From Caenorhabditis remanei (Eukaryota; Nematoda; Chromadorea; Rhabditida; Rhabditidae): DNA of 64,000 bases. The position numbers and the translations under genes were made by a program. This document shows positions 1 through 64,000 of the stretch, piece by piece (positions within the stretch are counted from its first letter, which is position 1; every line of letters starts with the position of its first letter). The notes under the pieces were generated by a model, which searched no databases, was not told where the DNA came from, and saw nothing but the letters and a program-made list of their open reading frames with translations. The stretch is taken from NCBI RefSeq assembly GCF_010183535.1, contig NC_071331.1:16740001-16804000 (forward strand). Direction: 5' to 3'.

Positions 1-2880
1 CTGTGAGAACTTCTGGAATTAATAACACCCATTTCAAACATATTTTGTTTGATGATTTGAGTGGAGCGATCAATCCAATTGAGAATTCAATTATGAAATG
101 TTTGGATGATTCACCTGATTCTGAATCCACATCCATTCCAACAGCTGATGATTTTCTGAAAGAATTCTATTCGGAAGTCAAAGTTGACCAGTCAATTTTG
201 GCTAAAGTGAGTCTGGGCCTTTTGAGATTTTAATTGTATTTGATGTTCAGGTTGAAGCAAATCTGAGATCCAAAAAATCCATATTGTTGGTTGGAGAGTA
301 TTGCACTGGAAAGACTTCGATTCTCCATCGGATTCAAAAGAAATTCGGAGAATCTGTGTTGGTGCAAGCGACAGAAAAAATGAGTTTAGTGGAGTTGAGA
401 AGGGCGATCGATTCAAAATCAAAAGTAGTAAGATAACTTTTTCAAATGAAATCTCAACTGTATGAATTTCAGATATTACATGATATAGATTATAAACTGG
501 TTAGGTATTTGTTGGTGGATGATGTTCATTTGGTCAGTTTTCTTTTTTTGATTCTAAGAAATCAATTTTCCATTCTTAGGCATCAAAAGAAGCCCAACAG
601 TATCTGGCTGGAAACGAAGAACTGGTTATACTTGCAACAAGTAGAAAAAAGAAAATTGATGTCGAAATGGATCGTTTGATTATTCCACATCCGGACCCTG
701 AAGAAATTCTAGAGAATTTATCGTTTTGGTTGAATGGAGGAGTAAAAGAAAAAAGTGGTGTTCCTTCAGTAAAGGCATCGAATATTCTGAAAATGTCACA
801 ACAAAAACGGAGAAGGAGTTTGGGAAATTTAGAAGGTTGGAGTGTATATAGGTTGAACTGTATTCATGATTGATTCAGATGGGCACCAACCAGATGAAAA
901 TATCGGTTGGAATGGTTTGAAGTGCCGAGTGATTGGAACACTTGGAAGGATTGGAAGTTCTGATGAAAAGTGTGCACAACTTGCACAATTATCCACGCTG
1001 AGGTGAGTACGAGTTAGGACTTAAACTTCAGATATCCTGGTTTTAGATGGTTCCAGCCAGATCAAAACTAGAATTAGTTTACTGCATTTTCCGAGTAAAA
1101 AATTGTGTCTTCTTGTAAAAACTATGGCAGTTCCGACTCGTGAAAAATCATAGACCATTGAATTCCTGCTAGTTTTCTCGAACTTGTTGCCTGAACTGTT
1201 TCTGAACTTTCATTTTAAAAATTATCTATGAATATTTTTGAGATTTTTATACCTTATTGTGAGGTTCCAAACACATTTGATGTAGTTCATTTATTACATA
1301 AATATTTACATAAAGCAAGTTGTCAATTGATCAGTCATAAAAATTTGTGAATTTCTTATCCGAGGATTCCTCCAACAAGTCCTCCGACTCCTGGTTGAAC
1401 TCCAACTCCAACATTTCCATAAGCTCCACGTCCTCCTCCATATCCTCCTTGATTTCCATATCCTCCCTGGTTCCCGTAATATCCTTGATTACCGTATCCC
1501 TGACCTCCATATCCTCCTTGATTACCATAATATCCTTGGTTTCCGTATCCATTATTACCGTAGCCGTTTCCATATCCACGACCTCCATATCCTCCACCGT
1601 TCACATCTGGAAATTGTTCACATGTTTCTTGTTTTTTCAAATTACAAGACTAAAATAATGGAGAAAAGAAGAAATCAACTCACTGGCTCCAACTCTCGCA
1701 GGTCCCACACCAAGTCCAAGTCCAGAATTAACTCCCCATTGAGCAGCCACAATAGCCACGAGTCCAAGGAAAACGAAGATTTTACGAAGAGAAGAAGAAG
1801 ACATTTCGAATCAAAAGTAGATCGACTTGTTGTGTTTTCATTATCCACCTCCTTCACTGTTTTTATATTGTTCTTCCTCTTATCATTCTTAGTTTTTGAT
1901 TCTGACGTCTTCTCTCTCCGTCTCTTCGTCTTCTATTCTATTTTCTGAATGTTCGGGGAATGCCCAATGATCATATCCCGTAAGGGATCGCATGATCTAT
2001 TTAGTTTGACGACGAGGGCAAAGGTTTTCTGGTTCGTATTGGTGACGTCTTCTGAATCCACTGAAGAAGGAGGAGGCGTCAGACGCCGCCGCTGACGTGT
2101 TGTTTGTTTCATTTGATAGTCTGAAGATCAGAATAACCCAATGATCGATATCACTGTGACTTGATAGTAGAAACAAAACAAATTGTACAAATCACACAGA
2201 AAACAAATCAGAATGTTTCAGTGTCGTCGAAGCGGATATTTGTTTGATGGAATCAGATGGAAAAGGACATCTTCTCATCGCGACTCTTTGTTTTTTGACG
2301 ATTGTGGAGTCTGGGTTGAATGAAATGGAATTGAGAAGTTTATTGGTTTTGGAATACAACTTGTTGCCGATTGGAATACGAAGAAACTATCGGAATTTGC
2401 CATTTGGTTCGGAGAAAAGAAACGAGAAAACATAGAGTAGAGAACATTATTTTAAATTTTCAGACTACTGTCCAGATGAATTCGGAACAACTTCTTGTAT
2501 TCAAATGCCTCCATTGAGATGGTATTATGTTCTTCATAGACTCTCTCATATTCTGATGAAAGTTGACTCTGATAGCAATCATTTTATACTTCCATCTGCT
2601 TGTCGGAGAGTCGTCACCAAAAAGTGAGTTTTTTGTGAACTGGAAACTCTATAGGTTACTCCTATTCCCTTTGCTCACCGGAGAAAAAAAACTGAGCTAG
2701 ACTATCGACTTCCCTCATAAGATGTCCCAATCCTCCAAAACTTAATTCAAATTTAATTTCAGATTTCTGAAGCATCCCCATAACGTTGACCATTTCAAGA
2801 AACATCTGAAAACCTTTTTGACTGTTTTCTCATCTCGAGAATGGAATCGAAACCGAATAATTGGAAGTTTCATTAGCTAA
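1..2880 (+). CDS. STAND/AAA-like P-loop ATPase (5' end outside window)
   Basis: Predicted exons are 3-206, 251-427, 473-532, 580-835, 879-1002, 2222-2406, 2464-2623 and 2763-2880. Together they give 428 in-phase codons including TAA, and all junctions have GT/AG ends with matching phases. Exon 2 encodes a Walker A motif (GEYCTGKTS), exon 3 a Walker B-like strand ending in acidic residues (YLLVDDVHL), and exon 4 a sensor-1-like strand (LVILATSR). Exon 6 holds a helix-rich stretch (ATLCFLTIVESGLNEMELRSLL) that resembles the winged-helix segment after the NTPase core in APAF1/NPHP3/TEP1-type STAND proteins. Such ATPases normally switch on oligomerisation through C-terminal repeats. None are visible here, since the protein ends soon after the winged helix. 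The nucleotide-binding role is inferred from motifs and the exact family is not recognised. Intron 1003-2221 contains a gene on the other strand. The stop lies 61 bp from that of the convergent RING-Ras gene. Confidence 0.7.
1356..1804 (-). CDS. Gly/Tyr-rich small secreted protein, nested in an intron
   Basis: There are two exons, 1804-1684 and 1606-1356, joined in phase 1 to give 123 residues. The N-terminus has a basic start (MSSSSLRK) and a hydrophobic core (IFVFLGLVAIVAA), a clear signal peptide. The mature part is dominated by GYGNQGYYGNQGGYG-type repeats and ends in GGLVGGILG. Caenorhabditis secretes many such Gly/Tyr-rich peptides; some (the NLP and CNC groups) are epidermal antimicrobial peptides and others are cuticle-associated. 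Nothing here proves antimicrobial activity, so only a secreted Gly-rich peptide is claimed. The gene lies entirely within the 1.2-kb intron of the + strand ATPase gene, transcribed towards that gene's 5' end. Confidence 0.8.
1900..2100 (-). promoter_or_regulatory. Candidate promoter with three TGACGT motifs
   Basis: Upstream of the nested Gly/Tyr-rich gene there are TGACGT(C) motifs at 1903-1909, 2043-2048 and 2093-2098. A 13-bp perfect inverted repeat (GGCGTC-A-GACGCC) lies at 2075-2087. TGACGT is the core bound by CREB/ATF bZIP factors. That these copies are functional is inferred from clustering only. Confidence 0.4.
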
Positions 2881-2941
2881 TAATTTGTAAACCTTCTTAA
2901 TTTTCACCGAATGAAATAAAAAGTATGAGATAAGACATCAA

Positions 2942-4888
2942 TTAAACAAGTATCTGTTTTACAACATTCTTGAATGCATTATTCTGTTTCTGAATCAACG
3001 AAACCAGCTCTTCAAACGTATCGAACACACAATCGTTGTATTTCGAGGACACTTCCATGAACGGAACTCCCAAATTTCTCGCCAGTTGTTGACCCTCGAA
3101 CGAAGTGACAACTCTCTTTCCTCTCATATCTTTCTTCGATCCAACAAGTACGATTGGTTGCTGAAAGTAGATCAGATATTGATTGAATCCTGAGTGGTCA
3201 TGTCACTTACATTATGCTCTCTACTCTGTTCCAATTTCTTGAAGATCTCAGCGGCATGATAGAAGGATTGTCTGTCAACAACCGAATACATGATAATAAT
3301 ACCATTCGATGCGACACATGCTCTCTCAATTGTCATTCCATCAACAATCTCAACCATATATGCATCGGCATCTTCTGATTCATTGTGCATATCTGGGAAC
3401 ATCACTTCATTCCCATTTTGGACCATTGTGAAGCATGTCTTTCCGACTTTAGCAGACCCGAGTACAGCGATTCGACAGTCTTGGATTGGTCCGTCATCCC
3501 ACTTCCTGGATCCACGAGTACTCACATCCTTCTCAATTTGATTCCATCGAAAAGTTCTCATATTTCTGAGCAGATGATCGAGGGCAAGGTTCGGAACAGG
3601 GCCAGCACGAGATGGCGGTGAACGACAGACAGGGCACTTTGGAGTACGATACATAACGATTCCATTCGATCCGGGGAGGGTTGATGGGGCACGATGACTG
3701 ATTCCCATTCGAGGACGTTGACGATTCAGATGAGATGTTGTGACTGGAGGAGCAGAGAAGAGTAGTTGATTGCAACATATTAGGCATAATGAGTGTCCAC
3801 ATTGAAGACTGATTGGCTGAAAAAGTTAAGTAATACAGTATGGAAGAGTACTTGAAATGCAATTGCATCGGATTGAGGATGGAAATATGAGAATATGTAT
3901 AAAAAACAGCTGTCTGGGATGAGGAGATACTTGACTCTCCTCACCTGTTGCCTATCGGCAGTCGTTCAAATTGCCGGAAATATTCCGAGAGAACCCCCAA
4001 TTATCTTTCATTCCCAAACTCAAATCTAAACTTTTCCGAAGGTTTTTTTTAAAGAATCCAGCTATTCAGAGACAATGCGCCATTATGTTTTTTTACCCCA
4101 GCCACCAACCGGTTTCCTCCAATTTTCTATCTTTTCGCTTACAGGTCACGCACGAGTGGTAATGCAACTGAACTCGATTTCTGCCCGTTTGGGAATGTGT
4201 GGCTACTGTAATTGCATGTTTGCTCAAAGAATAATATAGACAGAAGGAAAGAAAAAAATAGAACTAACAACTGCTAATCTGAAGTTATGCAATTCATTGC
4301 GCCATCGTGTTCTTCCCTTTTTCTATATTGACCAATTTATTTTTCGATTGCGTTTCCATTCTAACAGAATTGTTCTAATTGCAGGTGCTTTTTGTGAGGA
4401 AACATATGAATTGGACCCCCTTGGTATCAAATAACTAAAGGATGAGGTTGTAACTCAGCTGGATATCGAGTCGGATAGTCACTTTGATGATGGTTGACAC
4501 ACCTTACTATAGGTCATAAGAGAACCGATTAGACTCTTTTTGAGTGGGTGCCGTAAGACAAACAATCAGGTAATTTATGGGTGATACTGTACTTTTTAAT
4601 AGTTTGTTCTATCTACAAATGATAACGATTCTTTGTTCTCTTTTGATGATTTAGTGTTTTGTTTACACTTACCTGTTCGAAAATTTGAAGGCAATGAGGG
4701 CAAACTCCAACTGGAAGTGAAGAGAGATCTTCTGATTCTGCGGATGCATCGACGAGAGGTTTAAGATCTTGTTCGAAGAATGAAGGAACAGCGGATTCGT
4801 CTTCGGAACAAGAGGATGAGCATGATGATGCTACACTGTAGTAATCAGAATGGGATTGACGGCTTGGACATTTTGTGGCGATCATCAT
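2942..4888 (-). CDS. RING finger fused to a degenerate Ras-like GTPase domain
   Basis: Exons 4888-4673, 3816-3211 and 3160-2942 join in phase 0 to give 346 residues. The start is the first ATG after an acceptor-like TATTCCAG, and a second ATG follows at once. A Ser/acidic N-terminus leads into a C3HC4 RING. CPHC ends exon 1, CGHSLCLIC opens exon 2, and CPVC closes the motif after an unusually long loop. From about residue 160 a small-GTPase fold follows, with P-loop GSAKVGKT, the MYSVVDRQSF strand, VGSKKD at the G4 position and EVSSK at G5. G3 (normally DTAG) reads DGMT, so the invariant Gly and the following Gln are missing, and the G4 Asn is Ser. Known RINGs recruit E2 enzymes. The inferred product is a RING protein with a Ras-like domain of weak or absent GTPase activity. 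Its 0.86-kb intron shows no feature. Confidence 0.75.
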
Positions 4889-7800
4889 TGAGCTGGAATA
4901 TTTCAGAGGTTTATAATGTTGCAAAGGATAAACTCCGAGAAAAATAGACACAAAAGTTGAGTGAAACAGATTGAAAATTATAAGTAGGCCAAAAAAGCGT
5001 CCAAACTAATATATTTTGGTTAGAAACAGAACGGAAGAAATCGGGAGTAGGTTTTATACCGCGAAGCGCAGCCGCTAGCGTTTTTTATCCACGCATAGAT
5101 AAGATGATCATGGGCTTGAATAAGGAGAAAGCTTCCAATAAATGATTGTGAATGAATGACTACCGTAATTTACGAGAAATTCTAATCGGACAATAAGAGT
5201 TTTGAAAACACACTTTTAGGATCTTGAAAAATTGAAAACTGAAGAAGCCTAACTTTTATCAGCCAATGAACTTAACACCGGAGTACCAAATCAATCGAAA
5301 ACTTAACAAAAGAAAATCAAGAATAATACGTGGTAAAACGAGCTATCAGATGAGTGTGAAGGGCGGGTGTCCGGAGGGGAGGAAGGAGGTACAAAGGGGG
5401 CGGAGCCTACCTGGCACCAACCGTTTCTTCTTTCCTCTGGAGGTAGAAAAAGAGAAGTTGAATAGAGTCAATGACCGCAAAAAGTATTACTCTATGTATT
5501 ATGCCGATTGGCTTCTGACGACTTCTTTTGCTAATTAGGATTTAGAGGTGTGTGCTCAAAAGATTCACTAAAAAGGATGGCAAATAGAGTGGAAGGTGGT
5601 AGAAGAGTTCAAAAAAGGACAAAAAGATGACGGAAAGAATATGAATCAGTGATGAGACTCTTGTCGCTTCCGCCTTTTTGTTCCCTTTGTGACTCAAAGG
5701 GACCGGAAAAGGGAAAGAAAAGGAGGAGCGACACTGGCTCCCTCACTCATAAAATATATTTGAATTTGATGAAAGCATTGCGTTTATGTAGTGAGAAGAA
5801 GAAGAGGAAGAAGAAGACGTATTGACAGGAACATTTGCATATTTTCTCGTTCCCTCTTTGATCTTTATCGGTTTTTCCGAATGTTTTGGGAAGGAGAATC
5901 CAGGATGAAAAGAGACACGATCGGTCACCTAATTATAAACAAATCGGTTGAATGCATTCAGAAGTGCCCAAAGGGAAAAATGAGAAGGACCGGTGTGGCG
6001 GCGGTAGAATGTTCCCTCAGCTCAAGGTGCTCTCGGACAGATGATTGTGATGTTATCGTAGAGGAAGGCAGATGCAATTGGTCAGATTGTATCAGGCAAT
6101 TGAACGACAGGATTACGGTTTCGAGATGGTTTAGCGGAAGAGGAAAAAGGCAGGTAACGGAAGGAATACGGTGGGAATTGATTGGCTCGAGGGTATTTAT
6201 TCAAGATGAGTTGTTGAAAGTTTTGCTTTTTGAAACTGTTGCTCTGTTGAATTTATAGATACTGCAAGTTTGCCCCGCCAGGGCCGCCCCAATGGTTTTA
6301 TGTTGTCCTCTTGCCACAGAAGTTTTATGTTGCCCTCTTGCTTTTATGAGCATAATTTTCCCAGATTTAATGAAGTTTTTGAGGTACTTGAAATTTATGG
6401 AATAGAAGTGTCAAGAATAGTCTCTCAAGAGGAAATACTCCAGAAGCAAGCGTCTCAAGGATGGAAAACGCGGAGAGACTGTCTGCATAGATGTTATACT
6501 GAACTACTTCGCAAACTTTTCTGCAGACTTTCTGAAGTACTTTCTGTTTCGTAATATTTTTTGCCGGTGTATATGTTCCGGTAAAAACAAATCAGTGTTC
6601 TTCAATTCGGTTTCTGATCTTTTCGTTTGCAAATTTGCAGATATTTCTCGTTTCCCCAATCACATGAACATATGTTATTTGACCGAGTGCAGATAGATGT
6701 GTCCGTCGAAACGGCAGGTCACCAATACCAACGCAACACATTGTAATAGCCTATAGCAATTCACAGTATCCATTGAAACACCCTCTTGATTTTAATTATA
6801 TCTTTTTGGTGCGTGGGTAGTACCCTCTACAAGTTTTCGTATCAATAATATAATACATAATTAGCACATTTCTGTCAACGAGAACGAGATGTTTGAGTGG
6901 TTCAAGTGCTCATCTCATTCCTCATTACAAATCGAGTCCAGGTGTTTCTTTTCAAAATTGACCCGTGGAGAATGACGTGGAATATGGAGACACGAGCAGG
7001 TGAAAGTCATGGATAAGAATCTCTATATCCGTTCGTTATTTCTAATTAAAAAAAGAACAGGTGTCTGTTCAGGTCACTTGGGTGTTTGAATAATGGATTG
7101 TTGGTGGAAAGAGAGAGAGAAAGTTTTCGCAACAATGATTGGTGTATCATTTGGCGGGTGGTAGAAAGGCAAAAGAGATGAACACCTGTGCAAATGCCGC
7201 AAAGAGTTTTCGATGAGAGAAGTCAGCTCTTTTTATAAAAGAACGAGAAGGCGTCCCGCGGAGAGCCGAATATTCATTAGATGAGTTGGTGGAGGGGGGA
7301 TGAATGATCTATTTGACAAGCGATCGACTTACAAGAAATGAGATTGACCCTTTTCGGATATTAATGTCATTTATAAACAAATCTGAAGTAGTCAAGTGGC
7401 AACGTGGATGATAGAGGGATTATATCATGGGAAATAGGATTAGGTAACAGGCAATATTGACTCCAAAGGGAATGGTTATGACTGGAAGTGAGAGTGTACG
7501 GTAGCGTAGAGTAGTCTAGATTCCAGCTAGCTGTCCAGACTTATTTGAAGTTCGACTCAATTTAGAAATCAAACGATTCATCCTTTATTTTAGTGAAGAA
7601 CAGTAAAACAAAAGTAAAAAGAAGGTTAGGTACATTTCGAATTCTTTCGGTAAGCTTCCTGACTGGAATTGAAAGACTACAGTATCTGATAAGCTCTATC
7701 TGAAACTCAGTTATTGAAACTTCGAGAGGTTCAAAAGACTCTACAAATTCTAACCATAATAATTTCCCTCGTTGTTCATTCATTAATTTCTGTTTAACTT

Positions 7801-10025
7801 TACCATTACCGAACACTTATTCCTAATTTCTTAATTCAAATCCATTATCTACATGAAAAAGTTATGATTCGATTACGTGGTTAGGTCTGAACGTCATGTT
7901 CGTGTCCTCGAACGATTCATCTCTTCCCGTAAAAATGAATGGATTCTGTCAATCAACTCGAATTAACGGAAGTGCGACAATTGTGTCATCCGGGTACGAC
8001 AGAAGACTCAAACCATCACTCAAAACTTTGTTGCGTTTACTACTGTTACGCAATGTTTGGGTTGTACTATTACGCAATTGTCCTCGAAAAACTTACTGTT
8101 AGGAGAGTAAAACTAAAGGATAGGTAATAGGGAAAAGTAGGAAGAGTTGCCAGAGGGATTCAGCTTCTGAAGTAGGTGCAAAAGTCAATGAGTGATGGCT
8201 TCTGAAAAGAAAAAACAAAGGGATGGACACCCTCTCCCAGTTCAAGGACGTGACGTATCGATGGCGTATAAACACTATTTCGGGCGGCTTCTTTATCTGT
8301 ACTCTATGTCTCTTCAATTCGTGTACTGTCTCTTTGGTATCCAATTAGAGCCGTTTTATATATCTTCTCGACCGAGTGTCTTGTTGGCAATTAACGTGTT
8401 GCGCTCATTTGTCAGGATGGATCATTGTATTTCGAATTTTTACGAAGAGGAGAAGAAGAAGGTGAAAAGGAGAGAAGGCGCCAGCGGTCCTGCTGACCTG
8501 ATTTTTTTTGGTGAAGTGCATAAATCAAGTGAGAAGAGCGCATGGAATGGAGAATGGAGAAAAGTTTTGAAGGTAAGAAGACAACGATGAGAATGGATGG
8601 AGACCACCTTGAAGGTGTCACTCAAGTCACCAACAGAAGAAGAGAAAAAGAGAGCAATATATGTATTGGGATGTATAATAACAAATTGGAATTGGATGGA
8701 TGGAAAGGGTGAGAGAAAAACCTTTTGAATTATGGAATTTAGAAGTTTTCTGGATTAGACTTGAATATTCAATGCCCATTGAAAGTCGGATGTAGGGATA
8801 GCTTTTTTTCAGATTTGGATTACCTCAAAAACCTCCGCACCTGGTCCTCGTTCGAACCTAGCTGATGACCATTCAATACATTCAAAATAAAAGTTTTCAC
8901 AACACAAACTGATAGCCCAAAAAACAACATTTGAATTTAACGACTCTGTTATCACCGGGACCGACAAAAAGGAATACGTAATCAGGTACAAGAAAAGGCA
9001 ACGACAAACAAGAAGTTGGAATGTATAAGTGATGAGACAACGGAAGATGGCAAACATTCGAAGAAAGAAAAAAGAAAGAAGAAGTTTTTTGAATTTGAAA
9101 AGAGAAAGACTATAGGTTACGTAACCTTTGTATCGCTGCTTAGCAAGCCTAAAATGTGAAACAAGACTTCCCTTTGAATCATCCTCTGACTACCCCAATT
9201 ACAAATTTTACACCCACAGTAATTAGTTGACTACCTTCGCACCAATATTCTTATTTACCCACCCGATGTACTTTCCCAGATTCAAAATTGACAGCACATG
9301 TTGAGAGAAAGGTGTAAGGATAGTTAGCAGAAATGTGAGATTTTATAAAGACAAAAAGTGAGGAGATTAGGAATCACTTATAGGAAGTGGTGGTGGGATG
9401 GGAGGGGAATTGTATACTTTGGGATTACTTATGGAACAGGAAGGCTAATGGAAGAACACCTGTTTCTGGGAAGGTCGGCGAAGATTTTTGTAACGTGACG
9501 CCTGAAAATGCAGTCTAGAAATTCAGATAACAGTTCCTCCTGAAATGGGGATAGACCGGGCTGAAATTCGTCTGATGTTCCGATCTTCACCTCTTTCAGA
9601 AATTGAAACTTTCAGAAAAACCACTCACTTCAGAAAAAGGAAACTGAGATGCCGGTTCCTAAGATGGTTTCTATGAACACCTATTTGAGAATCTTTCATC
9701 TAGAAAAGATTGAGAAGTCGAGATTTTAATGAACATCCTGTTTTCTTTTTTGAACGGGAAAATTCTCTTTCAACTCTCTCTCTCTCATACAGTTTCCCGT
9801 TCTTCTGGTAGGTGAATAATTCCTTCCCGGAAGAAATCTTCTCAGTGTTAATTATCAACTCCTCACACCTGATCCCTCCACTCCCTGATGACACACACAT
9901 ATACAACACATTCATTCACAACACACATATTTATTCATCGTCAAATCTCAAAAATATATAATCAAGTAAATGCATCGACCATCCGGATAAATAGGGATAG
10001 ATATGAGAAATCTAAGCGGATTTGT
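4889..10025. other. Intergenic region without a supported gene
   Basis: This 5.1-kb gap lies between the 5' end of the RING-Ras gene and the 3' end of the guanylyl cyclase gene. Several open frames exist (for example 5791-6258 + and 8192-8590 +). None has recognisable domains, a convincing start context or flanking splice sites that extend it. No tRNA or inverted repeat was recognised. Lineage-specific short genes cannot be excluded. Confidence 0.5.
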
Positions 10026-13000
10026 CTAGATACCGAGTTGAGAGAAATTTTGTTGTTGCATCTGGTTTTCCGTCTGCTTTCCCAGAAGCCAATATGTCGT
10101 CACCGGTCCTTTTCCTTTTGCCTCGACGACTCCACGAAGAATAATTTGGAATTCTTGATAGTAGCGAATACAGAAGTCACGAGCCTCTTGACTCATTTGA
10201 ATCTTCTCTGGTTCACTCGTTGATTCCATTCGAGATGCCACATTTACAGTATCTCCAAAAAGACAATAACGAGGTGCAGTGAGCCCGACAACTCCAGCGG
10301 CAACTGTTCCAGTATGAATACCAAGACGGATACGGAGTTTCACGCTTCGACGATGTGGAATTTCATAGGTTTTCAGAAGGAGCATGAGTTCAAGAGCAGT
10401 GTTACAAATGTTCCGAATGTGCTCATTTCCGTTTTCTTCAGGGATTCCAGAGACAATCATGTAGGCGTCACCGATGGTTTCGACCTGAAATAAATAAACT
10501 AGACGAACAATTGAAATTGGAAAGAGTTGTACCTTATAAGCAGAGTGTTTGTTGATTGCATCATCAAATTTGCTATAGATGTTATTCAGCATACTGACAA
10601 CTTCTAGAGGAGATGAAGATGAACAGATTGTGGTGAATCCAACGATATCACTGAAATAACTATGTACATCAATATCCATAAGAATAAGTTTACCTGAACA
10701 TGACAGTAGCCATATTGAATGTCTTCGGAGGTACAGATCGTCCCATTTTCAACTCATTTGCCACGTATTTCGGAAGAAGTTGACTCAAAAGTTTATCAGC
10801 TCTCACATTAGCTTCCTCTAACATTCCTGTTCTCTCAGCTACCAACTTCTCAAGATTGTTTGCATACTGTTCCATCATTCTCATCATTTGATCGACGAGA
10901 GATCCTTTTCTGAAAGTTTGAGAGAATAGTATTTACCAAGAGGTACAATTTATCAACGAACACTTTCAGATAGTTCTCTGTATTCAATCTGACACGCCGA
11001 ATCGATGGACGAACTTCTGGATTTTCATTCCAACAATCCAACAGAAGAGCCACAAGATCTGGATGAATCTGTGATCGATCATGAATTGTCGGACGGAATG
11101 ATTTGGTTCCATCTCGAATGTAATCCATAACTTCCGAAACATTTGTTCCATTTGGGAAGGGAAGAGCACAGAAAAGAATCTCATGCATGACCATTCCGAA
11201 TGCATAAATATCTGCCATCTGCCTTCTTGCTTGTGATTGTTTTACCCACGATTGATCCATTCTTCTCATCCGATTCGATTCTCGATTCTTTAACATTTCA
11301 GGTGGTTGATACAGAATACTTGTTCTCTGTGCTGATCCACTCTTGTCATCTCCTTCTTTCAGTGTCTCAGTCGATATCAATCCCAACTTTTCCCACCGTT
11401 CCAATGGATTTGCTATTCCGAAATCGGTCAATTTGATCATCCAATTTCTGTCAATAAGACATGACCATGGAGTGAGCGATCCATGGTATCCGATAATTGA
11501 AGAATGCAAATACTCCAATCCCAGAGTGATATCCCGAATAAAGGCTCCATGAAACTTGGAGTCAAGAGTTACTTCCTGATTGTAAATCATATCTTGAACA
11601 GTTCCTCTTGAACAGAATTTCCAGAGAACAACCATTTCTTCTTTTTCATTGAACGACATTCCAAGGAACGGGTTCAAATTGTCATGCACCGCCTGTTTCA
11701 TTTGATTCAAGAGCTGTAAATCCTGTCGATTGAATACAATTGGTCTTCTTTGTGGATATAAATGGAATGATGCGTGAGTATTCGTTCCAACGACTGCATG
11801 ATGTTTCACAAACATGCTCATATTTGACATTTTAGTTTTGGATGATCCGATTGAGAGCATTGATTTCATTTCATCTTCTTGAATCACCCGGAAATCGTCA
11901 CGCCAGATACGCCATGGGGTGTTAGCAAGTGCACGATTTTCACATACTCGGGAAACGAAGAATCCAGCAATAATTAGAAGAATAATTACCAAGATGACAC
12001 TTCCTCCAATAATTAGTGTCGTATAATCACATTTCTCATTCCGATAGCCGCAAACTGGCTCATCTGGAGGAAGGGTTCCATCAACTGATGGCCAAAATCC
12101 GGTAGAGAGATCAGTAATTTGCAGTTCATAACATCCGTTTCCAGTTTTTGTTCCATCACAATTTGTAAGGAGAACGGGCTCCAACTCACACACTTTTCTC
12201 ACGTTATCACTGTTTGGTGGTACATAGAATGCGGCATAAACAGGTGCTCTTTCTGCAATATCATCCATCATAACAGTTCCAGAAGTGACGCCTGCATTTG
12301 ATACAAGTCCAGGGAAACTGATTCTTCTCATATGATTCCAGACTTCTTTTCCATTCAAATACGAATTTTCATCTCCAGTCTCATTCATTGTTGCACGAAC
12401 AGCCAGGGCATAAAGTCTCAGAGCGTCATAGAGATGGATATATCCATAGATATTTTTCTGAAAATCGGAACAATAAAGACCCTATTCAAAGAGAATCACT
12501 CACCATTTCTAGATCATCAGTTGAATATCCGTTTGATTCCAATCTTTCTTTGAATGGAGTCACCAAGGTATTATCAAATCCATTCACATCATCAATCTAA
12601 ACAAACACTTTTCAACCTGAAACTAAAATTTTCACTCACCAAGAAAGCATTTGCAAAGTGATCCTTCACATTCTGTTGATATTCTCCATCATCTCCAAGC
12701 CATGGTGCATTATCTTTAGTTTCGATCTGAAGCCAAGGAAGGATCCATGCATAATTGGCATTATTCATTCCAGATAAAGTGACTGCTTGCATGAATTCCT
12801 TTGTCATATCTCGTGTAGATGAGAAAGCACAAACAACAACTGAAATGAGGATCATAAGGAATAAAATTTCATTGATAACCTACTTCTCGCACTATTTTCG
12901 AGCTCCTGAAGCAGTCCACTGTTCATGATAGCCTTTGCATTCGTATACTCGTCCAACATGATTTTCCGAACAACATTGATTCCTCTCTGATGAAAAACTT

Positions 13001-13616
13001 CTTCGAAAGATTGAACTCTTTCGAATGCAACTGCTCCTGTATTAGTTGCAATTGCTACTTTATTCCATCCGTAATGTTTTATCAATGCAGCCGCTGCTTC
13101 CGCCAACGAATTTGTAGTTCTCAGAGAGACTCTTGCCAGCGTTTTGAACACCGATTTATCAGCAAAACTATTCGACGAAGCCATGTATCCAACAATAGGA
13201 ATGTTCCAGAATGTTGCCATTTTAGCGACAGCATCCAACTCAGCATTACAATACGGTCCAATGAAAGCACGAACACCTTGAACATGATACATATCTGCAC
13301 CGACAGCAACTCCTTCATACGATTCACCACACCCCATTTGATTCAGAATTCTGAGAACTTCGTAGTTTAAACATGAATAAAACATAAAATGTCTCCTACT
13401 CAATCTGAAAATCATCGCCAAGAACACCTTCCTGAATCAGTTGTTCTTTTGAGAGTTGCAATATCTTCTCCGAGTTTTTCATAGCACCGACTGCTCCGAT
13501 ATGAGCCACTTTCACCTGAACATGTTTAATATTCCCTAGTGATTCTTCTAATAACTAACCTTCACTGCCAAACATTGTTTCGAAAGAAGAAGAAAGAATA
13601 TGAGTAGCACACGCAT
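10026..13616 (-). CDS. Receptor-type guanylyl cyclase (gcy family)
   Basis: Nine exons: 13616-13560, 13515-13400, 13350-12884, 12839-12640, 12596-12504, 12457-10962, 10909-10694, 10650-10533 and 10484-10026. All phases agree, giving 1,073 residues, a normal length for nematode receptor cyclases. A signal peptide ([14 protein letters not shown]) precedes a ligand-binding-like ectodomain. One transmembrane helix ([20 protein letters not shown]) follows, then a kinase-homology domain in which HRD is replaced by YHGSL while DFG is kept. After a coiled-coil dimerisation helix ([20 protein letters not shown]) comes the cyclase domain with [27 protein letters not shown] and [12 protein letters not shown]. 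It should make cGMP, typically in sensory neurons of C. elegans. The donor of the sixth exon (AAAGT|GTTCG) was chosen because it restores [12 protein letters not shown]. Which gcy orthologue this is could not be decided. Confidence 0.93.
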
Positions 13617-14408
13617 CCAAAGATTTCAAAATAAGAGAATGATCATCTTATATTTTGGCAATCAGTAGGAGTGACTCCCCTCATGGATTATCCAAAAATT
13701 TTGAATCTCACAATATTCACTAAATCCGTACATGAGATCCGAATCCTTCCTAGTGTCTAATCCCATCTGAGTCGTTCCGATTACTCTGACTACTGTATCA
13801 AATGCGTGGAAAATAACAAAAAATTAAATGAGATATGAAAAATATTTACTGTCCGGTGGAGGTAGATTTGGAAACTTCAATTTTCAGGCTTCAATGGAAG
13901 AATGCTCATGGTTTAAAACAGCTAAAATACGAGTGTTACATTTCAGAATTTAGAATTCATTATCCCAGATTATCATGTGACCACTGCCATTCTTTTTATT
14001 GGGAGAACCTGTAAATATTTTTAGTTTTTCTTTCAGGTTCGGTTCTTTGTTTTAAGAAGAACCAAGGTTGCGAAGAAACGAGATTTTCAATCTTTTTGGG
14101 TCTTACGACCTCAATTTATTATCTTGATCGAAATGTACATATTCAAATTCTTGATTTTGAAGTAAACAAGCTCTCAGATGAGCCAATGCGATAATTAATT
14201 CGGTGCGTGACAAAACCGGTCACATAGTATCTATCTATCTTTCTTTCGACCTTGTCAATTCAGTACCCTTGAGTGTTCTGGTACGGTATAGGGAGAAATA
14301 GTGAGAGGAAGACGGTTTGTTGTTCAGAATGCTTTCGACGAAAAGCGAAAGGCGAGGAGTGACTAGATAAGGAAGCGATTTTCTCCGTCAAACCGAGTCA
14401 CTTCCACG
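13617..14408. promoter_or_regulatory. Shared divergent promoter region
   Basis: These 792 bp separate the start codons of the guanylyl cyclase gene (-) and the small unknown gene (+), so both promoters must lie here or within the genes. No TATA box, GATA site or repeat stands out to the eye. Confidence 0.4.
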
Positions 14409-14999
14409 ATGAGTGGCCTCCGAAAGGACGGTAAGATTTTGGGAAAATAAATGTATTCTCTTCAGTTTCTTCTTGCAGAACTTGTCGCAGTTATCATTGA
14501 CATCGATGGTGAAAAAAGAAAAATGGTAGAAGATATTGCGGATACGGTTTTGAGAAGAGTCTTGGAAGAAGAGGAGAACGATTCTACTGTAAGGTTTACA
14601 GTTTTTGTAGTTTTTCAATCAATTTGAAACTGAGAGACCAGTTTCTAACATATCATTTTTTTCTCAAAACTATTTTTAAACTTTACTTCATTGCAGCCAT
14701 CACTTATCGAATCACGTGCTTCCAGTACGTCTTCTGATACATCGTCTCCACTGTCCATCAATCAAATTCTCAGTTCATCGTTCTCTCAACAACCCCCAGC
14801 GATTTCTGTTCCAGTTGCTTTGAATCCATTCCAACTGGCACTTTGTCAGTCTCTTGTTGCCAACAACACTCTTCATTTTCCCGTTTTCGGCGGTCCATCT
14901 CCGCTTTTTCCATTGTTTGTTCCACCCTCACAGCCGGCTGTTGAGTCTGTTGAATTGTTGAAAATCTTCCAAAACATTCTGGCAAAACAGAAAAAATGA
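14409..14999 (+). CDS. Uncharacterised small protein with acidic helix and Pro-rich tail
   Basis: Three exons, 14409-14430, 14479-14588 and 14697-14999, give 144 residues with consistent phases. The N-terminal third is a charged, probably helical segment (DIDGEKRKMVEDIADTVLRR followed by an acidic run). A Ser-rich stretch and a hydrophobic Pro/Phe-rich region (FPVFGGPSPLFPLFVPP) come next, and a short helix ends in KQKK. There is no signal peptide or transmembrane segment. No family was recognised and no function is proposed. The gene is divergent from the guanylyl cyclase gene and lies 0.8 kb upstream of the EBP1 homologue. The clean splice sites and balanced codon use support a real gene. 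Confidence 0.7.
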
Positions 15000-15818
15000 T
15001 TCATTACCATTTATTCAGCTTCTTTTCCCCCACAATAGTTCTAACACCTTCGTCATAACTTCTGTCATATTTCTGTTCTGTCATATCTTTTTGTTGCCAA
15101 GATGTCATGTTGTTTTTTTTAGAGTAAAATCATTTTATTCTGTGAAAGCATATATTTGATATCTTTTTCATATCCGAGTAATGGTGTCATAGTCCTCCAT
15201 TTAATCTAATCAATTGCAGAAGTTAATCTAAATTTAAATAGAACTAAACGAATTCAGATTTCAGAAGTTCCGATAAGTTATCAGAAATTAAGGCGTATTC
15301 CTATAAGCTGAAAAATGTATTCCCAAAATCAACTCCGGATCGTTTTCTATACGCGTTTTCCACACACGCATACACACAGTTTCAAACACATACACTCTTT
15401 TCTCTATTCAAACAATCAGCTGACGCGCCGAGGACACTAGCGTGGCCGCCGCTCCCCTCTTTCAAACGCGCTCTGCTGCATGGGTCTCAACACGAAGTAA
15501 CATAAAACGGCATGCGCCTTTAAGCCAGTTTGAATATTTTAGCAGAATTTTCCCTTTTTCCTACTTCTCTTTTTTAGAAACTGTTAGAAAACTGAAATTA
15601 TGGTTTAAACCTATTCTATGAATTCGATAAACAGGTTTAAAACTTTTGTTCAAAAACCAAATTTTCTATTTAAATAATAAACAAAAAATTCAATTTTTGG
15701 GATTACAACTTTGTTGATATTCATATTTTCAAAGTCTTTCAGCGTTTTGGATTTTTTAAAAACATTTTGTATTCAACTTTTTAGATATTCAAAATTAATT
15801 GCAGATACATCAAACAAA
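15000..15818. promoter_or_regulatory. Upstream region of the EBP1 homologue
   Basis: A GC-rich block at about 15420-15520 (GACGCGCCGAGG, GGCCGCCGCTCC) is followed by T-rich runs, a pattern common at constitutively expressed Caenorhabditis promoters. An acceptor-like ATTGCAG at about 15798-15804 lies 14 bp before the EBP1 ATG and probably receives a trans-spliced leader. Confidence 0.4.
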
Positions 15819-17184
15819 ATGGTGAGAAAGGATAGCGAAAGCAGCTGCTCTAGCGACGACAGCCACAACCATGAAGACTATTCTTTGTCAAACGACGCCG
15901 TCGTCACCAAGTACCAAGTTGCTGCCGAAATCACCAATGCTGTCCTCAAGGTACTGTAGAATTATTTATGGAAAATAATTTATATTGTAGGAGGTGATTG
16001 CCAATATCAAGGAAGGAGCCGTCGTCGGAGACCTTTGCGATCTCGGAGATAAGTTGATCCTCGAGAAAACTGGAAAGCTGTACAAGAAGGAAAAGAACTT
16101 CACCAAGGTAGAAATTTTTTTGTAAATTTCAATTTTGAAAAAGTATTCTTTCAGGGAATTTCTATGCCAACTTGCATTTCTGTTGACAACTGCATCTGCC
16201 ACTACACTCCTCTTCGGTCCGAAGCTCCAGTAGTATTGAAGAACGGACAGGTTGTTAAAATCGATCTCGGAACACATATCGACGGTCTCATTGCCACTGC
16301 TGCCCACACAGTTGTTGTTGGAGCATCAAAAGACAACAAAGTCACTGGAAAGGTTGCCGATCTCCTTCGTGGAACCTATGATGCTCTTGAAATTGCTATC
16401 CGTTCCCTCAGACCAGAAACCGTGAATAGTGACATCACCAAGAACATTGACAAGACCGCTGCCGAATTCGGACTCACTCCAATCGAGAATATGCTCTCAC
16501 ACCAACTCGAGAGAAATGAAATCGATGGAGAGAAGAAGATTATCCAGAACTCTGGAGAGAAGCAGAAGGGAGAAGTTGAGAAGATCAAGATCGATAAGCA
16601 TGAGGCATACGCCATTGATATTCTCTTCTCTACTGGAAAAGGGCAGCCAAAGGATATGGATACTCGCACTACTGTCTACAAGAAGAACGAGGCAGTTACT
16701 TATCAACTCAAGATGAAGGCTTCTCGTGTGTTCTTCTCAGATGTCAACAAGCAGGTTTGTTATTCGAGAAAGTATTCAATAGTATTTAAACGTGAAATTT
16801 CAGCACGGACCAATGCCATTCTCCCTCCGCGGTTTTGAGGAAGAAGTGAAGGCCAAGATGGGAGTTGTCGAATGCGAGAAATACGGACTCCTTACCCCAT
16901 ACCCAGTATGTTAACTTGAAATACACGATCAGAAGAGCAGGGTATTTTTTTTTCAGGTGCTGTATGAAAAGGAAGGAGAGCTTGTTGCTCAATTCAAGGC
17001 TACAGTGCTTGTCATGCCAAATGGTCTCCTCAAGATTGCCGGACTTCCATTCGACTCCGACACATACCAATCCGAACTTTCTGTTAAGGATGCCGAGCTT
17101 CAAACAGTTTTGAAGTCCGCTTTGAAACCAAAAAAGAAGAAGGAAGTCAAGAAAGAGGAGCCAGCCGCTGCCAAAAAAGCATAA
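15819..17184 (+). CDS. EBP1/PA2G4 homologue (methionine aminopeptidase fold)
   Basis: Five exons, 15819-15950, 15991-16107, 16155-16754, 16804-16905 and 16957-17184, are all in phase 0 and give 392 residues, close to the ~394 of human PA2G4. The M24 'pita-bread' fold is recognisable from [15 protein letters not shown], the [16 protein letters not shown] region and [21 protein letters not shown] basic C-terminal tail ([19 protein letters not shown]) is typical of EBP1, which binds RNA and ribosomes rather than removing Met. The usual aminopeptidase metal ligands are not obvious, as expected for EBP1. The family role in ribosome-associated growth control is known; transfer to this gene is by homology. 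AATAAA near 17270 is a likely poly(A) signal. Confidence 0.93.
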
Positions 17185-18273
17185 ACATCTCAATGTTCCC
17201 ACTTTTAATTATGATTGTCACTTGTTTCAATTCCCTTCTACTATTTGTATTCTGATGTCTCGAGTGCATCAATAAACGGTGTTTTCTGGATGATTGCATT
17301 TTTCAAAGTTGTGTTGTTTATTTTGTCTTGTACGAAATCTGAATAAACTTTGTTTTTGAAGTGACGTGGTTTCTACAAAATAAATGTGCAATTTCCTTTC
17401 CCCAAAAATCTCCCTCTAAGAAAACTCTTTCTAATTGGTTTTCTCGTATTTCCTGTGTGCACACGTGTGAGAAAAACAAGATGCGTGATGGCGCTGAACT
17501 TTGAATGGGGCGTAATGAGAGGAAGATTGCGGGCGGTACACACAATTCCAGCGAAAATACAAACAGGAGAGCGCGACAAGCCGATAAACAAATCAGTGTC
17601 TGATTGCAGTTGCTCAATTTTTATTTGTAAAAAGATTCAAGAATTAAAAGTAAATGACTCGTGTTTAATGTGGATGGGTACGGTACTTCCAGTTTCATTG
17701 AACGTTGAATAGAGTTTTGAAGATTCCGTTTTTGAAAGGATGTATCTTGGAATGAACGAAACCGTTATCGGTTATTCAAAACTGTTACTTTAAGCCAACA
17801 CTGTCATTCACCTCCTAAATTAGGAGTCCTAATTATATTTTTCTTTTAATTTCAGACTTTAAAAATTGTTATAAATGCCTTGAGTCATCAGGAACTTCTT
17901 TTTTTCATGAAAAATATTTCTCTGAAAGTTATTGTAGAGCAGCAACTAGTTCTTGTCTATATTTCTGCAGAATTCTGTTGATAATCTAAAACTCTGAAAC
18001 TGTCAAACAATGTGTGACGTGCAATAGAAATTATATGTTGACAGCCGGCACAAAAAGTGCCTACTCAAGTGGCCAATTATCACTACGGAGAACCAAAAGA
18101 TGAGAGATTTCTTGAGAGGACATCCTGTACGACATGCATGCTCCGCCCGTCCACACTGATAACTTGTTGACACCTCTCTGCGTCTCCTTCCGGAATACAC
18201 TCTCTCACCAGATAAACAGATAGTATTAAAGGGAAATGCTGGAAAAAACGGAATCATTCATTCACAAGAAACA
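17185..18273. other. Intergenic; 3' UTR of EBP1 and promoter of the first Cys-rich gene
   Basis: The first 100 bp are the EBP1 3' UTR. The last 150 bp carry the shared cluster module and an ESRE-like motif (TCTGCGTCTCC, 18177-18187) upstream of the Pro/Cys-rich gene. Nothing was recognised in between. Confidence 0.5.
18141..18162 (+). promoter_or_regulatory. Cluster promoter module, copy 1 (CTCCGCC + TGATAA)
   Basis: CTCCGCCC at 18141 and TGATAA at 18157-18162 lie about 110-130 bp upstream of the start of the Pro/Cys-rich gene. TGATAA is the GATA-factor core site. The pairing and spacing recur upstream of four paralogues. Confidence 0.5.
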
Positions 18274-19082
18274 ATGTGGACTTTCACAGTCTTCTCGTCT
18301 CTTCTTCTCATTTCTTCTTCCATTGCTCAACCATTTTTCCTTCCACCACCACCATGCTTCGGAATCGGATGTGCTCCACCACCACCATCGGTAATTTTTT
18401 TTCCAGAAATAATTCATGAGATTTTATGTTTTCAGTTCGTGATCGCCGGACCACCACCACCACCTCCATGTGTTGGAATCGCCTGTGGTCCACCACCATG
18501 TTTTGATTGCCCACCACCAGCACCGGTAAGTGAAGATCTTGAATACATCCAGTTCAAATCTCTATTCATTTGGATATAACTTTTCCAATATTTTCAGATC
18601 TTCGTTGCTCCACCACCACCACCATGCCTCAACTTCCCATGCCCACCACCACCATGTGTCGGAGTCGCATGTGCTCCACCACCACCAATCGTGATTGCTG
18701 CTCCACCACCACCACCACCATGTCTTTCATTCCCATGCCCACCACCACCATGTGTTGGAATCGCCTGTCCACCACCACCACAAATCATCTTCAATGCTCC
18801 ATCTCCATGCTTCGGACCAGCTTGCCCACCACCATGCTTCGGACCAGCTTGTGCTCCACCACCAGTCTTCATTCCACCACCACCACCAGCTCCAATCCTC
18901 TTCGGATCTGTCTCCTGCTGCGCTCCAAACAGTTAGTTTCCACCTGACATTCCCATCTCAAAAATCTCCAATTTTCAGACTACTCATGCTGTGGATCTCT
19001 TTTCCGTAAGCGTCTCTTCAGCAAACGTTCCCAAGAGGAAACCACCACTGCTGCTCCAACTGAGGAACCAAAAGAAAACTAA
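18274..19082 (+). CDS. Secreted Pro/Cys-rich protein with PPPPC repeats
   Basis: Exons 18274-18390, 18436-18525, 18598-18931 and 18979-19082 give 214 residues with consistent phases. A signal peptide (MWTFTVFSSLLLISSSIAQ) is followed by many PPPPC-x-G-x-x-C units, for example PPPPCFGIGCAPPPP and PPPPCVGVACAPPPP. The last exon begins NYSCC and continues with a basic stretch (FRKRLFSKR) and an acidic Thr-rich tail. That terminal-exon layout matches the smaller Cys-rich neighbours, so this is a divergent family member expanded by Pro-rich repeats. An extracellular or cuticle-associated, disulphide-bonded protein is inferred; no enzymatic domain is present. Confidence 0.85.
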
Positions 19083-20120
19083 ATGATCTCTCTGAATTAG
19101 GAACTTTTTAAAAATTCAATTGTATGTATATATGATACTCGCAGAAATTCTATTATATTTTTTAATAATAACTATTACTACAGATCTTATTTTAATAAAA
19201 TTGTTACCTTCTCAAATCCACTCATCACTGAAACTATTCTTTTCTAAAGGTAGTTCAAACAAGAAACGGAAAGACCCACGCAATAAAATATGTATCTTCC
19301 TTGATCTTTTGAGAGCAATCATTGAGTGGATACGCGGACATAAACACACTTTTTTTTCGATGGGAACACTCAAACATTTGCAATATCAAAAGAACATGAA
19401 ATATTCTATCGAACTGGTTTCTTGAAATTGAAACTGGAGAAAAAGTTCTGTCAAGAGTACTGTAACTATGGTTTTCTTCCAGCTGTTTGAATTTTCTTGA
19501 GAAGAATTATTTTTAAGTAGTAAACTAATAATCAGGAGTCGGCTGTTGATTACATTTATCATCAGATAGCTTGAAATTCAAACGACAGTTGGAAAAATCG
19601 ATTTTGGCCTAAGTTGAAAAAGAGCTGGTTAAAAAAAATGTTGGCTTCCCCAACTGTCAAAAAAGACTCCTAATTGTGATCTACACGTGAAGGAGGCCTA
19701 TGAAAACTCGACCATCCTCACCAATTCTCACAAAATTGCTGATTTATAAAGAGCGAATCCGAGTTGTTTTTTTAGTCAGACAAGATGTGATTGTGTGCCA
19801 ACAACCTTTATCTCCGGTTTTTCTTGTCAAGAGGCGGATGGATATGGTCGTTGATTGCTTACTGCTCTAGACATCAAGACCTTCAGCTTCCCTGAGTTTT
19901 TGACTATCTCTCTCTCTCTCTCTCGAGAATTTGTGACTTTGCACAACGGTGTTCGTTTCCGATCGGCGCCAAATGAGTCATCCGAGTTTGCTGAGAACCT
20001 TCCGCCTTACCGGATGATTAGTGGGAACAGGATGGGCATAGAACATGAAACAATCGAGAGTATAAAATGGATGAAAGTTCTCAGTTTTCCATCATCCACT
20101 CTTCAGTTCATCCACCAATC
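19083..20120. other. Intergenic between Cys-rich genes
   Basis: About 1.0 kb containing the 3' UTR of the preceding gene, a short (TC)n run near 19911-19924, and the promoter of the next gene with a weaker module copy (TTCCGCC at 20000-20006, TGATTA at 20015-20020) and a TATA-like TATAAAA near 20060. Confidence 0.45.
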
Positions 20121-20577
20121 ATGCAATCTACTACTCTTCTTGCTCTTCTTGTCCTCGTCGCTGGAGCTTCTGCTCAATGTTTTGGAGGTGGCTGTGGAGG
20201 ACCAATCTTCCTTCCACCACCACCATGTTTCGGAGGAAACTGTGGATGTTCTGGAAATAATTGTGGATGTTCTGGAAACAACTGTGGACCACAGGTTACT
20301 GTAGTCCAGGTTCCAAATAACAACAATGGATGCTCATGCAACCCATGCTCCGGACCAATTTGTGCTCCAATGTGCAACAGCTGCCCACCACCAGCACCAA
20401 TCATTATTCAACAGTCTCCATGCTGCAACCAAAACAGTAACTTTTCAAACTAAAAGAAATCACTTCTATCTGATATATTTTTCAGACTTCTCCTGCTGTC
20501 CATTCCGTTTCCGTCGTCACAACACAGCTGTGGAGGCCACCGAAGAGACTACTACTGCTGCTCCAACTCAAGAGTGA
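20121..20577 (+). CDS. Small secreted Cys/Gly-rich protein, paralogue 1
   Basis: Two exons, 20121-20436 and 20486-20577, join in phase 1 to give 135 residues. The signal peptide MQSTTLLALLVLVAGASA is followed by QCFGGGCGG, PPPPCFGGNCG, two CSGNNCG repeats, a VTVVQVPNNNNGCSCNPC segment and CPPPAP. The second exon starts NFSCCPFRFRRH and ends in an acidic/Thr tail. The FRFRRH stretch could be a basic processing site, but this is not shown. It is nearly identical to the gene at 21.5 kb, which indicates a recent tandem duplication. Function is unknown; an extracellular structural or immune effector role is possible. Confidence 0.88.
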
Positions 20578-21526
20578 TTTCGCTATTCTATAATTGTTTC
20601 TCGGTTTTTGTACATATAGAACATAATTGATTAGCTTAATAAATTTGTCCTAACTTCAATATATTTGTTTGAATTCATTTTGAAAAAAATCTACAAAACG
20701 GACTTTCTTCTCACGACGAAGATATATATCACAAAGCTGTCGGTATAAAAGGAGACATACATTTCGATTGTAATTGGAACTCAGATCGCTTGGGAAATAT
20801 GAAAAGCAATTATACGATGGGCGACGAAGAGACAAGATACATTCTTATCAAAAAGAATCTAAAACGTTTTTCTGTGGTGTGATGGGTTGTTAAGAGTTAG
20901 AATATTTTGATTGCAAAAAACACAATTTATTTAGAAGAAACAAGCAAAAACATCTTCCGTTACAGAAATTCTTTTTCTGAACCAATAAGCTACGTTTTAG
21001 AAACATGAGTTTTAGTATGCATCTAAATTCTTTTCCTTCTTTCCGAAATGTTTTATCCCATCCTTTTCAGCTGAAAATCATATCAAGACGCTACCTTCAA
21101 ATACAACGTTCAGGAAAGTGGAAACAGTTCTAGTTTGCTCGAAGTTAAACTTTTTTCAAATTAAAATTTTTTGAAGCTTTCGAAACTCGTTTCGATTTAA
21201 AACTAAATGAAATTTCCTTTCTCTCACAAGGGTCTTCACCATAATCAACTCCAATTTTGTCATTCTTCTTCCAACAAATCTTCGAGTGCTTTCCGTCAAG
21301 ATTCTAACATTTGGAACTGAACTTAAATCAGTGTATATTGTAGCGCGACGCACAAACTTTGAGATTCCGCCGGCAAAGATGCTCGCGGAACTCAAGCGGC
21401 ATTCCTCTGTCTCCGCCTACTTTTCTGCTGATAAACAGACCTGTCCCCAGGCGGCATGAAGCGGTATAAAAGAGAATACTTTCACGTTTTTACCATCCAC
21501 ACATTGGCTGATTCCACAGTTTAATC
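20578..21526. other. Intergenic between the two near-identical paralogues
   Basis: AATAAA near 20638 is a likely poly(A) signal. The upstream region of the next gene carries CTCCGCC (21411) with TGATAA (21429-21434) and a TATA box (TATAAAAG) near 21465. No other feature was seen. Confidence 0.5.
21411..21434 (+). promoter_or_regulatory. Cluster promoter module, copy 3
   Basis: CTCCGCCT at 21411 is followed by TGATAA at 21429-21434, about 95 bp before the start codon and about 30 bp before a TATA box. Order and orientation match the copies at 18.1, 20.0, 23.9 and 44.7 kb. Confidence 0.5.
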
Positions 21527-21986
21527 ATGCAATCTACTACTCTTCTTGCTCTTCTTGTCCTCCTCGCCGGAGCTTCTGCTCAATGCTTCGGAGGTGGGTG
21601 TGGAGGACCAATCTTCCTTCCACCACCACCATGTTTCGGAGGAAACTGTGGATGTTCTGGAAATAATTGTGGATGTTCTGGAAACAACTGCGGACCACAG
21701 GTTACTGTAGTCCAGGTCCCAAATAACAACAATGGATGCTCATGCAACCCATGCTCCGGACCAATCTGCCCACCAGTTTGCAACAGCTGCCCACCACAAC
21801 CAATCTTCATCCAACAACCATCATGCTGTAACCAGAACAGTAAGTTTTCTACTCTTCTTCTTGTCCGACCATCCATTTATTTTCCTTAATTTAGATTTCT
21901 CCTGCTGTGGATTCCGTTTCCGTCGTCACAACACCGCCGTGGAGACCACCGAAGAGGCTACTACAGCCGCTCCAACCCAAGAGTAA
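21527..21986 (+). CDS. Small secreted Cys/Gly-rich protein, paralogue 2
   Basis: Exons 21527-21839 and 21895-21986 join in phase 1 to give 134 residues. The signal peptide MQSTTLLALLVLLAGASA and the Cys-rich body match paralogue 1 nearly residue for residue (QCFGGGCGG, two CSGNNCG units, NNNNGCSCNPC). The second exon again opens NFSCC and contains FRFRRH. The intron has diverged while the exons have not, so the duplication is recent or selection or gene conversion acts on the coding part. Function is unknown. Confidence 0.88.
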
Positions 21987-22710
21987 ATCTCTCTCGATTG
22001 ATTAACTTGTTTTTGTATATACGAATCATAGATTATTGCCTAATGAATTATTACAAGTTTACAAATTCTGTAATTCGCGTACAATCTATCAAGGCACAGG
22101 GAGATGCCTTGAGGTGGGACGAGTCTCATTTCTTCTATCGCGGCTTTTGAAATATTTCATTTGAACCTATATTATGATGTAAAGCCAATAACTTATGACG
22201 AGAATCTGAAGTTATCACTGACACATTCATTCAGAAATAACAGGTTTAGAAAAATCTCGATTCAAAAAAATTCCTAATGCATTTCTAGGTGTGGGATTTT
22301 ATTGACGGCATTCATGTTCTGATTGGAATATTTCGACAGTTCATTTTCAGAATTCTTATTTGTGTTTTATATAATAAAAATTTCAACACAGAAAATTGAA
22401 AAAAAATTTATCCAATAAAAACCGGCATTCGAGTAAGAAAATTATGAATTTCTTCTGACTAGGGAATGTTGTGAGTGGGGTATGGAGTTATAGCAAGTGA
22501 CCTATATCATTGGAAAGCTGAGAACACGTCATTTATTTATCTGTTTTCCGTTTTTGCTGAGGACCCTCCCAGTTCGAGAAATTTAGGTCTGAAATTTTGA
22601 GGATATTTTCCCCGTGAACTCGCGGTCACAGTTGATTTTTGGAGATTTTCGGCAGATTCAGTTCACGTGAAGTTTCAAAATATAATAAAAGTGAAAACCT
22701 TAAAAAATCA

Positions 22711-22782
22711 GCGGTCGAATGGTTCAGTGGTAGAGTTCGGGAATAGTAATCAGAGGGTCTGGGGCTCGATATCCTCTACTCG
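22711..22782 (+). other. tRNA-like sequence in left palindrome arm
   Basis: A 72-nt stretch has a near-canonical D-arm/A-box (TGGTTCAGTGGTAGAG) and a T-arm/B-box-like GGGGCTCGATATCC at tRNA-like spacing. The acceptor stem does not pair well and the T-stem is imperfect, so it is called tRNA-derived and not a functional tRNA. Confidence 0.5.
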
Positions 22783-23077
22783 AATTATTTTTTTATTTTT
22801 TGTAAAGCTTATAACTGGCTCCAAGAGCAATCTGGGTCACTTTTTTCGGGGTTCTCTGATCTTTAGCCTCACATAGGCAACTTTCACATTTTTGACCAGA
22901 AAAAAATTGTAAAAATTTTTGCCTATAGATGATCATATAAAGTCTTGAAAAATTCAAAAAAAAATTTTTTGAAAAAGGCCTGAATCAGATGCACTAAAGA
23001 TCAGAGAACCCCGAAAAAAGTGACCCAGATTGCTCTTGGAGCCAGTTATAAGCTTTACAAAAAATAAAAAAATAATT

Positions 23078-23149
23078 CGAGTAGAGGATATCGAGCCCCA
23101 GACCCTCTGATTACTATTCCCGAACTCTACCACTGAACCATTCGACCGC
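23078..23149 (-). other. tRNA-like sequence in right palindrome arm
   Basis: This is the inverted copy of the 72-nt tRNA-like segment of the left arm, with the same A-box-like and B-box-like blocks on the minus strand. The two copies face each other across the loop. Confidence 0.5.
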
Positions 23150-23905
23150 TGATTTTTTAAGGTTTTCACTTTTATTATATTTTGAAACTTCACGTGAACT
23201 GAATCTGCCGAAAATCTCCAAAAATCAACTGTGACCGCGAGTTCACGGGGAAAATATCCTCAAAATTTCAGACCTAAATTTCTCGAACTGGGAGGGTCCT
23301 CAGCAAAAACGGAAAACAGATAAATAAATGACGTGTTCTCAGCTTTCCAATGATATAGGTCACTTGACATAACTCCATACCCCACTCACAACATTCCCTA
23401 GTGAGTTCATTTAAGTACTGATCACCGCGAACAATTGAAGTGACCAGCAAGTTCTTTTGAGGTTTGTGGCACCGACTGGTTGTAGAATGACAGCTGTGAG
23501 GAATTAAGAAAGACATCAAAGTGAAGGTTTATATTTACAACTACTGTAAATGAAAAGTACGAAACATGAAGAGAAGGACATTCAAACTTATTATTCTCTG
23601 AGTTTCAACAACTGCAGTTGGGGGGAAAAGACGAGTGCATCTAGGAAAATTCACAATCAACAAAGAAGCATGTGAATTGGAGAACCAGTTCCATTGAACC
23701 CACCTTATCAAGTAAACTTAAAACACATAACTTAATCCATATACGTGGAATGCCGCTTCAATTCACGTTTCATGAAAACTTGCTTTCTCAAGAACATCCA
23801 GTTCCGAGTGTGAGCCGTGTGAATTCATGGTCACAGAAATGAGCACGTCCTGGTCGTATTTTGTGACTTTCAATGGAGTGTGCTCAATGCTCCGCTTGTG
23901 TCAAG

Positions 23906-23927
23906 CTCCGCCCGTTTCCGTTGATTA
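23906..23927 (+). promoter_or_regulatory. Cluster promoter module, copy 4
   Basis: CAAGCTCCGCCCG with TGATTACAGT (TGATTA at 23922-23927) lies upstream of the gene at 24,021. The block is nearly identical to the one upstream of its paralogue at 44,821. A TATA box (ACTATAAAAG) follows near 23965. Confidence 0.55.
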
Positions 23928-24020
23928 CAGTATCCCTGAGCGAAAACTGGAATTGATAGAGGACTATAAAAGAAGAATTTTTAAAGTTTAGAAAGCATCC
24001 ATCTGCCTCATTTTCCAATC

Positions 24021-24409
24021 ATGCACTCCATCTCCCTCATTGCTCTTCTTGTCCTCGTCGCTGGAGCATCTGCTCAATGCTTTGGAGGTGGTTGTGGAGG
24101 TGGATGTTTTGGAAATAACTGTGGATGCAATGGCAACAATTGTGGACCACAAGTTACTGTTGTCAGTGTTCCAAATAACAACAATGGATGCTCATGTAAT
24201 CCATGTTACGGTAACAGTTGTGCTCCAAGATGCAGCTACTGTCCAAACAACTTTGGATATTCTTCATGTTGCAACAATAACAGTAAGTGAAATCTACTCT
24301 GAGTATTGACAGCTATTTTACTTTTTTAGACTTCTCCTGCTGCGGATACCGTTATCGTCGTCATGCTACCGCTGCTTCTGAAACTGTCGCTGAAGCTACA
24401 TCCAACTGA
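24021..24409 (+). CDS. Small secreted Cys/Gly/Asn-rich protein, paralogue 3
   Basis: Exons 24021-24282 and 24330-24409 join in phase 1 to give 113 residues. The signal peptide MHSISLIALLVLVAGASA leads into QCFGGGCGGGCFGNNCG, a VPNNNNGCSCNPCYG segment and CSYCPNNFGYSSCCNNN. The second exon opens NFSCCGYRYRRH. It is the closest relative of the gene at 44,821, which shares the CSYCPNNFGYSSCCNNN block exactly. It lacks the Pro-rich insert of paralogues 1 and 2. Function is unknown. Confidence 0.88.
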
Positions 24410-24529
24410 AGAACGAATTCAACATTCAACGATTCATTTTTGTATATTTGATAACGTTTCTAATAAAATAGTTTATTTTTCGAATTGAATGACAAATTTA
24501 CAAATAGTTTTTGTTTGAACATGAAATGT

Positions 24530-24953
24530 TTACTTCTTTCCGTAGAATGTTCGACAGCAGGAGAAGTCTGAAATTAATTCGATTCGGAATCACAATATTC
24601 TGAAATTTGAAAGCTCTCTAACTTACTGGTCAATGTGCAACAAGAACGTTGTACTGGTACTGTTCGGATAATAATCTGAAAATGAGTACAACATTTTAAT
24701 TTTAAGAAAAAATCTTGAATCTTACTGGTGGCGGTGGTGGAGGGAGAAGGAAATACTGAAATCAGTGAATTTATATTTTTCTAATCTTCCAAAAACTGAC
24801 CTTTCTGAAACATGTCACAGTGGTACATCTCGGAACACACATCGGTTGAATACATGGTCTTGAATAAATAATTTTGGTACAAGAAGGACCAAAACATCCA
24901 AAAACAACAGGAGAAGCCAAGAGCAAAAGAATCAAAAAGAGCCGAGTAGTCAT
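24530..24953 (-). CDS. Small secreted Cys-rich protein, minus-strand family member
   Basis: Four exons, 24953-24801, 24755-24726, 24675-24627 and 24567-24530, give 89 residues with consistent phases. The signal peptide is MTTRLFLILLLLASPVVFG. The body contains CFGPSC, PCIQPMCVPRCTTVTC, a run of six Pro and RSCC. The last exon starts DFSCCRTFYGKK and stops, which matches the terminal-exon motif of the neighbours in short form. A TATA-like TATAAAAG lies just upstream on the minus strand near 25000. It is convergent with the gene at 24,021, with about 120 bp between stops. Function is unknown. Confidence 0.8.
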
Positions 24954-27128
24954 GACAGTATGGAAATCAAAGTATTCTCTTTCATTGAAAGTTCTCTTTT
25001 ATAATATACTCGCCCTCCCATTATGTCAATGTTTGTGTGAATAGTTGTTTTGGCATTTGGAGGATAAGTGAGTGGACACCCAGAGACTCGTATCTATTTA
25101 GTTGATTTTCCAGTTGCGTGTAGTACAATTGTAATGCTTTTTTGAGTGCTCCATGCTCTCATTTATTGTTTACAAGTGGACACGTGAACACCTTGAAAAC
25201 AAACTAGTGGGGGAAGAGAGAATAGAGCTGCAATGTCTATGACACTAGATATTGGTATAATTGGTGTAATAGTCAACATTGAGCTTTTGACTCAAAAACT
25301 TTCAATCTTTCGAAAGTTCGATACGATGAAAAGTGAGAATTTCATTTTTGCAGTTTATTAGAGTTTGGTGTAACCCTGATTTCCCAGGTTAAGGAGCAGT
25401 TTTTGAGTGGACCGCAACACTTTTTGGTGAAATCTTTCAGGAAACTGGCTTACTACAAAAACAAGCGATTTCGTAGCTTTCAAAATGCCTCTACAGTAAT
25501 CCGAAATTTTCAAAAGCCACAATTTTCCGAACACAAACAGAACCGGTCGCTTGATTATTTACCGAAAAAACAATGCACAAATCATGAAACACTCTCTATT
25601 CTTCTGATCTTCCTTGACATTTACCCGTACTTTCTGCTCATTTTCCTAACAGATTACCCCTTTCTTCTGTAAACATTTTGTTGACATATTTGCAACTTTT
25701 AACAAACAAAATCTCTTTCCGCACCCATTTTTATTTGTGATTCCATCGAAACAACAAGTGCTCTTGCCCTTCGGAGAGACGATCAAGAAACAACTGTTGG
25801 ACTACAAACTGCGAATGAAGCAGGTTCCTTGAACTTTCAGAGCAAACAGTCTCTTTCCGAAGAGATTCATCGTCATTCTGTGACCAATTTTGTGCTCGCC
25901 GTCCGGATACCGCGCGGTAAACTTGCGAATGAATCATCTAAAGGGACTATAAATCACACTTTCATAAAACACAGACATATTTTGTTTTTTGATTCCATTT
26001 TAATGGAGGAGGGAGACGAGATAAGATAACTATTTGACACTCGCAATCGAATCTTCAGTCTGTTGTTGATATGATCTTGATCTGGTAAACATCTGCAAAA
26101 CCGTATAATCATTCAGATATATTGTGAAGTTTTCATAATCTCCAACTTTTAATCGAGAAAAATTCAGCCGAATTCCGTTAGAATACTCTTCTTTTTTGCT
26201 CGAAGTCTATCTGATAGCACAACAAATTTCAAAAATCGTAACTAGGCTTGTAAAAAGAGCTACAAAGTACGATTTTCGAGACTCCGCGGAAAGACTCTGC
26301 GAAAGTTGCATCTTTAAACAGGACCGGCAGTGTTCCGTGAACTGATAATACATACAAGCTACAGTACTCCCGTACGTTCAAACGGATGGAGCTCTTTCGA
26401 AGATCAGATAGAAACCATTCCTGAATGAACAAACTTCACATAAGGCATCGGAATATCTTTGAATTTCTGGGAGAAAAATATGCACGCTATTCGGTTTTGA
26501 ACTAATATTTCTTGAACTTCGTTTGTCAAACTTTAAAGAGATAATAAAGATATCAATCGAGCTCCACAGACCCACGTTTAGGCCTTCCAGAGGTTACAGT
26601 ATCTATCATTTCAATTTTTATGTATCATTAATGATTTCCTCTTCCTTTCAACCCCGCATCAAAGTGCATTTTTTGTGTGTTGATCTTTTCGTTTAGGCAT
26701 TTCATTAATGCCTTAAAATCAAGAAACTCATTTAGGCGTTTCATCAAAGTATTTGATTTAGGCCCTGCAAAAGGCCTCTTCGCTTCTCCCCCGCACTTTT
26801 CATTACGTTTTACAATTCGTTTCGATCGTAAACCGTCAAAAAGACAGTTTATCTTCTGTCTGCATCTTCGAAACTTTCCAAGAACAAAGTGCACATTGAG
26901 CCGTCTTATCTCATTTTCTGAGTGTTGCATATTCAACGAAACCGACGTGTTTCTCACTTGTATACTGATAAGAAAGACAAGGGAAGTACCGGTGTACGGA
27001 CGACAAAAAGAAGAAGAAGAAGAATCGAAAAATGATTCGTTCGAAAGAAAAAAGAGAAAAAGGCATGAAAAACGAGAACGCATCGAAGAGAAAGAAGACA
27101 GATTTCCTTGAAAGCCTCAATTTTTCAG
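24954..27128. other. Intergenic region upstream of the bZIP gene
   Basis: 2.2 kb with the promoter of the minus-strand Cys-rich gene at its left end. Open frames such as 25403-25672 and 26677-27111 have no supporting features. An acceptor-like TTTTTCAG at about 27121-27128 marks the probable start of the trans-spliced bZIP leader. Confidence 0.45.
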
Positions 27129-27540
27129 AAGACGTCGTCGCCTTCTTCATTTATCCATCTTCTTCTTCTCTTCATTTTTATATGTAATACATCGGTTTTC
27201 CGTGACGTGGCGTCTATCAATCACCTGCACTTACTCCTCTTCGAATCGGTTTCTCTCCTCAAAAGCTGTCTTTTTTCTCTTCTTTTTTCTTCTTTTTCGA
27301 TAGAGAAACGAAATCGGACGACACATTGCCTATCTCTGCGTCTCCACCAGCCTAACACTCTCTTCTTGCGCCGCCTCACTGCCTGGTCGACCTATCTCTG
27401 CGTCTCCGCGTTACGTGTTCTCTCTCTCTCCTCCATAGGCCCGTCACAATCGATAGGCCCTCGCTGCCCAGGCCTTTCATTCTTTCTCTCACTCTTCTTT
27501 TCGCCTTCCGACGCCTATTTTCAGGCATTTTTCGACGAAA
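27129..27540 (+). promoter_or_regulatory. bZIP 5' leader with start-stop uORF and two ESRE-like motifs
   Basis: The first ATG after the putative trans-splice acceptor is ATGTAA (27182-27187), a minimal start-stop uORF. Transcripts starting further upstream would instead read an uORF from about 27064 that ends at the same TAA. TCTGCGTCTCC occurs at 27335-27345 and 27397-27407 within a repeated 17-bp block. TCTGCGTCTCT is the published C. elegans ethanol and stress response element. uORF control is the classical mode of regulation of ATF4-type genes; its use here is inferred. Confidence 0.55.
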
Positions 27541-30500
27541 ATGTGGCCTCCGATTGTTGAAGATCAATGCAATTATAGGTTTGTTTCTTTTTAAATATAC
27601 TTTTGAACTTCAGAGAAAAAACTGATAGCGTTTAATTTAGGCAAGTGCGAAATTTAATTGCATTAAAGAAAAAATACATATTTTTCAAAATGTTTTTTTT
27701 CTGATAGTGAGATAAGAAACCAAGAATTTGACATATTTTGTGAAAATTGTCCTAAAAATCGAAGAGTGGTTCTTCAAGGTCAGCCCATGACCATTTGTGC
27801 AGTGTTACAAAAGCGCAAACGGATGCACAGCACCCCCAAACGGGATACAGCGCTGAAAAATTTCAAACGTTCGCCGGGGAGCGCGTTTGCTATTTCAGTG
27901 CATTTTCAGAGGCACTTTTTTCAAAGTGCTATAACTTTTTATAGAGCGAATTAAAATAAATTCTGAGACCTAACTATCGTAGACGATAAGCTGTTTTATC
28001 GATTTTTTATGATTTTAAATTTTTAAAAATGCTTAATCGCTGAGATCATTCGAGAGTTTTCGAAAAAACACTCAAAATTGCTTGTTTTTGGACGAATTCC
28101 CTACGTTTTCAGAACTTTTTTGAATGAAAAAAACAAAAAAGGCATGAATAACTGACATCATACCAAAAATTCGCGTAACATTAACACTAGGGGGATAAAA
28201 CGCTGAAATTGCACAATTCGAGTATTCATGTCATATTTGCGTATTATAACCGAAATTTCTTAATTTTATTGTTGATCTAGATTTCTCGAAACATATAAAC
28301 TATTTTCAAAGCAGTTCAACAACTTCCCATTGAAAAAAACCCGTTTTTTTCAAAAATGTCATTTTCCAATTTTTGCATTCACTCTCAAAAAGAAGAAATG
28401 AAGGTTCTAGGTGTGATTTTTTGAATCTATATCATCTTCTATTATACTGAATTACTCAATATGTCGAGATCCCTAGTGCTTTTGCCGTGTATCACTTATT
28501 TTTCAATCAAAAACTGCTTTGACGGGTTTTAGGGTCTTATCAATGATTTTATGTTTCCTGTAACGATTTCTTTATTTTATAATCACTCAAATAGCCCAGA
28601 AACTTTTTTTCATTCAAAAAAGTTCTGAAAACGTAGGGAATTCGTCCAAAAACAAGCAATTTTGAGTGTTTTTTCGAAAACTCTCGAATGATCTCAGCGA
28701 TTAAGCATTTTTAAAAATTTAAAATCATAAAAAATCGATAAAACAGCTTATCGTCTACGATAGTTAGGTCTCAGAATTTATTTTAATTCGCTCTATAAAA
28801 AGTTATAGCACTTTGAAAAAAGTGCCTCTGAAAATGCACTGAAATAGCAAACGCGCTCCCCGGCGAACGTTTGAAATTTTTCAGCGCTGTATCCCGTTTG
28901 GGGGTGCTGTGGGATGCTTTAAGCGACAGAAAAGTATTCTTCTAGCGGAGAGAATATCTCTCGTTCACAGCTAATTGGCTATCTCTAGTAGAGGTTTTCG
29001 TGGTTTGGATAGGTTTATTAGGGTAAGAATAAGGATGGGAAGAAGAAGTCTCGAATGATAACAAGGACGGTATTTATACTGGATCTTCGATGGGCGGAGT
29101 CAGCGGCTTCAGGGCTGGAAGGGCATCGGGCGCTTAAGGAATGTGCTTCATGGGACTGTGGGGTGAGAGAGTATTTGAGGATAGGAGTCAGTTATGGAGA
29201 GTGACGTTGATGGGGCAAGAGGCAACGGGCTGGATCGTGTGGGCAGCTGGGTGAGATAGTGTTGGAGATTGGAGACGGTTCCAGAATGTGATGTGGATGG
29301 GATATGGTGCGGTGTCTTTGACAGTGTGGGTTGATGGCGAGAGAGTGCTTGGGTCGGTGAGACGTTGACGGGAGATCTGGAAGAATCGTGTTAGGCTTAA
29401 TAATGGGAATGGGATGTGAGAGTGGGCTTGCCTGTCCTGGACAGAGACCCGGAAGTTATCCGGATGGGATGATGATGATGCGTCACCGGGTGCAAAGTCC
29501 GGTGAGATCTTGGAATACCTAAGGGATTACGATATCCCTTACACCTCCCTCCTTAGCGAGGACCGACCCTGGTCCTCTAAAGGAAAACAGGTGTCTTATC
29601 GGTTGTTGGTGGTTATTGGAAAGTCTTCGAACTTATTGTTGGATTGTTGTTATTGATTCTTTTTATTCTTTTTGGATTTGGAAGGAATATTGAAAATATT
29701 GGTACTTAGTATTGGTTTTGTGGGCTGACTTTTGATTCGTTGAGGTTTGGGCTAGTGTTATGGGTTGCTCGAAAAAATAAGGGAGAGACTGGATACTAAT
29801 AGGGACGACCTTGTCATATCCAGTCCTAGGAAACACACTGTTGTGTTTCCTTAATTTTGAAAAAATGTTAAGTAACAGAGTTCAATTTGGAGCTACGGTC
29901 CTCAAGAAAGCTGATACGTTTTGGCTTTTGGCTATTGGCTATTTGGTGGTGGTTTTTAGAGAAAAGGGAAGGACCTTGGTGAAAAAGTTTGGGAAACTCG
30001 TGGAAGGTAGGGATGCACAGCCTACACTTCGTCTGTTTCTTTTAGTTCCAATTTAGATTTGGGAATGCCATTCCCTCGATCGGGAGGTCGTCCCAAATTC
30101 TTTCGGCGACGGCCTGGCTTATTTGCCTGGCCATACAGACCTGTGATACCGCGTGGGACCAACTTGCGTTATTATAGTGCGGGTTACAACCGCAGCGGAG
30201 GTTCGGGAGTGGCGCGTGCCGTCTGGTCCAGGCGTGTGTCGATGCCGAGAAGATTCGCAAGGTGCCAGGGATGTGGGCATTCGGTCCGAAATCGCTTGCA
30301 CGAGGCTCGGCTCCACTGGGGCGGAGGTGCCCGTCCAGGACGGTGAAGTGAAGAAGGGGTGCAAGAGCGGGGTCGTCGAACTCATACGGGGTTGAGTCCA
30401 CAATGACTCTTGCGGTGTATGCTCCGTTAAGAACGCAGACCGTGGCGTTGATCTGGACCATAGGTGCCAATGGCCAACGATTGGCTCGAGGATGACGGTG

Positions 30501-33500
30501 GTTGGGGCGAGAGCCGGATGGTTGCGAATGCATGAAGGACGTGAGGTGAACAAGTTCGAGAGCTAAAATAAGAGGAGTACTGTTATTTTTCTAAGGTGTG
30601 ATGGAAGAAGCTAGCCGAGGGTTCTAATAAAGAAAACACATGGGAATAAGCGTAAGGAGGGTAAAGAAACTAAAGAGCACGTCGGGAAATGATAGGGAGG
30701 GGGGGACAAGGGTAGGAGAAAGAGCGAAGGAAAATACAAGAATGAAGATATAGGTGCTCGCCGCTTGGCTTTTATACCAATCGGGGCGGGGCTTCAACTC
30801 ATGGGAGCGAAGAAGATAGATGATGAATCAGCTGGTCGGCGAACCATCAAAAGAGCGCTAAGATGAAAGGGGAAAGCCGAAGGGAAGATGTAACTATGAC
30901 TCGTACGTTTAGTGGAGGAAGGAGAGGGAAAAAAAAAAAAATACAGTTAAAAAAAAATCGTACAGTCCTGGGTGTGGAGAAAAGTGATTCCACCGTACTG
31001 TAACTGCTCGATGGTTATTCTTCGAAACGCTTAGTTGGGATTCGAGTTCTACGTAGGTTATAACGTGGTTCGAAAGCGTGATCTGTGGTTTGGTCTTCTG
31101 GAGTTTTTGGGGTGTTGATTTCAGGGGTTTCTAAAGTTTCGAATTCGGTAGGGGGTTCCGCCTGCGTACGCGAAACTTGGCTAACTGATTCCTTAGGGGG
31201 TGGTACCTGACATTCTTGATCGATCTCGGACTCCTCCCGAGGTGTTGTTGCTGCTGGACCGGAGATTTCGATGAACTTCTTGATTTGATCCAAGTGTACT
31301 CGTTGGGGTGCTTTTGCCGGGTTGCAGATGTCCTGAATTAGTGCTTCGGGTCTTTCGACCTGAACTACTCTATACTGACCTCTCCAAGGGAGAACTAATT
31401 TCTTTGAGAGTCCCTTTTTGGATTTGTAGTTTTTGAACAGAACTCTGTCGCCTACCTCAATATCGGAAGGTCTAGCCTTTTGATCATACGCCTTTGTAAA
31501 TTGTGATCTGGATTTGTCAGCTTGCTCCTTTGCATGGGACCAAGCTTCTCGAATGTTGAGTACCAACTCTTTGCGAAAGTTGTCGATTTCATCGGTGTTA
31601 GCCTCCGTGAGGACTCCCGGAGATGGGTCGATGATGTTGTCGATGCTGAAAATCGGGTCGCGCCCGTTGATTAGAAAGAAAGGGGTTTCTCCGGTGGAGT
31701 CATGAATGGTGGTGTTATAACAAAAGGTGAGGGCTGGGAGGATAGTATCCCAGTCCGTATGATCCTTGTTAACGTATTTCGATGTCAACTGGTGGAAGGT
31801 TCTAAAGGTCCTTTCCGTTGCTCCATTACCTTTTGAATGGTATGGGATGGCTTTGTGATGTTGAATCGACAAAAGGTCGCAAAATTCACCGAAAGCGTGA
31901 GACGTAAAGGTGGTAGCATTGTCGGAAACTAGTTCGTTCATGGCTCCATACCTAAGAACGCATTCGTTTAGCAATGCCCGAGCTACCGTATCGGACCTAG
32001 CGTCCGGAAGTGGGACTGAAATTACGAATTTTGAAAACCAACAAACGACGTTCAAAATATATTTGTTGTTACGGGGAGTTGTTCTCAGGGGACCTGTAAG
32101 GTCGAGACCTACTTTTTGAAAAACTCTTGATGTTGTGACGGGTACAAGTTTTTCTTTTAGAGCAGGAACTGGTGAATTCTTTTCCTGGCACTTAACGCAA
32201 GCTTGGCTCTTTTCGAAAATTTCTTTGCCCATATCTGGCCAAAAGTATTTTCTGCCGATCTTGGCTTTTGTTTTCTTCCAGTTGAAATGTCCGCCGGACA
32301 GGTAGCTTTCGTGAAATGCTTCGAAAATCAGGTTGGTAAGGTGTTTTGGTACATATAGGACGTACTTTTTACTTGTAGAATGAGGTTTAGTTAAAACTGT
32401 GCCGTTCGCTGCAAGGGTTGAAAGTTCAAGCCTGGTAAGCTGGGGCTCCGGAAGAGACGAAATGGGTACTTTGGATTGTAAAACGTTTTTTAGAAGTGAA
32501 ATTTCCGGATCTTTTTCTTGTTCCTCGGAAATGTCTAGCGGTAGCGACTGGCTGCGCTTGGACCTTCTGGACTTAGGTAGCGCTGGAAGGGCGGGGCAAA
32601 CTTTCATACAGATGGGAAACTCGACTATATCTTTTAACTCGGAATGATTGGCTGGATTATCGTTTTCCCTAGCACGAGACAGACAGTCGGCGACGGTGTT
32701 CTTTTTGCCGTCAATGTGGATGATCGAAATATCATAACATTGTAACTCGATAAGCCAACGAGAAAGATTGTCGTGAGTTTTGGCTTTCTGAAGCAGGAAG
32801 GTCAGAGGCTTGTGGTCGGAATGGAGAATGATTTTTGACATACATACGTAGGGGCGAAATTGACGGAGGGCATAAATTATGGCGCCCATTTCAACTTGAA
32901 TGGCAGGCCAACGTGTCTCGGGATCAGACAGGGTACGGCTGGCATAGGCAATTACACAAAAATCTTTGTCTTTTTCGTCTCGAGATTGCATTAGTGCTGC
33001 ACCCTGGGCTACTGAACTAGCGTCACAGAAAATGTGAAACGGTTTGTCGTAATCTGGGAAGCCTAGAATTGGTTCGGCTATGAGTGCTGTTCTAAGTTTT
33101 TCAAAAGATTCCTGCTGATCTCGATCCCATACAAAATTTTTCTCTTTTCGAGTTAGGCGTGTCAAGGGCTCAGCAATTTCCGAGAAATTTGGGATGAATT
33201 TTCTGAAGAAACCGGCCATTCCTACGAAGCGCCTGATTTCGTTAACGTTTGTGGGTTCGGGAAATTCCAGAATTTTAGCGACATTAGCTTTATCTGGGGC
33301 GTAGTTATCCTTATTGATCTCATGACCTAGAAAAGTGATTGCTGACTTTGCAAATTCGCATTTCTTTGGGGAAGCTTTCAGATTGAAAGAACGAAAACGG
33401 TGGAGGACTTTTCTTAGCGACTCCACGTGTTTTTCGAAAGTTTTGCTAAAAACGAGGATATCGTCTATGTAGACCAAAACTTCCTCTTCGAGACCTCCTA

Positions 33501-36500
33501 ATACGGTTCTAAGTGCTCGCTGAAAATACGAGGCGGCTGATCTCAAACCAAAAGGAAGATGTGTGTACGCATACACTTTTTGATCAGTTATGAACCCGCA
33601 CTTGTATGATGAAGCTGGGTCTAAGCGGAGTTGGAGATATCCGTTGGCCATATCAAGACTACTAAAGTAGCTGGATCCTCCGACCTTTTCTAAAATTGAG
33701 TCTATTCTCGGAAGTGGGAAATTATCGGGGATGGTTGCTTCATTTAGTTTACGAAAATCGAGACAGACTCGAAGAGATCCATTTTTCTTTTTGACTATGA
33801 CTATTGGGCTAGTCCAAGGGGTATTAGATTCGGTGATGCGCCTAGATTTCAAAAGTGACTCGATGTGCTTTTCAAGTTCAGCTTGATACTTGACCGGTAC
33901 ACGGTAAGGTCTACCTTTGATAGGGACTTCCGTATTAGTGTAAATATGTACTGGGTCCGTTTTAGAGCTACCGAGATCATACTGGTTTTTCGAAAAGACG
34001 TCATGATATTCGTCGAGGAGTTCTTTCAAAATTTCTTTTTGTGAATCGGTTATTCTAGCTTGGGAAAGATTGATGGTAAACTCAGGGTCAATTTCTACTT
34101 CATCTTCGGTACTAATTGGATTTTGGTTACTGTTAGGAATAATACATTACCGAAGGTACGTCATTTTCCTCATTTAGATCAGTGGCGGTGGCTACTGTGG
34201 TGTTTGCATAGAGAGTCTTAGGCTCACTGGTAGGGTTTGTGATTAAAAGAATAGGGTTTTTGTTTGTGAAAATGGCTGGAGCTACTAAGAGATCTACTTT
34301 AGTGAGGGTATTTGTTTGGGAAAGGAGGATCAAGTCAGACGGTTTGGCGCATAACGGGGCCGCACATTTGACGAACGATTCAGAATTTGGGGGTATGATG
34401 GTGTCCCTACTTACGTGGATAGCGTACCTTGATGGGAAAATCTCGATATCCTTCCTTGCTCCGAGCGGCAGTCTTTCGTCGGCCATTTCGAAGAATCCTT
34501 GGGCATAGTCCAGATAGAACTTCGGCAAGCGTTGGAGGATGTCGTTCCCGAAGATGAAGTCGTATCCTCCACTTCCGTCTGGAGTGCACTGTCCGCTGGT
34601 GAAGTGTGTGGTGTGGAAAACGGAGAGGGAACCTATACTGAATTTTACTGTGGCGGTACCAGCCATCTCGACTTCGTTGCCACCGAGGCCTAAAGCGTGG
34701 TCAACAGAAGGTGCGTCGAGTCTAGAAATCCCAATTAACGCGCAAATTTCCTTGCTAGCTACGGTGAAACCGGCTCCGGTATCCACTAGTGCCCAACACG
34801 AAATTCCGTTTGCACGAACTGGAATTTGGGCGGTGAAATATCTCGGTCCTTCTAAACTCAAGACGTTGATTGTGGGGGTTTTTAATCTTCTAATTTCGCG
34901 GGCGCAATCGGGGATTGGGTTTGGTGTTAGGTGGCTGGTTTTTGACGGGAGTGGGGTATCGCGATCGGTGCTTCCAAATTCTATTATGGTTGGTGGAGGG
35001 GTGAAAACTGAGATGGGGGTGGGTGGGTTGGAAGACTCGGTTCTTGGTTTGAAACGTGTTCCTGGAAGCAAATTCAGCCATGGGCCAGCATAAAAGCGGG
35101 CAATTCCACAAATAGCTACTACGGCAATCAAGAAAGTTACGAGGAGATTGACGACTAGTGACCAGATATAGAATACTACTTGCCAAATATTTTTGAGACG
35201 AGTCCACCAGTCGACCAGGTTCTCCAGCCCGTTAGGCGCCAACGGGCCTGTGGCTGGATTACTGTGTGCGGAAAGAATGCGCGTAAGCGCTTCAGGTGAC
35301 CCTTGCATAGCTTCAAAAATTTCGTTGTAGTGCGGAGTTGGGATGTTTTCGGACAGGGATCCAATGATTAAGTTACGGAAAATCAGAGGGTTCTCCTCGA
35401 GGGAAGATGTCGAGAAAGGGATCTTTTCGTTGATCACTTGTGGTTGGAAGTTAGAATTGGACTTCAATTCCAAAGAGAAAGGGTTCAGCGAAAAGAGGGT
35501 TTCGTTCGCGACGTACTCGAAATTAGTGACTAGTGGACAATCTACTGGGTGGGCTCTATTTGAAATTATTCCGGTTTCCAAGTCAATAAAAGTTACAATA
35601 GAGGAGTTGGTGGGAAGCGTGATTTCGACGGATGGCTTGGAATAGCATTTTTCAGAAAAGGGGATAAATTTGAATGATTCGGGCGGGATTACTGTGCAAG
35701 GCTTAACCGAAATGTAGCCGTTGCCGATAAACTTAGCCTGAATGTGGGTTTTCCCGGTGATTTTTCTTACTGCTAAAGTGGGGTTGCTAGCGACGGCGGA
35801 AAGAATAGCGGCGGAAATTGAGTTGGTGGAGGAGCAGAAACTCATAAAATTGTTCCAGAACCAATTATCAGTTTTGGTCAACACTGCTTCTTCAAGGGCT
35901 AAAAGTTGGGAAGCGAGCTGATTTGACGTAACGAAATTTGTCATATTTTGAAGAGTGTTAGAAAGGTCGGAGTCTCTTTTTGAGCGGATGGGTGCACTGA
36001 TACCGTAACCCTGGTCTGTAACCACTATTTTTCTACCACAGTCAGCTATTCTAGTTGAGTTTTTATCGAAAGAGAGAGCAATTTCTCGAGTCTCGCTAAG
36101 CCAGACTCGACCGGACAGCAAGCCTTTTAGGGTGTCATAATAGACATACCTACAAGCTTGTTCGGATTGGGGCTTCCAGATAAAAGCGGCGCCTTCTCGG
36201 GTGTTGCACGAACCAACCGAGAAGCGACAACCTGTCATGGAGCCGGCGGCTGAGATCGGTACCTCATTACCGTATCTAGCCGAAATTCGGGTAGACATCA
36301 TGAAACAATTGGTGGTTTCCAATGTTTGCGTGCCCTTAAATACCGAAAGCGGGGCACTTGGCCAATCAATCACGTGAGGATTATTGGTCTTGTAGACTCC
36401 ATTTTGAAAGTGGAGTTCTCCGTGTTCGCAATTCTTGAATTGCAACATGCGTAGGCATTCCTCAGCAGATACCATCATTTGCTTGAAGGCGGTTTCTTTG

Positions 36501-39500
36501 AACTGGGCGCCGAAAGCGTTTACGGAAAATTGCGTGGTTTGCCTAACAATTTTGCAAAGTGTCCCGTTTGCTTCGTAAATCAAGGTGTTGTCTCGGTAAA
36601 TGGCAAATTCACGAGGTACTACAGGGGAGCTGGAGGACAAATTTCTAGAAGCTTCGCAACTGACTGGGTCCGGGAGCTTGATGTAAGTTTCCGGAGAATG
36701 AGGCATACAGACTAGTGGTGTTAAGGCGGTAGAATGAGTGAAAAGGCAAACGAGGGTGAGGATGGTTAAAAGTGGGCCGGTGGGTGGGATGTAACTCATT
36801 ATGCGGTTCCTATTGACTGGAGTTGGGTTCGTGGCGGTAGAAAGTTCAGAATTACGCTTAATCAGGGCTTCGACCTGATTCTGTGAGACTTTGAGATCGT
36901 CTCTAAGTTTCTCAATTAGACTATTCTCGACTGGAGTTACAGCCTGGATGTACCTATTACCTGCTGGGTGGTGCGGAATCTGATGATGTTCTACTGGATC
37001 GTTACGGGGAAACTGTGGACGCTGCGATCTATTGCCGTTATTACGGTAATAGTTGTTGTTATTTCGTGGAGCCACAAAACGTTGCTGATTTTGGCGTCGC
37101 CTACAATCAGCTGCAAAATGTCCTTCTCTCCCGCATTCGTAACACGCTGTGTTCCGCCGAGGGGAACGTTGTTGAGATCGCTGTTGGGGCTGTGTGAAAG
37201 ACTGCGGCGCACTTTGACTAGGGTGAGAGGGGACGACTGAGAGACCTTGAGGGACGATTGTGTTAGATTTTGCGGCCTCAGACAACAAAAGTTCAAACTT
37301 GATAGCTGAATTCAGCGCGTCCTGGAACGTTTGAGGACTTTCTCCCTTCACGTGGAATTTCAGGTTGAAGAGTAACCCGTCGATGAAAGCTTCCTTAGCT
37401 TTCTCTTGGATGTAGTCCCTAGTCTTGTCTACATACGCGCTTTGAGCTAGCCTCCTTACCCTAGTGCAAAAAGTGTCGACGGACTCGTCGGATCTCTGAC
37501 TACAGGATCGAAGCTGTTGGCGCTCCATCTCAGACCTAGTGGGGTCTTGGAAAGTGGCTTTTAGGTTATCCACTAGGTCCTTAAATGTTGCTGCGTTATT
37601 TTTCTCAATAACTTCCTCAGCCTTATCCCTAGCGTAGTCCGTAAGGTAAGTCAGAAATACGGCTCGCTTATCCTCTTCACTTAGCGGTGTTTTGGCGGCA
37701 TTAGCGTGATCTGTGAAAGATCGGACAAACGTGGCAAAATTTTCATGTGGAGCCCCCGAAAAAGGTGAGATGCTTGATGTGGCCTTATTACCCAGAACGT
37801 TAATGAATGGCAACCTAACACGTGGCGGCATTTTTGGGGCTAGAGGAGTTGCGAATTCATCAACTTCCTCGTTTAGGACCGGCGGAGCCGAAGCAGGATC
37901 TGCGCGAGGATGCGGGGTTTCAATACGGTTTTGAGTAACTAAGACTAATGGACTGGGAACCTTCAATTGCGCATACGAGCCGGTCGAGTTCCCAGACTTA
38001 CCTTCGACAGTACGAAGTCGGTTTTCCATTGCTTCAAAGCGGTCCGCTGATAGTGACGTGATTGCGTGCATCCTCTCGTGGATACAGCCAAGATCCGTGA
38101 CGACTGCGTCCCTCAGACTGAGCAGATTGGTGGTTGTCAGTTTGCTGGCGGCTCGGAGATTTCCGAGGCAGGTTTCGGATTCCAGTGTGATGTTCCCGGA
38201 TGGGCTTTGTGGTGCTGGTGGGGCGGTAGAGGTTGTTGGGGCGGTGGCTGTGACTTGTTCATGCGATTCAGGCGCCTGCGGGCCGATTATCGAAGAAGTT
38301 GCTTGGAGCGGCAAAGCTGGAGGTGGCGGTGGCTGCAGCTGCAGCGGCGGGTCCGTGGGGGACCGCGGAACGACCATTCTATAATACTGATTAATACAAC
38401 TCTCTCACACCAGTGGAGAGTACGGTAAAACAAAAAGACGACTTCGGACAATATCAATTTTTGCTATCTTAGCCAAAAATATACTTGAATTTTCCCTATG
38501 AGGAAAGCGTTATTTCTTTACATCTTGTTGCCACGAGGCAGGAATTCAAAGTGGACGCGAAAAAAACGAGATGTCCATTGTGACTTTTTGTCTCGGCATG
38601 TCGCTACGAGGCTACCAAGGCAAAATAGAAAGGGGGCAAAGAACGGTTGCCACCGGACGATCGTACATAAAGAAAATAATAAAACAAAACGGTGGGGGAA
38701 ACGGAAGACGCGGGGACGAAAAGGGGCGGGCGGGTGGGGGGATTGTGTACACACTGCAGCTTTCTGCACTCTGAGTCATATCTTAAGGTCAACCTTTGTT
38801 GCCTATCTCTCAAACTTTTCTTAATACTTTGGACTTTTTTCTCAATTCTCATCGTACGTACGGAATTCTCACTGACTCTTGACTCTTAACTCTTAAATTC
38901 TTAATTCTTAATTCTTAATTCTCACTTCTCGAAATTCACATGTGTCTCTAAGACTTTTCTTACGACTAGGCAGGGAGACTTAACAAAAACTATGAGGGGT
39001 CTAAGCGTTAAACTAATGGGCCCTAAGCTTAACACCAAAACTATCCTCCTACGGATGCATCCCGGACAACTTAATTTGTCCCTCTTAAACTCAAAAACTC
39101 AACTCACTTATCATCAGGGGCGGCAGAGGTCCAATTACCCCCCTGGCACTCAATATACCTGCATTAGTCGTTCCTTCCTATTCCTAAGCCTGGCTATCCA
39201 AAACGGGTCGATCAATTGCTCAGCGGGGCCTGGAGGGCTACGACCGCCGAGACTCGCTGCTACCAGTAGAGGTTTTCGTGGTTTGGATAGGTTTATTAGG
39301 GTAAGAATAAGGATGGGAAGAAGAAGTCTCGAATGATAACAAGGACGGTATTTATACTGGATCTTCGATGGGCGGAGTCAGCGGCTTCAGGGCTGGAAGG
39401 GCATCGGGCGCTTAAGGAATGTGCTTCATGGGACTGTGGGGTGAGAGAGTATTTGAGGATAGGAGTCAGTTATGGAGAGTGACGTTGATGGGGCAAGAGG

Positions 39501-40725
39501 CAACGGGCTGGATCGTGTGGGCAGCTGGGTGAGATAGTGTTGGAGATTGGAGACGGTTCCAGAATGTGATGTGGATGGGATATGGTGCGGTGTCTTTGAC
39601 AGTGTGGGTTGATGGCGAGAGAGTGCTTGGGTCGGTGAGACGTTGACGGGAGATCTGGAAGAATCGTGTTAGGCTTAATAATGGGAATGGGATGTGAGAG
39701 TGGGCTTGCCTGTCCTGGACAGAGACCCGGAAGTTATCCGGATGGGATGATGATGATGCGTCACCGGGTGCAAAGTCCGGTGAGATCTTGGAATACCTAA
39801 GGGATTACGATATCCCTTACACTCTTCAAATTCTATCGTTTTTCAGTTATCAAGAACATGCTGGTCTCAACCCACACGACCACTACCATCATCATCATTA
39901 CCCACATTCATCAGCTCATCATACCGAATGCTATCAAACTCTTTCGTGTCCATCGGATCTTCCCATCGAAACTTCCTACTACAACAATATGCCACCGACC
40001 TATCAAGGTAATACATTTCAGATGAAAAGTTCATTGAGACCTGAAGTCACGCAACCGTTGCAGACGCATCGCATTATGAACTGGTTCTCACGCTTGTCTC
40101 CTAAACGAGTTCAACACACAATCTTGATTTTTTGTGTTTCAGATCTCGGACAAACTGATCTCAGCCCTCAATTCTGGTGTGCTGAAGTGGATTGTGCTCA
40201 CGAGAGATGTGCCACAAGAGAAATTCCTCACGAACAATCTAAGATCTTCGAAGAGATCTCCAAGGAATGTGATCATATTCTGAACAATTCGGACGAATGT
40301 GAAAAATGCAAAGTGCAGTAAGTACTCGGGATCAGATCCCTGATTTCTTATAATATCTATTTCAGACATGAAGACGGTGCTCATGAAGCAATTCCAATCA
40401 ATGATCTCGTCGATATTGTCATGCAAACTGTCGATAATATCAAGAAGAATGACTCTTCTCAAGGTTAGAATCGTCGAATGAATTCAACTGAACCAAATGT
40501 TTCGTATTTTCAGAAGAAACCAAGATGCTCTCCCGTAAACGTGAGCAGAATAAAGTGGCTGCTGCCCGTTACCGTGACAAACAGAAGGCAAAATGGCAGG
40601 GACTTTTGGATAAAAGAGAGGCTGAAGAGAAACGAAATGTTCGTCTCAAACGACAAGTTACTCAATTGGAAAAAGAAGTTGCCGAAGCGAGACAAGCATT
40701 CCTTCTGAAACTTTCCCAAAAGTAG
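27541..40725 (+). CDS. ATF4/ATF5-type bZIP transcription factor with 12.3-kb TE-filled first intron
   Basis: Exons 27541-27578, 39847-40007, 40143-40317, 40366-40463 and 40514-40725 give 227 residues with every phase matching. Exon 1 encodes only MWPPIVEDQCNY plus two bases. It is placed here because it is the first good ATG after the leader, ends in a phase-2 donor (AG|GTTTGT), and exon 2 needs exactly that phase. The N-terminal half has a His-rich run (HYHHHHYPHSSAHH) and Cys/acidic segments. The C-terminus is a bZIP: basic region KREQNKVAAARYRDKQKAK, then a leucine-zipper heptad pattern. EQNK-AA-RYR is characteristic of ATF4/ATF5. ATF4-class factors drive amino-acid and mitochondrial stress programmes. 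Intron 1 holds a palindromic element and a full LTR retrotransposon. The bZIP part is certain; the link to exon 1 is inferred. Confidence 0.75.
27826..28911. mobile_element. Inverted-repeat transposon in bZIP intron 1
   Basis: Ends CACAGCACCCCCAAACGGG and its reverse complement bound ~310-bp inverted arms (27826-28135 and 28602-28911) around a ~466-bp central region. GGATG directly flanks both sides (27821-27825 and 28912-28916), a 5-bp target duplication. No transposase ORF is visible, so the element is non-autonomous. It is 75 bp from the LTR retrotransposon. Confidence 0.8.
28987..29543 (-). repeat. 3' LTR (in element orientation)
   Basis: 557 bp, starting TGTAAGGG and ending CTCTACT on the minus strand. 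By eye it is identical to the other LTR. A hairpin-forming AAGGGAT...ATCCCTT lies close to its TG end. Confidence 0.92.
29544..29554 (-). other. Polypurine tract
   Basis: AAGGAGGGAGG on the minus strand directly precedes the TG of the 3' LTR, the position where plus-strand DNA synthesis is primed in LTR elements. Confidence 0.75.
30042..30533 (-). CDS. Retrotransposon ORF3, unknown
   Basis: An intact 163-residue frame starts at ATG (MHSQPSGSRP) and lies between the end of pol and the 3' LTR, where many retroelements place env or accessory genes. The region is GC-rich compared with the host. The predicted protein is Pro/Arg-rich at the N-terminus, has no signal peptide or membrane helix, and contains a NLRCGCNPHYNN stretch. 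No family was recognised. Downstream placement and an unbroken frame suggest, but do not prove, that it is coding. Confidence 0.45.
   Translation of the reverse strand: MHSQPSGSRPNHRHPRANRWPLAPMVQINATVCVLNGAYTARVIVDSTPYEFDDPALAPLLHFTVLDGHLRPSGAEPRASDFGPNAHIPGTLRIFSASTHAWTRRHAPLPNLRCGCNPHYNNASWSHAVSQVCMARQISQAVAERIWDDLPIEGMAFPNLNWN
31015..34146 (-). CDS. Retrotransposon pol: reverse transcriptase, RNase H, integrase
   Basis: The frame is open from 34146 and the first internal Met in good context is at 34029, giving about 1,004-1,043 residues. Counting from 34029, RT shows LPFGLRSAASYFQ and the catalytic YIDD near residue 186. RNase H shows FCDASSVAQGAAL near 333 and DHKPL. Integrase has a His/Cys zinc region ending CVKC near 580-600 and a DDE core with LDLTGP, VSDNATTFT and NGATER. 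After that comes a GPY/F-like module without a chromodomain. The RT-RNaseH-IN order and motifs are of the Ty3/gypsy type. The frame overlaps ORF1 by 14 nt and is offset by one base, so expression probably needs a +1 frameshift or reinitiation. No stop codon interrupts it. Confidence 0.92.
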   Translation of the reverse strand, partial: CIIPNSNQNPISTEDEVEIDPEFTINLSQARITDSQKEILKELLDEYHDVFSKNQYDLGSSKTDPVHIYTNTEVPIKGRPYRVPVKYQAELEKHIESLLKSRRITESNTPWTSPIVIVKKKNGSLRVCLDFRKLNEATIPDNFPLPRIDSILEKVGGSSYFSSLDMANGYLQLRLDPASSYKCGFITDQKVYAYTHLPFGLRSAASYFQRALRTVLGGLEEEVLVYIDDILVFSKTFEKHVESLRKVLHRFRSFNLKASPKKCEFAKSAITFLGHEINKDNYAPDKANVAKILEFPEPTNVNEIRRFVGMAGFFRKFIPNFSEIAEPLTRLTRKEKNFVWDRDQQESFEKLRTALIAEPILGFPDYDKPFHIFCDASSVAQGAALMQSRDEKDKDFCVIAYASRTLSDPETRWPAIQVEMGAIIYALRQFRPYVCMSKIILHSDHKPLTFLLQKAKTHDNLSRWLIELQCYDISIIHIDGKKNTVADCLSRARENDNPANHSELKDIVEFPICMKVCPALPALPKSRRSKRSQSLPLDISEEQEKDPEISLLKNVLQSKVPISSLPEPQLTRLELSTLAANGTVLTKPHSTSKKYVLYVPKHLTNLIFEAFHESYLSGGHFNWKKTKAKIGRKYFWPDMGKEIFEKSQACVKCQEKNSPVPALKEKLVPVTTSRVFQKVGLDLTGPLRTTPRNNKYILNVVCWFSKFVISVPLPDARSDTVARALLNECVLRYGAMNELVSDNATTFTSHAFGEFCDLLSIQHHKAIPYHSKGNGATERTFRTFHQLTSKYVNKDHTDWDTILPALTFCYNTTIHDSTGETPFFLINGRDPIFSIDNIIDPSPGVLTEANTDEIDNFRKELVLNIREAWSHAKEQADKSRSQFTKAYDQKARPSDIEVGDRVLFKNYKSKKGLSKKLVLPWRGQYRVVQVERPEALIQDICNPAKAPQRVHLDQIKKFIEISGPAATTPREESEIDQECQVPPPKESVSQVSRTQAEPPTEFETLETPEINTPKTPEDQTTDHAFEPRYNLRRTRIPTKRFEE
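34133..38377 (-). CDS. Retrotransposon ORF1: gag, envelope-like glycoprotein and protease in one frame
   Basis: A single 1,414-codon frame. Residues ~1-525 form gag: Pro-rich start, retrotransposon capsid-like helices (FATFVRSFTDHANAAKTPLS) and a CCHC zinc knuckle (CYECGREGHFAADC) near 410. From ~527 an internal Met is followed by a signal-like hydrophobic stretch (PLLTILTLVCLFTHSTA), then a Cys-rich ectodomain with N-glycosylation sequons. A furin-like RSKR lies near 800 and a strong membrane helix (LVVNLLVTFLIAVVAICG) near 1075-1095. Around 1200 the motif ALVDTGAGFTVAS marks an aspartic protease. Known insect gypsy-like elements place env after pol, so this gag-env-protease order is unusual. 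The envelope-like call rests on topology; no homologue family was assigned. Fusion with gag may be split by splicing or proteolysis. Confidence 0.85.
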   Translation of the reverse strand: MVVPRSPTDPPLQLQPPPPPALPLQATSSIIGPQAPESHEQVTATAPTTSTAPPAPQSPSGNITLESETCLGNLRAASKLTTTNLLSLRDAVVTDLGCIHERMHAITSLSADRFEAMENRLRTVEGKSGNSTGSYAQLKVPSPLVLVTQNRIETPHPRADPASAPPVLNEEVDEFATPLAPKMPPRVRLPFINVLGNKATSSISPFSGAPHENFATFVRSFTDHANAAKTPLSEEDKRAVFLTYLTDYARDKAEEVIEKNNAATFKDLVDNLKATFQDPTRSEMERQQLRSCSQRSDESVDTFCTRVRRLAQSAYVDKTRDYIQEKAKEAFIDGLLFNLKFHVKGESPQTFQDALNSAIKFELLLSEAAKSNTIVPQGLSVVPSHPSQSAPQSFTQPQQRSQQRSPRRNTACYECGREGHFAADCRRRQNQQRFVAPRNNNNYYRNNGNRSQRPQFPRNDPVEHHQIPHHPAGNRYIQAVTPVENSLIEKLRDDLKVSQNQVEALIKRNSELSTATNPTPVNRNRIMSYIPPTGPLLTILTLVCLFTHSTALTPLVCMPHSPETYIKLPDPVSCEASRNLSSSSPVVPREFAIYRDNTLIYEANGTLCKIVRQTTQFSVNAFGAQFKETAFKQMMVSAEECLRMLQFKNCEHGELHFQNGVYKTNNPHVIDWPSAPLSVFKGTQTLETTNCFMMSTRISARYGNEVPISAAGSMTGCRFSVGSCNTREGAAFIWKPQSEQACRYVYYDTLKGLLSGRVWLSETREIALSFDKNSTRIADCGRKIVVTDQGYGISAPIRSKRDSDLSNTLQNMTNFVTSNQLASQLLALEEAVLTKTDNWFWNNFMSFCSSTNSISAAILSAVASNPTLAVRKITGKTHIQAKFIGNGYISVKPCTVIPPESFKFIPFSEKCYSKPSVEITLPTNSSIVTFIDLETGIISNRAHPVDCPLVTNFEYVANETLFSLNPFSLELKSNSNFQPQVINEKIPFSTSSLEENPLIFRNLIIGSLSENIPTPHYNEIFEAMQGSPEALTRILSAHSNPATGPLAPNGLENLVDWWTRLKNIWQVVFYIWSLVVNLLVTFLIAVVAICGIARFYAGPWLNLLPGTRFKPRTESSNPPTPISVFTPPPTIIEFGSTDRDTPLPSKTSHLTPNPIPDCAREIRRLKTPTINVLSLEGPRYFTAQIPVRANGISCWALVDTGAGFTVASKEICALIGISRLDAPSVDHALGLGGNEVEMAGTATVKFSIGSLSVFHTTHFTSGQCTPDGSGGYDFIFGNDILQRLPKFYLDYAQGFFEMADERLPLGARKDIEIFPSRYAIHVSRDTIIPPNSESFVKCAAPLCAKPSDLILLSQTNTLTKVDLLVAPAIFTNKNPILLITNPTSEPKTLYANTTVATATDLNEENDVPSVMYYS
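38378..39264 (-). other. Retrotransposon 5' leader
   Basis: 0.9 kb between the 5' LTR and the ORF1 start in element orientation. It presumably holds packaging signals and possibly a splice donor for an envelope-like mRNA. No coding evidence was seen. Confidence 0.5.
39253..39265 (-). other. Candidate primer-binding site
   Basis: TGGTAGCAGCGAG on the minus strand starts at the last LTR base and matches the form of a tRNA 3' end complement (TGG first). The priming tRNA was not identified. Confidence 0.5.
39265..39821 (-). repeat. 5' LTR (in element orientation)
   Basis: The same 557-bp sequence as at 28987-29543, with no difference noticed on reading. It should contain the retroelement promoter. 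Confidence 0.92.
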
Positions 40726-41155
40726 ATCTATTTCTATAATTTGCCATTCCCTTCATACTTGTATATCAGTTCAATGCTATTCGAAATTCCATCCCCGTCA
40801 ATCAGTTATTTTGAGTTATATTGCTTGTTCCTTTCCCTTAAATCGCACCGATGACTATCAGAATTATTAAGACGCACTCTCTGACTCGTTCGATCACCCA
40901 TGTTCACCCGAAAAAAGTCGACCATCTCCGATTTGCCAATCCTTCTGATCAGAGATAGTACCAAGTGTTCTTAGCAAATTGGGGTACTTTTTGGCCAGGT
41001 CCGTCACCTGGGTACCTAGAAAAATCAAAAAATCGATATTTTTCGAAAATTTTTCCTAAGGTAGTTAGGTATGAAATCTCAACGGGAAATTAATGTAGAC
41101 ACTATTTTAAGCATTTTTTGTGTTCAGAACAAAATTCCAGCTCAACACCTTCATA

Positions 41156-42510
41156 GTGAAAATTTTGAAAATTTATGAAATTTTCGGGTTTTTTCATGAA
41201 ATCGTTTTTATCTCGGCAGGGACACGAGAAGACGGGTTTTTTTATTTTAAATTCGGAATCTACATAAAATTTTGTATTGGAAACATGCTGTCCCTACTCG
41301 TAACTCTAGACCCAAAGAAAGATTTTTTGGGAAGAATGAGAAAAACTGCGATTTCAATTTTCAAGTCCTTCCAGTAAATTATTTTTGATGTTTTAAAATA
41401 ATGTTTTTTTGAAGTTTTTCATTCAATCATGCCATTTTTATTCAGTTCCGGTACAATTTTCGATCAAACTAACAAAAAAAATTTCGAAAAAATTGAATTT
41501 TTTGATTTCTGAAAATTTTCTCCCGAATTGAATCATTCCGACTTAAATGTTAAGGATAGCATTATAAAATCAAGAGAATATAACTGGAATATTCTTAAGA
41601 TTTATAAAAAACTTGATTCCCACTGTCGGGTCACCTGCTACCTACGCGTTCATGATGAAATTCAGCGAAATTTTCAACTTGGGAAGTTGGTGCAACGGTA
41701 CTTCATACTTGCAACGTTATTTGACAGGGAATTGCGATGAATATGACAGGAATAGTAAAAAAACTGCAAAAATTGATAGATTCAGCAAGATTTACGAAAA
41801 AAACTTGAAACAAATATTCAATGGTCTGACCTTTTTATGGATATCAGGAAAAACTTTTCAAGTTTTTTTCGTAAATCTTGCTGAATCTATCAATTTTTGC
41901 AGTTTTCTCACTATTTCTGTCATATTCATCGCAATTCCCTGTCAAATAACGTTGCAAGTATGAAGTACCGTTGCACCAACTTCCCAAGTTGACAATTTCG
42001 CTGAATTTCACCATGAACACGTAAGTAGCAGGTGACCCGACAGTGGGAATCAAGTTTTCTAAGAACCTAAAAAATATTCCAGTTATATTCTCTTGATTTT
42101 ATAATGCTATCCTTAACATTTAAGTCGGAATGATTCAATTCGGGAGAAAATTTTCAGAAATCAAAAAATTCAATTTTTTCGAAAAATTTTTTGTGGTATG
42201 ATCGAAAATTGTACCGGAACTGAATAAAAATAGCATGATTGAATGAAAAACTTCAAAAAACCATTATTTTAAAACATCAAAAATAATTTACTGGAAGGAC
42301 TTGAAAATTGAAATCGCAGTTTTTCTCATTCTTCCCAAAAAATCTTTCTTTGGGTCTAGAGTTACGAGTAGGGACAGCATGTTTCCAATACAAAATTTTA
42401 TGTAGATTCCGAATTTAAAATAAAAAAGCCCGTCTTCTCGTGTCCCTGCCGAGATAAAAACGATTTCATGAAAAAAACCCGAAAATTTCATAAATTTTCA
42501 AAATTTTCAC
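41156..42510. mobile_element. TA-flanked near-perfect palindrome nested in the larger element
   Basis: 1,355 bp starting GTGAAAATTTTG and ending CAAAATTTTCAC, with TA on both sides (41154-41155 and 42511-42512), as for Tc1/mariner-type targets. Arms of about 650 bp meet at a ~45-bp loop near 41830. It interrupts the left terminal repeat of the host element, since the sequence on either side rejoins the right-repeat sequence. No protein is encoded. Mismatches between arms are scattered. Confidence 0.75.
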
Positions 42511-43252
42511 TATGCACGGCGAGCGACGCCTCGAATCGCGAGGGAGCGAGATTGCAAAACTCTCTCACCAGAGAGGGCGCAGAGAAAAAAACGAAAACTG
42601 AATTTAGTACTGAAAATGAAGATTTTTGCTTTTTTTCATGGTTTTTTTTTCTTAATGCGAATTTAAAGTATGCAATAAATATTCTAGACGTGAAGACGAG
42701 TCAATGGAATATGAATACATCAGTTTTAATCAATTATAGAAAAAGTTATCGGCCTGGAAAAAATTAACACTGAAAAATGAAAATTTAGCAACTTTTTTAA
42801 AAATATTTCGAGAAAGGGAAGAGAACAGAAAGCGATAGTTGCAAGCTGAAGAGACAAGAATTCAACGAATATTTTGAGACCAGAACAGAGCGAAACAATG
42901 CAGTTTAAAAAGAGTTAATACAATTTGAATTTGGCAAATACAGTATCCGCAGATGACGTTTTGCATTAAAACGTGGGTTTCAGGCTAGAATTCTTGAATA
43001 TTGGGGGGTTTTTGATGTGAAGTATTGTAATTTGATATTTTTATGTTGGTTTTATTCACATTTTTCACTGTTTTGGTTATCCTTCTTCTTCTGAATCTGG
43101 TTTTGGTGATCAATTTTTGAATTTTCAGAAGAACAAGGGTAATCAATACGCGTGAGCCATCTTTGATTGTTATTTTTGAAAAACACGGTGAGTAGTTGAC
43201 CAGATTAAGGTGTATGTTCGAAGTTAGAAAAGAAATATAGAAATTTTAAGAG

Positions 43253-43681
43253 ATGGCCCCACGAACTAAACGCCAAAAGGCAACCATTAACTCTCATGCT
43301 CAACGAAAAAGTGCAGAAAAATTCCAAAAACGGAAAGATGACAACACTTTCGAAAGAAGAATCCTGGAATTAGAGACGCAGTTAGCTCTTCAAATCGAAC
43401 AATGTGATCGCATCAGAATGGAAAATGAAGATCTGGAAAATGATAACGAGCAATTGTTGATGAAATATGCTGATCTCGTAAAAAATGCGGAAATCACGAA
43501 GATGTTGTGGGGGGGGATCACGGAACAGAGCATTGAGCATCTTCATGGAATCTTCAACAAGATGGAGAGAAGGTTTATTGCTGTTCGAGATCCAATTCTC
43601 CGTGCTAATTTAATTATTAGACAAATGACTTATCTTAACTTGATTCACGATATCGGAGACTCCTGGAGAGCAGCTGACTAA
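43253..43681 (+). CDS. bZIP-like coiled-coil protein inside a transposable element
   Basis: An intronless frame of 142 residues from ATG (MAPRTKRQKATINSHAQRK). A basic region (KRQK...NSHAQRKSAEKFQKRK) resembles the bZIP N-x2-A-x3-S pattern, but the usual second Ala is Gln and the terminal Arg is Ala. A coiled coil of about 45 residues follows with heptad hydrophobics (RILELETQLALQIEQCDRIR). The C-terminal ~60 residues are helical and unidentified. An acceptor-like TTTTCAG lies about 125 bp upstream. The gene sits in the unique interior of the TTAA-bounded element. It could be a captured host gene, an element-encoded DNA-binding protein, or a host gene flanked by two element ends. Confidence 0.6.
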   Translation: MAPRTKRQKATINSHAQRKSAEKFQKRKDDNTFERRILELETQLALQIEQCDRIRMENEDLENDNEQLLMKYADLVKNAEITKMLWGGITEQSIEHLHGIFNKMERRFIAVRDPILRANLIIRQMTYLNLIHDIGDSWRAAD

Positions 43682-44248
43682 AACTCAGCTTTATTTTTTG
43701 TTTTTCACTCTAAAAATATAAATTGTTTTTTTTATAATATCAATTCAACCTATTTTGCAAAAATTTTACATAATTTTCCATTCACCTTCTGCTAATTTCA
43801 GATAAGAGGGCACTTTTCATTTTTCAAATTTAATTTACATAACCTTCAAAATTTGAATTTCGCGCCAATATCGAGAATTGCGCAAGCTATCTAGAATTGC
43901 GTCTTAAGCGGACAGAACTGTGCACTTTCGTCGCGTCGCTCGCCGTGCTATGAAGGTGTTGAGCTGGAATTTTGTTCTAAACACAAAAAATGCTTAAAAT
44001 AGTGTCTACATTAATTTCCCGTTGAGATTTCATAGCTAACTACTTCAGGAAAAATTTTCGAAAAATATCGATTTTTTGATTTTTCTAGGTACCCAGGTGA
44101 CGGACCTGGCCAAAAAGTACCCCAATTTGCTAAGAACACTTGGTACTATCTCTGATCAGAAGGATTGGCAAATCGGAGATGGTCGACTTTTTTCGGGTGA
44201 ACATGGTCTGTTGATCGATGCTCGAACGAGTCAGAGAGTGCGTCTTAA

Positions 44249-44820
44249 GTATTTAAAGTATTTTCTCAGTTTCAGTTTACAATAAAATTTAATCTGCTTA
44301 AAAAGTGATTTCTACAAAGAGCTGACAGAAAAAGGGTTGGGTTATAACAGATTTCATAATTGTAGATTGTTACAAAAATTGGAATCAGAACTGTTTTCAG
44401 AGCTAAAACTTTCAAAAAAATGTTGACTGGTTTCTGAAAATTTCAGTTCTGCCATTTTCGAATGGCTTCGGCTTCCGAAACAGGGCCCGTCTTCCATTTT
44501 ATACTGTTCCTTTCCGGATACGAACACCGAAAAAGGAAAAATAGAGAAGAGAAATGAGTCAAATGTAGCCTTTCCGTAGTTTGTAATGTTCACCGAATCA
44601 CTGCTCAGACTCCTCCTATTGCTTGCACTCTACCTCCTCCTCCCCCGGATTACATATTCTTGAAACTGGGACAATCTTCTTGTTTCAAGCTCCGCCCATA
44701 TCTGTTGATTACAGTGTTTGCATATAACCTAGAACTAGAACTCATTAGAGCTAAGAGGGACTATAAAACCTCTCCGAAGCTCCAGAATTGCATCCACCAG
44801 TCTCACTTCCAGTCTTCACA
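44249..44820 (+). promoter_or_regulatory. Upstream region of the distal Cys-rich paralogue
   Basis: CTCCGCCC at 44690-44697 and TGATTA at 44706-44711 form a block nearly identical to the one at 23.9 kb, followed by the same GGGACTATAAAA TATA region near 44758. The promoter was therefore duplicated together with the gene. The remaining sequence shows nothing. Confidence 0.55.
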
Positions 44821-45182
44821 ATGCACTCCATCTCTCTTATTGCTCTTCTCGTTCTCATCGCCGGAGCCTCTTCTCAATGTTTCGGAGGAAACTGTGGAGG
44901 ATGTTTCGGAAATAACTGTGGATCAAGAGTCTCCGTGATTCGTCTTCCAAACAACAACAGATGTTCGTGCAACCCTTGTTTCGGAAATGGATGTGCTCCA
45001 AGATGCAGCTACTGTCCAAACAACTTTGGATATTCTTCATGTTGCAACAATAACAGTAAGTCATTTTCGTTTAGTTCTTCAAGAGCATCCTTTTTTTAAT
45101 AGACTTCTCTTGCTGTGGATATGGATACCGTTATCGTCGTCAAGCTATCTCTGCTGCTGCTTCCGATGTTTCTTCGAATTAA
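44821..45182 (+). CDS. Small secreted Cys/Gly/Asn-rich protein, distal paralogue
   Basis: Exons 44821-45055 and 45103-45182 join in phase 1 to give 104 residues. The signal peptide MHSISLIALLVLIAGASS is followed by QCFGGNCGGCFGNNCG, an NNNRCSCNPCFG segment and the block CSYCPNNFGYSSCCNNN, which is identical to the gene at 24,021. The second exon opens NFSCCGYGYRYRRQ. The two paralogues are 20 kb apart, and the intervening bZIP locus is swollen by transposons. Function is unknown. Confidence 0.88.
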
Positions 45183-45766
45183 AATCGAGTGATTTATTTC
45201 TTTTCCAACACTTTTTTTTATATTTGCGAATCTGATAGAATAAATAGTGTGTTTCTGATATTGTTGTGTTTATCAGTTTGGGAGTTCAGATCCTATGAAG
45301 ATCTGCCCGAAATTATTATTCGGTATAAAATAGTGTAGACTAACTTGTGCTCCAACAGTGTTTCATTATTAGTAAGAGTTGAAACAACCAATATCTTAAA
45401 TGTTTGACTACTTTTCCGTACGAGCTCTTTACAGTCTCCGTCCAACTGATTTCCTCTTTAGATTGAAGCTTTTCGGTACAAAATCACTCGGATCCCCAAT
45501 GTTCTCATTTTCAAACGTAACATCAGATTAATTTTGTTTATAGATCTCTCTTCAAACATTTTTTTGTTATTTATGACAACAAATTAGAACAAAAATCACC
45601 AAAAAATGAGTCATTTAACAAATCAACTGTGGACTGCACCGCCCGACACTTCTCTTTCAAAACGGTTACTCTTTTTCTAATTATTTACTCAGCTTGTATC
45701 CTCCACCCTCATGAAATTGTCATTATCTACCAGTTCTTGCCCACAATTCCTCTTCATTTTCATACC
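45183..45766. other. Intergenic; promoter of the ShKT gene
   Basis: The 3' UTR of the Cys-rich gene, then AT-rich DNA. A GC-richer block around 45630-45650 (GACTGCACCGCCCGAC) is the only notable stretch upstream of the ShKT gene. Confidence 0.35.
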
Positions 45767-46552
45767 ATGTCCCTTAAACTCGCCGTTTTTCTCGTTTTGG
45801 CTGGTGTTGTCACGTGCCAAAACGCAACTAGACCTGCGACTTATTGTAAGAGTCAATCGAGAAGTGGTATGAATTTCTATCAGTTGATGTATATCTATTT
45901 GATTATTTTCAGAATGTTTTATGGGTGCATGCCCCAGTGGTTTCGAATGCATCGGTAACCAATGTTGTTCGGAAGCTGATGTTGTTCAACCAGGAGGTGA
46001 CTGCACTGATTATTTAGCTGATTGCACAAATGTTGATTGTAATTCGATTGGAATGCAAGATTTCGCCAGAGCCAACTGTGCAAGAACTTGTAATATGTGT
46101 TACAGTACTGCTTCAGTCAGTCCTCGTAAGAACTCATTTTAGCGTCTGAAATTGAAAACTGAGCAAGAGTTTTCAGAATACGCGTGCTCGGACCTCCTAA
46201 CAGACTGTGCTAACCGTACTTCTTCCTGCCAAGACATTGATTTCGTTGACATGATGGCCCTATACTGTCCACGTACTTGCAATCTTTGCCTCTGGCAAGC
46301 GGCCACAAAGATCCCGAATTGCGGAAACCAACTTCCTGAGTGAGACTCTTTACCTGACTAATCTCTTATTTCTTTCCTTCAATTTTTAGTTGCCCAACAC
46401 GTGGAAACTTCTGCACAGCCACGAGTATTTCTCTGTATCAGAAACGTGTCGGATGTGGAAACACTTGTGGTTTGTGCTCTTCAGTGAGCACACCAGCCCC
46501 TGTTCAACTCTCAACAAATAGCAATGGATTCCTCTTTTTTGGACGCAAGTGA
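45767..46552 (+). CDS. Secreted protein with three ShKT-type domains
   Basis: Four exons, 45767-45866, 45913-46125, 46177-46339 and 46390-46552, give 212 residues with consistent phases. The signal peptide is MSLKLAVFLVLAGVVTC. A short Cys-rich stretch (CFMGACPSGFECIGNQCC) is followed by three six-cysteine repeats with the ShKT ending: FARANCARTCNMC, MMALYCPRTCNLC and KRVGCGNTCGLC. ShKT domains are small disulphide-rich modules very common in nematode secreted proteins and metalloproteases; they can bind channels or act as propeptides. No enzymatic domain is present here, so an extracellular Cys-rich protein of unknown target is all that can be said. AATAAA near 46570 is a likely poly(A) signal. 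Confidence 0.9.
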
Positions 46553-46771
46553 TTTTCTGAATTCTTTGAAATAAATGAATAAAATTGTTGAAGCAAAGCA
46601 TTTTTATAATTGTTATTTCGAAATTATCATCGACTCATACAGATCTGAACATATAACCCGAGATGGAAAATAAGATAATTGGCAACTGGGAACAAGAGAA
46701 GAAAAGATAAGAAAAGTTGCAATATTTGTGATGAATATACAGAAAGAAAGATAGAAAAAATGGGAAAGAGA

Positions 46772-48553
46772 TCAAACCATCTCTGGGTAGATATTTTTAG
46801 AATTCAACGGTGTCTTCTCAGCTGATAACGGATGTGGTAGACCAATTTTCGGGGGACTTGACGACTTTTTCATTGAGGCGTTTAGAGAGTTTCCATGGAC
46901 AGAGAGCGTCGCTTTGGCATTTCTTTTCTCTTCTTTCTTCATTAGTCGCAGACGGAGACGTTTCTCGATCCATCTGGAATTCCGAAACGTAATCGAATGA
47001 AGAATAAAATGTGGATTGCTTACTGTTTCTTTCCGAAATAGGCCAGTGAGTTTGTGGCAGTGTTAAGAACGATTCCGAAGTCGGACACTCTCACCATTAT
47101 ACTCATTACAGTACCCCATCCGTCAATTCCATAGAGATTCTCGTAAACGTCAAAGAAAATTGGCATTGTCCTGAAAATAATTTATGATCAAACTGAAAAT
47201 TATTAGGTCACAGCTAACCTGAAGATAAGAAATTTGACGGCGATGAAAACTGCAACAGTCCTCGAAACTCGTTCTTTCAATTCCTCACTCAAAACGACGG
47301 ATCGACTTCTCTGTTGACTTTCGAATAACCTGAAATTTCTCCAAATGAATTCAGAATCTGAGATGAACCAACTCACTTTCTCCTCGCTTTCAAACTAACA
47401 TGAATTTTATATTCAGTTAGACATGAAAGTACCAAAATAATGGAAACGGGCCCGATCGTTTGTGTCAATGTCATCAACACTGCCTTGTATTTTGCAAACT
47501 GAAAATCATTTGAAACTTATAATTTTCTTCTTTCCAAGTCTATTTACCGATGATCGAAAAACAGTTGGCTCTGGATTCGTTGCCTCCACATTATGCTCGA
47601 CATCAAAACATTTTGTGGTTGTGAATTCGAAGAAAATTGGAATGTTGACAGAGAAACTGAGAAGAATCAAAAGGACTGAAAATGGTATAATTATTGAAAA
47701 GTGACGTTGAAAGGTGTCGCTCACAAGGTGTATAGAAAGGGCGAATTACTTCTCGTATATTGAAGTGTCTTTTGATCGATGAACTATTATAAGTACCACG
47801 AGAAAATGTGGTGTTCGTGACGGAGTCATCTAGTTGTGCTGATCCTTTTCGCACTGCTTTACTTCCAGTTCTTCTGTGATTTGATGCCATACTCGTGGCA
47901 AATCGAAGAGGTCGAACAACAACCATAAAGCGTAGGAAGGTGATATAGATCACTAGTGTTGTCTGAAATATAATTGATATGAAAGGGAAGAAAATCACAA
48001 GATATTTGTACCGAGGCGGTGGTCAAAGAGCTCGCAATTCCATGTAAATTATAGGTGAAATCTTGTTTATCGTACATGATATTTGTTCGAAAGAACAACA
48101 AAGACATTGCTTCGATTCCATAGAAGAAGAAAACAGTGAGAAGAAGAAATGAATCGATTGCACAGAGGGCGAAGAGAGCTGAAAATATTTATGAATTAAG
48201 GAACAGCTGATTGGAATCAGAATCAGTTCCCCGAAGGAACGTCTAGACAGAAATGAATTTGTACCTGCTGTGAGTTCTTTGTTGAGACCTGCTCGACACA
48301 GAAATTTGATGGCATATCTCGCTCCGATTAGTGAGAGTAATGCGGCTAGACATGTACATGGTCCCTGAAAATTATGAGAACTAGATAATCTCTAAAACGG
48401 AATTTTGGAAATGTTCTGGAAAGACTTGAACAAAAAAGTGATTTTTAAACTCACATCAATCAACAGAGCATACGCTGAAATCGTATCCTCTTCCGGTGGA
48501 AACGGATATCGATAAGTACAATTTGGCATTCCTCCTTCGTAATCTGCATCCAT
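46772..48553 (-). CDS. Rhodopsin-type GPCR, FMRFamide-receptor-like
   Basis: Nine exons, 48553-48455, 48364-48265, 48178-48012, 47962-47725, 47675-47548, 47498-47377, 47329-47219, 47170-47024 and 46973-46772, give 437 residues with all phases matching. The ATG follows an acceptor-like TTATTTTCAG by seven bases, suggesting trans-splicing. Several hydrophobic helices are visible. The TM3 end reads FLRF where DRY is usual, and TM7 contains NTATNSLAYFGKK in place of NPxxY. These features resemble nematode neuropeptide (FRPR/DMSR) or SRW receptors. A basic, Ser-rich cytoplasmic tail of about 70 residues ends in YPEMV. The ligand cannot be assigned. The gene is convergent with the ShKT gene, with about 220 bp between stops. 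Confidence 0.85.
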
Positions 48554-50044
48554 GACTGCCCTGAAAATAAGAGTTTCGGTATCAAGAGAAAAGGAAAACG
48601 AGTATTTGTTTAGAAGTGAATTCTGAGAGTTGGAGGGAATGAAGGTATGTCGAGAGCTCACTCTCTCTCCTTCTTCTTCTAACATTAATCATAGGGTCGA
48701 AGGCCGGTAATTTGGGGCGCACTCATATCGGTACTGCACGTATCCGAGGCTTGGCGCGTGATGCAGAAGAAAAGGTGTTTTTGTCGATATGAAAGAAAGA
48801 CGGAGAAATGACAGGTGATTATTTATAATTCGTGAAATAATGAATTCGTGCTTGCTTGAAGAAATTAGGGAGGAAAAATTAACAGACGCCAGAAAAAGAA
48901 ACCCTTGTAGCGTTAGGCTGACGTTGAACTTTTAAAAATACACGGCGGAAGCAAAGAACTCTTTGAAGGAAAAAGGAACTAAGTTCCGAAATGAATGACA
49001 TTGAAATTTGAACGAGACATTCTATCTCAGAAAAGAATGCTCTGACCTAAAGAATAATGAATTGTTTGCAGGTACTAAACTACATTCTCTCGACCTTTTC
49101 TCATTCCAAAAAAGGGGGTCAACTAGGTATCAAAGGACCACAAAGCTTTATTCTGGGTGTGTTTTACCGCCCTCTCTCTCGTTTTTGCAAGAACCTCATA
49201 GATTGAGTTTTGCGCACGATTTCAATGAATTTCATAAACTGACAAATCACATGAATTTGGGGTCGAAAAAACGGACTGCGGGTATGAAAAGGCGAGCAAT
49301 TTCTGAAAATGGCAGTCGTTTTGTTGTGTACAAAACACAAAAATATAGAAGCAAAAAATAGAAGGGATTTTGGTAGGTTTTCTGTGTTTTGGAAACAAGT
49401 TTATATGGCCTGAAGAACACAAGTCAGGGATAAAAGGCCGTTGTGCAAAAGGTGAAACGCCAGATGGTATAGATATTGAGATGATATTGAAGAGAATTTG
49501 AATGGGGAAGACGGCTTTAAAAAATGGAACACTTCTAATAAATCCAATGTCCTTGAAGTAGTTCAAGATTATGCTTTTGTTTCAATTTTCAGCCAATTTT
49601 CAGTCTAGAAGATTAGTTGAATAAGGAAATAAAATGGTTGTAAGATCAAACTTAAGGAATCACTTTTTCTTTTTGATGTTCTATTTTATCTATTCGAACT
49701 TTCAAGAACTCCGAAATATCAAAAACCAAATAGTACTAAAAATCTTTAATCTTTCTCTTTTCTCCACTCTTTTTCTAACAAACTCTTTAAAAATTCCCGC
49801 AAAATAGTTCAGATAGCGTCAGAACGAATACTGAAGCAGTTCTTTCTGAATTTGAAACCCAGAAAAATTTATGCAAAATGAAAATGTCGCAGATGTTTTA
49901 TTGTGTTTCGGAAGTTTTTGATAACTTGAATTGAACACTGAAATCAGAATCCAAAGGAACTGTCAACAAAGACCAGTTCAAATTTTGAAAGGGAAGAGAA
50001 AGAGAGATTATAGTGAGAAACATGAAAAAAACAGATTTAAGAAA
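48554..50044. other. Intergenic or unresolved
   Basis: 1.5 kb upstream of the GPCR. It presumably contains the GPCR promoter and the 3' UTR of the next minus-strand gene. No exon or repeat was recognised. Confidence 0.4.
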
Positions 50045-53000
50045 CTAATCTGCTTTATTTATTAGCAAAGGCGGTGGAGACTGAACCCAGATGTTTTCAA
50101 TCATTCCAACATCTGAGGGAGTCCTTTGGAACTAAAAAAAACAAGAAGAAGCGAAAATTAACTTGATGAAAAGGAACAGAAATTCTGAAATTTTAAATGA
50201 GAAACGTCGAGAAACGAATCACACAGTTTCAACTGGAGTTTATCCGAGTGGAGCAAATTAGTGATGCACCAATGAAGAAATTTCAGAGAACAACTTGAAA
50301 TCTTTCATATATCGGAAGGAAGTATGAGCAATGGGAAAGGGAAAAAAGAAGATTTTTCAAGCGGAAATGTTGACCTAGACACATTCAACGAATCGCTTAT
50401 CATAGGATATAGCTAATGAATTATGAATTTGACTTACTACCGACTGGTAGTAACCACCTTCTCTCTTGCTTTTTCCAAGAAAATCTGAGAATTTGGTAGT
50501 CGAGGCAACTAGAAAACTTTGATGACGTTGAGTTTCTAATTGAGGGTTTTTAGAAGTTGTTGATGGGAAATTTCGAGAGCTCTTGACAACCGAATGCCAG
50601 AAATTGATCAATATTCATTGGAAAAAAGAAGAAAAAAGAAATATGAGACGTCTTCCGAAAAGAACAAAAGATGGATTTGAAAAGATGAAATAAGGTAAAG
50701 AAGAAAGAGAAAAAAGAACGTCTTCTAGTTAGACTTAATCTGAGTTCTTTTACTTTTCGTGACGATATCTAAGGGTTTTTTGGTTGATTTTGAAACTCGA
50801 TGCATGTCTGAAATGGGAGGTTGAAAACTGGATACTTGAATTATTCAAAATTGTGTTGACATATACTACCTAAGCAGAAGAGGGTGGAGATAAGACTACG
50901 AGGAAGAGGAATTTGAAAGTATTTGACCCAAATCCGATGAGATTTTAGAGTCAGTGAGAACTGATTATCAGAAGTTTCATTAAAGAATTCAATTGGAATA
51001 AGAAACTGAAAAGTGTGTCACGGTAGTTTTGACTCAGTTTGCAACACGATACATTTGCAAAGTTCAAGAACATAGTGCTTCTTGATTCTTCTAGAAATTA
51101 TGGAAGTAATGCTAACTTGTTTCCTTATTTTCCTCAAAACATCACTACCGGAAATGTCAATTGCAGAAAGAGAAAATGTGCAAGGAAAACAGATATCTGA
51201 GAATCATCATCATCTTGATTTCGGTTCAATGCCTTATGTATACATTAACACATCAAAAAGTGGAATAAAAGAAGAAAAAAAGGCGTGAATAATTGAAAAG
51301 AATCAGACTAGAATCTGTTTTCACCGCCTCCTTCATATGTCCTTTTTCTTCTTTTTGAGTACCAGATTTCAAATGAAAAAAAGAGGAAAAGGAAGAAGGA
51401 GAAGATGTCAGAATTGAGAAGAGGAACGAGTAAAAAAGAAGAAGAAACAGGTCAGATTTCGATAGAAGAAGGAACTCGATGTATACTGAAAATGATGATG
51501 AGAGGCCGCTTCTGCTCCCAAAGAATCGTAAACATCCTTGAATTACTGAAAACTTTCCCCCAACCCGTTCTTCTTCTTTTTTGAAGAACTCAATCCAATT
51601 TTGGGAGAGAAAAAAGAGAATAGAAAACGACTGGAATGATCAAACAAAAAAGGGAAATTGAGAAGTTTTCCGTTTAAAGGACAAGGTCCATGAGCTAAGA
51701 AAACGAGAAAGTTGAAACTAAAAACACTCGGAGAATGGGACTAGACGGGAGGGGATCTTAATCAAATCCATTTCTAAAATCAGACATCAAAATGTTTCTT
51801 CTTCTTCATCAACGTAATGTACATCATATACATATGTACTTCCTTCCGGTAGAAACCAGAAGTCACTTGGGACCAAAAGTTTTCAAATATTTCGTCTGTC
51901 GGGAAACAAAAAAAGATGAAAAAGAGAAGGGCTTAGGACAGAGAGAAGAGGTGCAAGACGGGTCTAATAAGGTTCTTTTTGCCGAAAATGGAGTCATTAG
52001 TTTTGTGACGAAAGTTGATGAACCCATTGGTTAAAGATCTGAAGGATAAATGTTCTTCTTCTGAGAAAAAATGATGAAGTAGATCATCATCAGCTTAGGA
52101 TTAACAAAAATAGCTATATGTTTGGCTAAATTTGGGACAAGATAATTTAATGCAGAGTTTGTCAGTTCTTTATGAGAGCTTGGAATTGCAGAAAAATCTA
52201 GATAAAATCACTGTTCAAGCCGACCACTTCCTTGTGCAAGATCTTTGAAAAGGATATAATCAACAGAGAAGCGCAAACGCTCTAAAACGACAACTCATCG
52301 TGCAAAGTAGGAATATTTCCGAGAGAACTATTGTATAACTTTTTTGAAACTTGAAAATAACGATCCCTCAGGGAAGTGAGTTTTAGTTTTTACTTAAAAA
52401 CTAGACAAGCTGAAAAATAAAATTGAATGTCAGAAGTTGTGAAAAAATCCTAAAACTGAAAAAGAAGTCCCGGTTTTTTAGAGAATAAAATCTCTCAAGT
52501 AGAAACATGTAGGTATCTAAAAATTGGAAAAATGGATCAGAAGAGCAGGAGCAACTCGTTGTTTTTTCGAAGAAGAAATCAATTCAAGCAGAACGCTCTA
52601 CGCTCACAAACACCGCCTTCTTCTATCTCCTTCTTTACCACATCTAAATGGATGATTTCAGTATCTAGATTGAGGTTTGATGTTGAAAGAGAAAACTCAA
52701 GATAGTAACATATATTTAACTTTTAAAAGCAATTTTCTCCGCCCCGAAAACAAGAAATCTTTATATTTAGAGCCTTACGTCAGTTAGAAGATTCGCGACG
52801 AATTAAAAATTGAAGAATGCGGAGAAAAGTGGAAAAGTCAAGTGTTTTGAAAAGGGAAGAACATATTGTTGAACGTCAAAAAGAAGTCTGATTTGATGCA
52901 TGATTTCAAGAAACAATATGTCTGCAAAGTCACCAAAATGAAGCCATTTTTCGTAGGAATATTCGTCAATTTAAAAAAACTTTCAGTTTAAGAATCGAAC

Positions 53001-56000
53001 GTTTTTTCGTAAAATTGAAGAATGCTTCCTCTTTTGCAGACTCCAAGTTTAGGAGAAATTATTTCTGAGATTATGGAGAAAATGATCTCATATTAGGGAT
53101 TGATTAGGAACTTTTAGAAGTAAAAACTTAATCATTTTAAGGAGAGAAAATTGATTAAATTGGATTAAAATAGATCATAGTTTATTAGGATGGGTAAAAT
53201 AAATAAAACAAGGCAGCGGTCTCATTTTTGGGTTTCTCATTTACTGTTTTTAGAACAGCTGTGAGCAAAAAAATCAAAGTAAAAATTCGTAAATTTCTCC
53301 CGACTTCCAAAAAACGTTTACGTCATCAGAGTAACTCGTGAATGAGAGAGAATTGACGTTCGATTTTCCAGAAAAAAAGGACCGAAAACTAGGAAAACAA
53401 TGTTTTATGAATATCTGTCCCCTGGGTGATATTCAGCTGGTTTCCAGTTTTACAACACTTTTCAATGTATTGCTTTGTTTATTTTTCCGTTTTTCTTTCT
53501 TTTTCGAACATTTGAACTCTTTTTCTGAAAGAGACTACAGTAACCGGAGAAGTAATTGGAGACTTGTGAGAAGTAGTTGAATGACTTTTCCGTATTCTTG
53601 GAAGAAAAGTCGATTTTATTTTCTGAAAAGAAGCGAAAAAAGGAAATTTGAATCGGTTAGATTTCAGGAAAAGGGGGTTAGAAGGACGTCTTCTCGTGAT
53701 TTTCTGATTCCACTTTTTGTCTAATTCGATATTCTGAAAATGAGTAACAAGTGCATATTACTCGAGAGTGAAAATTGAGAGAAAAATGAAAGTATTCATC
53801 TGAAAAAATACTTCCAAAAAACATGAAAACTGACTCATTTGGACGTTGAAGTATTCAATTAAAATTTCTGGTGGTCCTCTTCATTTCCAAAAGACAGACA
53901 CACAACAAGAAAAAGAAGAAGAAAAAAGTTAGATGAGGGGGTGATGACGACAAAAAACATGGACCTTTCTCACGTCTTGATAAAGCTCATTTCGGTCTCG
54001 AAACGCTATTAATTAGGCAAATTTCAGAGAGGAAGAGATTTCTGCAAGAGAGAAAATGGATTCAGAAGACATGAACTATGTACTGAGGACTATTGTATAC
54101 TCTAACGTACGCAACATGTTTTGTTATGTAGTTTACTGCTATAATCGTATTTTCAAGTGTTGAAAAGAAATTGTGTTTTGACCAAAAGTTCAGGAGAAGA
54201 TACTGGGAGTTCTGGACAAAATGATACGTTTGGAGTGGGAATTCAGATAAAGAAACGGTGTAGAACGTGGAAAAAACTTTCAGAGCGTTACAGTATTCAT
54301 AAAGACTTTCTACCAAAACTGATGTGAGAATAACTGAATAAAAATGAAGTGAAGTAGAGAAAAATATACAATTGTCAAAAACATTTGAGCGGGACCAAGA
54401 GTCTTACCGTGCTAATTCAATAACTTCTAAAAGTCAAAACAATTTTAACGGCACTCCAAAAACGTAAAACTTCTGAGAAATTCAAGACTGCCTAAACAGG
54501 TGTTTTGTTCAAAGAGAAATGTTGATCCCTTCGAACTCAGAAAGGTTTGATTCCAAACACTCAAAACATGATATGTCTGGCTATAATTACCGACTTTTCC
54601 GTATTTTCACTGAATCGTCATCAGTTGTTTCAATGTAATTTTCATCTTTTGAGCCATGTAATTCAAGAAATTGACGCTTTTCTACATCATATTTCATAAA
54701 AATACCTTCAAGTAACTTGAGTCTTTTATTTATTTTTTGACCCAAAAAAGATCAAAACAGACTCGTGTCTACTTTGTGGAACTCTTTTTTTTCTGTTTTT
54801 TGACCTGACTTATGTAAATTCGAAATGAATGTTTCAACAAAACAGATAACGGGAAACTCACCTATAAACACATTCCACTGTTTTACAACGATTGAAGATA
54901 TTCTCGACCTGAAAAAGAAGTTTATAAAAAATGATTGGATAATAAAAAAGTAAATGGTTGGTGAAAAAGAGGTGAAAAGACATGTGTTGTTTGTTTTCAG
55001 ATATCCTTTAGACATCGAAAGAAATCACCTGTCGGTACAAAGTCTCTTATCTCGAATGTTTACTTTTTAGATGAAACAGTATTTTCAGAGAGAAACATTT
55101 CAGATTAAGACAAAAGGAAGTGGCTTTTCTCTCCTTCTTCTTCTTTTTTACTTTTTTCTTCTTTTCTTTTAATCGAGAGGTACGATGAGCCACTCAACAT
55201 CAAATTCGAATGTTTTGACACTCGGGTGGGAAGAAAAAAAAAGAGAAAGGGAGAGATAAAAAACAGAAAAAAGCGTGAAAAAGAAGAAGATCGACAATGA
55301 TAGATAGGGGGAACTCCCCTTACTCTGAATCACTATTTTTTCTGAAAATTAAGGAATGGAACGTATTGAAAATTAGTAGGATTGTATTTTTTGGAGAGAC
55401 GTCTTTTTTCTCCTTTTATGCTTTTTTTCTTGACATTCCATAAGTGATTTATGGTTATCAAATCTCAAGAGAATATACGAAAGAAACGTCATAAAACTTT
55501 TAAAAGAATGATGTGAATATGATAAATTATATGTACTAAAATAAGGGAAAGAGATAATTATAAAGAACACTTTTAGAACTAGAAAATGGGAGAAAAGTAC
55601 ATATTTTGGAATAGAAACGGATAGAGAAATTGGGGACAAACGAGATCTGAAAAAGTGGGATTTGTTCACTGGAGATATGGAAAGTTTCGAATTCTGAAAC
55701 TTTAGGAGAAGCGATTTTTGCAATGCCTCGAATTATTGCTTTCCTATCAAAACGCGAAAATTAAGTCAAATGAAACAGCTGGGAACAGTTTGACAATGGA
55801 CTGGAAACTAATATACCAAGAAAGTACAAGCACTAAAAGTGTTCTGATCTCTATTCTGACTTCATAAATTTCCGTTTTCTTTCCTCAGAACAACAGACAA
55901 GTGCGATCTGACATTGAGCTAATTATAATTTTTTCAGACAGAACATGTGACGAAAAGAAACAAGAAAAAACACAGAAATAGTAGTATTCAATGGAACAAG

Positions 56001-59000
56001 TTCTCAGTTACATTCGTGGGAACATTACGCAAAAAAGAGAAAAAATGACAATGATGGGAACAAAAATCTATCCAGGAAATATTTTCTGCAGTTGACTCAG
56101 TCATAACTGACAAAAACAGAGAAAAGGAAAAAGGAGAAGAGATATTCAAAGGATTGTCAATCATTCGAAAAGAGAATAGAACACATTAACTCTGAGGACA
56201 GAATGTGGGAAAAAGGAAGTTTTATTTTAAGAGTTTTGATGGGCGATTGTGTCATCTGTCACCTCAATGATCTTCAGACTCAAAGGGAAAAGAAGAGAGA
56301 AACTACGTCCAGACAGACTAGCAACTTGATGTATTTAGAAATGTGTTCGTACTTTCTGCAACTTTTCAAGTTGATCGAATTTTGACGTCAATAGCAAAAA
56401 AGTTTAGTTTTGAAACAGAGATTGAGTAGAGATAAGAGAGAAATCAGAACTAAAAGTAAATTAATAATAAAAGTCAGGTCAGACATTTGAAGGATTGGTT
56501 TTCTTTTTTTTTGTTCAGTAACCAGGTTAGGTCACTTTAAATTTTCTGTTTCAGAACAAACTGGTTACTGGAGAATTCACAAACAAACGGGGTTTGCTGT
56601 TTCTTTTCAGTTATACTTGAAAACTGTTTTTAAACAAATCTGCAAATACCATCTTTTAGGTTAAACTGAATATTTTAAATTCACTGTCAATCCCTTTTAA
56701 AATACCGAGTTCTTTTAGACAGGTTTTTTTGGAGCAACTCTTAAAAACAACGTTTTCTGACTTTTCCATCTCATGAATTTCCTTAATTCCGAAATAAATT
56801 GACACTTTCGTAACTTACGCTACGGGAAAAAATAATCTTATTTTTAAAAATGTAGAAAAGAGATTGTAGAAACTGAAAATTTAGGAAGAACTCGCTCAGA
56901 AATAGAGATAATTTCTACACTTTTCAAAAAATAAAATTTATGGAACAAATCAACTTCTAACCTCTAAATACAACGTCAAAATACTCACGAGTAGCTTGTT
57001 TTGATAGACATTTAAACCGTGAAACTTGATGGTTTAAAACTCTAATTCATCAGTTTAAGAGTGTGTTTTACAACCTTCAGATTGATAACAATCTCTGTTT
57101 GTTTTCTGATTTCCTTGTCTCCAAAAAACAGTTTTACTCACCTCAACGGTAGGCATTTGTCGTTTGGCAATTGCAGCCGCAATGGCTTTTCCTATTGAGA
57201 AACGGTCCCTCATATCTGAAATTTGGATGAGTTCAGATGTCTATTTAGGAAGAGCTGGGTGACCAGAAGACGGGAATATACGGAGTAAACAGAAAGTATT
57301 AAAATGGAGATAATTCAATTTGTTCTAGTGGAGCAGATCTAGATGCAGAAAATAGAAAAAATGAAAAGGGAAGAGAGGAATCTGTGGAAACAATGCAAAA
57401 GGATGACGGACGGAAACAAAGTTGTTCGTGCTTGAAAAATCAAGAAAAAAAATAACGAAGAAGAAAAGGGGATGAGGACGGGAAGAAAAGGAAAATAGAT
57501 CAAACACGTGCAAAAGGGAATGAAAGACAAGAGAAATGACGATAGAATCTGGATGAATAACTAGATTTTAAAAAGTGAGAATTGTAGAAAATGAACATGG
57601 AGAGAGAAAAGTTCGAACGGAAATTGGGAACGGCGGTTCGTTCAGAGACTTCTGCAGATATTATCAATAGGGATGAGTGAGCTTATGGTCTGAAAACGCA
57701 AAAATAGAGAAAAGGAGATCCAGGATTAGAAGAGTAAAGAAGGAGGGTATCCTAAAGAAATTTGATGAAGCATGAAGTTCATCAACTCTGCATAATGAGA
57801 GAAAGATGGATAGACGATTTTTTTATTTCTTTTAGAAAATAAGAGTTAGGAGTGTAATCAGCTTACAAATTCATGCAAACACTGACGGAGATTTCAATGC
57901 TGTAAAATCTGAAAACAGTTTATTTGTTCAGGACATCTGGAACTTTGCCGTTTCATGGAATTCAAATCAGACTGATTGAATGGATTTCTTATCAATTGCG
58001 AAAAGAATTTTCAAGAAAAACAGACAAGATCTTTATCCAGGAATCATTTCACCTCGATTAAACTTTTCAATTGAATTTCAGAACGAATAGTCCAAGATTC
58101 CATGCAATGAACTTATTTTTGTGAAGTGTCTCAGCAGTTGACGTAGAAAAATTTCTTGTCAAAAACAGAAAACGAACACTTTTTTCTAAACAAATTTGCT
58201 AATGAATGAGAACCAGATAAAAAGGAAAGAAAAAAGAAGAAAATAAACGAATAGACAGCAGAAAAGGTCCGTCGGGTTGACTGAAAGGCAGCGAAAGAGG
58301 AAGTGGAAAATGCTGCAAACCATTTGAAATGGTTCAGTCTCAGAGGGTGGAATTTTTTTTTTGAAGCAAATAGCAACGAAAAATGACTTAAAAATGACCG
58401 GAAAGACAATCAACTCTTTACTTCTCTCTCTCAGTCAGGAAGACGTGTTTCCTAGATTTTTTGGTGAAAGATGCCTTTTTGAAAAGGACGAACAAGCAGC
58501 TAGTAAACAGACTCTACGAATATTTAGGTTGGAAAAGGAAGGAATGTTTGAAAACTTTTAGTTTTCCTGAAATTTTGACCTGTTTTCAGACTCTGATAGG
58601 AAAATGTACCCGGAAATGTGTTAGCAGCATATACGTAGACGAATCGACCTGAATCTTTTGAAAAAAAAGTTCTGAATTCTCTTAGATGAATACTGTGAAG
58701 CAGGTGATAAGTCTGAACTTCGAAAAGTTCACTCTAGATGATCAAGAATTGAAAATCAGAAAAAAACTGAATTTTGAATTTTCAAATACTCGTGTCTTCT
58801 CTTTTTCCAGCCCACGATCCCTGAAAATTTTCCAAGTTTGCCGGAAAAAATATGTCACAAAAGAAGGGTTGGCTAGTTCTAGAACATGTTTTTTTTTATC
58901 TTCTCTGCCAGCATTTTCTATATGAATTCTAGATTCAAAAGCGACTTAACTTATGTTGAAACTATCCAAAAAGAACTGAAAAAGGCACGTATTTAAAACT

Positions 59001-62000
59001 TCACTTGACAACTTAAGTTGAGTGTTCTGAGCAATGTTCTTCTTTTTTCTTCTTCTTCTTTTTTCTACACGAAAATTGGAGTTTAAACTCCAGAAAATGT
59101 TGCGAAAAGTGTCAGTTCTTTTTTCTTTTTTCCAAAATAGATTCACTCCCATTTTCGAGTTTTTCAATAACTTTTCTCCCCGAGGGAACACTTTTTCTTC
59201 CAGTTTTCGTGGGAAAGGTCATTACTCTCTTTTTCAGCTCGTCTAAGAGTTTGTTTTAAAAAAAAGGGAAGTGTTATAGACTGGATATGTGTTATTGAGT
59301 ATTAAGGCGGAATGAAAATAGAAATGGAAAGAAAAGGAATGAATTGAATGAAAAGAAGAAAAAATTAAATAGAAAATGAAAATAAACGGCAACAAAATAA
59401 ACTGACAAATGATGTGACATGAACAGGTGCTCTTACTCCCACAAACACTTCTATCTTTATCACAAACAGGTGGGATCACGTACAAAGTTGAAGATTTGGT
59501 ACTTTATGAGCAAATTTAGGAAATGAGAATAGTCAGAAAAGTTCAATATCAGACATGATTGGGAGCAGATTCAGTAAACACTTATGAAGAAAGTTTCAGA
59601 TTTTCAAAACTAACAACACGAAATGATAAATTTTGGGACGTGCAGGCAGTTGGTCAGATGGGTGAAGAATTCAGAACAAGTATAGAGCAACGTCAAAGAG
59701 CTCCTTTAACTGCTCAGGAACAGCGCGTACACAGAAGTTACCAACTACAAAACTGGATACCTAGACTTGTTCTGCAAACTAATAGAATCTATCGAAAAAT
59801 CCGTGAAAGTTTGGCACACTCTTCAAGTTTTTCGAAATAGAAATCAGAAGAAACCTACTTTCTGAAATTGCTCTGTAAAGACTGATGACTTCATAACACT
59901 TCCTTAAAAGCTGAGAGAGTAAATGAAGACTTTCAAAAAACCAAAGTCTCAGAGAGAATGGAATAGTGAATACTGATAATAGAACCTACCAACACCGTCA
60001 TACCTATCGCACTTCACAGATTCAGTCGTCTAGCAAGAAAACGAATACAAAGAAAAACGATGTGTCATAAGTTTAGTTTCCAGAATTTGAAATTTCATTC
60101 ATGAAAAGAAAAAAGAAAACTACCACATGATGTGTTGATAATAATCGACGATCGGTCGACACCTTCAGTTTTCTTTTGTTCCGGAAAAATAGAATTTAAA
60201 ATCTTTTCAGAAAAAAGATATGAGTGACAGACTTATCAGAAAGACCGCCTGGATTGTGTGGTGAGGTGTCAAAAAATGACATCCGGATAAGCAACTGCTT
60301 GAAGTGGAATAGAAGAAACAAAAAAAGAACCAATCTCTTGTTTCAATCCCTCAACTCGATTTCCTTTCATCCGTCTTCTTTCTTTTTTCGTATCTTTTTG
60401 GATCTGCCCTAGGGCGTTCTTTTAGAAAAGAACTCTTTTGAAAAGGAAAAATGAACTTACTTAAAGAGAATCCGAAAATTTAATAGGACTCTCTCTTTTG
60501 TGTGCAGAAGAGGAAGTGGAGTGTTTTCGGATTTGGGGAAAGAAAAACAAGAATTATGAAATAAAAGACTGTTTTGAGGGTAGGAGAAAGAAGAGCTTTG
60601 TGATTGAGGGACCGAAAAGAAATTAGATTGATTCGTCATTTTGACCTTATTTTGTTTGAAAAATGGGTCTGGATCTCCATAAAGTTTCGGTAGAATTCAC
60701 TGGGAATTTTCAGAAAATATCAACCACTATTAAACGTCTTGACCTCAAATAAATAGGAACTCTCGTCTCTCATTTTAAGGTCAACCAGGATTTGAATGTA
60801 ATTTTCAGAACTCAGATTTCCAGACATATTCTTCTTCTGAAAATCAAAACTTACAGACGACTAGCCACTGTTCTACGATTTCAAATCAAACGTGGCTCTT
60901 CGAGTAAAAAAATAATTTACTATTTTCAGTTTTTCTCATAGTACAAATCGGAAAGCAATTTTCTCGTCACACAGATCTGAAATTCAGGATTCTTCTGAGA
61001 TCAAAATGAGCAAAATACATAAGGGAAGAGGTTGATTCATTTGATTCACTAATGTAAAAGGAAATGATGAAAATTTGTCTTTTTTGGTTACATCCTCATC
61101 TGAAATAGGATCAGAGATGGTGACATTCTTCTCATTTTAAATTCGAAAAGACAACTGGATCATCCCGTCATACTGTACATCAAAATAGGATTTGTGGGTT
61201 GAATACCTGATTAGCATTCGGAAATGAGCAGAGAGAATCACGCTAGAAGAATACAAAATTGGGAAAGTGCAATGAAAAAAAGAGAAAAAATAAAAGTACG
61301 AAAATTGAAGAAATCGAAAGAAAAACAATCAGAAATGGAACAAAAAGAGGGTAAAAAGCAGTGTTCGAAGAGCAGAAAATAGGAAATCTTGGAGATGTTT
61401 TAATGAGATAAAATTGGAAAATAAAGGAGAAGAAGGACAGGAAAATGAGAAAAAGAACAAGGTTGAGGATGAGCAAGTTGAAGAAAAATAGATTAAAGTA
61501 CTCTTCAAAGAACAATGTTCTGGATTTCGAAGCAAATGGGGAGATTTACAGTTAAAAGTGAAAGAAATTTTGGATTCTTTATATTTTTAGTTTTACTTTC
61601 AAACGCATTGCTATTCAAACTGGTCCAAAACAAAAACAAAATATGCTGTGGTTTATTCAATTTTTGAAAAAGAATAACAAAGTTTCTTTGCTATTTTGGA
61701 TTATGATTCATAGTATTTGTGGAAGTTTTCCAAGTTTTTTTAAACAAAATGAGCTCAGAAAGCTGGAAATTGTAGAAGAAATGTCGATTGTACCTTTTCG
61801 AAATGCTTGGTTTCGAGATGTTTGCAATTTCAGAATGTTTCAGAATCTCATTGATCCTGAAAAAAGGGCGGAGTGAAGATAATGGAAAGGGTGTGATAGG
61901 TATCTCAAAGAGACCGCCTTGACTTTTGACTTTTGAAATTCAGATTTATGGGGTTCCGATGGCAACCAATATAAGGAAACAACCTACGTAGGTAAAAATA

Positions 62001-63838
62001 AGGAAGAAGAAGAACAAGATCAGAAAAAAACTTCCGATTGTGTACAGACGCGGGATGACTTTTGTAAGTCTGCTCCAACAAAATGATTTTAAAATTTGAA
62101 GTTGTCAGTTCGAGCTTCGCTCAGAACGTGATCATTGAAAAATAGTCCATTGAAAAATTCTCTGTCATGCTGTGAGAAAAAATATGACAGAATCAGTAAT
62201 TTCAATAATTCTATCAGTAATCGAATCCCGTTTTATGGGATAACCGAATTCATACCAATTTGAAAATCCCCGAGTATTCAAACCCTTTGTTCTTGGCTCA
62301 AAAAAAAGAAGACGAAAAATGTGACTGAACCCACGACTACTATTTTTAGGTCATCCTGCATAGATCATCAAAATGCAAATTTTCCGACTTTTGACCGGTT
62401 GGCAATACATTTTCTCTGTTGGAATTGTTCAACAAATGAATCAAAAATCAGAGACACCAGTGTTTTTCATGAATTCTTTAAAAACAAAAGTTACAAGAGA
62501 AATAATAAAAAATGTTCAACGTGCAACTAACTAATTCTATCATCAAATCTATCTCAATGATTCAGAAGAAGCCACGTCAGTGAGAAATCATTGAAGCGAA
62601 AAAAGAATATGCCGCCGAAAGAACATCTGTAGACCACACGACTCTCCGTTTCGTCAGAACTTCTTTTTTTCATTCGAGAATAAAAAAACGAAAGAGAGGA
62701 GGCACCAATAATTAATCTCGAAATCTTTCTGATCCTTTTAATTTAAAAACACTGAAGATTTATTTATATTTTTGCAAATTCTGGAAAACAAAAAAACAAA
62801 AATAACTGAAGTGGTCTGGAAGATTCTAAAATAGCCTGTCGAGAAATTAGTTCCTTTTTGAATATCTGTGCGTCAAAAGCAAAAAGAAACAATTTTGGAC
62901 AAAGTACTGAACTGAAGACACGAAAAAACGAGGGTGAGAATCGAATTTCCATAAATTATTCTTTGATTCACACATTCTTTAAGACGTGTTGGGTTGGCAG
63001 AGGAAGTTTTAGAGACAAGAAAAAATGAAGTGACCGTGGAAAAATTAATTGAAAATGGAATAGTAAGTAGGTGGAGATTGGATTTGTTAATTATAATTAA
63101 AGAATGAAAAAATCATCGAAACGAATCAGAATGGTACTTACTGAACTTTTGAAATTTCTGAATTCGAGATCACCCAGTGAAGACACTTGAAGAAAGTAAT
63201 GTCAAAGAACAGAGGTAGAAAAATTGAAAAATGGAAAAGAGTGAACCTATGGGTATCACAAAGAAACCGACTTGATTTTTGACTACCAAAATTCAGATTT
63301 ATGGGTTTCAGAAAACAACCAGTGTAAGGGAGAAACGTAGGTAAAAATAAGTAAGAAAGAAATAAGATAATCACTTCCTCCTGTATCATGTTTTGTGTAG
63401 AAAATATTCTGTATTACAGTATTCCAAAACTAACTGAATAGAAAAAAGCACAGTCTGTTATTTAGAAAACTGAGAAAAACGTTTTAAAATAAAATGAGAG
63501 AGAAGAATTATGATGTTCTAAGAAAGTTTTCATGACAAAAACCACACTTAAAACCTTCTCTTCTCTCTTCTAATTCATATTTCAAACATGTGTTCGTCTT
63601 GCTGTAATATGCAATTTTGATTGCCTCTTCTCCACTCGTTTTCCCTTCTGTATTTATACAAATCCGCTTTGTTTGGGGGAGTGGAAAAAAACGGGGAAAA
63701 TTCTTTCGTAACGGAGCAAAAATAGAATAAGAAGATGTGGGAGAAGACAAAGATTCAAGACAACGTGATCCCGTGACTGAACTCATTAATTTGATTGCTC
63801 ACTTCACCATCTGAGGAAGTGAATAATTGCAGGTTCCA
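50045..63838 (-). CDS. 3' part of a large intron-rich gene, family unidentified (5' end outside window)
   Basis: A chain of minus-strand exon candidates has good GT/AG signals and compatible phases: 63838-63803 (WNLQLFTSSDGE), 60029-59990 (TTESVKCDRYDGV), 57215-57142 (MRDRFSIGKAIAAAIAKRQ...), 54908-54862 (VENIFNRCKTVECVY), 50807-50754 (MHRVSKSTKKPLDIVTK), 50508-50438 (ASTTKFSDFLGKSKREGGYY...) and a last exon 50131-50045 ending PPPLLINKAD before TAG. The first four connect exactly in phase, as do the last three. Between 54862 and 50807 at least one exon is missing from the model because the phases (2 out, 1 in) do not meet. The inferred peptide is charged and soluble-looking, with no recognised domain. 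The surrounding 1-4 kb introns are AT-rich. Individual exons could be wrong; the chain as a whole is better supported than any single one. Confidence 0.5.
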
Positions 63839-64000
63839 CTGAAAATTGGTGAAAAAGAAAGAAAAAAGAAATGTATAGTAAAGGGAAAAAATTCTGAAAT
63901 TCATGGATTACTTCCAGACAAATAATTGCCGGAAATCAGATTGACGCATTCAAGAATTGGAAGAATGAATGGAAAATAAAAAGAACAGAGAAAAATATTA

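What the first reader, a model, noticed from the sequence alone, without database searches (positions are those of the whole stretch)
34133..38377. Envelope-like glycoprotein embedded between gag and protease in a single retrotransposon frame
ORF1 reads without a stop from a gag with CCHC knuckle, through a segment with signal-like start, glycosylation sequons, furin-like RSKR and a C-terminal membrane helix, into a DTG protease. Env-bearing gypsy-type elements known to me carry env 3' of pol. An env-like module inside ORF1 would need internal translation, splicing or cleavage from a polyprotein, and its capsid part could not be made in the usual way. It may be a new retroelement lineage.
Basis: partly seen in the sequence, partly recalled or inferred. 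Interest (0 to 1): 0.88.

Follow-up and report, generated by a model that had tools for sequence, protein, structure and literature searches.

The report
Worm retrovirus-like element with mid-placed envelope
A young retrovirus-like element in a Caenorhabditis worm carries a herpes-gB-like membrane-fusion protein between its capsid and protease genes in one reading frame, and relatives in other nematodes share this unusual order.

Summary
On the minus strand lies a complete Ty3/gypsy-type element (28987-39821) with identical 557-bp LTRs and a 4-bp target duplication. ORF1 (1414 codons) reads Gag, signal peptide, ectodomain, furin-like RSKR, membrane helix, DTG protease; RT-RNase H-integrase follow in the +1 frame. 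The middle segment is a class III fusion glycoprotein: 7 of 7 Caenorhabditis relatives hit Pfam Monjiviricetes_fusion (E <= 0.05, best 2.7e-9), and herpesvirus gB fills 50 of 50 and 49 of 50 listed rows of two fold comparisons (low-confidence models). It is no chimera: an independent 99% copy and three second-family copies keep one gag-env-protease frame, and 9 of 20 further elements examined here carry env before protease in a frame running into RT. Env dN/dS is 0.05-0.09 in the two families. Relatives in Meloidogyne, Globodera, Ancylostoma and Acrobeloides share the order. Protease, and in one lineage all of Pol, is most simply made by reading through Env, as a signal-peptide polyprotein. 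No searched paper describes this order. New variant of env-bearing LTR retroelements.

The parts
39265..39821 (-). 5' LTR, 557 bp, TG...CT ends
   Evidence: 0 differences from the 3' LTR
39822..39825 (-). Target-site duplication, 5' copy (AGAG on the minus strand)
   Evidence: Flanks printed; an independent second insertion has ATTT on both sides
34133..38377 (-). ORF1: Gag-Env-protease, 1414 codons, no stop
37373..37660 (-). Gag capsid domain (Retrotrans_gag, residues 240-335)
   Evidence: Pfam E 8.4e-9
37100..37147 (-). CCHC zinc knuckle (residues 411-426)
   Evidence: Pfam E 9.8e-5, above its cut-off
36719..36808 (-). Junction and internal signal peptide (residues 524-553)
   Evidence: Best 11-residue window has mean hydropathy 2.1-3.2 in all 28 rows with a readable env N-terminus; the window copy has a Met at its start
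35060..36808 (-). Env module, class III fusion glycoprotein (residues 524-1106)
   Evidence: PF24664 in 7 of 7 segments; herpesvirus gB fold; BFVD matches
35975..35986 (-). Furin-like site RSKR (residues 798-801)
   Evidence: R-x-K-R invariant in 7 of 7; cleavage itself inferred
35081..35188 (-). Env membrane helix (residues 1064-1099)
   Evidence: Kyte-Doolittle scan
34610..34825 (-). Aspartyl protease, DTG (residues 1185-1256)
   Evidence: Asp_protease_2 E 5.8e-5, 24.1 bits against a cut-off of 24.3
34133..34146 (-). Overlap of ORF1 and the +1 pol frame; TAT TAT TCC TAA C, a candidate +1 shift site
   Evidence: second family has CAG TAC GCC TGA C at the same place
31015..34146 (-). Pol ORF: RT, RNase H, integrase (stop to stop 1043 codons)
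   Evidence: RVT_1 1.1e-28, RT_RNaseH 1.6e-29, H2C2 5.6e-15, rve 2.3e-12
30042..30590 (-). 3' accessory ORF (163 aa from ATG, 182 stop to stop)
   Evidence: 35% over 144 aa to the tail of C. nigoni P0020 (6e-25) and 38% over 128 aa to C. brenneri P0019; 24 matches in the genome, itself included
29544..29554 (-). Polypurine tract AAGGAGGGAGG
   Evidence: read directly, next to the 3' LTR
28987..29543 (-). 3' LTR, 557 bp
28983..28986 (-). Target-site duplication, 3' copy (AGAG)

Best explanation
This is a recently inserted, env-bearing Ty3/gypsy-type retroelement of a nematode lineage in which a class III (gB/mononegavirus-G type) fusion glycoprotein lies in frame between Gag and protease. Shown: the order, the open frame, the fold class, the conservation and the purifying selection. 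Inferred mechanism: ribosomes starting at the Gag AUG read through Env to reach protease (and, in the second lineage, all of Pol in the same frame). The internal signal peptide targets the chain to the ER, Gag stays in the cytosol, the ectodomain enters the lumen where signal peptidase and furin cut, and the single membrane helix returns the chain to the cytosol, where the viral protease frees the pieces, much as in flavivirus polyproteins. In this family Pol then needs a +1 shift at the ORF1 stop. A spliced message could supply extra Env beside this.
For: Intact ORF1 with gag, env and protease domains. Class III identity: 7 of 7 rows PF24664, best 2.7e-9, and 2 of 7 gB, best 2.1e-5; 50 of 50 and 49 of 50 listed PDB entries are herpesvirus gB; 200 BFVD matches at E <= 0.001, best a nyavirus glycoprotein 9.3e-23. 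Young and intact: LTRs 557/557. A second independent insertion and three family-2 copies, each one open frame over gag-env-PR. Nine of 20 examined 5' pieces of other elements in this genome hold env before PR in the frame adjoining RT; the tool reports open frames of 2429-2665 aa for these nine. In database proteins env is 5' of protease/RT in 40, 3' in 2 and undetermined in 5 of 47 (one of the 5 is the window ORF, where protease follows). dN/dS env 0.087 and 0.053; gag-env junction (441-523) 5 syn/1 non and 8 syn/1 non. No acceptor-like site near the start of protease (residues 1085-1190) is shared between families, so protease is not evidently made by splicing env out. Of 28 rows, 13 have no Met within 30 residues upstream of, or inside, the signal core, so Env cannot start there on its own.
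Against: No transcript, ribosome or protein data were available. Three acceptor-like sites before env (residues 426, 479, 521) are shared between families 1 and 2, more than in synonymous-codon shuffles (mean 0.28; 0 of 500 reach 3 at score > 4; at score > 6 none is shared), although the shuffles ignore shared descent; strong donor-like sites lie in both leaders. A Met follows the 521 site in both families. Of 28 rows 9 have a Met within 30 residues upstream and 6 more inside the core; all nine group-B elements of this genome have one inside the core. The AlphaFold models are of low mean confidence (pLDDT 51.8 and 60.8); whole-length fits have large rmsd (many 19-47 A, about 8 A in many rows), and TM-scores are only 0.14-0.35. 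The window copy scores below the PF24664 cut-off, and of six relatives with a listed match three pass it. Group-B protease matches are weak (E 1e-9 to 9e-3). One group-B copy pair has env dN/dS 0.42. Exactly two hydrophobic clusters are seen in only 9 of 21 rows.
Confidence: 0.6

Rival explanations
1. Env itself is expressed mainly from a spliced subgenomic RNA (leader or Gag N-terminus joined to a point just before the signal peptide, with its own AUG or in frame), as in retroviruses and Cer1's CERV; reading through Env serves only protease and Pol.
For: Acceptor-like sites at residues 426, 479 and 521 are shared by families 1 and 2 beyond synonymous-codon shuffles, and donor-like sites (9.5 and 10.6) lie in both leaders. 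In family 2 an ATG follows the 521 site at once, and in family 1 a few codons later. Met inside the signal core in 9 of 9 group-B elements. Window: donor AAG|GTAAGTC after residue 126 and acceptor TTTGCAG at 423. Cer1 makes CERV from a five-exon spliced mRNA (PMC10309623, sections 4 and 9).
Against: The 126 donor and 423 acceptor are absent from family 2; the shared acceptor-like sites are weak (4.2-5.6 in family 1) and shared descent was not controlled. 13 of 28 rows have no Met upstream or in the core. The gag-env junction is constrained as protein in the gag frame.
Confidence: 0.35
2. Env is removed as an intron to make Gag-protease, and the unspliced RNA makes Gag-Env.
For: Donor-like sites at residues 473-475 and acceptor-like sites at 1106-1187 exist in family 1, and donors at 435 and 521 with acceptors at 1160 and 1179 in family 2. 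Env-less relatives with a direct gag-protease join (189-252 nt between the gag and PR matches in 7 copies) suggest that Gag-protease without env is viable.
Against: No acceptor-like site in 1085-1190 is shared between families at score > 4, and the donors differ.
Confidence: 0.1
3. The copy is a chimera in which a stray viral glycoprotein gene inserted into gag-pol.
For: Glycoprotein captures by retroelements are known (Anakin, Errantivirus; PMC7642597 and PMC12440569 passages).
Against: Same order in independent insertions, two lineages and several nematode genera, shared env and RT clades, purifying selection.
Confidence: 0.02
4. Env and pol were brought together independently in the two deep groups (A and B) at the same site.
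For: Two metagenomic relatives, P0088 and P0107, carry env 3' of integrase and fall with group B in the RT tree but not in the env tree, so env position can change.
Against: Group-B env forms a clade (98/95, with long-branched rows) and remains homologous to group-A env; a single early acquisition is simpler.
Confidence: 0.3

Closest known systems
Atlas virus, Ancylostoma ceylanicum (Belpaoviridae; PMC9094657, passages read)
   Same: Nematode retroelement with identical LTRs and an in-frame env within one uninterrupted polyprotein; captured viral fusogen
   Different: Order Gag-Pol-Env; BEL/Pao; env is class II, phlebovirus-like
Tas, Ascaris lumbricoides (as cited in PMC9094657, passage)
   Same: Env with weak similarity to herpesvirus gB, class III
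   Different: BEL/Pao with env downstream of the polyprotein (PMC7642597 passage); no sequence comparison made here
Anakin, mosquitoes (PMC7642597, passages read)
   Same: Chuvirus-type glycoprotein captured by an LTR element
   Different: BEL/Pao; insects; the passages I saw do not give Anakin's order in words
Jingchuvirales glycoprotein insertions in animal genomes (PMC10084718, passages read)
   Same: Related class of glycoprotein genes reported in Nematoda as well as arthropods
   Different: The Nematoda cases are described there as flanked by simple repeats, and retroelement association is given for insect groups; no gag-env-protease order is described in the passages seen
Cer1, C. elegans (PMC10309623 sections and passages; PMC3315495 passages)
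   Same: Ty3/gypsy element of Caenorhabditis with a CCHC Gag and an extra 3' ORF
   Different: No env reported; no stop between gag and pol; the 3' ORF is part of CERV, a nuclear RNA-export factor
Errantivirus/gypsy, Drosophila (recalled; one sentence in PMC12440569)
   Same: Env-bearing Metaviridae
   Different: Baculovirus-type env, 3' of pol (position recalled)

Membership tests
Ty3/gypsy (Metaviridae) LTR elements | RT - RNase H - integrase order with CCHC Gag and aspartyl protease | tested here: met
   (protease match 24.1 bits, just under its cut-off of 24.3)
Ty3/gypsy (Metaviridae) LTR elements | RT placed inside the family on a tree with named reference elements | not tested
   Trees hold relatives found by search, no curated reference set
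Ty3/gypsy (Metaviridae) LTR elements | Paired LTRs and short target duplication | tested here: met
   557 bp identical LTRs and AGAG; second copy ATTT
Errantivirus | env 3' of pol | tested here: not met
   env lies between gag and PR; the only ORF noted 3' of pol is a 163-182 aa accessory ORF
Class III viral fusion glycoproteins | Sequence profile of the class | tested here: met
   7 of 7 segments match PF24664 at E <= 0.05, best 2.7e-9; 2 of 7 gB, 2 of 7 rhabdovirus fusion domain. P0001, P0002 and P0015 pass the cut-off; P0003, P0004, P0013 and the window copy do not
Class III viral fusion glycoproteins | gB/G fold | tested here: met
Class III viral fusion glycoproteins | Membrane fusion activity | not testable with these tools
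   needs an assay
Cer1 family | gag and pol without a stop between them, three CCHC fingers, CERV 3' ORF | tested here: not met
   One CCHC match, env present, pol in the +1 frame; features of Cer1 from PMC10309623. Similarity of the 3' ORF to CERV was not compared

The most novel reading that the evidence does not exclude
Nematodes harbour a deep, still active lineage of reverse-transcribing viruses whose fusogen is a segment of the Gag-Env-protease(-Pol) polyprotein, inserted into the ER by an internal signal peptide as in flaviviruses. It would be a retroviral strategy that needs no spliced env message and ties Env synthesis to Gag.
Probability: 0.45. Interest if true: 0.92.

Novelty: new variant of a known kind. 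Interest (0 to 1): 0.81.

Why it matters
The env-bearing LTR elements I know of or read about here carry env 3' of pol (partly from recall). A widespread lineage with env between capsid and protease would show that a retrovirus-like gene order can be built differently, and it raises a testable question: how Gag, a membrane glycoprotein and the protease are made from one frame. It also adds a capture of a class III fusogen by nematode retroelements and suggests env loss (env-less Caenorhabditis clade P0023-P0028) in turning a virus-like element into a plain retrotransposon. Caenorhabditis is experimentally tractable, so expression and topology can be tested.

Tried and rejected
Sequence search of the PDB with the single env segment gave nothing; with the profile 6 rows, E 0.38 and above, 5 of them gB. 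Scans of viral contigs with the env profile, P0045 and pol found no relatives. Chimeric insertion rejected (see rivals). The donor at residue 126 with acceptor 423 looked promising but is absent from family 2. I first counted only Met upstream of the signal core (9 of 28; 0 of 9 in group B); one search adds Met inside the core (6 more of 28; 9 of 9 in group B). A genome-wide count of all env loci in this genome could not be made, so env copies 3' of pol in this genome are not excluded. Literature: ten searches listed no paper that I recognised as describing this order; I opened seven papers, mostly passages. The library lacks most subscription papers, so an unseen description is possible.
Full report
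WHAT IS THERE. The window (G000:C4:16740001-16804000) holds a complete LTR element on the minus strand. Its two LTRs are 557 bp and identical (0 differences), flanked by a 4-bp duplication AGAG. ORF1 runs 38377-34133 and a second ORF 34146-31015 in the +1 frame. Pfam finds in ORF1 Retrotrans_gag (240-335), a CCHC knuckle (411-426), PF24664 Monjiviricetes_fusion (713-980, E 0.002, under its cut-off) and Asp_protease_2 (1185-1256, 24.1 bits, cut-off 24.3); in ORF2 RT, RNase H, the H2C2 zinc domain and the integrase core. C. remanei CRE_10000 (P0006) has an RT identical over 443 columns, so the host is C. remanei or a close sibling; the genome tool names no taxon.

IT IS NOT A ONE-OFF. In the same genome a second copy on C4 is 99% identical with an open ORF1 of the same length. 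It has its own duplication ATTT, its LTRs are 98% identical to those of the first copy, and the first 203 nt of its own two LTRs are identical, so it is an independent insertion. Three copies of a second family (49% identity) each have one open frame of 1396-1398 aa over gag, env and protease; a further copy (C6:1.63 Mb) is split over two frames. I then took about 4.5 kb 5' of RT for 20 of the 36 more distant pol loci among the 46 scored, choosing loci whose reported open frame was 1987 aa or more. Nine of 20 (L041-L046, L048-L050) hold an env match before protease in the same frame that adjoins RT; gag was matched in 5 of these 9 and the protease matches are weak (E 1e-9 to 9e-3). The other 11 have frames of 720-1007 aa and no env match. 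One search reports open frames of 2429-2665 aa for the nine.

IT IS WIDESPREAD IN NEMATODES. A search with the RT-integrase part of the C. tropicalis relative gave 404 proteins, 120 listed. Among the 133 database proteins held plus the window ORF, 47 have an env match; env is 5' of protease/RT in 40, 3' in 2 (P0088, P0107, metagenomic) and undetermined in 5, one of which is the window ORF given alone. Named hosts include Caenorhabditis, Meloidogyne, Globodera, Ancylostoma, Oesophagostomum and Acrobeloides. Eight metagenome-derived proteins carry gag, env, PR, RT and integrase in one protein (P0034, P0042, P0043, P0045, P0049, P0067, P0069, P0070); that their gene callers do not splice is my inference. 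Env and RT trees of the same 28 elements share the main clades: six Caenorhabditis plus Ancylostoma P0046, nine Meloidogyne/Globodera-type elements, and the pair P0070/P0075. They disagree inside the nine and on P0088 and P0107, and several env rows are flagged as long branches. An env-less Caenorhabditis clade (P0023-P0028, P0024 ambiguous) sits inside the env-bearing clade of a quick RT tree, which suggests loss. In the window's genome seven env-less copies have 189-252 nt between the gag and PR matches, against 739 residues in the window.

SELECTION. Between the two C4 copies env shows 17 synonymous and 5 nonsynonymous changes (dN/dS 0.087); between family-2 copies L003 and L005, 51 and 10 (0.053). 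The stretch from the knuckle to env (441-523) shows 5:1 and 8:1, so the gag-env junction is constrained as protein in this frame; the env-protease linker shows 0:1 and 0:2, no constraint seen. Among four group-B copies env dN/dS is 0.09-0.22 in five pairs and 0.42 in one.

HOW IT MAY WORK. With env between gag and protease in one frame, protease (and in group B all of Pol) can be reached only by reading through env or by splicing it out. No acceptor-like site near the start of protease is shared between families, so reading through is the simpler account. An internal signal peptide and a membrane helix would put Gag and protease on the cytosolic side and the ectodomain in the lumen. Of 21 rows scanned, 9 show exactly these two hydrophobic clusters, 7 show them plus stretches inside or after the protease match, P0021 and P0045 have extra weak segments, and P0034, P0043 and P0074 do not fit (my reading of the list). 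Can Env also start by itself? Of 28 rows with a readable env start, 9 have a Met within 30 residues upstream of the signal core (the window among them), 6 more only inside the core, and 13 neither; the nine group-B elements of this genome have none upstream but all have one inside the core. Three acceptor-like sites before env (426, 479, 521) are shared by families 1 and 2 (0 of 500 synonymous-codon shuffles reach three at score > 4; at score > 6 none is shared), with donor-like sites in both leaders and a Met after the 521 site in both families. The shuffles do not allow for shared descent. So a spliced env message beside the polyprotein is a serious possibility, at least in these families; the strong 126/423 pair of the window is not shared. 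In family 1 and 2 pol needs a +1 shift; both have NCC-stop-C at the ORF1 end, which recalls the antizyme site (recalled, not tested).

KNOWN WORK. Atlas virus of hookworm has a Gag-Pol-Env polyprotein with a class II env, and Tas of Ascaris is said there to have a gB-like env (PMC9094657, passages). Anakin couples a chuvirus glycoprotein to Pao elements (PMC7642597, passages). Jingchuvirales-type glycoprotein insertions are reported in Nematoda among others, there flanked by simple repeats (PMC10084718, passages). Cer1 uses a spliced CERV message and no env is reported (PMC10309623, sections 4 and 9 and passages; PMC3315495, passages). Troyka elements carry no env (PMC12440569, passages). A meeting report notes a fusogen in nematode Mavericks (PMC10680173, passage). 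In the listings of ten searches I saw no paper on a gag-env-protease order. I therefore rate this a new variant of env-bearing LTR retroelements, with the expression mechanism open.

Noticed in passing
30042-30590, and G000 C3:2.347M, C1:2.705M, C3:1.894M, C4:6.474M, C1:15.586M: The 3' accessory ORF has 24 matches in the genome (itself included), among them four tandem triplets and one pair with copies about 700 bp apart; none of these lies within 100 kb of a pol match listed, a list of 46 scored of 273 candidates.
   Followed up: partly
P0019, P0057, P0121 (also P0008, P0017): Relatives carry an SF1 (AAA_11/AAA_12) helicase 3' of integrase; in P0008 and P0017 gene models join it to gag-env-protease or env-protease. 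I saw no such ORF in the window element.
   Followed up: partly
P0086: A metagenomic element has an SF1 helicase between gag and protease, the slot that env holds here.
   Followed up: no
P0088, P0107: Metagenomic relatives with env 3' of integrase, so env position is not fixed across the wider group.
   Followed up: partly
P0069, P0120: Precomputed Pfam lists dUTPase in P0069 and P0120, and a macro domain in P0120.
   Followed up: no
40862-44253: Nested long inverted repeats (259 nt arms 98% complementary at 40898-41156 and 43948-44206; inner palindrome 41472-42194), perhaps a DNA transposon or fold-back element.
   Followed up: no
28987-29543: LTRs end in TG...CT rather than TG...CA, in both independent insertions.
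   Followed up: partly
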